DNA of 64,000 nt, from the NCBI RefSeq assembly GCF_965638725.1, contig NC_134961.1, forward strand, positions 3,100,001 to 3,164,000, in the 5' to 3' direction. The translations under genes and the position numbers were made by a program. The stretch's first letter is position 1. Each line of letters starts with the position of its first letter. The DNA comes from Aptenodytes patagonicus (Eukaryota; Chordata; Aves; Sphenisciformes; Spheniscidae). The notes beneath the pieces were generated by a model that saw nothing but the letters and a program-made list of their open reading frames with translations, searched no databases and was not told the origin of the DNA. Below are positions 1 to 64,000 of the stretch, in pieces.

Positions 1-3000
1 GACGATGGACTGTGCGGCTCCCCGGCTTCCTGGGAATCAAGATCCGACCACGAACTCTTCAGGTCCCTGAACGCGGATTAGACGCCCGCTGCAACAGAGC
101 CTAATCCAACTGAAACCTACTGAAATATAAACGCATATCATAACCGTATGTGATTATACAGCCCACAGCTCATTAGCTCTTTCAGAGCTTTTGTGGGAAA
201 AGTGATTTGGTAACTTTTTAAGATAGTGGCCAAGTTTTTCTAGTAACATCTAAATGAAGATAGCCCCACAAAGCCTCTCTGCCGCTGCCCTCACACACCG
301 CCCCTCCTCTCCTCCAGCAACGCTGGGTGCAGCAGGCATGGCCCAGGCCAGGGACAGCCCAGCTCCATCCCCAGTCCTCGTCGGTGCTGGGCCTGCATTC
401 AGCCGTAACAACCAGGTTTACGCCACGCATTCAAAAGAGACAGTTCAAGATCCAATCCTCATACCGCTGTGAACACCACAATCATTTGTGATTCCTCTGA
501 AGTCACAACACTTCCACAGAAACAGATGAAAAGAAGCCACAGCTCTAGTACAGCTGTGACCAACAGTTTCTGCATGCGCTAACATGTTGACTCCGGCCAT
601 GTGTAACATGTTGTATAATTTATATGGTGTTTCACACTGTTTTTCAAGTTTACAGCATTTACTGGGACGCTTCTGACAAAAAAAGAGGTCAGTTTTGTTA
701 CCAAGTAGGAAAAAGTACTAGCTGGGAGGCAGACTGCATTAAAACATGCCGTGTCTCTTCCAGAACTTAAAGATAGGCTTTAGGTAGGGAGGCAAAACAC
801 CGGCTTTAGACCTTAGGTTGCTACAAGCTCAGCAACCCCCTTGAGAACAAACTGTTTTCTGAGCAGCAGAACTTAAAGCCCTGTTTCCTGTAGCTTTTTA
901 TCTCATGCTTTAATTATCTTCTCCCTTACAAGGCATCAGCTCTAACAAAGTCACTTATGGCACCTCTTCTTGGTGGATTCTCGGACATGTAATAACACCA
1001 TTAGCTTACTCAGGTGCCACTCCCGAAGTAGAGTCAGTAATTCATTTCTTGGCTCTGCCCAGCTGACTTCTCACTGTTTGTGCCCATAGTATTTTTGAGA
1101 TCATCAGACTTGAAGTTGAACATTTGAGCAGACCATGCGTGCAGATGCCTTGTCTTCTCAGACAACCAGGCTAATGAGGAAACTATTGCAACTACATAGT
1201 ACAATCAAGTCAGAAATACATGGCCAGTAGGAGCCTCAAGCAATCGTCTAGTCTATCATCCCTTTCTGGACTGGAATAAAAATCATCTAAAAAAACCCCA
1301 CCCACTGTTTCTGCTCAAGGGACCATTTTTTACAGCTTTCATAATCGCCTGGTTCAACGTTACACAAAATTTTGCCCAGTAACTAAACTACATATCCCTA
1401 CTTGTGCAGGCTTAGCTGGAAATTAAAGTTCCCTGCCCTCCAATATTCAACAGAGAAGCCCTGCTGTAAAGGATTTATATCCTAAATAGACAAATGAAGA
1501 GAGCATCCTAGGATCCCAAGACCTTCCCTCCCGAGTACTGCGCTCATAAAAGACGCCTAACAGCTCTGAGTCCCTCAAGTCCCAGGACAGGCAAAGAACA
1601 GGCTTCAGTCGTGTAGTCACACACAGTGCATTTCATCCCTTCTTCTAAGGGCTTGACCTCAGATGCCGAGAGGGGAAAAAAAAAAAACAAAACGTTGCAT
1701 GATTAGGTGCTTCCTATTTAGTAAGCCATAGAGGATTAACAATAGAAGTCTGACCTTCGGTTTAAATCCTCTTACCTGAATGGGAAAGAACGGCTTTAGT
1801 AACACAAAGACCATCCATTATCATTTGCCAGATTAAACAACTTAAGAGCCTTTTAAGAACAAATGAGTTATGAATGAAATGTAGTAGCTTCAAAGTAATC
1901 TAAAAGGAAAATATAGGACAACATCCACTACGTTGGCGGCTTTTACATCTAAGATCTTTGGAAAAGTATTTTCACATTATAATTAGTGTAATGATCACAC
2001 ACATTAGATGCAAAATTAAAAACACCTCAACATAAAACAGAAGTACTAACTTTGTGCTTCTGCTGGACAGTTCTGCATTGCTTGCTCTATTTCTATTAAG
2101 CATGCAATTTGTTATTCATACCTTAAAACACACAGGATGTACAACAAATCCAAGTTAATGTTCTTGCCTAGTCCAGAAAACCATGGCAACAAACACTGAA
2201 AGATTATTTGCATTTTGTATCTGTGCAGGTCTGCCAAAGCATGGTCATGGACCCTCCCTACTATTAAAAAAGAACGAATGGAAGTTCAAGTGTCTTTTGA
2301 CATCTCAACCTACCCCCTGCCTCTCAGCTCTTGTCCAACTCCATTTTATTCAGTCTTTCTTTCACAAACATTTACACACATGAGCAATTTCACACCTTAA
2401 CAGTCCACTTGAGGCAATGGAGCTATTCAAGCATATAAAGTTATTTACATACAGAGAGAATGGAAACCATCAACTCTGAGCTCCTTGGGGAGCTGAACAT
2501 ACCTTCGTGTCTCTCTGCAAAGCACCATGGAAATATATGGCACTGTAGGTGCAGAATGCATCATTTCCTGTCACTATTGTTAAATTTGGTTCTGGTCAAA
2601 CCAAGCGGCAAAAATAAACCATATGATCCTGTGCTACATTATAACAAAACTGCAAAATACTCTCTCTACAAAAAAACTAATTAAGATGTAGATTTAAATG
2701 CAAAGCTCTACAGTGGAAACAAGATGATTAAACAATTAGGCTCTTTTTTGTTTACAAATTGCATTTATAGCAATACACTTGGTTACTCACAGCTATGCTT
2801 TACAGCATATTTATAGGAGATGATGCAAAGCCCAAGGCATCTTCAAGTTTAGTTCACCATCATAAGATAACTACTTGCAACACTCCATGGGAGCCCAATT
2901 TTCCAGAATTTAGATGCCATCGTGAAGTTTAAATTGTTAAAACATTGATTTCTAAGCTACAGCTTATGAAGATTTTCCTCAGAAGAAGAGGGCTGAGGCA

Positions 3001-3400
3001 TCCTTTCCTGCTCTGATACCCACGAAGTTTCAAAAAGAAGATGATCTAGTGTTCTTCCCACAAATAGTATGTCAAGGGAAAAAAAAAAAAAAAAAAAAAA
3101 AAAAATCGCACACAGTACCAGCTGCAAGATTTTTAGAAATCATTCTTCCTAGCAGTTAACATGAAGTCACCACATAAAAGTATCAGAGAGCAGTCACTGG
3201 AAAATGGGCCAAAACATTAGGTTAGCAAATTAAATTCAACCCCCTTTAATTCAGTACATCACTGAATAAAGCTTCTTAATCCTGGAGACAGCTTATTTAA
3301 AAAAAACCCACCAAACCCCACTTATGGGCACCTACACAATTGCGAACTCTGGAAGACTAGAAATTGTGAAGACACCAGGCCTTCCCAGGAGGTTTCACAT
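1..3400. other. AT-rich region left of CRAMP1, no identified gene
   Basis: I see no coding exon I can identify here on either strand. The sequence is mostly AT-rich with short unconvincing reading frames, an (A)27 tract at 3079-3105 and scattered AATAAA motifs (for example near 3264). In mammals the gene beside CRAMP1 on this side is IFT140, transcribed away from it, so this could be a 5' UTR intron of IFT140 on the minus strand. That is inference from synteny only. A possible minus-strand splice donor (CAG followed by GTAAGA) reads at 1778-1770, but no convincing exon goes with it. Confidence 0.4.
3079..3105. repeat. poly(A) tract, 27 bases
   Basis: This is an uninterrupted run of 27 A. No retrotransposon body is recognisable on either side, so I treat it as a simple homopolymer. 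Its length may vary between assemblies. Confidence 0.9.
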
Positions 3401-3575
3401 TTGTGATTTCATGCGTGTTACTTGTAACCTTTATGAACAACAAAGAACTTATTAACATCCTTAATTGGCAAGGAGCGTGTTGTAAAGCGAGCTGCCGGGA
3501 CAGCGAGCGCCTCAGCGGCACTCTGGGCCCGAGGACCCCGCTCAGCTCAGAGCCCCTCAGCAGCACGGCCGCCAT
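3357..3575 (-). CDS. Candidate small ORF or first coding exon at CpG island edge (unproven)
   Basis: A minus-strand reading frame of 72 codons starts at an ATG (3575-3573) in a strong initiation context, with A at -3 and G at +4. The ATG lies inside a YY1-like ATGGCGGC element. The N terminus reads MAAVLLRGSEL and is followed by an Arg/Ser-rich stretch that resembles a mitochondrial presequence. The frame runs on to a stop at 3357, and its second half (SNTHEITNVKPPGKAW) has no feature I recognise. It could be the start of a minus-strand gene sharing the CRAMP1 promoter, or a chance frame inside a CpG island. I do not recognise the protein. Confidence 0.2.
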   Translation of the reverse strand: MAAVLLRGSELSGVLGPRVPLRRSLSRQLALQHAPCQLRMLISSLLFIKVTSNTHEITNVKPPGKAWCLHNF

Positions 3576-5200
3576 GTTAGGCGGCCTGGCCTCCCACCAG
3601 CCGCAGCAGGCCGGTCCCTGGCGCTCAGCCACCCTCCCTGGCACTGCCCTTCGCCTTAAGAACTGCTAAAAGCAACGCGGAATTAGCAAGAAGCGGGAGG
3701 TTCTTTAGTCGACATCAAGCCCACGTTGCGAAGGGATGCTCGGTACCAAACCCGCGGCACAGGGAGGCGCCCGCCCGGTGGACGCCCCCGCACAGTCCCT
3801 GCCGGTTCCGAGGTCCGGCCCCGGGAAGCACAAGTAGCTCCGGGCGGACAGCGGCCCCAGGGCTCCCCCCCACGCTCCGACGGGCGTAAGGGAACGGGAG
3901 CAGCGGGCGCTGCTGCCGCGACGCGGCTTCGCCGGGCAGCGAGCCCCCACACCGCGAGCCAGAGCTCGGCCGCGCCAGCGGACACCTCCGGGCGAGCGGG
4001 TAGGGCCACGGGGGAGCCCCGCACTGCTTTTACCGCCCGGCTAAGACCCGAGCACCGGGGGCCGCGGGAGAGCCCGGCGGAACCGCGAAGCGAACGAAGC
4101 AAAGCAGCGGCCCGGATCCCGCCCCGCCCCGCCCCGCCGGCGGCGCCCCCCCCCCCCCGGGAGAGGCGGCCCTTCCCGACAAGCAGCAAACACAACGCCG
4201 CATGCAAATCACCAGCTTTCTGACCAATGGAATCCTGGACCACGTCCAAGAGCCCCGGCTATCGGGCCCTCAATTGGCTTTTCTTTTAGCCAATCAGCAG
4301 CCAGCTCTCAGGATTCGCCTCGCCCTCTGACGGGCACTGGCCGCTACCTCTTCCTTCGCGTCAGGCTTTCGTCACCCGCCGCGCGCCGCGCTTTGTTTGG
4401 CTTGCGTTGGGGTCCCGGCCCCGCCTCCCGCCTCGCTCCCGCTTGCCGCGAGCCAATGGGACGCCCTGCTTGGGGTGCCGGGGCGGGGAGTGCCGGCGCG
4501 CTCAGCTGGGCCCGCGCGCCGCGTCCCGCCCCGCCCTCTCGGCCCGGCGCAGGGTGACGAGGAAGCGGAACCGCCGCGGCCAGGACCCCATCGCGGCCCG
4601 CTCTGCGGCCGGGCGCGGGGCTGGGGGCGACGGCGGGGCGCGGCCGAGCCCGGGGCGCCAGGGAGCCGCGGCTCCGGCCGGGGGCGTCGAGGCCTAGTGG
4701 GGAGCCGGCGGTGCCGGGACCGCGGCCGCGGTTTCGGAGGAGCCCGGGGAAAAGAGGTCGCCTCCCCGGCCGGGAGCGGGGCTGCCGCCGCCAGCGAAGC
4801 TGGGAGGGCCGCTGGGGCCCGCGGTGGTCGTAGGGCGCGCCGGCCTCCTCCCGAGCTGGCGGGTCTGGGGCGCAGCCTGGGGGTGCCTGGGGCTGCGGGT
4901 GCCGAAAGACCCGGGGCAGCCGCCGGCGGGAGAGCTGGAGCGCGGAGGCTGCACGGCGGCGTTGATGCGGCAGGTGAGACTCGGGGCGGGGGACGGAGCC
5001 TCCCGCGGGGGCGGAGGGGGCTGCTGCGGTGGGGGGGGGGAGGAACGGCGCCTGTCTCCCTGGGGGGCCCGGCCCGGCCCAGCTCTCCTGTCCGGGCCGT
5101 CGATCGACGGGGTGCGGCGGCGCGGGGGTCTGCGGGGAGCTTCGCCGCACGAAAGCATCTCTGAGGGGAGCCGGGCTTTTGTAGGAGGCGGGGTGAAGGG
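3480..5200. promoter_or_regulatory. CpG island, probable bidirectional promoter of CRAMP1
   Basis: GC content and CpG density rise sharply here compared with both flanks. The island contains an octamer ATGCAAAT (4202-4209), CCAAT boxes at 4224-4228, 4290-4294 and 4453-4457, and an inverted one (ATTGG) at 4273-4277. A GC-box array of CCCCGCC units lies at about 4120-4140. A strong splice donor at 4973/4974 follows. The CCAAT cluster without a TATA box fits a dispersed-start housekeeping promoter. Divergent transcription to the left is inferred, not shown. Confidence 0.75.
4460..4973 (+). other. CRAMP1: CRAMP1 exon 1, non-coding (5' boundary approximate)
   Basis: This is the predicted 5' UTR exon. 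Its 3' end is a near-consensus donor, CAG followed by GTGAGA, at 4973/4974, and it would splice to the acceptor before 7388. When joined to exon 2, the frame of the main ATG has a TGA at 4963-4965, four codons upstream, which fixes the main start at 7389. The same bases hold an out-of-frame ATG at 4965-4967. The transcription start cannot be read from sequence, so the left end is a guess placed after the last CCAAT box. Confidence 0.5.
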
Positions 5201-7387
5201 ACGGCGACTGAGCATGAAGGTCGAGAGGACCGAAGCGGCGAGGCTGAGAAGATTTTCCCTTTGGAAGGAGAAGGAAAAGGAGGGGCAACGGGAAAACGAA
5301 AGGCAGCTGAAACGGGTGCACTGGGCGCAGGGCACTGCCAGGGGGTTTAGGCAGGGCGCTGCAAGGAGCCGGCTGTGGGGAAGCGAGGCAGACGCTGGGA
5401 TTTGCTACCGTAGCCTTGTCAGTGACTGTCCCCAAGGTGTGTTCCTTTGGCATCCCCCTCCTGATTGTTGGGGGATGCCAGTGGATGCATCGTTTAATTT
5501 GCGGTAACAAAACTAAACTTGAAGTCAAGAAGATTTAAGCCTTGCTTAAGTTTTCGAGTGCAGACTGTCAGAGCTGGATGATTTCTCTCCTCAGAATGAC
5601 TGAAAACACTGCAATTTTTGTCGTGTGGAGAACAAGCTTGTGTTTGTCATTAGGGACCTGTCAGGTGAATAGTTAACCAAGTTTTAATATGAGTTTTGAT
5701 CCACAGTTCAAATCAGTTTATTGAGCATTTGCAAAGAATGGAACGTTGCCCAACATAATTCTGAATTGGTAGATTCGGTGGTTTAGCTGAAAATCATTAG
5801 AGGGAAGAGTACCATTTTAATAGTAGGAATACAATCCATAAACTGTAATCACACAGATTTGTACGCCATATAATGCTGATATATCTTGTTTATTTTAAAC
5901 CACGTTATTCTGGTGTCAGCCTGATCCATAGTAATTCCATTTTTTATCTGTGATATTCAGAATTTCCTTCTCTTGTTGGTTTTTATCTTTTCCCTTAATT
6001 AAACTTGGACTGTGGCTCCTGCTCTGGTGATAAGGCAGCTGCATTGCAACTGCTGCTTCTTTTTGTTTAGCTGTAAGTGGTTTCTTTCTTGGAAGTTGAC
6101 TTCTTTTAGGTACGGTGTGAGTAACATTTTTACACTCCTTAAGGAAAAAAAAAAAGCAGTTGTTGGGTTTTAGCAGATGATATGATTTAATGCCTTGAGC
6201 TTTTGTGTGTGTACCTGGCGTTTTGTTCCAAGTATTAAAAAAAAAAAACCCTTTAGAATTGAGAGGATTTATGAAGTTAGACACAGAATGAGCAGCCATC
6301 CCGGCGGCCGGTCCAAATGTCAGATGTGGAATTAAAGTTGTTTAGCGATGCCTCTCAGAAAGTCCAGGAGTGGTCCTCTAGCAAATGATGTTTTAAAACT
6401 TTTTTGCTTGGCCAAGAGGTCGCAGCATCGCCGCGAGTTGCACGGTCCCCAGCGAGGTGAGGGGGGGAAAAGCCGCTGCGGATGCCTGCAGAGTTTGTTG
6501 CCCTTCAGATTAAAAAAAATAATAAAGGGGGTCACTAATTTAAAATAAAACCGCAAACGCTGGAAGCTGCTGGCAGAGCCAGCCAGAAGTTGTTGGCTGC
6601 GGGGAGCCGGGCCGTCTCCCGGCGCGGGTCGGTCTGCAAAGGCCGGCGGTGACAGGCGCCCGGCCCGCGGCGCGATGCTCTTCGCAGAGGAGGCAGCCGG
6701 GCTTGGGGCTGCCCCGCGGGGAGCAGCGGAGAGGTGCCGGGGCTTCGGCGGGGGTGGGGGCGGAGGGGGAGCTGGAAATCTCGGTAGCCTCGGCCAGTCC
6801 CAGCCCCAGAGACACACACACACACAGAGGAGGAGAAGCCGCCGCCGCCGCATCTAGGAATATGAATCCCCCCCCCGCGGCAGGTCGGATCGCCTCGGCT
6901 CCATGGTGAGGAGAAAGAAGAGCCCCCCTGGGCCCGAGGAGCCGCGGAATGGGTAGGATGGGGGGCGAGCCGCCGGCCCGGCCCGGCCGCGCTGCCCTGC
7001 TCCGCTCCGCCGGGCTCGGCGGCTGCCTTTCCTCTCGGCGGCTGTCGAGCGCTTCCAGACGCCCGAGTTTGGCTGGGCGATTTCTCCGCCAAAGGCGCCC
7101 CGAACCCCTTCGGGAGGGTGCCGGAGGGCTGCCGGGGGAGCCCGGCTGCCTTTTGGGCCGGTTTGGGGGGGGTTCCGGCGGGGCTTTCCCCCTCCCGCCC
7201 TCGGCACAGGTTGTTGGGTCGGGACAGCAAACGAAAGGGGATTTAGTAACAAACAACGGCGGCCATGTTGAGAGGAATTTCTGCAGCTAAACTTCTCCCC
7301 TCTCAGCCCAGGGATTTCTCTCCCTCTCTGGGGGGCTCCCTGGCCTGACTTTGTGTCCCCCTCTTTTCTCTCTCTCCTCCCTGACAG
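4974..7387 (+). other. CRAMP1: CRAMP1 intron 1
   Basis: The intron begins GTGAGA and ends in a long pyrimidine tract and CCCTGACAG. It includes ordinary AT-rich sequence from about 5520 to 6300 and a second CpG island from about 6300 to 7280, listed separately. No repeat element is recognised. Confidence 0.55.
6300..7280. promoter_or_regulatory. Second CpG island in CRAMP1 intron 1, possible alternative promoter
   Basis: A separate GC- and CpG-rich block sits just upstream of the first coding exon, divided from the first island by about 1 kb of AT-rich DNA. It contains a donor-like GAG followed by GTGAGG at 6456/6457, another GTGAGG near 6905, a CACACA run near 6813 and a YY1-like GGCGGCCATGTTGAG near 7257-7271. 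It could be an alternative first exon or promoter for CRAMP1, or an unmethylated intronic extension of the main one. Sequence alone cannot decide. Confidence 0.45.
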
Positions 7388-7388
7388 G

Positions 7389-7737
7389 ATGACAGTGAAA
7401 CTGGGAGAGAGCAGCGGGGAGGAAGGGGTGAAAAAGCTGGGCAAGAGAGCAGGAGGAGATGAGGAGTCCCTGGAAGAAGAAGGGGCAGGAGGAGGAGGAG
7501 AGGCAGCTCCAGGCAGCAGCAGCACAAAGAAAGAAGAGAAGATTATTAACAACAACACTAACAGCAGCCCCCCACCGAACCCCAGCTTATCGCAGGCCCC
7601 GGCCTCCCTCCAGCCCTCCCACAGCCAGGACCAGCATCATTTTCTCAGGTCCAGTGTCAGACCTCAGAGCAAGAGGCTGAAGAAGGATTCCCAGGCATCC
7701 TCTTCAGTTGGCAGCAGCACTGCTGCAAAAGGCAAAG
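7389..7737 (+). CDS. CRAMP1: CRAMP1 coding exon 1 (gene exon 2)
   Basis: This exon encodes residues 1-116 plus one base (phase 1 donor AAAG, then GTACTG). The exon itself begins at 7388, one base before the ATG, after CTGACAG. It starts MTVKLGE and contains an acidic Glu/Gly run from a GGA/GAA-rich stretch (about 7445-7510), a poly-Asn/Ser segment, and the conserved [16 protein letters not shown]. It is mostly disordered-looking. Confidence 0.95.
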
Positions 7738-10700
7738 GTACTGTATTTTGGCACCCTTAAAACATGCGGGCGAGGGGGTTGGCGGGGGGGGGGAGTCACC
7801 TGTGGGTTTGGGGGTTGTCATTCTCCTCCTATGGATGCCATCTTTTGTTTGGTTTTGGGGAAGGTGTTTTGGGGCTTGTTTCTCACAGTAGCTGAAATCT
7901 TCTTTGTGTCCCAAGGCTTCAGCTTCCTCTTTGCGCTTGCAGAAATGGGGGGTTTGGATGTTTATGTGGAGAAGGAAAAAATCTCCGTTATTGAAGCAAA
8001 CCAAATTCTTGCATTTCATCTCTCTTGAGTTTTAGGAAATCCCTGTATTTTGGTTAGGAAATTAGACTCTAGCTAACTGTGTAATCAGGTGGCTGCACTC
8101 TGAATTCTGTTCTTGGATAATAAAATATTCACTGGGTGCTAGTTAAAAAAAGGGGGAAAAAACAACCCACAAGACATTGGTGATTTCCCCCAATTCTTTC
8201 TATGACCACTTTACCCAAAGAACTATTTTGGAAACAGCTATGAAATACACATATTGACATATTTGTCTCTAAGATTTTGAGTCCTGCATTACTGTTTCAC
8301 AGCAGTTTGGGCATCTCCATGTAATCTGAGTTTTTATTAAGATTGTTTTGTGTACATCTGAATGTCTGTATGTACATACATACATACACATGCTTTTTCA
8401 CTTTAACATTGTAGATAAGAATTTGATTTTTTTTCAAAGCTGTTTCTTACTTGAGTAGCTAGAAGACAGCAGGGATATTTGAATATCTTGCTGCTATTGT
8501 GTGTGCTCAGCAGTTACTGGATGACACCTGGCACTGTAGTTGAGCTGTACTTGAGACTAATTTTGGATACCTTGTGCAAAAGTACTCAAGTGTTATTCTC
8601 TGTTAATTTTTGAGAAAAACAACACTCGGAGATTTCTTCAGCATTTGAAATAACAAAGTTTACTCTTGTCTGCTAAAACGAAATAAAACTCCATGTAGTG
8701 TAAATGTGTCTTGGAGATTACCTCACTCTTTGGTCCATTACAGTGGTATGCACATGCTGGACATGGGGTAAACATGAATTATGATAGTTTTGTGTTACAG
8801 TAATAAAGCAGTGCAAATTGTGGTATTTTAGTTATTGGCATATCACGAAAAAATTCTTTTACTCAGTTGCTTGACAGTTAGTTTATATAATTGACTAAAG
8901 TATTTTTTACTACCTTAGTAAATCCTCTTTAATCTCAAACTTTTTGTTTTAAGTGAAAAGCTGCTATGTGTGATGTTGGAGGATAGAGCAGAAAGGCCTA
9001 CGTAATTTTTCTCCCAGTTGCATTAAACCAAATAAACAGATGGAATACCCAGGAGTGTTTAGCTACAGATAATTATTTCAAGGGTTGTAAATAGTATTAA
9101 ATGCGAGGAGGTGTTTCTTTGGAATACATGTTGTCCATGATTGACAAGTCAAACTTGAAATTATTCCATTGCTTTGAAAGTGTATATATGTGTGAACAAA
9201 ATACATGTATCTTTGTGCACGTGTATGCTCATGTTTGTATATTTGTACATAAACATTAATTTCCAGTTTTAGAGCAGTAGAACGGTTTTTAACTAGGTGT
9301 ATCAACACAACTGAAAAGCAAACTTCATTTATTTTGCAATTAGGATTCCAAAATAACCGTAATAAAATTATATACAGAATGGAAAATATTATTTCAGTAA
9401 TTGGTCATAGATAGTGCTTGTAATCACTGTACCTGACTATGTTGTCAGGTTTGAGGAAACTTCTTAAATCATTGGGGGTGACGGTGGTAGAATTATAGTT
9501 AAGCTTTCACTTTTTGAATTGTATGACCAGCCACAGCTCTGCCTGGCTAGTTTTGATGTGTTGATTTCTCTGATACGGTTGAGATTATAACTGTCAGATC
9601 TTGGAGAACAGAGCCATGGAGTGGGATCCTTTCTAATTTGAGTTCTTTACATTCAGGGATGCATACTGGGAGGTTTTCCAGGCTTGTCGGAATTGTCCCT
9701 AATGGAATGTCTTGTGATCAGAATTTATAGGGCTTTGCATTCCAAGTGAAGCGTCTCACAGAGCTAGCTTCCAATAGGGAACTGAAGGAAGGGTGAAGAT
9801 TACTAATAAAGATTGGACTTAAATCCTTCCACTTGCTGTCCCACCAACTTTCTCCTCCCCCTGTAAGTATAAAAATGATAAAAAGCTCGAATGCACGTGC
9901 TTTGGATCAGCTCTGAAAACTGGAAGCTTTTCCATTTTGCGTGTCACAGTCAAGGTGTTAGCTGCAAAGGTAATTTTAACATTGGCCAGCAGGGGTGTCT
10001 AGACCACACTTATACTTGGTCCAGTAAAACCAGAAACTTGTTTTTGTCATGGTCTTTCAATAATGCTATGTAACCCTTAGAATTTTATTAAAGTGGTCCT
10101 GCTTTTAGAATCTGTGTATTCTAAAGTGAAAACTCTTTCAAAGGCTATTATTAAGGAGTGTAATCAATAAACTTAATTTCTTTCAAATTGTAGTTACTCA
10201 GCGGGCATTGGCGTATCCTAATCATGTCTTTAAAAGAGCTTTGAAAATAGTTTGGGGTTTTTTTTTTCTGTCTGTTGCAGATCCCTTTTTACTTTCGGCA
10301 TTTGTACTTTTAGGGTGCTTCGTTGTAGCAGACAAATTATTGATAAACTAAACTTTACTGTAAACAGGAGGAAGAGTTTGCCCACTCAGCAGCTGCTGAC
10401 TTTTTGACTTCACCTTACTATGGTTCAGGGAAGATTGTTAATAATAATTCTCAAATTCTGCCTAGTAGAATGTATAAATGTATTGCTAATTTTCGGATTA
10501 CCCTGATGTAATCTTTAATTGCATCGTTGGATTCTGTCTCTTGCCTTTTGTGTACTGAGTTGCACTTTCGAGTTTAGGGCAAAAATGGCATAGAAAGTAG
10601 CATAGCAAAATAAAGTTTGAAAACTATTTCATTTCAAAAAGCCAACCTGTTTTGAATTGCTGAAAGGTTTGTCAAATTTCCTGCACAAATATCTAAATCT

Positions 10701-13700
10701 GTGCACTTTTTTTAGAATGATTATTATCTTATTTTCAAATGTTGGTCATTTTATTGTATTTTCAAGTTCGTAGCCTACACCTCAAATAATGCATGCCTTT
10801 TGAAGTATGAATGCTTGGAAGCAAGTCTTAAAGTAACTTGCATGAAATCAGAGGAGGAACTTGGAGGAATGGTGGGGGTTGGAGGCAGTTTATTATGAGA
10901 GTTCAAAAGCAGGGAGGTTCATTGAGGGAGAGGAAGCAGACCGATATAAGGTTGCTGAAAAAGAGGGATTTCTGAGAGTTTACTTCTAAAATACAAATAC
11001 GCCACATGGTTGTTGAGCACAGGTTTTAAGGTGTGTTTTGGGGCTTTTTTCCATGAAGCGAGAGTGGGTAGAATATGCATGTGTGTGTTGTGACCGCATT
11101 GGTAAAAGCAAATGCAGAATATATTGCCATCATGTGCTGTAGATGTAGTTTGAACTAGAGTAGAGTGTTCCCATTTCCGTGTTTTTTATCCATTTTCTGA
11201 ATGCAGAATGAAGTCAGGAGGAAATAGTAACAAAGTCTAATGATGATGAGCTGAAGCTTGAAGATGTCTTTCATGCCGTTGCTCTGGATTTATTAATAAA
11301 ATGTGTACAATGGCCCAAATAAGTATTTGGATTTGTTTTGCAATAATAAGCAGTTCTTTCTTGAAAAAAGAGTTATTCAGCTGAAAGCATTAATTGAATT
11401 AAAACATTCCATCTTTTGGCATCATATAAAACTTGCTAGAAAGCAGTCCGGTTTGTTTCAGCCCACCAAAGTTGCATGTCCCATAGCATGTGGATTAAAT
11501 TAATTACTGTCTTCTCCTGTGGAGAGGATGTATAATACCAAGATACCTGATGTATGTACTTACAGTATGATTTTATTGTATCTTCCCAAATTTGTATGCT
11601 GCAGAATGTATTGTAACCTTCATTTGAAATGTCATTCCTCCAGCATTATTTCTCTAGGGCATGAATGACTGTTTAAAAGCTACTGGCACCATCCCTTGTT
11701 CTAGTATTCTCCTAAATTCTGTCCATCTCGTTTACACTTGGTACTTCTCCTTCCATCCTACCCTGACATGCTTTCATTCATTCTTTGCCCTCCCATTTAC
11801 CCCAGTTCTCCCTCCCTTCCTTTGAAAGTGGCTCAGGACCAGAACTCCGCAGTATCTCATCCCACACCACAAAAGGAGGATTTTTTTCCGTGTGCCCTGT
11901 GCAGTAGGTACTGAACTTTGAAAGGTGCCTGCCTGCAAAGCTGCACAACCACATGGTTTAGATGGAACTTCGTACTAGGCTTTACGGGTGTTTTCTAATG
12001 GAAGAGCAAGAGAATAATGATTTACTGGAGATGGGGGAGTAACCAAATTTATAATAAACCATGTTTATTTTTTATGGCTATGCTTGGTTAGCTCAGATAG
12101 TGCTGCATTTGATATATATTAAATACATGCTGTCCATAAAAAAGCAAGCCTTCAGTATAGTATTGTTTGTAGACTCCTGTTTGAATACGTTCAACTACAT
12201 CTTGGTTGTGCAAATCTTCTAAATAATAAGAGGTAGAAGAAGCTAGACTAGTCTGTATCCTTGTAGGACAGTTACGTGTTGTGTTTAAAACTTTGGATGT
12301 TAATTCATAACAAGAATGCTATATGGTATAACCATGCAATATGGCATAAGCTGTCCTAGACTTAGCCTTCTTAGGAGTCCGTGCTATTTACTGTGGAGGC
12401 ATACAACATAGAAACTTGTTTTCCAGTTACAATGTTAGTACTCAAACTGAAGCGTTGACTTGCAGGGAATGTGTCTGTCTCTCTCCCTCTCTTGTTCATA
12501 TTCTCTTCTCGGCTACAATTCTTGGAGACAAAAGCAAATTGGATCCAGCCTGCAGCTTTGTTGGGTTCTCCTTCCACAGAGCAAGTGGCTTCACTTTCTA
12601 TGGGATCACCTGATTCATTTCTTCACTGAAGTATATGATGTAGTATCTGCCATGAGAAAGATATGTGGCTAGAAAAGGGGCTCACTTACCAAGCAATCAG
12701 AAAGAAAGTTGGGATGTTTGTCTTTGATTGCTTTTTCATTCAAACCGAGGAGTAAATGCTCATGGAGGAATTCTCTGCCATGAGAATAGCAGAATGCATT
12801 TGAAGCTTTCTGGAAAGTATAGATCATAGCACCTTACCCAGCTCTGTTGGCAGCAGGTGTTTTGATGTACATTTCATAAAACTGCTGAGCACTAATGCAG
12901 GTTTGTGAGAATAAAATAGTCACTCGAAGGTGTTTTCTGGTATGGCCTCTTTAATGGCAGTCTTTACCGAAACCACTTTTGAAGGTGATCGTGTGTAGTT
13001 TACCCTTGCTATTGGCTCCCGTAGAATCCAAAAGACAGGAAAGAATGCTCTGAAGGAAACTTCCTGGCATGTTACAAGTTGGCATTCGCATCCTGCACTT
13101 TGGGGAGCGAGTTTAGTGTCCTAACGCTCTGCATTAAGCCTGTAGAACACCAATAACAGAACCAGCCTGTGTGTTGAGATACATGGGTGTAGTGGGGATT
13201 AACTCTGTGAATTCCAGCTTCTGTGGATGTGGAATCTGTCATAGAAGATATGAATCAGCTGGCATGTAAGAGCTGCCAGTGGAAAATTGAAAAGCAAACA
13301 CTAAGATGCTATGTAGAGCCTGGAAGGACAAACTTCTTGTGGCTGTAGCTGTGATAAGACGCCGATACTATCAGTGACTCAATTATTTGATACATGCAGC
13401 GTTCCATTGTTTGTCATTTTCATATCAGATTTTTAAACTGCAGTCTTTAAATCCCTTTATATAAATTTTTGCAAGTGTTTGTGTTTTGCTTAGAACTACA
13501 AAGACGATAGCTTTTTCTACAGAAAATGTAGTTTGAGATGTTGTTATGCTGTTCACAGATAAATGAAGTTCCAGTAACAGGCCATATAGATGGGCAGAGA
13601 ACACTGGGTAAAAGGAATGATTAAGTTTCTCTGAAACATTGGTGTTCTGATCTGTGATTTTGTTGGGGGTTATAGTTCAAATACCAAGTACAGAAACCTG

Positions 13701-16700
13701 ATGTTTTTGCAAACTGTGGGTTGAAAGCTGAGTGAAAATGCTGAGAACTTACACATCCAAACTTGGTGCTTTGTACCTCGTATGCAGGTGCTGGTGCTCC
13801 ACCGCATCCTAGAGTGAAGGGAAGGAATTGTCGTAGCTGTAATTGTGTGGATGTCCAGTCCAGTGGTTGGGTGATGCAGGATAAGTAGACAGAGTGAGAA
13901 TGACCATCTTGTCTTTGTCTTGTCTGCAGTGATCTCCTTTTTAGAAATGTTTTTACTTAGAACAAGCATCACAGCAGATTGTTAGAGTAAGCCCCCTTCC
14001 TCTCTCCAGCAATTCTGCAGCAGTAATGGTATGGCTAGCCTCAATGGACCTTTTTGTTCTAATGCATTGCTTAACTTTTTAAATAATCTATTGTTGGAAA
14101 TTAATGATCATCATCATCTGTCATTAGTGAGGGGATGAAAACTTGTTAGCTGTTTTGTATGTTACAAGAATTCCATACAGTAAGATTGAAAGAATGAATT
14201 TATGGGGCGTAATTTAATGATGTATGACTATTATTACTTTTTTTTTTGCCTTTTATCCTGAATTAGTTTATAATGCCATGTTTTAGAATATAGTGCATTC
14301 CATTGCCTTACCAAGATCCAGTAAACTCTAGAGTGGATTGTGGTAACCCAGTGATAAACATTACCATGCACAGTAGTAAGAAAGCTTATGCAAAGGGATG
14401 ATATAGCAAACTCCTTTATTCCTGGAAGAATTAGATGGCATATAAGATCTCTGTAGAGGTGACGGGATATTAGAATTTTTAGATCTTCATATACAATACT
14501 CTAAACAATTGTCTGGATAGCAATTTATTTGTGTTTAAAACAAGACAGACTGTGATAAACTTCCTAGGACTACAGTTTGTCTTGTAGGATAGTAAATATA
14601 TATAAAGGAACAAAACAGCAATTATGAGCTACGTATCCTTTGTAGAAGTTGAATCAGTGGAGTCCTTAGCATGTCCTCAACAGAATTGTTCTGTTCGTTT
14701 CATCTTTTACGTACAACTAAGGAAATCTACTGAACTTTATAGTCTTATTAGAATTTAAAGTCCTCACTGATACTTTTGCTTCTTCCTCTTTTTAATAATG
14801 AAAACTTCATGTGTACCAAGTGTACTGTACAATCTTTAGAAAATCCTTGATAAGATCTGAACTTTGGGCAACTGACTTCAGGTTTTTACTTACTTGAGTA
14901 TGTAATCAGTGATGTTAACCCCCCCAAACCCCAAACAACAAACAACCACCCAACAAATAAACAAACAAAACCCCAAACCCCCACATTCGTGGTTCCTCTA
15001 AATGATTTCTCAGAAAGTTAGAGATCTGTCATCAGAATAGTAACTCTGGAATAGAATCCTGTAGCTGTCTTTTGATAAAGGACATCTCCTGCATTGCGAC
15101 CTAGTAGCAACAGGAGATTGTAGATTGAGATTGAGGACTGATGTGTTTGAATTCCACTTTCCTGACTGAAGATTTTAAATGCTAAGATCTGTATTTCTTT
15201 ACCATGCAAATTGTGATATTCCAATCTCACATTTGTAGAATAGAGCAGCGATTGTGTGTCTTAAAATGGTTGGTTTTCTTCTCAGCCATCTATTAAGTGC
15301 TCAGGTTTTTCTAATGTTTTCATTTTTTTAAAGGATTTACCTTCACAGTAACAGAATTAAATTGCTTAACTTTCAATTATTTTATCAGTGGCTGATGAAG
15401 GCTTTAGGAAATAGAGAAGCTGTTTATTTGAGAAGTTGTTTTTAAGTGCGTTTTCTTCTAGATGTCCAGTTCTTTTTCATGTTTTGCCTTACATGCTTCT
15501 CTGTGGTGACAGTAATTTTCTTCGAAAGGATCAAATAGTCATTCCTAGAAATAAAAGAAACATTAACATTAAAATGGTCACAATATCATATTTTATATCC
15601 AGTAAATACTGATTGTATGCAGGAAAAAATGTACTTTCATGCACTCATCATACATCAACCAAATCTTTTCCAGATTTGGTTTCAAATGTTCTTTGTTACT
15701 TGAACAAACAGGTTTTTTTAGGTTTTGGAGCAGTATGATTTTGTCATCCAAAGGAATTACTTTCAAATTGCAACTGAATAGTTACAGTTAAGATTTACAT
15801 ACAAGTCTTTCAAATCTCTAAAGCACAGTAAGCCTATAACAGTTGATTCTCCTGATATTCTTTTTTTTAAATTTTAGGATTATCAAACTGGGATAATCCC
15901 GGTTCTTGAATAGAGAGAGAGAGATGTATGTATAAACACTGACTTTGTCAAGTAAACAAACTGCTTCATGTAATTGAATTTCAAAAGATAACTGAACTTT
16001 TTAAGCCTAAATATGAAAGAGAGAACTGTGCTAATGTGTATAAAAGTTTGGGAAATTAGTTGGGACTGCTATGTTGTACAAGCTGGATTTATAAGCAAAT
16101 AAACTAAGGCAAGCCAATTTATCATGAGATAAAAGACAAAACATAAAGGACAGTAACTGGAAAAATGGAAATGGAAAAGCATTTTTTATAACGAGCAATG
16201 TGTGTTTAATGTTAAAGGGCTTCTGTTTTATTAAGTACACACCTGCATTGATAAGGGCAGTCAAATCTTAAATAATACTTCTTAGCAAAATTGAAGAGAA
16301 TATATTTTGGAAATGTAAGTTACTGAGCATGGTTACGTTTTCATGGAAAAAAAATGAGTGCACTTTTTGGGAGGTCTCCCTGGTTTCTGGATTAACATTC
16401 TGATAATCTGTTACAGTGTCAAACCAAGCATGATGTTTGGTTTGATTTCTGTTGTGAATAAATCACAGGTTTAAGGTTAGTTGATAATGTTTTTGCTGAT
16501 TAAAATGTCTTTGAAAGACTAATAGTTTCAGACGCAACTTAAAAAAAAAAAAGAGGCTTTTTCTTCGGAATTAAGGTGAGGGAATGGAATCTTGCTGCGT
16601 TATACGTAGCTCTCACCTTCCTGCAGTTTCTCCATCCCATTTTCTTCCCTGTTCCCTACTTGCATAAGCAGCAAATTCTCTTAGTTCCATCAGGCTTTAT

Positions 16701-19700
16701 TTTCATTTTAGTATTTCCGATCTTCATATTTTTTTCCTGATTCATGTTCTCTGGTGTGCCGATAACTGATAAAGGTGCAATCAAGATCACACTTCTGTGC
16801 CTTTTTCCAAAAGCCACACCAGGATTTGGAGAAGGAGAAGGGGTTGGGACTTGGCCATCCTTGGGATACCTTGAATTATCCTAGATGGGCTAAGTGTCAG
16901 AGATGGTGCTCTTTATACTGAGGATCAGATTCTTGAGAATGCTGATCCATTGTCATGTGATGAACTAAAGTAGACATCTTTCAGTCCTTTTGTTACCACA
17001 GTTATTTCGGAGGCAGTAGGATCAAGACCAAAGACAAGGATATGAAATTATGTATATTTTCTCATGGTCATTAGTTGCTTTATTGGTCGCACCAATGTTC
17101 AGCGCTGCTCAGAAGTTCCCCTCAGCTGCAAAGGGGCAACTGCAGAGCACACCAGTGTATATTGCTTTGGTATATTCCTGCTTATCTGTCTTATCTCTGG
17201 AAATACAAGATTAAGCCATTGAAACCTTCCCCTTGTTTTTTGCTTTTTGAGGTTTTATTTCTTTAAAAAAACCCTTGTTATTTGCCTATTGTACTGCAGT
17301 GAAATATCTTGGAAAAAACCTGATATAGATGGGAGTGGTGAAGAAGGAGGAAATTCTGAGTTCCTCACTTACCTCTATCCATGAATCCTCCTGTTGGTTT
17401 AATACTCACTCTGGTCATGTTTTCTTGCAGCAGCAGATAATGGAGGGACTGCATCTGGTGGCACATCAGGAATTTCTCCCAGCAATCCTGCTGGGAATTC
17501 CAAGTCAGCGGCAAGGAACCTGGGCTCCTCAGCTGGAGAGAAAGAAGAAGGAAAGAAGGTCAGACGGCAGTGGGAATCATGGAGCACAGAGGACAAAAAT
17601 ACCTTCTTCGAGGGACTGTATGAGGTACATGTAGAGGAAAATAACAAGCTTAGATGGCTTCATTTAGTATCTGGATATTCCTAAAGAAGGTTGATTTAAT
17701 TGAGATTTGCAGGAGCAAAATGCATATGTACACATATGCATTTGTTTGTCCATGCATATGTGTCTATACAGTTGGCTATAAACCAGCTGTCAATCAAAGC
17801 CACATTTCAAAAGTGTCAAGCTTTTTTTTGTTTTGAAATACACAGGAAATACTTGTGAGTTTTATTCATGAATGTTTAGAATAATTTAAATTATTTTTCA
17901 ATTATGGTTCTGTTTCAAATGAGAAATAAATAAATAATGGCCCCATCTCAACTTTCAGAAGCAACACATGCTGTAATATTAGCAAACAAGAAAGCATGTT
18001 CTATTCTAATAAGAATTGTAGGCACTGTGTTTAGTCTGTGACCATGGAAAGGTTTGTACTAGGGCTGAGAGACAAAAGTTAGAACATCTTATCTTTTATC
18101 TTGTATGATGTATACGGTGTATTCCTGGTTGTCTTGTTCTTATGATTATTTTAAGAGCAATTCTGTTATGAAAATACATACTAAAGGTGAAAACAAACGA
18201 AATGGTGGTGGGTTTTCTTTGCATGTGTGCATCTTTTTAAAAATTTTTTTTTAAAGGCATGATTCACATGTATATATTTTGTGGATAAAATGAACACTTA
18301 AACACTGTTTTCTTTTTTTTAACTCTTCTGACTTGCAATAATATTCCTGGGAATCATGTAATTTTTAAGTCCCTTCATCACTCAGAGAAAACATTTTTTT
18401 TTTTTTTAAATGCTGAGGAAAGAGTTCAAAAATTTGCTCTTAAGATAGATTTGGGACTCTGTTTGGTCCCCCACTTCCATTCTTTTTGTGTCACTGCCTT
18501 TCAAAAGAGGTTTTCACACTTTGTATTTAAATCAGTTCCAACCTTTTTTGAATACTAAGAAATTTTGTGATAGTAGGAGTTCAATGATAACATATATAAA
18601 ATTAAATTTTCCTCTTTTGAACTCCAAGGATTTTATAGGAATTGGCTAGTTTTAAAGAGACACTTAGGTGTCTCATTTTTATTTTTACCCCAAGAATAAA
18701 CTTCTGAATGACCTGCAGTGTAAAAATGTGTTTTCTGTAAGAAGATTTTATTTTTAGTTTTTTAAAAATACAGTATTTTCCTTCATTATTTGAAACTCAA
18801 ATTTTACACTCCTAATAACAGGAACATGAAATTTACTGTAAATAAAAGTGAAGCTGTTAAATATAATAGGCTTTTCATTCACCCTAGTCAGAAATGGAGG
18901 TAGGAGGAAGAGGGGGGGAAATGCAGAGGAAAGTAAAGAAAGCTAAGTGAGAAAGTTGGTATTTTCAATTCTCTTACTTAGCACATTTATGAGTAAAGTT
19001 TGTTTGTTTATTTTTAAGTTTCCTAGCAACTTACAGTTTTTATTTTGATACAATTCAATAAATTGGAAAGTAATTTATTTGGCATCTATAATACATTTTA
19101 TATAAAATGAAACCAGTGTCATTCTTGTGCTGTTGAGTTCTGATACCCAAGAATTTTATGACTGCTGAAATCTAATTTCCCACAAGGAATCCCAAAGTCC
19201 CTCATGTTGTTTGAGTTGTCTTATGACAAGATATAAGTTTGGTTTTGAGTATTTGGATTTGGTTTGTTTATTCTTCAGCATGGGAAGGACTTTGAAGCTA
19301 TCCAGAACAACATTGCCCTGAAATACAAGAAGAAAGGCAAACCAGCGAGCATGGTGAAGAATAAGGAACAGGTCCGCCACTTCTACTACCGCACTTGGCA
19401 CAAGATCTCAAAGTACATTGACTTTGATAATGGTTAGTATGCAATGAAATGGGCTTAGCGTAGAGCTCACAGTCTCATGGGGGTTGGAGTCCTGCCTTTT
19501 AGTGCCACCATGGAGGGCAGGAATGGTGGAGATGAGAAAATAAATACCAAAGAGGATGTCTGTGAACATGTCTTATTTTTATTAGCATGGTCATACTGAG
19601 GTTCCTGTTTTTTGAAAAATACTTCTCAAAAACTGGTATTTGTATCACTGCTTTTATATCAATTCACCACACCATAATAAATGCTGATCCTACTATTAAT

Positions 19701-22700
19701 ATTGGGGAAAAGCCAGGTTCAAGGAAATGTTTTTCTGTTCTCAGGAACACACCTTTGAGGACAGCTACCTAAATGTTAGTCAGGCATGACTTCATCGAGC
19801 AAATTGACTCCAGCACTACTTTGCGCTTCTTGAGGGAAGGTAGAAATAAATAAATAGTCCAATACAAGTGTAAATGGTGAAATATTTGCTCACACTTTAA
19901 ATAAGCCTGAAATTGTATCATTGGTTCAGTAACTTAGGATTCCCAGTGCCATAGAATCATAGAATCATTGAGGTTGGAAATGACCTCTAAGATCATCGAG
20001 TCCAGCCGTCAACCCAACACCACCATGTCCTAAACCATGTTCCTAAGTGCCTCATCTACTCGTCTTTTAAATACCTCCAGGGATGGGGACTCCACCACTT
20101 CCCTGGGCAGCCTGTTCCAATGTTTCACCACTCTTTCAGTAAAGAAATTTTTCCTCACGTCCAATCTAAACCTCCCCTGGCACAACTTGAGGCCATTTCC
20201 TCTCGTCCTGTCGCTTGTTACTTGGGAGAAGAGACCGACCCCACCTCGCTACAACCTCCTTTCAGGGAGTTGTAGAGAGCGATGAGGTCTCCCCTGAGCC
20301 TCCTTTTCTCCAGGCTAAACAACCCCAGTTCCCTCAGCCGCTCCTCATCAGACTTGTTCTCCAGACCCCTTACCAGCCTCGTTGCCCTTCTCTGGACACG
20401 CTCCAGCACCTCGACGTCCTTCTTGTAGTGAGGGGCCCAAAACTGAACACAGTATTCGAGGTGCGGCCTCACCAGTGCCGAGTACAGGGGCACGATCACT
20501 TCCCTGCTCCTGCTGGCCACACTATTTCTGATACAGGCCAGGAGGCCATTGGCCTTCTTGGCCGCCTGGGCACACTGCCGGCTCATGTTCAGCCGGCTGT
20601 CGACCAACACCCCCAGGTCCTTTTCTGCTGGGCAGCTTTCGAGCCACTTTTCCCCAAGCCTGTAGCGCTGCATGGGGTTGTTGTGGCCGAAGAGCAGGAC
20701 CCGGCACTTGGCCTTGTTGAACCTCATACAATTGGCCTCAGCCCATTGATCCAGCCTGTCCAGGTCCCTCTGCAGAGCCTTCCTACCCTCGAGCAGATCA
20801 ACACTCCTGCCCAACTTGGTGTCGTCTGCAAACTGACTGAGGGTGCACTCAATCCCCTCATCCAGATCATCGATAAAGATACTAAACGAGATATTCCCCT
20901 CTTCCCATTCTTTTCCCTCCTTCCCCAGCTTGTTGAATGAAAAGGAATTAGGAAGTCAGATGAACTGCTAGTGGTGTTTTGTAACAATAATAGTAATATA
21001 TGATCTTTGATAATTTATTTTTATCAAATGCATACTGTTCAGTAATGGGCAGTGAGAATTCAAGTCAATTTGTGGATAGCCTAATCTGAATAGCAGGTTA
21101 AAGAAACCTATTGCAGAACGAACAGATTTTACTAAGACCCAGTTCTTTTGACTTTTTTAAGGTATGAAGAATGTCAGTTCTCCCATTAGCTTGTTGATCA
21201 AGTAAAGGTCTCTAGGGCTTTCCTATCCTTCTGATGCTATATTCTAAGTTGCATAAATCGTGGCTGTTTCATGGTGGTTGAATTTTTTGGTATTTAAACA
21301 ACTCTCTTTATCATCAGCAGAAGTTTGGATAGTAAATTCATCTACATGATTTGCGGCCAGAGCCTCTCAAGTTAAAAATAACTCATTAATGAGAAATGGA
21401 TTTGACTAGAAAAAAGCTGAAGGAAAGCAAAGATAGCATACAATATAGTCTCTTTATGAAATTGTTTTGTCTGTTCTTGAGATTAGGTTATCTGAAGGGG
21501 GACTTACACATCTAAAACACCTGTCATAAGGTGTATTTTTGAGTTCCTTTTTCAAAACAAGACAGCATTTTAAGATGAAACAAGCCATTAGTATTTTATT
21601 TAAAAACAAGTGTTACAGGAAACACAGTATGGAAGAAGGTTGTTTGTTTTTTTTTTTAAAAAAAAGTGTCATGGAGGTACTTCATCTATTTCTGGCTAAC
21701 GTAAAGTTCTGTATCTGTACCTATAAATCTGTCTGAAATCTCATTGGCTGTACGAATTTAAGAATTAGTGCAGTAGTTTGATTAGCCTTAGTATTGGTAG
21801 AAATATGTGTGCCTGGGTTTTGATATTAAATGAGTCTGCAAGTCAGAGAACTGAATTCTTGACAAGACGAAATATCTTCATCTGATTTGTAAACCACAAG
21901 ACTGTCTTTCAGTTCTGTCATAAATATTTAGATCTATCAGCAATAATAATGTCCCCATCATGTGTGTTGATGAGAAAGGAGAAAAAAAACTTGTGAAGTT
22001 GAATAAAATGTGTGCAATTCTTCATATAAAAATTTAGAATCTAGAATTTGCATTAAATCTCTAAGGTGCATTCATGTCCACAGAAGACATTCTCTGTCTT
22101 CTGGAAAATTCAGACCTACTTCTTAATTTTCATATAGGAAGGAGTTCTATATGCGTTTTCTTGGGGACATCTGGACATTTCCTTTAGAAATTGTAAACAG
22201 TTAAGTGATACTAGAGTTAGCTTTATTATGAATTAGCTTCATTTTGCATATTGAACTGTTGCATATTTGTTTCAATTCTGTGGAAGCCGCTCTGTTTTTT
22301 CTGTAATCTAAAAAATGTTGCATTTCCCAGATATTTAAGTCACCAAAAGGAAATTGGTGAACCCGTCTCATTATAGTGTTTCTTGAAACAGAACTTGGTC
22401 TTACCTTCGATGAGGTGTTTGTCTCATCATTGAAAATAAAAATCATCTCATTTTCAGTGTTGAAATGAGTATCTGCAATGTCGCTGTGTATGAGTGTCTG
22501 CAATCTGCATCTCACTTACACCTTTTCTACTTTTCAGTGTTTTCTCAAGGGCTGAAAAAATCCTCCCTGGAGCTTTATGGCTTAATCTGCTATGGGGAAC
22601 TAAGGAAAAAGATTGGGGGATGTGAGTATGAATGACTTAAAGTAATTTTTATATAGTAGAATCAGAAGTGTCTACCCTTGAAGTTGGCAATGACTAGTAC

Positions 22701-25700
22701 AGTTTCACTTTTGAGTTATTCAGAATTCGCGTTCATTGTATTCTATTGCACTAATCTGTGGTATCGTTGTTTCATTAAATGTATTTTTATTTTTAAAGAC
22801 CTTCTTAGTATGTTGCGTTAGTCCCCTTTGACAGATTTCTTTAGCTTTTGCTATCTGTGGAATGCAGTGCATGTAATACCCACAGATGGCAGGTAAATGT
22901 ATACATAGCTTAGATTATCTGTCTATTTTATTATTCTTGAAAACTAAGCAATTAGATGTGTAAATGATATCATTTGCACCCACAATTATTTCTGCCTATG
23001 CGATCAAAATCTGGGATGGTGCGTTTCTCTAAGTCAGTCTCTAAATCTTTACTCATTGAACCCTGAAGATGAAAAAGCATTACAAATCATAGTCAGAAAT
23101 AACAACTTTACTGGCTAACCAAGATGTATTCTGACCTTGTCAATCCTGGAGGCTGTTTTTGTCCATAAGGATGAGTGTAGACGGATGAGTATATGCCATA
23201 CCAATGCTCCCCCGTTTTCTGGAAGTTGATTAGTTGCATTAGCAAGATATCTGAGCTTAGGCTTAGTACCATGTTCATAGAATCATATGATGGTTTGGGT
23301 TAGAAGGGCCCTTTCAAGGTCATCTAGTCCAACTCCCCTGCAATGAGCAGGGACATCTTCAACTAGATCACGTCGCTCAGAGCCCCGTCCAACCTGACCT
23401 TGAACACTTCCAGGGATGGGGCATCTACCACCCCTCTGGGCAACCTGTGCCAGTGTTTCACCACCCTCATCGTAAAGAATTATTCCTTATATCTAGTCTG
23501 AATCTCCCCTCTTTTAGTTTAAAACCATTACCCCTTGTCCTATCGCTATGGGCCCTACTACAAAGTCTGTCCCCATCTTTCTTATAAGCCCCCTTTAAGT
23601 ATTGAAAGGCTGCGATAAGGTCTCCTCGGAGCCTTCTCTTCTCCAGGCTGAACAACCCCAACTCTCTCAGCCTGTCCTCATAGGAGAGGTGCTCCAGCCA
23701 CCTGATCATCTTCATGGCCCTCCTCTGGACCTGCTCCAACAGGTCCATGTCTTTCCTGTGCTGAGGACCCCAGAGCTGGATGCAGCACTCCAGGTGGGGT
23801 CTCACCAAGGCAGAGTAGAGGGGGAGAATCACCTCCCTCGACCTGCTGGCCACGCTTCTTTTGATGCAGCCCAGGATATGGTTCACATGGTCTTTATGGC
23901 TTCCAGACTAGCGAGAGCTCTAATGTGGCTAGCTTGGAGAATGGGCAAAGGTACACGCACTGTATGCACTAGTCCATGCATGTATACCTTCTTATCTCTC
24001 TATTGTTTTTCATTTGTCCCCAAGATTCTGTCAGTGTTATATCATAGTGGATCTTCTACATATTTTGTTTGATTTGTGAGACATGGAAAATCATCAGAAT
24101 ACTTTCATTTCTTTGTAAAGTCATACTAGTTGCAAAGTGCAAAAGACAAGAAAGCTTTAATGACTGGACATGTACAATTCCTAATAGAATCGTGGTAGTT
24201 TGGCAGATTGATTTTTTTTTTTTTTGCTGTATTATTTCCTCAACTGGGATTTTTATTGTAATGTGTCATGAATGAGACTGTTGTGAATATTCATAATGAC
24301 CTTATTCTGTTTCTTCGAAGATCTCCAGTGTGTTAATTCATCTTGGAGAAGCAATTTTGAACTGTTTCATGACAAAGAAGGTGCAGAGGCAAGACAGATT
24401 GCATTGTCAGTAGAAATCAGTATTAGTGTTTCTTCCCTATATCCACGTCTTGTCTTAAAGGCGTCAACAGACCCTCCTTGCTATGACTGGGAATAAGGTT
24501 TCACACAGTCACCATGGCAATGCATACATACTCTGTGCTCCTGTCTTTTTATAACTTTGGTACTTGGTTACGTATTTTACCCACTGTCACTTGGAAAATT
24601 CCAGTCTCCAAGACCAAATGGGCTTAAGCTGCAAGCCTCTACACCCAGTTTATGAGAGGTCTGCTCTGCAGCTGGTGAAAGTAGTTTCTTCCTCTCTTTT
24701 TTTTCTTCCCCCCCCCCCCCCCCCCTTGTGGTATTCACCCAGTCCCACCTTCCCAGAAATTGAGATGACTTATATAGAGCTATTGAGACACGAAAGCATG
24801 TCAGGAATACTTTCAGCATTGCCAGAGGGAGGTTATTTGTTCAGTAACTAGATCTGGGCCTAACTATCATAGGGAATATAAATCAAGTTACCATAATGTC
24901 CATTTAAAAATGTGCTGTATAATGCATAGAAGAAAAGTATGGGCTACATGTGCATTTTATTATTTTTATTTACCTTTTTTACTGCATTCAGCGCTGTAAG
25001 GGCTTGGTGCTCTTTCATTATGCTGTGCTGCCTTAGCAACAGAGATGGAGCAGGAAGATGAGGAAGCTTTTCTTTTTAATATAGCAGTGTCAGATTAACT
25101 CCCAGCAACCAAGATGACTGTAGCACCTAACCTAGGGTCATTTAATCCATGAGTAAAATGTAATTTTCATGGCAAGGATCGTGTAAAGCTTGCACATTAT
25201 GAAAATAGAAACTTTTCAGAAAGGGTATGTTATAGCACATTTATGCACGTTAATCCTATATGAGAATAAAAAGTAATAGCTTTGAAAACCGAACAGGACA
25301 CAAAAAAGGTCATGACTATATCACTTTAAATCCTAATTCACTGTGTTATCCCATTTCATGTAAAGGTATGGATGACAAGAATGCAGCTAAACTCAATGAG
25401 CTCATTCAAGCCGGGTAAGTAAGAACTTATTCCTGAAACTCTTAAAACTGGGTTGTTCAGCAGCTTGATTGTTGAATTGGTCATCCAGAGTGTAGGGGAC
25501 ATTTCTTACTTTTTTAGAGCTGCAGTTTGACATTTTCCATTCTTAGTTTGTTCTGTATGGGTTCTTTTCTCCCCTTTTCCATGAAGCCATTAATTGTTAT
25601 TAGTAAGAAATGATGGGTAAAGTTTAAGAAGGTAATGGAATGAGAATTCTCTACAGAAGTTACGGCATTATAACTATGTTGATTCACTATAGGGAATATT

Positions 25701-28700
25701 GTTCACCTCCAAACAGTTCTGCCAACAGTGCTCGCGAGTCCTGACTTTCAGACCTGAAACGACACTTCCAGTACACCATAGGCCTCAGCCCTCCAGTCGC
25801 TTCTGCATCTACTTGATTTTAAGAATGAGTATTCTGTTTGACTTCAAGAAAGAATTACGGGATTTGGGGGTTCAGTCTTGGCAATGTACTTTTAGAATAC
25901 AGAAGGAGTTAGAAGTTGCTGTACTCTTACAAATGAGGGAATTGGTTCGTAAATTTTTCTGAAGTAGTCCTGCTTTTAGAACTTGTGTATTCTAAAGTGA
26001 AATATCTTTCAAAGGATATTATTTTAAGGAGTGTGATCATTAAGCAGGCATCACTCAGCAGGCATTGGTTTATCCTAAAAGCATCTTTAAAAGCGATTTG
26101 AAAATAGTATTATTTTCTGTCTGTTGCAGATCCCTTTTTACTTTTGGCAGTTGTGCTTTTAGGATGCTTCATTGTAGCAGACAAATTATTGATGAACTAA
26201 ACTTTACTGTAAACAGGAGGAAGAGTTTGCCCACTCAGCAGCTGCTGACTTTTTGACTTTACCTTACATAAAATGGATACTTGTTGTTGCGCCTTTCTGT
26301 TGTTCACAGACTGAGTTTCCAAATGAGTTCTTTGCAGTTTATTAACCTTTCATCTCCTGGGAGATGCACTTTGTACAGTGTGCTGTTGTGTTGCAGGTCT
26401 TGAACGTGATTATTTATGAAATCACTTCTTCATTTTAGAAGAGAAATTGCCATTTGGTTTGGGTTTTGTACAGTTAAGAAAATCTTAGCAGTAAGTTTTT
26501 TCATATAACAAAATTATTCTTAAAGCCAATACTTCTTTAAATTGGAGTTATTGGTTAAAATGTGCCTGGGATGAGCCTTTTTTCCCTAGTGTCCTGAATA
26601 TCTCTAGGCTTCAGGATATAGGCAGTCGTTTTGGTCTCTCTGTGTTGTACTGGAGAGCCTTTCTAATACTGCATCATCCAAATAGACTAAACCATAATAA
26701 ATGAGACTGACTTTGGGCAAGCTGTAGTGTCAGTCCATCACTTCGCATGATTAAGGCCTTAGTTCTTCTAATTAATTGTTAATGAGGGATAATGATTTCT
26801 GTGAAGTTTAGGTGTTTATTCTATAAAAGCCAGTCTTGTAACAAACCATTTTGAAAACAGGAGTCTTTGCATTTGAAAATATCACTGCTAATCTTCTAAC
26901 CAAAAACTAGAGTGTACGTAATATTAACATTCTTGGGCAGTTCAGAAATAGTTGCTCTTGCATAGGCTTTTTGTCTACCAGATGGAGGACACATCTTTGC
27001 TTCCCTTTTTCTCCTGCATCTCTTACCCCATTTGGTGGGTAAACCTCCTGGATGTCTACACCATCTGAATTAATCCCCTGCATGTGCAGGGCAGCCTCAT
27101 ATCTCACACAAGCAAACACATTGCATATATCCCATTAGATTAAACTTTCCATCTTGCTCAGTGATGTTACAATTCTGTGATCCCCCTCTCTATTTGTAAG
27201 CAGTTCTTTTTTTTTTTTTCAGTTCCTAACGTGTTTCTTTCAAGTGTGATACTCCTCCTTTTCCTCTGAGTGCAGCGCGCTTTGTAAGGTTTGTCACTAT
27301 GTTGAAAATCTTGAGTGAAAGCAAATCCAAAGTGATTAAAAATGGAGAATGTGAACATTCATTATTCTGATGCATCTTCTCCTGAACTAGGTAAACATCA
27401 GCCTCATTTAATTGGTAAGAAAAGTCAAGAGAGGCTAAGATTGTGAGGAGCTACCTGGCAATTTATTTGTAGGACAACTCTAGACCCTGGAGTTACACAT
27501 TCTAATTCAGTGCTTGTTTTGCTTATGTTACACATCACCTCTGGCTTTCTGTAATAGTTACATGGTGTATGGAAAAGCAAATGACCCTGTGAGGTGCTCA
27601 TAAGAAAACCATATTTAAAATCTTCCTTGTTGAGATTATAACCCAGGTCACAGATCCTAAATAGTGCCTGAAAGCTTAATCAACTGACTATTGCAAGTAA
27701 TGGCAAAATTTTTGTGTGAAATGTCCCTGTTTGGTCATTGAAGTTAAGGCCATTCACTGCTATACATCTCCGTACTTGTCTTCAGAATTTCAGTAACATG
27801 TAAAATCAGGCTAGACCATAGCCTTTGGTACAGTTGTAGTTGAATGAATGGGGGATCTTTTAGAAAATAGATCAAAGTTGAGATATTTATAAATGCAAGG
27901 GGAAGATAAGAATTGTTCTGTCAGCTTTTGTAACTGGTCTGAGTCATTTAGCATACTCATGTCAACACTGGTCCACACGAGCTGCTTAAAGAAGTCTTCA
28001 GAATCACTAAGCAGGACAACTGTGAAACAAAGCTCCCTTAGAAATTATAGGGAATCTGAATCACTTTCTGTCCAATCCTTAGTTGCTAGTTTTTTTTATT
28101 ACAGCGACAATATGTCACTGGATTGTGTGATTAGGATATATAACAAGAAAAAAGATTTATGGCAGTGTATCAGAACTGCTCAGAAACCCATTTAAATAAG
28201 TTTAAATAAAACGTTTTTTGTTTTGTTTCACTTTTAGGAGTGAAACATTTTTATTTAACTTAGGTTTTGCAACAATCTTTACATTTAATAAAAAACTACA
28301 TTTGAGGAAATATAAATATTTTCTGGATATCTTTGTAGATCTGCAGGATTTGTGGATGAGTTAAAAAAAGAACAACAAAACCAAAAAACCACAACGAACA
28401 CATAATTAAAGAAATACCGTAAATACACAATGGTTAAAGCACAGTACTACTCAGTGTCTGTTAGTGTATGTGTTTTTGCCCCCCAACCTGAGAGCCTCTT
28501 AATATCACAAGTAAGAGAGACCATTAAAGACAGAAACTTTTAACAGGTATTGGTTGATCAGTCTGGTTCAGTTCCTGGGTGTGCTTTGTGTGGAGCGGGA
28601 GTGATCCTTCATTGCTCCTTGTAAAAGCTGTTTGGCAAGCTGAGGTGGAATTTGTAACTCCCTAGAAGTCTTGATAATAAAATAAGAATTCATCGTGAAA

Positions 28701-31700
28701 AAATCCGTATACAAAAACAATCTTTTGAAGTAGGCAGAATATGCTCTTGGTGTCAGGTTATACTAGTAGTTCTTAATGCATATTCAGTACAATAACTTTT
28801 TTTAAGGTTTACCATTTTCTGCATTTGGAAACAGCCAGGTTCCAGGTAAGAGAAGAGAAGGAAATAAGTATTTTTAAGCTAAGAGTAGTTCTGTTGCAGG
28901 CTGTCTCCTTTTTACTGAGCTTTTCTTTTAAATTAGTAGAACTATTCTTTTGCCAGCCTCCCAGCCATGGATTTCAATTAGGACACTACAGTGTCTAAAT
29001 GTATCACATTTTATATTCGTTTAAAGAATAACTTGTTATCAGACTCTCCCTAGATCGCTTGAAGCCCACCAGACTTTATGGAAAAGGGAATTAGGGGAGT
29101 TATTCCTGACTCTCCAAGCAGAACACCTGAATCTAGAGAGCTGGGATGCTACTTCTAAAATGTGTTTTAGGGAACAATGAAAATAAAAGTATTGATTGCT
29201 GTAGTCGCGGAAGAGTGCTGTAGTGCCAGGGCGAAAACTTCCATGTGAAGTTTTTAACATTGTTTTGTCAAATTTATGTGTGTTCTGTGTTCCTTCATTT
29301 ACAGAACAGTGTACTTTGCTTGCCGACTTCTAAACTGTGCTGTTCTCACTCTGTACTCAGGGAATACAGTAGTTCCTGCTCCTCTCTTAGGGCTGTCAGC
29401 AGTTTTGCATTTGTTTTCTTTCCTCCAACATGACTTTTCTCCTAGATTTTTTTTTTTAATATCTTTTCCATAATATACTTATGTTTTTCACACTTCTTTT
29501 CTGGCTTTTATCCTAGGTTTTGGTGGGTGGGTTGTCCGTCCCTCCGTCCCCGCCTTTCAAGAACAGATGCAAATGCAGCCAGAGCTTATGATGCTGATCC
29601 ATTGCTTATTTGTGAGCTGCTTGGTGGTGGTAACAGATAGTGGGTATCTGCAACCAAAGGTGCAGCTGAGCAGGTGGTAGACAAATTGATCAGGAACAAC
29701 TGCCAGGAAGCCTGACTCAATAACAGATGCTTTATGACCAATTAGTTAGGCTCTTTAAGAGAAATAGAAATTATGAAAAATGAACAGCAGCGCTTTTCTT
29801 CCTTCTTTTTCTTGATTAAATTAGCTCTGCTGTTCTAGGTGGATCAAATAGCCTTTGAGCATTCAGGCCCTTCTTTCAGTCACCTTCAAGTCATGTGATG
29901 GAACAATTTCCACAAAGCTTGTCCGTTTTATATAGTTATATCAGTTAATCTAAGAAGAAATAATGTTTCTCTCCAAAACCCCCTTCTCACTTATACCCTT
30001 ACACTGTCAAAGTTACAGTAATAATAATAATGATGATGATGATGCTATTTCTGACTCTTCGCTTGCATGCAGCTACTTCAAGGGCACGTTTGATAAAAAG
30101 GTGTTGCATTAGCTAAAATCAAGATGGAGGAGGAGAGTCAGCTTGCACGAGTAGTCAAAAGAATTTGCTGTCCTAAAGTAGTGTAAATTTGCAATTTAGC
30201 TGTCTGTTTCAAGATGCATTGAATTATTGGATTTATTTTCACCGGCTTTAGTGGATTTTGCATGAGACTATTATGAAACTGTGTTTTCCGCTAGAACAGG
30301 AGGGAATATCTAGGCACGTCTTCACTAAGCGAGGAAGTCGTTCCAGCAGTTCTGATTGCTGTAATGCTGTAATTAACTCCTTGCAAGAACAAGGAAGACA
30401 ATAATTTTGGCATGTTCACGCAGCAGCATTGTTTTCTGTACAACTGTTCCATCACATTCCCAGACTTTGCATTTTCTAGCAGTTGGGTGCATTCGTGCAT
30501 CCTATCATCTCAACGTGAGCTTTATAAAATTACGGTGATGAACAGCATTCGTGGTAATACTGTAAATGTAGCTTTCATTGAATCCCTGTAGTTAAAGGCA
30601 GAGAGTACTTGTTGTGAATCACGAGGACGTGCTACTTCAGCGTAAAACTAACAGGAAGAGAGATTTCTAGGAGCTATAATAAAAGTTGAAGACTTCTAGT
30701 CCTCAGCTGTTTTTTCAGTTACTGTTCTTGGACGAAATAATAAGAAGCACTGGACAAAGAAATGTAATCTGTATCTAGGGTTTGTATTTACTGCAAATTC
30801 TCTAGGTTTTGCCAGATTCTTCAGGTTTTGTACCAGGCACTTTTATACTAGGCTGCCACTTCCGACTGCTGGCTGAGACCAATGTTTGGGCTCGTGAAGA
30901 AAAGTGGAGGTTTTTCACCTAAAGATTCAGACCCAAGAGAGAAGTTGTCCAAACATTGACCAGCTGAATTTGAGAGCAGCAGAATTTGTAGTCGAGTTTC
31001 CTGTCTTCGTGCATTGCAGTCCCTGTTAACTTGACATAAGTGAGTTTGGGTTGATTCATACTGATCTTGTCCTCACTTGTATTGAAACTTGGTTTATTTA
31101 CACATTAAAAAAAAAAAAAAAGAGGGTGCTAGCTGCATATGATTAAACTTATTTTCAGGAGATTTATTTTCTAAAAAACGCTGATTTTCTGATAAAATCA
31201 TATCTGTGCTTTAATAAAATGACACGAGGATATTGAGCCTCATGCGTTAAGGCTAAGGTGTCCATTGCAATGACCGGGAGGAAGTTTTATCTTATGTCAT
31301 TGAGTAGATATCCACAAGTGTTACTATGTCCTCCTCTAAGAGTCTGTCCGTCGGCAGAGATTGACCGTTGTGCTTGGTGGGACCCACTGTCTTCAAACAA
31401 TTCAAGTTTACAACAATTCAAGTTAGGGTTAAGTTGCAAGAGGAAAGGTAACAACGATGCTTCTGTTAGAGCAGCTGTAGTGTTGTCTGCTGTTGCGGAT
31501 GTGGAAATAGGAAGCGCTATTTAAAACCAGGCAAGTGGCTCTTGGGTCTTTTTTATTTTTTAAGTAGCACCATTGCTAGTTTCTCCTCAGCACTTGCTAG
31601 CCTTCTCCCCTTTTCGTTAGTTGAGCCATCACTACTTCTGTGTCAGAGCTCATTGGAAAGAGCGAGGGCTAACATATTCCCTCTAGCTTCTGGTAGCTCA

Positions 31701-34700
31701 GTGCAGACTGAGGAAATCTGCCCTTCCAGCCCTGGGATATTCTGAACCTGTAGAAGTTCACAGCTTAATAACTGAAACTTTTGAGCTGCTCACCTCATCA
31801 ACTCCATCTTCTCAGGTCTGGCTTCACTTCTGCTGCCCTCTTGCAAATTCTCCTCTTAGCAGCGTAGACAAGTGCTCTTTCTGCCTGATGTTGTCTTCCA
31901 TACAGCACAGGAAAAAATAAGATCCGGCTGTAGGAATATTCTCCATAATTTCATTTTACTTGCAAGGACTTGTGTTCAGTCCTGCTGCTTCTATGCTAGC
32001 TGATCCTTATTGCTTGAAGCATTAGGTAGTAAATACCGCTATCAGTAACTTCGTTGGTCTCAACGCCTGCCTTTTAAGTCTCTAAAAAGAAAACAGGGCT
32101 GACTGAGTAAAGAAATCAAATAGTCGCCATTTTTGTTTTCACACAGTGGCTCTTGCTTTTAAGGATCTTTATGGCTGTTAATGTGGTATTGAAACTAAAA
32201 GCCAGTGAAATCATACTGTAAAAGTTACTTTGTTCAGATTCCCGCATAAGCTGTTAGACCTCATTTCTGCAACAGATGTGGTGTTGATATTCCAGAATGG
32301 AAGACTCTTAAAAAAACTTTACTCTTTCTTCCCATAACTAAGAGTTAGGAGTATAAAGAGGAGACCAAAGCAAAGCCAGTTGTCTTTTATGAAGAAGCTG
32401 TCTCTGAGGGTACTCTTCAACCGAAGTAACATAATTCTGGTCCGCTTTATAAAATAGCAATCCCTCCCTAAGTGGATAGCCCAGGGTTTCATGAAAGTCT
32501 GGAAGAGTAGGGTCACAAGAGTAGCATTTCTATAATGAAAAGTAAGGTGATAGAAAAGATTGAGTGCTGTTGTGAATCTGCACTGCAAACCCTTACATTT
32601 CTTTGTTCATTCCTATAGCCATGGTTGTATTTGACTCTGTATCCCTAATAAGTGCGTATTCGCAAACTTTTGTTAATGGTGCCTGTAAATACTTCTCTTT
32701 CAATGTATTCAGGGCTACGACTGTTCGTTACAAAGGCAGAAACCTTCGTATCAAAGCCCCGATGTGCAGGGCTTTGAAGAAACTCTGTGATCCAGATGGT
32801 AAGTAAGAGATGCTGGAACGTGAAAGGGTTTTAACAGATGGTTGGAAGAACGTGAGAGAGAGTAGGCCTGTTTTGGTGTGTACATCACTGGCAGGGGGAT
32901 TTGTGCTATTTCACATTTGTGTTGGGCACAGATATGTCCCTATTGTGTTACTTACCCTGTTTGCTTGTATAATCCCAATAACTTAGGGCCCACCCAGCTC
33001 TCTAAATCTTGGAGTATGTCACTAGCTAAATTGAAAAGGAAATAGCTACACCAGACAAGGTCGCTACTGCTTTGCCAGTTGTGCTTTCAAAGTTTAGTCC
33101 CTTGTGCCAGTGAATACGCAGTAGTACATTGTTTAGCATTGAGCATCTTAGATTTTTTTTTTTACCTTCTCCAGTTCAGCTATGTGTGATTTTTTTTATT
33201 ATTATTATTTTTCTTTTCTTCCCCCCCCAACAAGTAGAATCAGTACAGTTTAAAGGTCTGAAATACTGTACACGTTCAAAGTTTCCAGCCACCTGATTTT
33301 GACACTGCTTGCTCAACTGGAAGCTCCAGTACCGCTGCAGTGTCCAAGGAAAAAAATAAACATATTGGAACAGGAGGTAATCTAAGGAAGCAGGCTCCAC
33401 TGGTGAAGCTGAGCTGCCTAAGTTGTCGTTAGGTGATGCTGATGTCTGTGATGCTTTTTTTTCATGTAACTGAGCATATAGCGTTCTGACTGAGTTGTCC
33501 TTGCTTTGACCCATGCCCTTTGTGCGTCATCTCCCTTCAGGTGTTAGTGATGAAGAGGACCAGAAGCCAGTACGTCTTCCTCTCAAGGTCCCTGTGGAGT
33601 TGCAGCCACGAAATAATCATGCATGGGCTCGAGTACAGAGTCTTGCCCAGAATCCACGGCTTAGGTAATGAAGAACTGATTGTGGTGCTCAGAACAGAAT
33701 AGGGAAATATATGAGCAGCATTCCAGCATCTTCCTCTCTCTTCAGGGTTCTCTTTGCCGACTGGGCAGGTCATCTTTGACAATGCAGTTTGCCTAAATGT
33801 ACTTACTCTGAAGGCTTGTCCAGCCAGGGTACATGATTGTTGTAAACATGAGATATCAGACTTGAAAATTAGATTACTATTGTTCTTTATATCTTTTAAT
33901 TTGAGTAATGATAGGAGCTACTAGAGTTGGAGATGAATATACTTTGAGCCACTTACACCCAGTTGTCAGAGCAGAGTGCAAGTAAAATGGAGATATGCAG
34001 CACTAGTTCTACTAAAATTTCTATTGAACGTACCATGAGACAGGGGCACAGGGGACGGAAGTAAAACAATGGTCGGAGGTGTCTGCACCAAGACTCTGAA
34101 CCTGTCAACTGCAACACAGTGATACTAGCAGAAAGGAAGGTATTTGTAGCTTAATCTCCTGCCTGCAAAATGTAGTTGGTGCTGTCGTTTCAGTGTCATC
34201 AGTGGCTGTTCATCCTAGTACTTGCATCTAGTCCAAAACTCAGGGCAGAAAACACGAGGCCGCTGTGGTGTTGATTGTTCTTTCAAATAGAGTACTTCAG
34301 TATAGTGACCGAAGATGGTGCAGAGAGGAGAATGAAGATTTTTGGCATTAGGGTTATTTTGTAAAATGCTTTAAGAGCAAAAAGTAAATGTTTGGGGGGG
34401 GGGTTTGTGCCCCTTTCTCTATTTCTTTCTATACTTCATGTGGTAGCTTTGTGCCTTGCCTGCAGTTTTGCACTTCAGCTAAATCTTCCCATCTTTTCCT
34501 ATCTTCTTCCATCTGGAGAAACTAGTATCTTGAATCATGGCAATCAGATTTATCTGATATCTATAAAATGAGATTTATCTTTCATTTATCTGAGAGATCT
34601 TAGATCTTTCTTAGTTGTGAGTTACCTAGATTTTAAAGTTGCGGCATAACATATGTTTTTTGTTTTTGTGTTTTTTTTTCTTAGCGCTTGGGAGTGGTAG

Positions 34701-37700
34701 GTGTGTTCTCTGTGCTTGTACTACAGAATGCCAGTTTCTTCCCTTAATTCCCATTCTGGCATCAAGGCTGTGACTTGAACTTCTGCTGACACTTTTCCTC
34801 TGTTCCCTTGCTTTGTTTATCTCGCATACAGGATGATTGTGGAGTTACATCGAAAGGTCTCCAGCCTCATTGAGTTCCTGAAGCAGAAGTGGGCTCTCCA
34901 TGAAGTGCGTATTGTATCCTTTTTCTGCTTAGTCTGTTCTGTATGCTGTGTCCTGGGAGCAATTCCCTTCCTATGCGAAGTTCATTTCTGCATCAGAAAT
35001 GTGATTCTACCTCATAAATTTACCAGCCCGTGCTTAGTAAAGCTAGAGGTCAGTATCTCAGCACCACTAATGGAGCTTTTCATGGGAAACCCCATAATAG
35101 TCCACTTTTACCTCCACTCTTCTCTACTATGAACCCCTGAAAAACTAATTAGTAATAAGGGAAGCTCCCTGCCTTTATTTCATTTCCTTAAACAGTGCGC
35201 TTAGTCTGTTCATTATAGATGGGTGACCACCGCAGAAGCCTGGCTAATAGCTGACGATTTTGTTTCCCGTTTCAGCAAAGAGATTAAGGACAGATCTTTC
35301 CACTTGCTTTATGCAGTTTCACCAAATGAAGGCTTAAGCTTCTTGTCTAGGTAGCTGCTGCTACCTGTTAGGTATCTATATGCTGTCTGAGCCGTACAAC
35401 ATTAGAGATATCCCTACCTCTGAACTTTGATCCATGGAGTAGAAGGATTTGTGAGTTAACAGCCATTCTGTTCTCCTGTTGACTGGTATGCTGTATCCTG
35501 TTCTTAGTCCTTTAATTCAGGCTTTTCTTTTTAATTTGTGAGCCTGGGAAGAAGTAGCAGCATAGCACTTGAAACTTAGAAGGGTGTCAAAACACGTAAG
35601 GTGGAGGTTACTGCACAGTAAGGGGAGTCTGTTTTGCTGTGCAGTGACGCTGGGGTTTTTTTGCTTGGTTTTGTTGGGGTTTGTTGGTTGGTTGGGTTCT
35701 TTTACAGTTACAATGGTGTGTGAAGCAGAGATAAGTAATTTTGTCTGGAACAGAGATTTAGTTTGTGCTTGTAGCAGGTCTTCAGTGTAGTCCTTATCCC
35801 CACAAAAGAACTTAATTTCTGATCATAGAGTCTTCATGTCTGTGCTGAATAGAGGACGTGTCCTTGATCAGCTACTTTCTTTTTTTTTTTTTTTTTTTTT
35901 AACTTGCGAAATAGGCTACCGGGTGTTTGTTTGGAAGGGGCAGATGATCGTTGTATTCTTTGACACGTCTTTTTTTAGCGTAAAACACTAGAAGAACGGC
36001 AGCTTCAAGACTCCAGAGACTCGGAAACAAGAGGCAGCTTCTCAGAGGAGAAAGTGATGCTCCATCTCTTTCCAGGAGAGAACTGTACACTCACTCCGCT
36101 GCCTGGGGTAGCCAGAGTGGTCCACTCCAAGGCTTTCTGCACAGTGCATTGGCAGGAAACTGGCAAATGCAAACAGAACACGAAAGACTCTCACTTACTA
36201 CCCCCTGCACAGATCTTAGGCATACAGAGTGGTCAGGGAACAGCTAGGGGACAGCTAAAATACACGCGGGGAACAGAAGGTAAGGGTGTTGGAAGGGCAG
36301 AGAGCACTACAGAGTCAAGCAGAACCTCTCAGCCCACAGCTGAAGTTTCTGCAAGCACTGAAGATGGTGCCCCGGAGACTGGCCTGGTGGAAGGAACAGC
36401 CTCCAATCTTGGCATCACTAATTCTCTCCAAAAACCGCCTTCTGGACTTCAAGATCCAGGAGGGAACCACGAAAAGCTGAGCTCAGCGGCCTTCTGTGTG
36501 GAGGGCAGGGAGGCCCTGGCTAGTGACCAAGCAACTGTGTTACCATCGTGCAGCACAGCTTGTGCTTGCAGTAAGATCCCTGATGTGGAGGAGCTCTCTC
36601 TGCTTGATCCATTCCCACGGTACATGAAGTCCTGTCAGGACCTGATCGTCCCAGAGAAGTGTTCTTGCACAGACAAACTGCATGGGAAAGACTCTACTCC
36701 AGCAGCTGGTGATACTTCTCCTGTGGCTTTTCCAAGTGGGAGGAGCACAGAGACATCTGACTCCTATTCACAGCTACCGCGAGGTGGTGTGGCTTCACCC
36801 GGCAGTGGCCCATCCAGATACGAAACTCAGGCTAGCCACAGCCAGGGCCAGCAGCTTGATGCTTGTGCCAAGGATATAACAGATGCAGTAATGGAGGATT
36901 CTCAAGAGAAGCTGGGCTCCTCATTTCCACCTCCACCTCAGGGACAATCTAGTACAAAGTCTCTCAAGGATGACCCAAGCCGGCTCTCTCAACAGGTTAG
37001 AGAAGAAGGATGGAGCCTGCGAACTTCTGAGAGCCTTACGCTGGCTGAAGTCTACCTCATGATGGGCAAACCGAACAAGTTGCAGCTGGAATATGACTGG
37101 CTGGCCGTCTTGGAGCCAGAAGCCCAGGATGCTAGGGAGCAAACATCTGAGTCAAGTGCTGTTCCTTCATGTACCACCTTTCACAAGCAGAGACTCCTAA
37201 ACTGCCTTTTAAAACTCATCTCTACTGAAGTCAATCCCAAACCAGTAAGTAGTTCTTGTTCATGCTCCAGATGCTAAACTCTCACTTGATCTGGGGAATA
37301 ATTGCCCAGTTCTGTTTTCATAGTAAATCAGTGACCAGCCTTGTCAAGATCTTGGAGATTCCTGTGTTTAAAAAAAAAACAAAAAAAACCCAAACAAAAC
37401 CAACAACAAAACCCAAACACCACCACAACCCGGCTTGCTACAGAGCGGACTTTTCCTCAACATGCTGCATTTGCTTTTTACACTACCTTTTAGTTTCTGG
37501 TTTGCTGTGAGTCTCAATGGTATTACAGTGAACATTTAATGTGACTACTGAAAAGATCAGTCATGGGGTTAGGTTGGGTAGGTGCCTTCTATTCTCTCAG
37601 GTTTATAGAACTAAAGAACAGCCCAGGTTGGAAGGGACCTTGGAAGATCATCTGGTCCAACCTTCTGTGGGAAATGGAGCCTAGATGACAGAGGGAGCCT

Positions 37701-40700
37701 AGGTGAGATTAATATTCCACATGAAAACTGCAACCCTTAATTTCCAGTGTCTGTGTAGTTCAAGTTACACTAAGTGTAAGTGTGAAAAGAATTCATTTTT
37801 TTGGGATAGCATAGCCAATATAACTGTGTCTGCCACAGTGATTTTTGTAAAAGCTCCCAGGCTCTAGGGTAGTTGTTTAACAGACCCAGAAAAATATCTT
37901 CTTCCTTAGGCAGACAACCGGGAATGAACTTGCTTTCCTTCTTGTGCATTGTAACCAATGTTTAAGACCTGTCCCTGTGATACCGGGGCAGCCGTTTCCA
38001 CCTAGTGCAACCGATTGAAACCTAGTAAAACATCCTTTTAAAGACCAAAAAGACACTGAATTCAACAGATGAGACTGAATTCCTGTGCTGGAGATACGAT
38101 AAGTTAAAGATACCATTTGCATTGTATTTCCAGCATAGGCTGCAAATGTATCACTATTCCCAAACACACATAGTTCTTTGATCTTTCTTTGTTGGCACAG
38201 ATTTACCACCCCCACCCCCCCAAGCTCCTTTTGATCCTGATTTTATAGACATAGAAGGTAGGATTTTATAAATTTAAAACCATCTTTGCTCAGATATAGC
38301 TCCAGATATAGACTTTGTTTAAACTGTAAAGACTTTTGGTCTGACATCTCACAGGTCTGTGACAATGTCTCCTCTTTCGGCATCTACTTTTACTTCTGGT
38401 GACACATGTGACAGCCAGGGATGACATGATGAAACAATCACGAACTAGAAGGAAGGACATCTCCTTAGACTTGGGGGGAGAGGGATAGAAGAGGGGGGAA
38501 AAAACCCAGCAGTTATTATTTGCAAGTGTTTTCCCGTCACTTCAGCACTCTTAGTGTCTTAATCAAAGTAGTGTAGTGCTCCTGAAAAATAATTCTTTCA
38601 GATATGTACCATATCGTACATTCCAATGAAAAGTAACGTATACTTTTATTTGTCAAATACCACTTTATACTGGCTGTTTTTCAGAAAAAGAGATACTCTT
38701 CTTGTGGCAATGAATGTCGTGGGACTGATACATATTCAAGAGGCGAGGATGATACTGCCTAATTGAAAGTACTGTAGACTTTTTGAAAGTTTTGTCTCTT
38801 AAATCCTCTGCATTTCATCAAATAATGGCAGGAACCATAATATTTTTGCCACAGGGTACTTTAACAGAGGAAGGACTGATTGTCTAGATCCTTGCTGTTT
38901 TCTCAAGATAATATGTAACAAAGCTAAAATGGCCAACTGTGCTGTGGTTCATTCCTTTAAATGAAGATTACCAGCATAAAGCAAACTATAGCAAATTGCA
39001 TTGCAGTCAAGTGTGGGTGGTAATTTTATGCCTGTGATTGCACACAGATTCCTTAAAAAGGGAGCATTTTCTAGAAAAGCATTTAAACAACTTAATGAAA
39101 GAACTGGATAGGCCTGGAAAATTAGTAAGCACCTTGCCATGTGCCTCTTGTCAGTGCTGTATTACAGTATGAAATAGGAGAAGGGATGGGAAGAAGTTCA
39201 AAACTATTGGTCTCTACTTGATTAGAATTAAGAGCAAAGTATTTTTGTCCAAGTATACTTCCAACCAGAGGTGCTCTCTGGATAGGTAGAGTTTATGAAA
39301 ATTAATTTTGCACTGAATTAAAACCAACACCTTTTCCATTAGTGTGACAATTCTGTGTCTTTACCTTTTTTCTATTTCTTTTTTTTTTTCCTTTTTATCC
39401 TGGGGTAGTCCAGCACACTGAAGCTTGTGTAGTGTTAACCCGATTGTAACATAAATTAATGATATTGAACCGATGATGTTTAACACTGCTAAATGCACAG
39501 GCAGGGAATTTCAGCTGCCCACCGCACACACACAGAGGTATTGGTTAGGGTACTTAAAGATGTTGTAGTATGTCAGATTATTATTTTTTTTAAGCTTCCT
39601 AAGTAGAATGAGTTTAACAATATACTTCTTGTAACAGTACACAATATTCATGTAATGTGTGTGCATTTTTAGACGCCCGAGATGAGCTCTGTGGCCACAT
39701 CCCCTATAAAGCCTGCTCAAGAGGAGCAGTCACTGACTCCTCCGGGAAAGGTGATTGCCATCAGCACCAGGAGTCCAGGTTGTGCACGAAATCAGTCTGC
39801 CCTTCGCAACAACAAGACTTTTTCTCCTGGTGCTGCTTCCAGCTCCTCAGGTGAGTATTCATAAAAATCCATTTCAAGAGATCAGACCCAGGCCATGAGC
39901 ACCTTGTACCATGATGAGCACGTCCCAGTAATGTAACGCTGGGAGAATGAGTGTTCTTACTTTTACGAACTTAACTGTTTCAGAACATTGGTATGTGTTA
40001 ATTTGCTTTAGAGTTGTCCTAAATTCAGTGCTTCTTTGAACCTTGAAAAACAATGTGTGCCAATAATACAGTTTACAGCCTGGAAGAACTCTCACGAGTC
40101 TCTCCTACAGAAGATGCTGGTGTTTGTTAGGAGCTGACTGATACAGGGCGTGGGATCTCAACAGAGTGAGGGCTTACAGAGCAGGAGAGTAAATATATGG
40201 TGTAAAGTTTGTTGATAAAACAATTACTGAAAATTTTCTGTGCCATTCTGCCATTATAAAATACGGAATGATTATGAATTACCTTTTCTTTTAATAGAAG
40301 GTACAGCTGCTATAACTTGTGAGCCCTAGCCATGCAGACCAAGAATTTCAGTTCTATTCTTCAGTCCCGTTGCATTTGCCAGCAAACGTTTTATGACTTT
40401 AGAAAAGTCTGTGAAGGTGTCAGGGTTACTGGGAACTATTGTGATTCTTGTGCTGTCCTTTTCACACCCGTGCTGTAAGAAGCAGTGGACCATGAGCAAT
40501 TTAACCGATGCTGTAAAACATACTTAGTGCTCTGTGTGGTTTTCATTTTAGAATGGCATTATAGCAATTTCATCTTTGTCTAAAGCTTACTTGCAGACAA
40601 GGACGTACTTACTTAAATATCTAGTAAAAAGCCAATAATTTAATAGATCAAGCAGATAAATTGTTACATTTCAGTAAGATACACAGGCCTGAAGGACATA

Positions 40701-43700
40701 CCTTTTTAAATCAGACTTGCGAGTAGAATCAAGCTTACTTAGTTTGCAAAATTCATTTTTACGAGATTGTACTTTATGCTGCCCTAATGCCTTGAGAATC
40801 CTTTCTGAAGCCTTTTAAGTAACGGTAAGGATCATCCGCTGAGGATACCAGACAGAAACAGCAAGAAGATAACAATGCTTTGTATCTGATCTCTTAGAAA
40901 CAGACACCTGTTCTGTTTACACAGAGCTTCATTGATTCAAAACCAAATATAATTGTCCATGTTAGTCTTTGATTCGCATCACTGAATTACAAGTAGGGTT
41001 GTGCAGCACTATGGTTTAAGATACCATAATGAAACACATAGTCTTTAGTGCAAAGTCAGGACGTGAAAAATACAGACTATGTATTCCTGCTTTTGTACAG
41101 TACCAAAGGTAGGTTGACAGTTGGACTCGATGATCTTAGAGGTCTTTTCCAGCCTTAATGGTTCTGTGATTCTATAGCCAAGTTGGCTTCAGCTGAGCTG
41201 TTTGGCTTGAACAGAGGAGCAGTAAAAGTGTGTTCAGTACAACATTCTACCTAGTTAATTAGTATAGCTTCTCAGCAGTTCTGCCTGGGGTAATGCACTC
41301 AGCTTGGGCCTCAGGTAATGGCATCCAGCACGTCACACAGATACCCAAGCAAGTCTGATACCTTCACCCTAAGTTGTGTTGTTTTGGTAGACAAACTGAA
41401 TGCCTTTTATCAGCCCTGATAAGGGTGTTCTGGATCTAAAATAGGATTGTTTGTGGTCTGCAACCTTTAGTATACAGTAATTATCAAGCTTCTTTGTATC
41501 CTCACATGCAGTGCTATTAAGTGACTGCAGTAATTTGGCTGTCAGAAAGCAAACTGCTAGGTTACTTTTGGTGATGAGCCTTCTAGGTGCCTTCCCTCAT
41601 AGACTTTGGTCCTGAGTCCGTCTAGGTGCTAACTGCTTTTTGGTTTTCGTCTTCTGGGTTTTTTTAATTAAAGATAAATTGATTTGGCCTTCTCAGTAGA
41701 AAATAAAGATTAGAAGATAGCCTGTGTCTACTCCAGAAGAACTGAAAGTGTTAGCAAACTGACAGTTCCACAAAAGCCACGCAGGTAGCTGGAGAGACAA
41801 AAGAGAGGATAAGAAGAATCATGCAAAGAGATTTAGAAAAAGTGAAGCAGCAGCTGTGATGCAACATCACCTGTAGTGCTTAAAATATCATTATGTAATT
41901 ATAGTTGCATCCGTTTATTGCTTTTTTTAAAGATAATATCATGTGTATTATCTTTAACAATTCTCTCTAACTCCTGGTCAGGCAGGAGGCACAAATTTAT
42001 ATGTCTGCCTGTAATTGATTTTTAGATACATTGGCACACTAATTTTAACTAAGCTTTGGAAAAACAACCGAATCTAGAGCAGCAGGGTGGAGGGTGGCAA
42101 TTTCATCTTTTAAATAGGAGGATAATAAAACCTGCAGGTTTATTAGGTAAATAAAGCTTCATGTTCTTCAGAACACTTCTTGAATACTGTTGCGTATACC
42201 CATCTCTGCCTTAGGGTGGCCCAAGCTTGTGCTGTACTGTATTCCTGCCTAGGGCAGCGGGCATGACTAGGGATCGTTGCCCACCTTGCTTCTTCCCCCT
42301 CTGGGTGAGTCAGGTGCCTGCTGCCTGCCAGCTGAGATCTCCAGCCCAGCAATAGAGGCTGGAGCACCGTGACAAGTATGAGTGCAATACGAGTGTGAAA
42401 ATAGCCGTTACTCTCTGTTGTAATGAAACCCGATGTTTTATGCACAGCAAGCACTTCTGTGGAAGAGAGGCAGGTACGCTTCTTGGTCATCTCAGAATGA
42501 CATACTGACAATACTGGTTTTCATCCTAGCTGGATGCCTGCAGAGTGGGCACAGCACTGTGGAATCCTACAGTATTTTTTAAAGTTCAATGTAAACGAAG
42601 ACCTTTTTTACTTGGACCAGATGCCGTTATTTCAATGTGCCAAATGTATTTCTAAGACAATCCATCTTTTGGAAGGTATTTTGGTAAATTGATCCCTGCT
42701 CTTTCTCTGTCACCAGGATCGCTTTATTGGGGTTGCACTTGGAATCACCACAGGGTGGTGGTGGGGAGCGTAAACAAAATATAAACATTGTAGAATGAGT
42801 CTGTGTTTGTATTACCTTCCCCTACAAAAGGAATGGTGGATATATAGTTTGTTTAGTGGGAAGGGCCTTCAAGTATTTCTACAGGCTGAATAGATAAACT
42901 GGTTAACATGGTCTGTGTGGGGCTTAAAACTGGCTGCTTAACTTCTAGTTTCTTTAGTAGCGTAAAATTGCATTTAACCCCCTTCTTCCAAGGATTTCAA
43001 AGCAAGTGAATGTTTGCAGTGTCCTTGTGAAGCAGGTAAATACTGTCAATTTGCAGGTGGGAAAACTGAAGTATCAAGAGTTTCATGATTTGAGTTCACA
43101 AGCAGATGGTGGCAGAGCCAGGATCCATTAAGTCCCAGCTCTCTGTATGATCCTCCAATTACTAAAGAGTTACTTTCTTTTTGTTTTCACTTTACTTCAT
43201 TTAAATTGCTGTCAAAATCTTCTAGGTTTGAGAAACCTCCCTAGACCTCTCTTGGTGGCTGGTCCTTCAAGTTCTGGAAGCACTGATGCGGATGGTGGAC
43301 TCTTTGCAGTTCCTACAACTCTCCCACCCAACAGCCGCCATGGGAAACTGTTCTTGCCTAGCAAAGAAGCAGAACTGACCTTCCGGCAGCACTTAGATAC
43401 AATCAGTGTAAGTGAGATGACTGACTGAATGAAAAAAGTAGCATATTGTGCCTGAACCAGCTTCTAGTCGGTATTACAGGGGTTTTTTTGGTTCATCAGC
43501 AAGTATGGGCTTCCCTATGAAGCAGTGCTTCTAGTGATGCTCAAGCATAACATTTTATTAGCTGAGATTAGTCAGATTTTGACTATGTAACTCTGCTTTG
43601 AAGTGACATCACCTCTTCAGGCCTGAATCTGAATGCCATCACACAGCCTGATGAAACTGGTTCACTCTCTAATTAAGTTGCTCCAGCAAATATATTTGCC

Positions 43701-46700
43701 AGGTTTAGCAAAACTGATATCCTTCTTATCGTGCAGCTACTTTTAATACCTCATTGCTGTATTAAATTCAAATACTCGTTTTATTTTTATATATACAATC
43801 TCACTAACAACTTCTGGCAAGCTGCAGTAGCTAAGTAGTGAAATGGCTTTTTTGGGAGAAAGCTTTATCTCCGTAAAACAAGAAGAAAAAAAACCATGCC
43901 TGGTGGAAAATTTTCCTACTCTAGCAGAAAGATTATTCTACTGTCTGAAACAAAACGCAGTATTTTAATAAATAGTTATAACTTTACTGAAAAACAGAGT
44001 CTGGGGGGTATAATTTATTCTGTGTCTGCATGCTTAAAATACTTTCTAATGCATTTCCTGCTCTTGTCCAGATGCAGTCGGACTTCTTCTTGCCAAAGCC
44101 GAGGAAGTTACGGAACAGGCACTTGCGGAAGCCATTAGTAGTACAGGTCAGACCAATTTGCAAAGTGTGAAATGCCTGTTTTGCTTCCTGAGTAGATATC
44201 AGTAAGGCTATACTGATTTGCACCTAACTGAAAAAACCCTGAACTTCCCTCGTACATCCGCTGGAAGAGTGAAGCTGAACATATGAAGGAACAAGCATTT
44301 TAGTCTATATTGTAGCCAGCCATGTTACATTCCCTATGTGAGGAATGTCAGCAACAGTAGTAGTCCAGTGCATGAGGTAGTTTGGAAAAAATAAAAAAGG
44401 CCCTCATCTGAAAGCAGGTTCTGCTGTTTGGGCCTGCTGGTACTGATGCACAGGCAGTGTGTTCACGTGGTATCCTGGTCTGTCATTGTTAGAGCTGTCA
44501 GTGCTAATGCAACAAGATCCCCCTTTAGGTATTTTTTCCTGCTTCCTACGCACTAATGGCTGTTAAACTGGGGTGGGTATAAACCTCTGTAGTGAAATAA
44601 AACATAACACTATTTAAAAGAACAATGATTTCTGGAACAAATGGGTCTTGCAAAGAGATGTATGGAAGAGGTAGCCTGTTGTCATGGAACTTTGGTGGTA
44701 GGCAGGCGTTAACCTCCCTTAGACTACTCTGATAACCCAGCAAAAAGGCACGTGCCACTGTGAAACTGCAGGTGGGGAACATACAAGAAATCTAAAACCA
44801 AAATAATGGAAACTTGTTTAGGGAAAACAAAGTTACCGAGTGTCAATATACCCTTTTGTCTCTTCTGCTCTGTATAAGAGTAGGAGACCTAGAAATCACA
44901 TACATGCTGTTTTCTGGTACTGAGATTTTCTGGTCTATGCAATTCCATTTGTTTTAAGAGCTCCCAAGTACATACAGCTGCCTCATGAATTCACACTTGA
45001 TTAATTGTAATGGAAGATCAGTTTGCACACAGGCTAGATCCCATCCTTAAGATCACTGCTGTAACTCTGTGGGAGATTTGAAAATTACCACAAGTATAAT
45101 CAGAAAGGAATATAGTTCTAATTAGCATTTCTCTGAGAATTGTCCATGTGGAAATTTTCTCTTAGAGTAGTTTACAGAGAAAACACATGATTCCTGTCTG
45201 TAGCTTCTTTCTCAAGATTACACAGACCTTATTGCTGTGTCTGTTGCATGATAGTCACGCCGTGTAAATACTCTGCTTATTCTGGAAGGTATCATGAACT
45301 TCTGTGCCTTAAAAGATGAGCTTTACCCTCTGTTCTGTGTTTAAATATGTTCTGGTTTATTGTTGTTTCTCCCACATAGAGAACACTGCTCCCGAGGCCA
45401 TCTGGAAACCCATCCCAGCATGTCTGTTCCTTTTCTATCTTATCCAACTCATCCATTACAGGTGAGTCTGCATGTCTTCTATCCCTTTTATGCTGCCATG
45501 AGATGGACTAGAAAGTGTCTCTTAAAACTGCATAAAGGAATAATTTCTAAAAAGAGGAAAACATCCTTTCAAAACCACAGAGTCCTTTACTAGTTGCTTG
45601 AGTCACTTCCTACAGGATGATGTGATTGTTCTCCATCATTGTTAAGCAAGTCATGATTATGATAGAAATTTTTTTCTTCCGTTTCCCAGTATTGAAAGCA
45701 GGGAAGAGTAAGGAGTTCTCTACAGGGAGACAAAATTTTGGAATAAATTACTTAGATAAGAATTTTTGTTCTGTAGGGTGTAATAATTTGTCTAGATTTT
45801 TTTAATGGACTTTTCCTAGTACTGTTTAAATCTCATACACTATAATCAATGTACTGCCCATTTGCCCTTTTCTGCTAATACACTCTTGAGTACAATGGTA
45901 GCACAGGTGATCCCCCATCTCGGCTTAAATCTCAAAATCAACATGAGACAGCTTCAATAACACAGCAACACTTGCTGTTGCATTTTTGTGATAAGGCACT
46001 GGTTAGCTTGCATTGGTATTTCAAGTCTGTTTCCACTCCGCTACTCGTCTCCACTACTTGCATTTCCGGAGCTCGCTACTGCTTGGAATTTGTTTGCTTC
46101 CACTGAACTGTGTTGTGCTCTGCTTTAAAGATGTTAGATTTCTTTTGCTTGAGAGGTATTTAATCCTTCACCCTAGGGAGAGGTTCGTTTCGGCCAATCC
46201 AGTCCTCGCTGACTAAAGCTGCTGTTTCTCGTCCGATTGTGCCCAAAGTTCTTCCAACACAGGCTACCAACCATCTGTCCAGTAAGTCACTTCTTAAACA
46301 GAATGAGTGTCACGGTCTGTTGTGATCTGTATGATGTTACGTTGTTGGTTTCTATTTCCTAGGTAAAATCATTAGTGCCTTTGGAAGTTAAAGAAAACAG
46401 CTGTGTTAATGACAACTTTACTTTCTATGACTTTGTGTGGCTGCAGAAAGGGAGCAGTCAGTGGTGGGACAGCCTTGAACTAGGTTCCTTCACTGTGTCT
46501 GACCTGCAGGCAAAGCAAGGGGTTAGAATTTGTGATGGTTTGTTGTCAGACCACTTTGAAAAGGGGTTGTGACATATTTGAAAGAAACTTGCAAACAGCT
46601 TATCTACTAACATGGGATTATGAATTCTACAAGAAAACAACATGCTGGTGTACTCCAAGCAAATACTGTCTTGCAACAAAAGAATGGGTCCCTTAATTAG

Positions 46701-49700
46701 AATGATTAGTGAGGTGAAAGCAATACCTGCCTCTGTTTTACTTAGAGGATTCTCTGTGATGGGAAGACAGTCAGATGTTTTAAGTGGATTTGAAAAGATC
46801 TGGGTGAGGTTGACCCTGCAACAACATAAGAATTTTTTATATTGAATCTAAATGGCTGCTAGAGGCAAGATAACAAAATAAGGCTATGTTGTTTTTATAG
46901 CTCCTCTAGTAAACCGTATGAAATTTCTAGAAATTGCATAACCAAGTACTTAACCATTTGCAGGACAAAAAAGAAAAAAAAATAGAGGGAAAGGGCGGGG
47001 GGAGGGCTGGGATGTTCCTCTAAACTGTTTTGATATACCTGATAACATGTTGGAACAGGGCAGAAAAATTAAACATTTTAGCTGAAAGAAATGTTATACT
47101 TTGAAGAGGAACAACTGATACAGCTGATCAGATAATTACCATTTTTGCTTTTTGCATGTGTTTAAGTTTTGACTCTGGGCAACTTTTAAAAAATCACCTT
47201 TTAGATGAGTCACAACAAAGTAATTGCCTGAAGAAAAGGCTTGCAATGTGTTTTTTGCTTTTTTGTTTCACAAAAGGTGCTATCGACTTGGCAGCTAAAA
47301 GTGCTGGTATTATCCCTGGTAGCCCTGTGCCTGTCCTGGATGCAGATGGTTTGTCGGGTGTATCTCCACTGTCACCAGATGGAGTGACCACGGTGGTAAC
47401 AGGGCAGGAGTCAACAGTAGTGCATCAGAATGGAGGCTCCATCACCACTGTAGAGGTCAGTCTCTTGAGCATGCTTTTTAAAGTAGTTCAGTGTCTCGCT
47501 CTTTCATTGTGTAAAAAAGCTGTATTATTAATGACTGCTTCAGCGAGCTTTCTCCTGGAGCTTGCTGTTAAACACTTTTATCATGGCAAACCCAATCTAT
47601 GTTGTATAGTGCGTATTTCAGGGTTGAGGGATCAGATCATCATCACATTGAACAGATTTCCATCCTATAGAACAGCTTTCAGCTGTGAGACTGTTGAAGT
47701 TGGCCATCCAGAAATCTGGGCTTGAAAAGAAACAGTAGCATTTCAACAGACAGTAATTCAGGAGGGAATTTGGGGCAAAACATGGACTTTTAGGGATGTA
47801 TTTGGAATGGAAGCTGTGATTTCTCCTTGCAGTTTCTTTCATTGAGACCCAAGATACATGTTGGTCCGTGTCATTTTCTCAGGGAGTTGATGGACGATTT
47901 TGAAAGGCACGATATGTAAAAAGAGTATGCATAAACGGTGATAGGCACTTGTCTCTTACCTCCCCAGCTATATTTGCAGCATTTTGTGTAAATGTTTGTC
48001 ACTCACATGATTTCTGTTGTGCTTCTAGGGCTCGGGCCCTGGGTGTCGGGTTCCATTCATCAGCCTACCAACACGGCATGAGCAGGAGGCAGTTCCTGAT
48101 GGCTTCCAGGTAGAGTATGTGTTGAAAGAACAGTTGTATGAAATAGGTAATGTTCTGAAAACACCACTGGTATTACTAGTTAAAACCCCTTGTTCCCAGG
48201 TAATTGTACGCCATTGGTACTGTTTTGTGAGAATTGAAATCTCTAGCATCTGAAGAAATTTAAAGAAAGGGATTTAGGAAAGCTGCTTGAAGTTATGTGG
48301 GTACCATTCTCTAAAAAAGCAAAGCGAAGCTGACAGTCTCTGACCTCTGAAGGACAAACAGGTTTTACGTATTTCTTGATACAGTGGAGGAGTTTATAAT
48401 TGCTGTGCTATATCGTACGTGTGTATTTTAGACTTCATAAAGAAAGATTTCAGCAATTGGCAGTCCCGCTGCTTGTATGTTGCTAAAGAAGGAATATTAA
48501 GACTAAAAGCGTGATTGTAATGCCAGCATCCTCTTCAGAGAATCACTTTTCTTTATGCTGGATCCAATAAGACATAGATACTTAAAAAGTAACTGTGGCA
48601 GCACCTAAGTTGTAAGTGTCATCATCCTACCCCAACTTCCTTCTCCAGTGGGATCCAGGACCTTGCGTTAGATACTCAAGCCTCAGAATACAGGCTTTTC
48701 TTTTTTCCAGTGGAGGCACTTTCCACCCTTCTGTGACAGGTACATGTGAAAAAGGTCAAATTAATTTGATTGGAGAGCATAAAGGAGGAGAAGAATTTTT
48801 TTTTTTTTTTTAATAGCACAGATGTTAGGACATGGACCTACTAGGCATTCGTTTGTGGTAACGGGGCCTTAGGTTCTGGTTCTTGCTCTCAGGACAGCTT
48901 TGTATATACTACATCAGAAAAAAACCACAAACAGTTCTATGATGAGGTATTAATAATGAGACTCCTCAAAAAAGATCAGTTGAGTTTTGGGAAGTCTGGC
49001 TGTAAAGAGGAGTGAGTTAGCAGTTTAAAATATTTATATACCCTTCAAGCAGTTACAGGTTTTTTGCCTATACAAAGGCAAATTAATACTTAATTCTTAA
49101 GAACTGTCTTGTAGGTTCATCAAAATCATGTTAATTTTATTATTATGCTTGTTTCTGTTACGTAGGCTGTATTAAATATTCTTTGGAATGTTACAGACCC
49201 GTATTTTTTCAGATGATTTGGCAGGATATGGGCTGAAGCATATTTGTTTATGCTTACAGATAGTTTTTGTGGAAAAAAAAACCAAACAAATTTATTATAT
49301 AAATAATATATTCCTAAAATTTTAGGAATATTAGCTGCTGGATTATTAGTCGTCTTTTTTTTTTTCCTTAAAGTCTGATCTTAATCTGATGCTTAGGAGC
49401 TAAGCTGTTGCTTTTCAGACGGATTTCCAAGTCCTTCATAAATTTATGAACAATTAACTCTGTTTCTTGTAACAGGGCGCATCAGTCCTTTCTCTGTCAG
49501 AACTGTCCAAGACTCCCCTCCAAAATGGTCTTTCCACCCCTCCGCTTCCCTCATCAGAGGCTTCCAGTACCCGGCTCTCTCCTCCCAATGTTTCTGCTCT
49601 CTTGGATATTTCGCTGCCTGGACCACCTGAAGATGTGCTTTCTCAAGGGGAACCTGCCACTCAAATCAGTGATTCTATCATTGAAATAGCTATCAGCTCT

Positions 49701-52700
49701 GGTCAATACAGTAAGTCTGAGCTTGGCTAAAGTCTTCCCATTAACTTAAAAAAAAATCCCTGTCATCTTACATGTCAGCAGAAACTTTTCCAGGAAGCAG
49801 TTCTTGGGTTTTTTGGGTTTTTTTTAATATCTGTTGGAAATAAAATTATGTGCCTAGCCTTTATTTTCTAGCATATATAGGTGGTTTTTTGTTGGTTGTT
49901 GGGTTTTTTTCCCCTTTCTAAACATAAATTGGTGTAGTGTCCTGTAGCTTTACCGCATTGACTGAATCAGTGATTCCTGACATTGGCTTACAGGTGAAGG
50001 TGTTTCTCTCTCTCCTGCAAAGCTGAACGGCAGTGACAGCTCCAAAAGTCTTCCATCCCCATCCAGTAGTCCTCAACAGAACTGGATTGCCTCTCCCAGC
50101 CATGATCCCCAGTGGTACCCCAATGACTCCACAGACTCGTCTCTCAGCAGCTTGTTTTGTAAGTGTCAGTATGCAGAGAACTGCAACAAAAAAGCTCTTC
50201 CCTTTCAAAAAAAAAAAAAAAAAAAAAGCACTGTTTATTACAAGTGAATCCTTTGGAAAATCATAAACCCAGTAGGACATTTGTCGAATTCTTCCCTTAC
50301 TTCTTGCTTTCATTTCAACAGTGCTGCCTTCAGACCGTTTTCCTTCTCTTTACAAGTCTGTTCCTGAAAAGATCCTATTGCTAGATTGGGGCCCTTACCT
50401 TGGGACAAATAATTCCTTGGCAGTTCTTTGTAGTCTGTTTGGAGCCTGACTCATCAGATAGGTTGAGACATTTTGGCTGCTCTGCCAAAATGAAAAGATG
50501 CCCTTGGCTCTGCTGTTGGAAAAATAGACTCCGTTCTGTGCTTGGTGAGCATAATCCCAAAGACGTGAGATCACTGGGTTTGTTTGGGCTTTGGTTGGTG
50601 GTTTTTTTTAATTAGTATTTAATGGGGCCAGTGTAATGAGTCTCTGTACTGTTAGCAGCGTGCTGATGGTGTTCACGCTGGTAAGACATAATTTTTAAGC
50701 GATAAATAGATATCTGTCCTCCATTTTCAATTTCCTTGTCCTTCTCTTTATCCTCCCAATTGCAAACATTCAGTGCAGTGACTTACTGATGTGCCTGTTC
50801 TTTATAGCAAGTTTCATCTCCCCTGAGAAGGGACGAAAAATGTTGCCAACTCCTGTTGGGACTGCCAGTGGCACCTCCTTACTGGGACCCAGCCTTCTGG
50901 ATGGAAACTCACGGGACTCTTTTGTGTCACGGTCTCTGGCAGATGTAGCAGAGGTATGTCATCAAATTACATCCAGCTGTCTGCTTCCTTTTTTAGAGCA
51001 GTGTTATTGTATATTGTCCGTCATACCTTCCTGAGATACTTAAGGCAAAGATGCTTTGACATCTGCACTTTAGCTTAGTAAAACAGGGTTACAGTCTTAA
51101 CAGAAAGATGTAAAATGACTTGAGGGTATACTGCACCAGAGCTGGTGCAGGAAGCTGTTGGGAGCACCTTCGACCCAGGTTCTTTTTGCTGGGGGAGGTC
51201 GTGTTTACCTTGTTGGACATATCTTTGTTTCGACAGAGTTGTAATCCTTCTGTTTTGTGTGTCCTGCTTTGTAGAGCAGGAATTGAAAATACCAAAGATG
51301 AGAGAAAGGTTAATACTGATGCAGCTACAGTACAGTCGGAGGACTGGTAGAAAAAATACATAGGTCCAGAAGGAAGAAGCAGGAAATGGCTAATACTGAG
51401 TTACCTGAGAGAACGGCAGGTCCTTATGCTGCTGAGTTATTTTCTCTGTTGGTAGAATTATCCTTCTGTTTTGAAACCTTTTGGAGGGGTAGAGTGAAGA
51501 CTAGCATTTACTAAGGCTTTGACACGCTTGAGGACAGAGCTCCCTTTCAGAGGGACAGAGACAGACTGGAGGAATGAGCTGCCAGGAAAATTACGGAATT
51601 CAGCAAGGACAAATGCAAAGTCCTGCCCGTGGGAAGGAATAACCCCGACAGCACTATAGGCTGGAGACTGACTGTTTAGGACGCAGCTCTGCTGAGAAGT
51701 ACCTGGGCATCTTGACAGACGGCAAGCTGAACATGAGCCAGGATGTTCTGTGGCAGCTAAGACGACCAACAGTGTCGCGGGCTGTTTCAGCAGGAGAATA
51801 CCTAGTAGGCTGAACAACGTGGCGATTATCCCACTCTACTCAACAGCTGTGAGACCACGTCTAGAATATTGTGACCAGTTTTGAGCACCCAATACAGGAA
51901 AGGCATAGATAAACTGGAGCAAGTTCAGCAGAGGGCCACCAAGATGATTAGGGGGCTGAAGCACCCGTCTGTGAGGAAAGGCTGATGGTACTGGGCTTGG
52001 TCAACCTGGAGGAGGCGTCGGGGCAGGAGGGACCTAACTGCCTGCCAGTACTTGCAGGGTGGTCATCACAAAGATGTAGCCAGGCCCTTCACAGAGTGGT
52101 GATGCATGGTGGGAGGAATCAGAGCAAAAGCTGAACTGAGAAAGGTTCTGACTACATATAAAGAAAAACTTTTTCACCCTGAGGACAGTCAGGCAGGGGA
52201 ACAGGTTGCCTAGAGACGTTGTGCAGCGTCTGTCTTCAGAGCTTTTTACGACTAACATGGATAAAGCCCTGAGTAAGCTGGTCCGTCCTCCTAGGTGAAC
52301 CTGCTTTGAGCAGGAGGTTGAACTAGAGACCTCTTCAGCTCCCTTCCAATCTTAATTGTCCTACAGTTTACAGTCGTTGACTCAGTGTAACATCATGTAC
52401 ATTGTAACTTTGTGGGGGCTTGCCCTGATGGAAGGAAAACGTCATTCCTCCGTTGCCCTTTGGATTTGAGTAAGGAGGTTCTGTACAGACCTTGTAACCA
52501 GAAGCTGCAGCAAGCTCGTGCTGTTTTAATGTGCCCTTGGCAGCTTCAGACTCCACACACAGCTCCACTTCCTGGCAGAAATAAGATTCTGCTTACTAGG
52601 TGGTGAGAATCTGTCAAGGCGTGTGTTAATTAAAGGATTATATCCTAATTTATTTGTGTGGATTTGAAGTGACGTTGCAGCCCTTGATCTTACAAACTGC

Positions 52701-53182
52701 CTTCAGAAGAAAATGGGATATGGCACCATTTTAGGCACGCCACATGAAATTCCACCTGAACACAAGAAAACTTTTTTAATGTGAGGGTGGTCAAACACTG
52801 AAACAAGTTGACCAGAGAGGTTGTGGAATCTCCATTCGTGGAGATAACTCAACACCTGGCTGGACAAGGTCCAGGGCAACCTGTCCTAGCTGACCCTACT
52901 TGAGCAGGCTGGTTGGACAAAAGGATCTCAAGGTGTCCCTTCCAACCTCAACAGTTCTGTGGTTCTGTGAAATTTCCACTGACATGTAGTTCTTCTCTTC
53001 TCTCTTCTCTTTTCTAGGTGGTGGATTCCCAGCTGGCTTGCATGATGAATGAGAACAGCATAGATTACATATCTCGTTTTAATGACCTTGCCCAGGAACT
53101 GTCAATACCTGAGCCAACCCGCAGGGAAATTCTGTTTGATGGAGGAGGAGGTGGTCCCCCAATTGGGGATCTCTCACAGTGA
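7389..53182 (+). CDS. CRAMP1: CRAMP1 (cramped chromatin regulator homologue 1), spliced CDS of 20 coding exons
   Basis: CRAMP1 is the vertebrate homologue of Drosophila cramped, a nuclear SANT-domain protein linked to Polycomb-type silencing and, in recent work, to transcription of linker histone H1 genes. The joined exons give 1326 residues, compared with about 1269 for the human protein as I recall it. The N terminus (1-155) is acidic and rich in Ser, Gly and Pro. The SANT/Myb-like domain covers about 160-233, with the tryptophans of RRQWESW and [11 protein letters not shown] conserved region follows to about 374, and then the 422-codon exon (375-796) holding the [14 protein letters not shown] and [13 protein letters not shown] segments. 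The rest is Ser/Pro-rich, with conserved [25 protein letters not shown] and a C-terminal [18 protein letters not shown] segment ending in DLSQ. The start is fixed by similarity to the human MTVKLG start and by an in-frame stop upstream. No frameshift or premature stop was found. Confidence 0.96.
10092..10418 (+). repeat. Unidentified dispersed repeat, copy A (partner in intron 6)
   Basis: This segment is clearly homologous, in the same orientation, to 25963-26267. The last ~150 bases of the pair differ at about 7 positions, nearly all transitions, while the first half is more divergent with small indels. I do not recognise it as CR1 or any other named element. The conserved part starts with an acceptor-like CTGTCTGTTGCAG. 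Confidence 0.9.
14920..14985. repeat. A/C-rich low-complexity tract
   Basis: This is a degenerate run of CCCCAAA, CAAACAA and CCACCCAA units. Similar A/C-rich tracts occur at about 28365-28405 and 37370-37430, all inside CRAMP1 introns. Confidence 0.8.
17431..17624 (+). CDS. CRAMP1: CRAMP1 coding exon 2, start of SANT domain
   Basis: This exon covers residues 117-181. It holds a Ser/Gly/Asn-rich linker, the basic [12 protein letters not shown] and the first helix of the SANT domain ([18 protein letters not shown]). It ends in phase 0 before GTACAT. The acceptor is a triple tandem: AG occurs at 17429-17430, 17432-17433 and 17435-17436, each giving a legal in-frame join. Confidence 0.95.
17625..19278 (+). 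other. CRAMP1: CRAMP1 intron 3
   Basis: This 1.65 kb AT-rich intron has several T and A homopolymer runs and no recognised element. It ends TTTATTCTTCAG. Confidence 0.9.
19279..19432 (+). CDS. CRAMP1: CRAMP1 coding exon 3, core of SANT domain
   Basis: This exon encodes [11 protein letters not shown] through [10 protein letters not shown] (residues 182-232 plus one base). It includes the Lys-rich KYKKKGKPA loop and the RHFYYRTW helix of the SANT fold. It agrees almost residue for residue with the human protein as I remember it. The donor is GTTAGT, phase 1. Confidence 0.97.
19433..22537 (+). other. CRAMP1: CRAMP1 intron 4
   Basis: This 3.1 kb intron carries one ~950 bp CR1 element in antisense orientation (19949-20895). 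The remainder is AT-rich and featureless. It ends CTACTTTTCAG. Confidence 0.9.
19949..20895 (-). mobile_element. CR1 LINE, 5'-truncated, antisense to CRAMP1
   Basis: The 3' end shows the typical CR1 terminus, which on the plus strand reads as repeated CATAGAAT. On the minus strand the element encodes the C-terminal part of the CR1 reverse transcriptase. It includes the catalytic FADD motif (20832-20821), then [32 protein letters not shown] and [17 protein letters not shown]. The frame is open from before FADD to about 20240, where one base seems to be missing from a C run. The remaining codons continue in another frame to the normal stop at 20032-20030. It is 5'-truncated within the polymerase domain, as most CR1 copies are, and so cannot move. 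The right edge is approximate. Confidence 0.95.
22538..22621 (+). CDS. CRAMP1: CRAMP1 coding exon 4
   Basis: This exon encodes [20 protein letters not shown] through KKIGG (84 bases, phase 1 at both ends), so skipping it would keep frame. The donor is T followed by GTGAGT. The split codon gives Cys. Confidence 0.96.
23275..23905 (-). mobile_element. CR1 LINE fragment, antisense to CRAMP1
   Basis: The 3' end is at 23275 (CATAGAATCAT on the plus strand). A frame on the minus strand encodes [35 protein letters not shown] and [20 protein letters not shown], the C-terminal part of CR1 reverse transcriptase. The frame stops early at 23467, after [12 protein letters not shown], so the copy is decayed. 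It differs enough from the intron 4 copy to be another subfamily. Confidence 0.93.
24708..24725. repeat. Poly(C) run, 18 bases
   Basis: An uninterrupted run of 18 C follows a T-rich tract in intron 5. The minus strand is poly(G) and hard to sequence, so the true length is uncertain. Confidence 0.9.
25366..25414 (+). CDS. CRAMP1: CRAMP1 coding exon 5
   Basis: This very short exon of 49 bases encodes [16 protein letters not shown]. It enters in phase 1 (split Cys) and leaves in phase 2 before GTAAGT. Both ends and the residues match human CRAMP1. Confidence 0.95.
25963..26267 (+). repeat. Unidentified dispersed repeat, copy B (partner in intron 2)
   Basis: This is homologous to 10092-10418 in direct orientation, about 15.9 kb away. 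The best part begins at the acceptor-like CTGTCTGTTGCAG and runs through CAGCAGCTGCTGACTTTTTGACTT at roughly 95% identity. After the AG both copies keep the same frame of about 40 codons to a shared TGA. No coding function is claimed. Confidence 0.9.
30019..30045. repeat. TAA/TGA trinucleotide microsatellite
   Basis: Four TAA/AAT-type units are followed by four or five GAT units inside intron 6. Confidence 0.85.
32713..32798 (+). CDS. CRAMP1: CRAMP1 coding exon 6
   Basis: This exon encodes [20 protein letters not shown] through LCDPD (86 bases, enters phase 2, leaves phase 1 before GTAAGT). It is essentially identical to the human sequence as remembered. Confidence 0.97.
32799..33540 (+). 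other. CRAMP1: CRAMP1 intron 7
   Basis: This 742-base intron has T-rich and (TTA)n runs near 33190-33230 and no recognised element. It ends CATCTCCCTTCAG. Confidence 0.95.
33541..33664 (+). CDS. CRAMP1: CRAMP1 coding exon 7
   Basis: This exon encodes [20 protein letters not shown] through [11 protein letters not shown] (124 bases, enters phase 1, leaves phase 2 before GTAATG). It is strongly conserved. Confidence 0.97.
33665..34831 (+). other. CRAMP1: CRAMP1 intron 8
   Basis: This 1.17 kb intron has a (G)9-10 run near 34395 and no recognised element. It ends CTCGCATACAG. Confidence 0.95.
34832..34913 (+). CDS. CRAMP1: CRAMP1 coding exon 8
   Basis: This exon encodes [20 protein letters not shown] and ALHEVRI (82 bases, enters phase 2, leaves phase 0). 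It is likely helical. The donor after ATT is GTATCCTTT, a perfect U12-type 5' splice site. A GT nine bases earlier (GAA followed by GTGCGT) would be a weak in-frame alternative that removes VRI. Confidence 0.96.
34914..35978 (+). other. CRAMP1: CRAMP1 intron 9, candidate U12-type (minor spliceosome) intron
   Basis: The 5' splice site GTATCCTTT (34914-34922) matches the U12 consensus exactly and fits the U2 consensus poorly. Near the 3' end TTCTTTGAC (35956-35964) matches the U12 branch-site consensus TTCCTTRAC at eight of nine positions. Its branch A at 35963 lies 15 bases before the end of the AG, inside the short range typical of U12 introns. A (T)21 run at 35880-35900 lies upstream. This is the only CRAMP1 intron in the window with such a donor. 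Confidence 0.88.
35979..37244 (+). CDS. CRAMP1: CRAMP1 coding exon 9, large exon
   Basis: This is a single exon of 1266 bases, residues 375-796, phase 0 at both ends. It begins [12 protein letters not shown] and continues with the conserved [20 protein letters not shown] and [19 protein letters not shown] poorly conserved Ser/Pro-rich middle contains Cys-rich [11 protein letters not shown] and [20 protein letters not shown]. The end, with [15 protein letters not shown] and [12 protein letters not shown], is conserved again. The donor is CCA followed by GTAAGT. Confidence 0.96.
37245..39672 (+). other. CRAMP1: CRAMP1 intron 10
   Basis: This 2.4 kb intron contains an A/C-rich tract near 37370-37430 and a short antisense CR1 3' fragment (37603-37695). 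The rest shows nothing recognisable. Confidence 0.9.
37603..37695 (-). mobile_element. CR1 LINE 3' end fragment
   Basis: The plus strand reads TATAGAACTAAAGAACAGCC, then AGGTTGGAAGGGACCTTGGA and ATCTGGTCCAACC. This is the reverse complement of a CR1 3' end, about 90 bases long and diverged. Confidence 0.8.
39673..39850 (+). CDS. CRAMP1: CRAMP1 coding exon 10
   Basis: This exon encodes [20 protein letters not shown] through [12 protein letters not shown] (178 bases, phase 0 in, phase 1 out before GTGAGT). The conserved part is [14 protein letters not shown]. The first residues differ from human. Confidence 0.95.
39851..43225 (+). other. CRAMP1: CRAMP1 intron 11
   Basis: This 3.4 kb AT-rich intron has one short sense CR1 3' end at about 41115-41178. 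No other element was recognised. Confidence 0.9.
41115..41178 (+). mobile_element. CR1 LINE 3' end fragment
   Basis: The sequence TTGGACTCGATGATCTTAGA followed by GGTCTTTTCCAGCCTTAATG and GTGATTCTATAG is a CR1 3' terminus in sense orientation, only about 60 bases long. Confidence 0.85.
43226..43407 (+). CDS. CRAMP1: CRAMP1 coding exon 11
   Basis: This exon encodes [18 protein letters not shown], then [20 protein letters not shown] and [14 protein letters not shown] (182 bases, phase 1 in, phase 0 out before GTAAGT). It is highly conserved with human. Confidence 0.96.
43408..44071 (+). other. CRAMP1: CRAMP1 intron 12
   Basis: This 664-base AT-rich intron contains nothing recognisable. It ends CTCTTGTCCAG. 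Confidence 0.95.
44072..44146 (+). CDS. CRAMP1: CRAMP1 coding exon 12
   Basis: This exon of 25 codons encodes [20 protein letters not shown] followed by PLVVQ. It is strongly basic in the middle, possibly a nuclear localisation or nucleic acid contact segment (inference). It is phase 0 at both ends, so it could be skipped without a frameshift. The donor is GTCAGA. Confidence 0.96.
44147..45379 (+). other. CRAMP1: CRAMP1 intron 13
   Basis: This 1.2 kb intron holds no recognised element. It ends TTTCTCCCACATAG. Confidence 0.95.
45380..45461 (+). CDS. CRAMP1: CRAMP1 coding exon 13
   Basis: This exon encodes [20 protein letters not shown] and LSNSSIT (82 bases, phase 0 in, phase 1 out before GTGAGT). 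It matches the human [10 protein letters not shown] region. Confidence 0.95.
45462..46176 (+). other. CRAMP1: CRAMP1 intron 14
   Basis: This 715-base AT-rich intron holds no recognised element. It ends CCTTCACCCTAG. Confidence 0.95.
46177..46281 (+). CDS. CRAMP1: CRAMP1 coding exon 14
   Basis: This exon encodes [20 protein letters not shown] and [15 protein letters not shown] (105 bases, phase 1 at both ends). The donor is A followed by GTAAGT. Confidence 0.96.
46282..47276 (+). other. CRAMP1: CRAMP1 intron 15
   Basis: This 995-base intron holds a purine-rich patch near 46970-47010 and no recognised element. An acceptor-like TTCCTAG near 46362 has no convincing exon after it. Confidence 0.9.
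47277..47455 (+). CDS. CRAMP1: CRAMP1 coding exon 15
   Basis: This exon encodes [20 protein letters not shown], then [20 protein letters not shown] and ends ITTVE (179 bases, phase 1 in, phase 0 out before GTCAGT). The human protein keeps AIDLAATSAGI here but is more diverged afterwards. Confidence 0.94.
47456..48028 (+). other. CRAMP1: CRAMP1 intron 16
   Basis: This 573-base intron holds nothing recognisable. It ends TTGTGCTTCTAG. Confidence 0.95.
48029..48109 (+). CDS. CRAMP1: CRAMP1 coding exon 16
   Basis: This exon of 27 codons ([20 protein letters not shown] to DGFQ) is phase 0 at both ends. The human counterpart reads GGSDPFVSIPSRPEQEPVAD, so this is among the least conserved exons. 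The donor is GTAGAG, weaker than its neighbours. Confidence 0.92.
48110..49475 (+). other. CRAMP1: CRAMP1 intron 17
   Basis: This 1.4 kb AT-rich intron has T and A homopolymers and no recognised element. It ends CTTGTAACAG. Confidence 0.95.
49476..49710 (+). CDS. CRAMP1: CRAMP1 coding exon 17
   Basis: This exon encodes [20 protein letters not shown], a Ser/Pro stretch, then [20 protein letters not shown] and [15 protein letters not shown] (235 bases, phase 0 in, phase 1 out before GTAAGT). It is strongly conserved. Confidence 0.97.
49994..50158 (+). CDS. CRAMP1: CRAMP1 coding exon 18
   Basis: This exon encodes [20 protein letters not shown], a Ser/Pro stretch, [20 protein letters not shown] and LSSLF (165 bases, phase 1 at both ends). 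It is conserved with human. Intron 18 before it (49711-49993) is only 283 bases. Confidence 0.96.
50159..50807 (+). other. CRAMP1: CRAMP1 intron 19
   Basis: This 649-base intron has a poly(A) run of about 20 bases near 50207-50227. No recognised element is present. It ends TTCTTTATAG. Confidence 0.95.
50808..50953 (+). CDS. CRAMP1: CRAMP1 coding exon 19
   Basis: This exon encodes [40 protein letters not shown] and RSLADVAE (146 bases, phase 1 in, phase 0 out before GTATGT). It is very highly conserved. Confidence 0.97.
51500..52368 (+). mobile_element. CR1 LINE, old sense-strand copy with degraded ORF
   Basis: Plus-strand sequence matches the C-terminal part of CR1: AGTACCTGGGCATCTTGACA, CAAGCTGAACATGAGCCA, AGTTCAGCAGAGGGCCACCA and AAAAACTTTTTCACCCTGAG. 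The reading frame is broken by several stops and indels. The 3' end is lost in diverged sequence near 52368. The left edge is approximate. Confidence 0.88.
52737..52970 (+). mobile_element. CR1 LINE 3' fragment
   Basis: This is a second sense CR1 fragment, ending CTTCCAACCTCAACAGTTCT then GTGGTTCTGTG, a typical CR1 3' end. It lies about 370 bases after the first and differs from it, so it is a separate insertion. Confidence 0.88.
53018..53182 (+). CDS. CRAMP1: CRAMP1 terminal coding exon (coding exon 20)
   Basis: This exon encodes [38 protein letters not shown] and [16 protein letters not shown], then TGA at 53180-53182. The DVAEVVDSQL segment crosses the last junction. The conserved helical segment suggests a protein contact surface (inference). 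The end agrees with human SDLSQ. Confidence 0.97.
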   Translation: MVDSQLACMMNENSIDYISRFNDLAQELSIPEPTRREILFDGGGGGPPIGDLSQ

Positions 53183-56100
53183 GTGTATGAGACCAGCAGG
53201 CTGGTGTAGACTGTTCAGCTAAAGTTGGAGCTTGCAGCGCTGGATCATGGCAAGGGCAGGTTGCAGAGAAGCAGCTGAGGCTCAGTTGTCCCTGTCTTGT
53301 GCGCTTCTTTCTAAAAGATAAGCATTGTCTTCAAAGGTCTGAAGAAGTACTTGTAAGTCCTGGAATGTGCAATATACTTGGAACAACGAAACATGGCGTA
53401 GTATTACAGGAAATGGTGTGTCCCCTGCATCAGCGATGTAAGATGGCAGGTTTATGGGACAGTCCTGGACTTGTACTTTGGAATGGCCTAAGCAAGAAGC
53501 TTAAGCAGGGAAGGGTATTGCCAGAAGCTCCCCTACGCGAATTATTTTTTGCGTAGTAATCAAAATGCCATGATTTGGGATCCACATTGAAGTTTTGGAG
53601 GATGAAGGGTGGGGGTGGGTATGGGAACCATTTTGCATCTTGACATGTCCTAGTTGGCACTCTTTTTATCAACCAGTCAAACTGAAGTTTCTTGCACTCT
53701 CTTCAAAGGCGCTGCAACTCTACGATGCTTCGTTTTTATAGACCATTCTGTTTCTTTGGCTATGTTTTGTTGTTTGACCATTCCAGCAGGGGCACGTACC
53801 TGTTTTCTTGTTTTGTAGGGGAGCTCTGATTCACCCTACTCCCAGTATTGCATGGATCCTTGGGGAGTTTCCTCTATTTTTAAACCCCATCACGTGTCAC
53901 AGTCATCATCATCCTGACTGCACTCATATTCTCCACCTTTGAGATTCTTCATCGCATTGCACAGTTCACCCCATGAGTGGGAGAGTGCTTTGTTTGCTTT
54001 CCCTGAAGAACGGTTGCTTTTTAAGTCAGGAGACACTGCAAAAGAGCTTACTGGAGTCATTATGAAAGCTTTGTCATAATTAGTCTTGGCTTTGCTGGAA
54101 ACCTGTATATATTGCCATCTTTCTTCACAAAAACTGAGGATTTACCTGGGAGAGGAAATAGGAAAGAATATTGTCATGTATAGAAACAAATAATATGTGA
54201 ATGCTAAAGTTGTTAAGATCTGTTTTGTGTCATGAAGAGGAGAGGTGTCAAGCCCTAGCTTAAGCCCTTAGTCCTTCCTTATTTCCTCCTTGTTCTGTGA
54301 ATTCCAGGTGCTCTGTAGTACCTCAGGGCATCATTTTTCATTATAGTCACTCCCAGGCACTAGTGGATCTGGTACTCCATCTACTAAATCCCTATGCATT
54401 TAATGTTAGTGTTCCAATATTTGAAAGACCCAGATCCTGATACCAGCGGGTTCAAAGGAATAGAAAGTTACTTTCTCTACAGCTGGTTGTCCGTCGATTC
54501 TACCTTTATAACTCAGGAGACTTTTCCTATTTCCTTTCCTGCTGGTCACGAGGGAGAATACCTTTATTGTGCCCCTTTTTTTTAAGCACTTGTCTGCTTC
54601 TCCAGTAAGAGGATGTCCCTTGGCCGTTTTAAGTAGCTCTGAACTTATCCAAGGGACTAGTCCTATATAAACCTCAACTTTATATTATTAATAAATAAAC
54701 AAAACTTCTCCATCTCTTAGGCTATTATCAGGGGTTCATTTTCCCAACTTGCACTATACTTGGTGGATGTAGTTCTACCTGCCTTTAGCTACTTTTACAA
54801 GGCATTTGACTGGGAGTTTCTTCTTGTAACCTTGCTCACGATGCACTGATTGGATTTGCTGTTTTCCCAGTCACTTTACCCTGCTTTCTGCAGATTTTTT
54901 TTTTAACCGCTATGTAGTTTGCCTTATGCTTTCTGTCATTAAGAGGAAAATGTAACACGTTTTCTGATGCACCTTTTGTGTGGCCCAGAGCAACCTTCCT
55001 GATTTCACTCAAAAAGTAGTGAGATTTGGATGACATTCCAAGACCCCACGTATCAGGTTGCTACATTCTCCTCCAACGTAGGAACCATACGGATGTGTAA
55101 AAACAGCGTTAGTACAATTAGATGTTCCCAACAGGGAGGCAAACCTGTATTACTAGCAAGAAAACAATCATGACTAGAAGAATGGAGAATTTAATACCTG
55201 TGGGCTAACTTTGTATTCTGACTGCATGTCATGTGGGATATTAAGTCCTTCTGTCATTATTCCTCTTTCATTATTCTTACAGAGCCTTGTTTGACAATTC
55301 TGATGCAATTATCAGGAAATCATGTAAACCTAGAATACAAAAAGTTGAAGGCTGTCAGAAACATGAAGCTGAGGAGTGTATCGTTCTCAGCATTCATCCT
55401 TGGTATGGAGAGGATACCCATTAATCTCAAGAGTCATTCCCTCTAAAACTTTTACGTTTCACTTAGAGTTGAGCTGTATTTTGGTTCGGCCTTTCCCAGC
55501 TTGTTTCCTCTTGGTTTTGGCTTCTTAACGTTAGTAATGCTGATTATCCTATATGCTGTACCTCCAAAAATCCTTCGGACTTGCAGGACAAAAGTAGAGG
55601 GCTCCTACTGTACCTGTGGATTATGGGACATGCAGGAGGAGATGTTGATACATTCTAATCAAGTACTGTATTAAAAAAAAAAATCTGAACTCTCATTCTT
55701 AAACTTCTGAATATTGAAAGACCAGCCTGATGGTCTACAGTGTATTTACGTAGCTTGACAAGCATTTCCTCTGTATCGATGCTGGTAGCGGAGTGGATGT
55801 GACGCTGGTTTTGACTCTTGGGTTGCCTAGAATAAGTGCCAGTGTTGCTGCGCCTATATGGCAGAGCACTTCATCGATGAAGATCTGTGAAGACTTTCTG
55901 CCGCCTGATACGGGGAGCTGTCAAGCTGCCCTTTCTCAGCCCATTCAGTTGCCATAGGGGAATAATAGAATTGCAGAATGAAGTCAGCACAGTGGCTATT
56001 TTTAACGATGCCATGAGATCAGAAAACGTTAATATCCTGAACCTTTGCAAGTAGACTTGGACTGCCAAGTCATAACAAAAGTGGAAATGACAGAGGTCAG

Positions 56101-56435
56101 TTCAGCACTCAGAATTTTGTGGTTAGAAATGTGTTTGGCATCAGCCTCTTAAAAGTTGTTATTATGAAACAGAATTTGGTTTCAGAAATGTCATGCTTTG
56201 CAAACTGCAGTTTAATAATAAAGCCCTTTCAGGACAAGTAAGTCTTATCAGGGAAAAACGTGAAAATAACGTAGATCATTGCGGTAATTTTGAATTGATG
56301 CAGAATTTGTTATCCTTATTATGTGAAAGGTCACTTAAACCCACCTCTGATTCCACCAGTTCTAGATTTCAGGTGGATGTGCTTTACAATACTAATCATC
56401 ATCAGTTTGTGCCTAAGACTGCTAAGTGAAAAATC

Positions 56436-56454
56436 GGGGTGGGGTGGGTGGGTG
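56436..56454 (+). other. G-quadruplex motif in CRAMP1 3' UTR
   Basis: Four runs of three or four G are separated by single T (GGGGTGGGGTGGGTGGG). A further GGAGGTGGGTGGGGG follows to 56470. The G-rich strand is the sense strand, so the RNA could fold. Single-base loops are predicted to give a stable structure. Confidence 0.8.
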
Positions 56455-56472
56455 TAGGAGGTGGGTGGGGGT

Positions 56473-56562
56473 ATGTATATACACACACACACTATATGTA
56501 TATATGTACACACACACGTATATATGTATGCTTGTGTGTGTGTGTGTATATATATATTTTTT
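56473..56562. repeat. Compound CA/TG/TATG microsatellite, self-complementary
   Basis: Blocks of TATA, (AC)n, TATATG, (CA)n, then (TG)n and (TA)n follow one another. The AC block near 56480-56492 and the TG block near 56533-56548 are complementary, so a hairpin can form. Confidence 0.88.
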
Positions 56563-57720
56563 GTAGAACACAAAACTCTTTCAATTTTAATTATTTCAGC
56601 TTCCCCAACAGAAGTAACAAAATCCGTATGTGTAACAATGTCAGCCTATCCTAAGCAAACATTCCAGCAAGTTATACTGAAATGCACGCAGGATTGTTTT
56701 TGAGGTAAACAGGACTTCGTTAGCTTAATAGCTTCTTGGGGCACTGTAAGGTGGTTGGAGAGGACAAATGGACACTAACAACCTCCAGTTCTAGTATTAA
56801 TTGCTCTAGGCTTTCCCCGTGTTGGATTAGTGACTATATATAATAAGGAAGTTCTGAGTAGCTCAGCAAGGTGAATGGCAGAAAATTCAGTCTTTGTTGC
56901 CATCATAGTCTGGGTGAAAAGCAGTACTGCATCCTAAGAGTTCGATCTACCCATGTGTGCGCTAACTGGGTTTTCTGCTGGGTGTTGCATCCTGATTACC
57001 CACACAATTCATTTATCCTTTATCACTAAATCTACTAAGCATAGGAATACTAATTGGTTTTAATATGGCATTGTTAAGCCTTTTCTTGACACCCCTCTTT
57101 GTATTTCTAAATGGAATTAAATGGCTTGGATCAAATCTAATCTATAAAGACATCTCATTTACTGACTCCGCAGATCCCAGAGTGGAAATTACGTTGCATT
57201 TTGTTTTTTACACTCAGACTTTGGATGCATTTATAAGGAAAGTACTGCACTTTTTTTTAACCTTTTCAAACCTTTGAATCTCTTAATTTCACAGCAAGTT
57301 GTAAATGTTAACTAAGTGAAACCTTGGCAAGCACTACGGCAATAAGTTATCATTAATTACTGAAACATGGTAACTGCTTTAGAGCTTATGGTTCTGGCAG
57401 CAAAATTTAATGCTGTTTCTTTTAATAATAGTTAAGCCATATCATCTAAGGTTTCTGGCTTGTTTGAGATGTGAATTTGTTTTATAGATTATAAATATAC
57501 CTATATAGTGTATGTATAAAGCAGAATGCCTGTCCTTACTGATTATTTTTTGTACCATATTGTAAATTATATTATTTATTCTTTACCAATTTTGGAAAAA
57601 GGTGTTTTGGTTATTTAATATAATATACAAAAGCTGTTAAACTTCCTCTGTTTAAATTTCCAATTCAACTTGTAAAGCTGTTTTTATTCTTGTGCATAAA
57701 TACATACTAATACTTGGTCT

Positions 57721-59590
57721 AACTTATGTCCAGTGTGTTACTTGCCCTTCACGCCCTATCAGATTTTTCCATTAACCTTTATTTACATAACAGTGGCCCC
57801 TGGGGGGGTGTCTAAAAATTTGTCCGTAAGGCCAAGCCTTCCGAGGTGAAATTCTAGTTTCAGTGAAATCACTGGCATAACTTCCACTGACATCTCCCAT
57901 CCCAGAATTTTCATGGTTTTCACCACAGTGAGAGGTTTTGGTTGGGTTTGTTTTTGCTTTGCAGCTTCCATTCCCAGTAGCGTCCGCTAATTGTGCGCGT
58001 CAGAAATGGGTCAAACCAGAGGGCTGTCTGTCCTGAACGTCCTCTCTTTGTCCATGGTCACCTGTAACAAGGGGAAGAAAGGAAAAAAACCAACCAACCA
58101 ACCAACAAAAAAAACTACCAAGCAAAAGGGTACAATAAAAAGGGTATCGTATATCTTGGTTTGGGTTTTTTTTCCCCCTAGGTTGTTTTTTTTCCTTCAC
58201 AGCTTCAGATAAGCAGGAACTTAGATGTAGAGGTGGTATTCAGGCCATCATGTTTTATATAGCCACTACCAGAAAAACTTTTTCACCTTGAGGACAGTCA
58301 GGCAGGGGAACAGGTTGCCCAGAGAGGTTGTGCAGTGTCTCTCTTCAGAGCTTTCCAAGACAAAACTGAATAAAGCCCAGAGGATGCTGGTCTGATCTAG
58401 CTCACCCTGCTTTGAGCAGGAGGTTAGACTCTAGTCCTGAGGTTCCTTTCAAGCTGAATTATCCTGTGATCTTTGTCATGAACTAATTCCTTTTGGTACA
58501 CATTTAGGATTTTGGTCTCTGCAATATGCAATGGCAGCGTTAGTTTAATTACGCGTTGAGAAAGTGCAAGAGTGTTCTTAAAACTAGATGATAAGAAATG
58601 AGGAACGTTTTAAAAAGCTCAACACAAACCCGCGTAGTAATATTCTTTGATGCTTCCTTTCCATCCAAAGAGTGAGGACTTATCTCTACCACTTGTGTAC
58701 TGAGAAAACTGGACTGCGTGACCAAGTTTGAGCTCTTTCCGTGCAGCTTCTCAGCTCTACCATGCTGTGACAAAGGCTCACAGCTAAGAGAGACCTTCAC
58801 TTCTTTCCCACCTTATGTCAAAGCTGGTACTGAATCCTACCACTTTCTTTTCTCACAGACTATCTAATTTTGCCCTTAATGACCAAAACTTAACACTGTC
58901 AAAACAGAAGGAATGAGTCGGAAGTAACAAATGATTAGTAAAGTAAGAAATGGAGCAAAGCAAGATGTTGCAGTTAGAGTGCACATTTTTGGTGTGGTGG
59001 TGTTTTGTTTGAGGTTTTTTTTAATCCTTCAAGACAAAAGCAGCAGTACGGCTGCTTCCAAATTTACTTCTTGGCATATGGAAAGCTGTGGAGCCATTAA
59101 GTAAAATCTCCAGCTGAAAAAGTTAACTTGTAATGTTACTATCAACCAAAAACGTTTGGCTAAAACGGCCATGCAACTGTTGGCTCCTCGAGTGTAACTG
59201 TACCAGCTCCTGGGAGCGCAGGTTCTCCAGGAAACCAGTGGCTTTCGCGTGGCAGTTGCCCAGCGCTGCTTCAGCCGTGAGCGATTTACGGACACCGTTT
59301 CCCGGGACAGGGACCGAGGTGAATTCTAGCAGGTGGATTGTTTATTGTCAGGTTGCACGCTGGGGTCGATAGCTGTGTATGCACGTTGCCTCCCCACCAG
59401 CTGCGCTTCGTGAGACTGAGGTGTGACCCTCTCCTCTCCTCTCCTCTCCGACAAAGCTGGGTGAAGCGTCAGAGGTTCCCAACAGACGCGGTGCTGAAGT
59501 CACCAGGTTATAAAGTCGCCTCTGCGGTTACTCCTTATGGTGGTTTTCCTCCTGCGTTTCGCTTTACCTTGACGTTTTTGGGTGAAATGC
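57721..59590. other. Intergenic region between CRAMP1 and JPT2
   Basis: No coding region was recognised. It holds an AACC tetranucleotide run (about 58090-58109), one CR1 fragment (58265-58475) and a CTCTC run (59429-59450). GC content rises towards the JPT2 island. Confidence 0.75.
58265..58475 (+). mobile_element. CR1 LINE 3' fragment
   Basis: The sequence from GAAAAACTTTTTCACCTTGA to GAATTATCCTGTGATC is a CR1 3' portion in sense orientation. It closely resembles the end of the intron 20 copy (about 52155-52368), so the two belong to the same subfamily. Confidence 0.9.
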
Positions 59591-61020
59591 CCGTATGAGG
59601 CCCCCGGGGCCGGGCAGCACGACTGAAGCGCGGACCGGAGCCGACCCCTCTCGGGGCCGTGGCAGCCGCTTGCCACAGGGCGCCCCCCCTCAGCGGACAA
59701 AAGCCGGCCTTTTTCGCCCGGGAGGCAGGGCCGGCTGGGCTCGTCCGTGGGGAAGGGACTACACGCTCCGGAGCCCGCCCTCGGGAGCGGGCGGCTGCGG
59801 CCGGGGCTGCGGAGGGGCGGCTGCCGGGCCGGGCCGCGCCCCCTCAGCGGGCAGACGACCAGGCCAGCTGCGGACGCCGCACCCCTCTGCCGGCCGCTTA
59901 CCGTCGCGGTGCCGCTGCCCTACCGGGCCCTTTAAATGCCCTCCCCCCGCTCGTCCCGCTCCGCCTCTCAGCCAGTGTGGTTCTGCCGTTCCCTCTGACG
60001 GACGCGCGGTCTTACCAATGGGAGGCGGCCCGGATGAATGACGACGCGGGCCCTTTTCAAGCTTCCCTCCCTCTGCGAGGCTCACCGGACAGGCGGGATG
60101 TCGACTGGGCGGGCTGCGCTCGATAGGCTGCTCGACGTGATGGGCAGTTGGGTCAACCAACGGTGGGGCAGGGCGGGCCCGCCGGCGCTACCTGCGGTCC
60201 AGGCAGCCGAGGAGGAGCGCCGCGCGCGAGGCTGTGGAGTGGAGCTCGTCGTCCGCCACCATGTTCCAGGGCCCCGAGGCCGACTCGGCCAAGCCCAGCT
60301 CCAGGTGGCGCAGCGGGGGTGGATTGGCGGTGCGGGGGTGAAGGGGGGAACGGGAAGAGCCGTGCGGCGGCGCAGAGCCCGCGGCGGGGCTTTGTTCGGG
60401 GTGAGGGAGAGGCGGGAGAGGCGCAGGCTGAGGCTGAGGCTGCGGCGCGGCGCTGAGGGCGGGTGCTCCGGCTGCGGCGCGGCGCTGAGGGGCGGGAGGC
60501 AGATGGGGGGGCTCTGGCTGAGGGGAGCGGGTCCGTGCTGGGGGGGCCTTTTCGGCCGCGGTGGGCGGGAACGCCGCCCCCCATCCCTCCGGTAGCTGCT
60601 GGGGCAGGAGGCCGGCGCAGGGCGGCGGCGCTCGCCGCCTGCCCGGTGACCCTGCCGTGCCTCAGTTTACCTCTGCCGCGCCCCGGGGGCGGGGGGGGGT
60701 GGCGCCGCCGGCGGAGCGGGCGGTGTGGGGAGCGGCGCCGCGCCGCGCTCCCGGCGGTGCGTGCCGCCTTGGGCTCGGGGCCACGCCTGGGACACGCGGA
60801 GAGAGAGCGGGCAGGGCCGGTCCCCGTGGGGCTGCAGCGCTCGGCGCCCGGCCCCGGCCCGCCGAGAGGGGGGTTGAGCTCCTGCTGGGGGTTACCGAGG
60901 TGGAGAGGGCGTCTGGATCCCGAGGGGATTCCCGTGCGGGAGGAGAGGCCTGGCGCTGTGGAGGCCCTCCTTCCCCCGTGTTTGTACCCCCTCAGGGAGG
61001 GAGGAGGAGGACGTGGTTAC
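59590..61020 (+). promoter_or_regulatory. JPT2: CpG island promoter of JPT2
   Basis: This dense CpG island is centred on the JPT2 start codon. It contains a CCAAT box at 60015-60019, several GC boxes (GGGCGG type) and a weak TTTAAAT near 59931. No clear TATA box sits at a suitable distance from the ATG. The left part contains many long frames in all directions, as expected for GC-rich sequence. Confidence 0.75.
60261..60304 (+). CDS. JPT2: JPT2 (HN1L) first coding exon, partial gene
   Basis: JPT2 (Jupiter microtubule associated homologue 2, also HN1L) is a small, largely disordered protein of about 190 residues in human, reported to bind NAADP and to associate with microtubules. The ATG has a near-perfect Kozak context (GCCGCCACC before it). 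The exon encodes MFQGPEADSAKPSS plus two bases, comparable with the human MFQVPDSEGG start. A donor follows (AG then GTGGCG, not a strong one). The next exon would begin the PPGG-containing repeats and I do not see it before 64000. The identification rests on the MFQ start, the codon phase and the conserved position after CRAMP1. Confidence 0.8.
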
Positions 61021-64000
61021 GCTCTGTGAAGCGTTGAGAGGATCCGACACAAACGCCTGCATAAGCATAAGCAGATGTTACCTTGTTTTCGCCCTATGAA
61101 GTTGAACTATATTGTTGGACGAGGGCGTATATCGTAATAACTTGGAGCTGGAGTGATTAATCCATCTGTGAGGTAATTATGTGGTCGGAGGGGAAGGAAG
61201 GAAGTGTTTTGAAACTGCGTAAGGGTGCTCTAAGTTTGCCTTTTATTCCAGTCGCTTTAAGCTATGACCTGGTTGTAAAAGACTCCTGAGGATGCTCTGC
61301 CCTTAGTATAGTCTCCGAGAAGCTTCTCTTCTCATCGTAATTTTGGACCGTGTTTAACTTATAAATTTGGTTTCTGGATGGAGTCTGGAATGCAGATCAT
61401 CATAACTTTAGTTAACAGCAAGCAAAGGTGGTCGTGTTACAGCTTGTTCTCTGGCATTGTGGCAGAGTGTTTTCATCGTGCCTGAGAACAATCTATAGCA
61501 ACGCAGACAACTATATAAACGGACTGGCACAGCAAGCATGCTTACTGCAGCACTGCAATACATTACGTTATTGGATTTTATAGTGGTCTCCGAGATGGTG
61601 ACTATTGACGTACGGCCTGTGCTGTCAAAAGCAAAAAGTACTTGGTTTAAGGGCACTTTTTCCAGAGCTTATTCTATTAATTCCCTAAAATTAATATTTG
61701 ATGGTAACTTTATTTGATGATAATGCAAATCCTTTTGCAGTTCTTGATGTGTAGAAGTTTCTCTAATGAAAACTGAGCCTAATTCAAAATCCTTGCAGCA
61801 ACCACCAACAGCTGTGGAAGTGGGAAAAAATAACTCTTCCTAATGTGAAAATCTTTGTGAGGAAATTATAAACAAATGCGTTGCATTTCATAATACAGGG
61901 GTGTTACTGTTAGAAATAAATTATGTGAAAAATATCTTAAAGGAAAGCTTCCACTGAAATCATTGTCCAGTGAGACGTGTCTCTAGTGATCCAGTTAATG
62001 TGTACAGTGATACAGCGAACAACTAGTTTTATTTTATTAAACTTTGTATTTTTAAGGCAGTTTTGCTTTTCCAAAATAAAACAAGGAATTGCGTGTCTAA
62101 GAGTTGCTGTTGCTCTGAAAGCAAAGCAGGACAGAGTTGTATCATTCTGCTGTTGGTGCACGCTATAAAGCTCTTATGTATCCTCAATTCAGCTCGTATA
62201 CGAGCAGTTTCACAACTACTGTATAGAGCTGAAAATGTTAACTGTAGCCATCTTGGAAAGGTAATACACGTGTTCCCCTCTGCCCCATCAGTTTTATGGC
62301 AGAGTACTGCAGAGCTTTCAGATCAAGAGCATAACTGACTTAGCAAAGCTTGCTGTTTGTTTATAAGGTGAGTGAGCTATTTAATGAGCCATGAGTTTGT
62401 ATTGATCCATCAGCAGGAGTGCCCCCAGGAACTTTCTGGTCTTTGCTTGAGAGCCTGGTGTTCCAAACCTTAACACCTGCTTTCTGCTAGTTACCTTAGT
62501 GATGGTCTCTGACATATAATGCAACTCTCCGATTTTACCTGCTTTATTAGAAGTGTCTGAAAACTAGTAGGACTTCAGTGTTTAACTTTCAGGGAGAATT
62601 AAAAAAAATATATATTTAATTTATATAGCCAGTGTCTTGAAGTAATGGATAAGCCTTGGCGCACCTCTTCCGTAGGTCAGCTGAAAGGTTTAATGAGGAA
62701 AAGGCATTCAAATTCAAGTGTGTTAGAATGTAGGAAAAAAAGATGACAAGAACTAATTAAAATTCTTCAAGCCTGCCAGAAGAGAACAAAGCAATTAGTA
62801 GAGGCTTTTAAACTTACAGGGTAGGGTTCTTAATTTAGCTGTTCTAGATGAATTGACAGACTTCTAGTCTACTGGAGGGAAGTGGGAGAAGAGACAGATT
62901 TAGATTGCATAGAAAACAAAGGGTTTTTTTCATTACTGTTTAACAGAATAAAACAACGCCTCCCCCCCCCGCCCCCTGCCAAAGGAAGAAAGAAGATCTA
63001 ACTTATCTGGCTGCAAGACACAAAAATATCTCTATGTAAACTGGCATAGTACCAATATAAACTAAAATTACTATAAAGTATAAACTAAAATTAATATAAA
63101 GTGTATGTTGAATTTCCTTGTACTCTGTTGAAGCAGCTCACGCTGGCTTATCAAGTTTAGCATGCTGTTTTCCTTTGGTAGGATTCACAGGCCAAATCTT
63201 ACCTTCTTATTTGGTATGGGAGACCTGCGCATCTCACTCTGATCTAGAACTGAGTGTCATGGGAGTACAAGGAGGTCAGCAATGCTCTAGAGGCTACATG
63301 GCAAGAAAATAGTTTTGTATTCTCCCCAGTTTTTGGCTGAAGTGAAGGAATGCAAAACCCTGTCCTCTGTGCTATGATAAGCTGGAAGACCTTGTTGCTG
63401 TACTTCAGTATTTTTGGTAATTCCTGTGAATGACTTAGTTATCTGACTTTGCATTAGTTAGAATTTTATGGACCTGGTGCTGCAGTCGCTTGAAAGTTTA
63501 TGGAATATTTGGAAGGTTCCTAGCAATTAGAAGTTTCTGAAATTGAGGAGGCAAATCCACTTTGTGTATGTAGAGTCAAGACATTCTTTTGCGCTATGCT
63601 GGCAGAAAAGGCCACCTCTTATGCTGATTTCAAAGTGCCTCCTAAGCACCTCAAGTGATGCCTCTGACTTATTCATTGCAACAGTAGGGTTTTCTTAGTA
63701 TGTATACTGAGCTGAAAATGGGAGGACGATATAAGAGCAATCAGTGGTGGATTTCTTTTGATGCTTAATTAAGTTTGTTAACTGAATAATCAAGACCTTT
63801 AATTTTAAAATGGGGTTTCTCTAGAATTTTTTTCTGCAATGGATCTTCAGTCCAGTTGCAGGAATGAGAACTAATTTGATTCTTATGACTGGTTGTTTTT
63901 CTTAAACCAAAAAAATCTGAATGTAGTTATTTTGTTATTCCCTCCTACGCTTGTAGGCGTGTGTTAAAAAACCTGCATGGTAAATGGAGTGAATCTGTAA
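60305..64000 (+). other. JPT2: JPT2 intron 1 (continues past window)
   Basis: After the CpG island the sequence is AT-rich intron with no repeat element or exon recognised. It holds a C-rich run near 62961-62977 and a 23-base tandem duplication at 63056-63101. Confidence 0.65.
63056..63101. repeat. Tandem duplication of 23 bases
   Basis: Two adjacent copies of a TATAAACTAAAATTA-type unit (63056-63078 and 63079-63101) differ at one position (C to A). Confidence 0.9.

Follow-up and report, generated by a model that had tools for sequence, protein, structure and literature searches.

Evidence for a U12-type intron in CRAMP1 within a 64-kb window of the Aptenodytes patagonicus genome

Results

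A likely minor-class intron between coding exons 8 and 9 of CRAMP1

An intron of 1065 nt in the CRAMP1 coding region (34914-35978, + strand, phase 0) carries the signals of the minor spliceosome class, and we regard it with high confidence as a genuine U12-type GT-AG intron on the strength of its sequence. The donor is an exact U12 5' splice site, a branch-site-like element lies 15 nt from the intron end, and the exon junctions on both sides are in frame. A first-pass annotation of the window (the whole stretch of 64,000 nucleotides analysed, C13:3100001-3164000) had proposed a U12-type reading. That reading is supported by the donor, the branch, the distance between branch and acceptor and the open frame on both sides, and by the fact that the other 18 CRAMP1 introns are unlike this one.

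The gene model was built from exon candidates defined by splice-site scores and open frames, together with tblastn using the N-terminal part of human CRAMP1. The assignment to CRAMP1 is presumptive and depends on this human query sequence. The model places the CRAMP1 coding region at 7389-53182 (+ strand), with 20 coding exons and 1326 codons plus stop in one open frame throughout. Matches to Myb/SANT domains at residues 161-218 were weak in both Pfam and PDB, the Pfam match falling below its cut-off. Coding exon 8 (82 nt; 34832-34913, + strand) ends ...WALHEVRI in phase 0 and is followed in the model by coding exon 9 (1266 nt; 35979-37244, + strand). The predicted exon 8/exon 9 junction joins ...GTGCGTATT to CGTAAAACAC in phase 0. 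An exon-like stretch at 38201-38257 was dropped from the model since its phases do not fit. An Rfam scan of the 64-kb window at gathering scores returned no family. Searches for relatives of exon 9 in the genome-contig and viral-contig collections gave 32 and 7 pattern matches, respectively, with 0 confirmed.

The intron is coding intron 8 in the 20-exon model. Its earlier number, intron 9, is plausible if the count takes in a 5' noncoding exon. Such an exon upstream of the ATG at 7389 is likely on sequence grounds, because the acceptor-like CCTCCCTGACAG/GATG (slash, exon boundary) lies directly 5' of the start codon; the 5' noncoding exon itself was not found.

Donor, branch and acceptor signals

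The donor string GTATCCTTTT begins at 34914. The U12 5' splice site GTATCCTTT (34914-34922, + strand) agrees with the consensus (A/G)TATCCTTT at 9 of 9 positions, as the first-pass annotation had stated. The same donor lacks the features of a U2 site, namely G at +5 and purine-A-G at +3 to +5. Its U2 score of -1.6 bits is the lowest among the 19 CRAMP1 introns, which bears out its earlier description as a poor U2 donor. This and the other splice-site and branch scores come from approximate matrices, unvalidated on known U12 introns.

The branch-site-like element TTCTTTGAC (35956-35964, + strand; 10.9 bits, approximate matrix) contains the presumed branch A at 35963, and the last intron base, 35978, lies 15 nt past it, in agreement with the spacing first annotated. 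The annotated branch match of eight of nine holds when either purine is accepted at position 7 (TTCCTTRAC, 8/9) and drops to 7/9 against the strict form TTCCTTAAC. Against the 8-base consensus TCCTTAAC, the element scores 7/8 with A or G at the sixth position and 6/8 strictly. The acceptor reads TTTTTTTAG/C, with its AG ending at 35978. The stretch from branch to acceptor (35965-35978, + strand) is pyrimidine-rich, ends in AG and contains no internal AG. The intron AG is preceded by seven consecutive T, and a second T run is found some 80-100 nt before the intron ends. An alternative U12 acceptor at 35914, with branch TTTTTTAAC in a T run, was rejected; its use is predicted to give a premature stop and a product of 384 aa.

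The U12 donor and branch consensus used for plain counts was taken from PMC8199999, which gives a branch-acceptor distance of 10-20 nt in minor introns and describes these introns as being without a polypyrimidine tract. An optimal distance of 11-13 nt is given both there and in PMC6717393, according to which the MIDB classifier scores the 3' splice site with a matrix spanning -13 to +1. Phase 0 is disfavoured among minor introns, at about 22%, according to PMC10639083.

Comparison with the other CRAMP1 introns and with known U12-type introns

Scoring with U12 matrices, which the first-pass annotation had suggested, gave 16.2 bits for the donor at 34914 and placed the other 18 introns at or below -5.9 bits (approximate matrices). 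The U2 donor scores of those introns ranged from 4.1 to 12.5 bits on the approximate matrix, so that all 18 of 18 have U2-like donors, as claimed earlier. The branch score, reached at 15 nt, was the highest of the 19, the next being 7.9 bits at 31 nt (approximate matrix). Plain consensus counts gave the same picture: the donor matched at 9/9 positions versus 2-5 of 9 in the other 18 introns, and the branch, with R allowed, at 7/8 versus at most 6/8. The intron at 34914-35978 is the sole outlier among the 19 CRAMP1 coding introns.

With vertebrate U12-type GT-AG introns (U12DB, MIDB), the intron shares the full donor (A/G)TATCCTTT, a branch near TCCTTAAC, a branch distance within 10-20 nt, GT-AG ends and its position as a single minor intron amid major introns, here those of the CRAMP1 model. 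It differs from them in being phase 0, in its pyrimidine-rich sequence before the acceptor and in two departures from the strict branch consensus. GT-AG ends and T-rich sequence before the AG are also shared with the U2-type introns of CRAMP1, whereas the donor at 34914 has no G at +5 and carries TATCC in place of the U1-complementary (A/G)AG. The strict branch mismatches count against the U12 class. So do the T-rich sequence before the acceptor, phase 0 and a weak U2 donor 9 nt upstream, none of which, in our judgement, tips the balance against the donor and branch.

The genome searched (1.35 Gb, 618 contigs) contains genes for both minor-spliceosome RNAs examined. The U12 snRNA gene scored 148.7 bits (cut-off 53) and the U6atac snRNA gene 134.4 bits (cut-off 33), the latter with two weaker matches besides. 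When the branch region was paired with the genome's own U12 guide, UUCUUUG was paired and the presumed branch A lay next to it, unpaired. The pairing energy was -4.4 kcal/mol, compared with -9.7 kcal/mol for the consensus; values in the other 18 introns ranged from -3.2 to -11.2 kcal/mol, and the energy does not discriminate among them.

Alternative donors at the exon 8/9 junction

A possible competing U2 donor, GAA/GTGCGT (34905-34910, + strand), lies 9 nt upstream of the U12 donor and scores 5.0 bits on the approximate U2 matrix. Its use is predicted to remove VRI in frame and to give a protein of 1323 aa. Both donors could be used, with the U12 site at 34914 as the main one and the U2 site at 34905 in a minor or regulated role, yielding two proteins that would differ by VRI. 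The two donors are both in frame and nine bases apart, but a 5-bit donor is weak beside a perfect U12 site, and we consider joint use unlikely. It is compatible with the U12 reading, and the probabilities of the two overlap. The same pair of donors is carried by four further copies of the CRAMP1 3' part in a tandem array described below. More speculatively, the pair could act as a switch, in which minor-spliceosome activity would set the level of full CRAMP1 and hence linker-histone transcription; we hold this to be improbable.

Splicing by the U2 route from 34905 only would make the U12-like string a mere neighbour of the intron start. The score of that donor does fall inside the accepted CRAMP1 donor range of 4.1 to 12.5 bits, and the frame is preserved. 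However, the exact nine-base U12 donor and the good branch would then be left unexplained. In addition, the human CRAMP1 sequence used for comparison reads through the exon 8/9 junction with the three codons VRI. We consider U2 splicing from 34905 very improbable.

Chance expectation

To gauge chance occurrence, a pair was defined as a strong U12 donor with a branch-plus-AG within 5 kb, and 60 one-strand simulations of 64 kb were run. At least one such pair appeared in 34 of the 60 simulated strands. The window itself holds three pairs on the + strand, one in coding intron 1 and two that begin at the 34914 donor; its - strand adds another two. An isolated donor and branch pair in 64 kb is not significant. 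A second exact U12-like donor at 14633, with a branch-plus-AG at 15388 (755 nt downstream) in coding intron 1, was rejected as expected by chance.

The pair at 34914-35978 is significant because it sits at an in-frame exon junction, and only for that reason. The null for the junction was obtained by simulating 12 Mb matched in composition to the 18 other CRAMP1 introns. The probability of GTATCCTTT given GT was 9.1e-5, and that of a branch of at least 7/8 at 9-20 nt before an AG was 0.0092. The open stretch of exon 8 contains 20 GT sites. The joint chance was about 1.7e-5 at the exon 8/9 junction, rising to 3.2e-4 when all 19 introns are considered. That base composition alone produced the match at an unusual U2 intron, for which the simulated strands and the intron 1 pair might be cited, is scarcely credible against this joint chance at a junction whose U2 donor scores lowest among the 19.

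Predicted splicing route and products of failure

Membership of the U12 class would make CRAMP1 splicing reliant on the minor spliceosome, and production of the CRAMP1 protein is probably reliant on it as well, judging from the intron's signals. As for other introns of the class, the U11/U12 di-snRNP would recognise GTATCCTTT and TTCTTTGAC together, and U6atac would then take the place of U11 at the donor. A35963 would serve as the branch nucleotide, with exon 8 joined at the AG 15 nt downstream in phase 0. Failure of minor splicing would be expected to cause intron retention, with a stop after 72 added codons, or a shift to nearby U2-like donors such as 34905 and 35049, because the major spliceosome would find a very weak donor at 34914.

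The products of failure were predicted by translation only, and the donors were scored with the approximate U2 matrix. Upon retention, an in-frame stop at 35130-35132 (+ strand) would end a product of 446 aa. The cryptic U2 donor GAG/GTCAGT inside the intron (35049-35054, + strand; 7.6 bits) would add 45 codons in frame, giving 1371 aa. The donor at 35001 (4.9 bits) would also be in frame, with 1355 aa, and that at 34889 (4.1 bits) would lead to a premature stop and 369 aa. Skipping of exon 8 is predicted to give a premature stop and 350 aa, and skipping of exon 9 an in-frame product of 904 aa.

Relation to published work

Searches of published articles pairing CRAMP1 or CRAMP1L with minor introns, intron retention or U12 returned nothing on CRAMP1 minor splicing. 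The match for CRAMP1 and U12 was PMC9376625, which concerns HBZ interactors. Articles on CRAMP1 and the spliceosome included none on minor introns, as judged by title and abstract start, and CRAMP1L was absent among the matches listed from the general minor-splicing literature. Minor introns in MIDB number 770 for human and 722 for mouse, according to PMC6717393, and 94% of human minor introns are cited as conserved in chicken in PMC10639083. The CRAMP1 intron would be an unexceptional addition to an established class, and it may well appear in existing catalogues.

If the assignment is true, CRAMP1 joins the minor-intron-containing genes. PMC12819152, citing Matthews et al. 2025, credits CRAMP1 with controlling the linker-histone gene. 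Minor-spliceosome disease or mutations of the ZRSR2 type could then lower CRAMP1 and H1. The value of the assignment is that of a useful and simply testable annotation, not of a new kind of system.

A tandem array carrying the CRAMP1 3' part

A 1.7-kb query around the intron gave five matches on C13, each 99-100% identical and in one shared orientation. The matches belong to a unit of about 65 kb in five tandem copies, which contains CRAMP1 coding exons 6-20 and exons that a probe identifies as putatively JPT2-like. The first unit starts at window position 28245, in coding intron 5, and runs to C13:3192629. The second copy starts at C13:3192630, 64,385 bases on, and further copies start at C13:3258504, at an estimated 3323000 and at about 3388148. 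Aligned unit pieces of at least 1 kb were 98.8 to 99.7% identical, and the two tandem junctions that were compared were identical over 60 bases. Within C13:3050001-3310000 (260 kb), there is a single set of coding exons 1-5 but three sets of exons 6-20; a MAPK8IP3 probe found no match in this 260 kb. No match of at least 1 kb to the unit was found in C13:3450001-3470000, and the last copy is therefore either truncated or altered towards its end.

Exons 6-20 of copies 2 and 3 contain no indels and no amino-acid changes over 1049 residues, and GT and AG were kept at each intron end checked. Substitutions relative to copy 1 numbered 7 at 6302 exon sites and 175 at 43566 intron sites (Fisher p 7.6e-5, with changes in copy 1 counted twice), so that exon divergence between copies was about a quarter of intron divergence. 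The six distinct exon substitutions among the three copies (window 36449-46208) were all silent. This low exon divergence may reflect selection acting on the extra, headless copies; alternatively, the array may have captured older haplotypes of a gene under selection. The five-copy array may be a real amplification or an assembly error. A literature search on CRAMP1 and tandem duplication returned a single neuroblastoma study.

Coding exon 8 is identical in all five tandem copies. The three U12 signals are also unchanged in 5/5 copies and 10 other intron columns vary; the copies being nearly identical, this constancy lends weak support to the U12 class.

Several other features were seen in or beside the unit. 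On the minus strand at C13:3187100-3192150, beside the tandem junction at the unit end, lie LINE reading frames that are putatively CR1-like. Copy 2 has an insertion of about 1 kb (C13:3211905-3212921), which aligns in reverse orientation, at 92.5%, with C13:3187140-3188151. Putative CR1 repeat-end words also occur on the minus strand near window position 19965 and point to a bird genome. Inside the repeat unit, an open stretch on the minus strand at C13:3176414 and below resembles a bird CCDC81-like gene.
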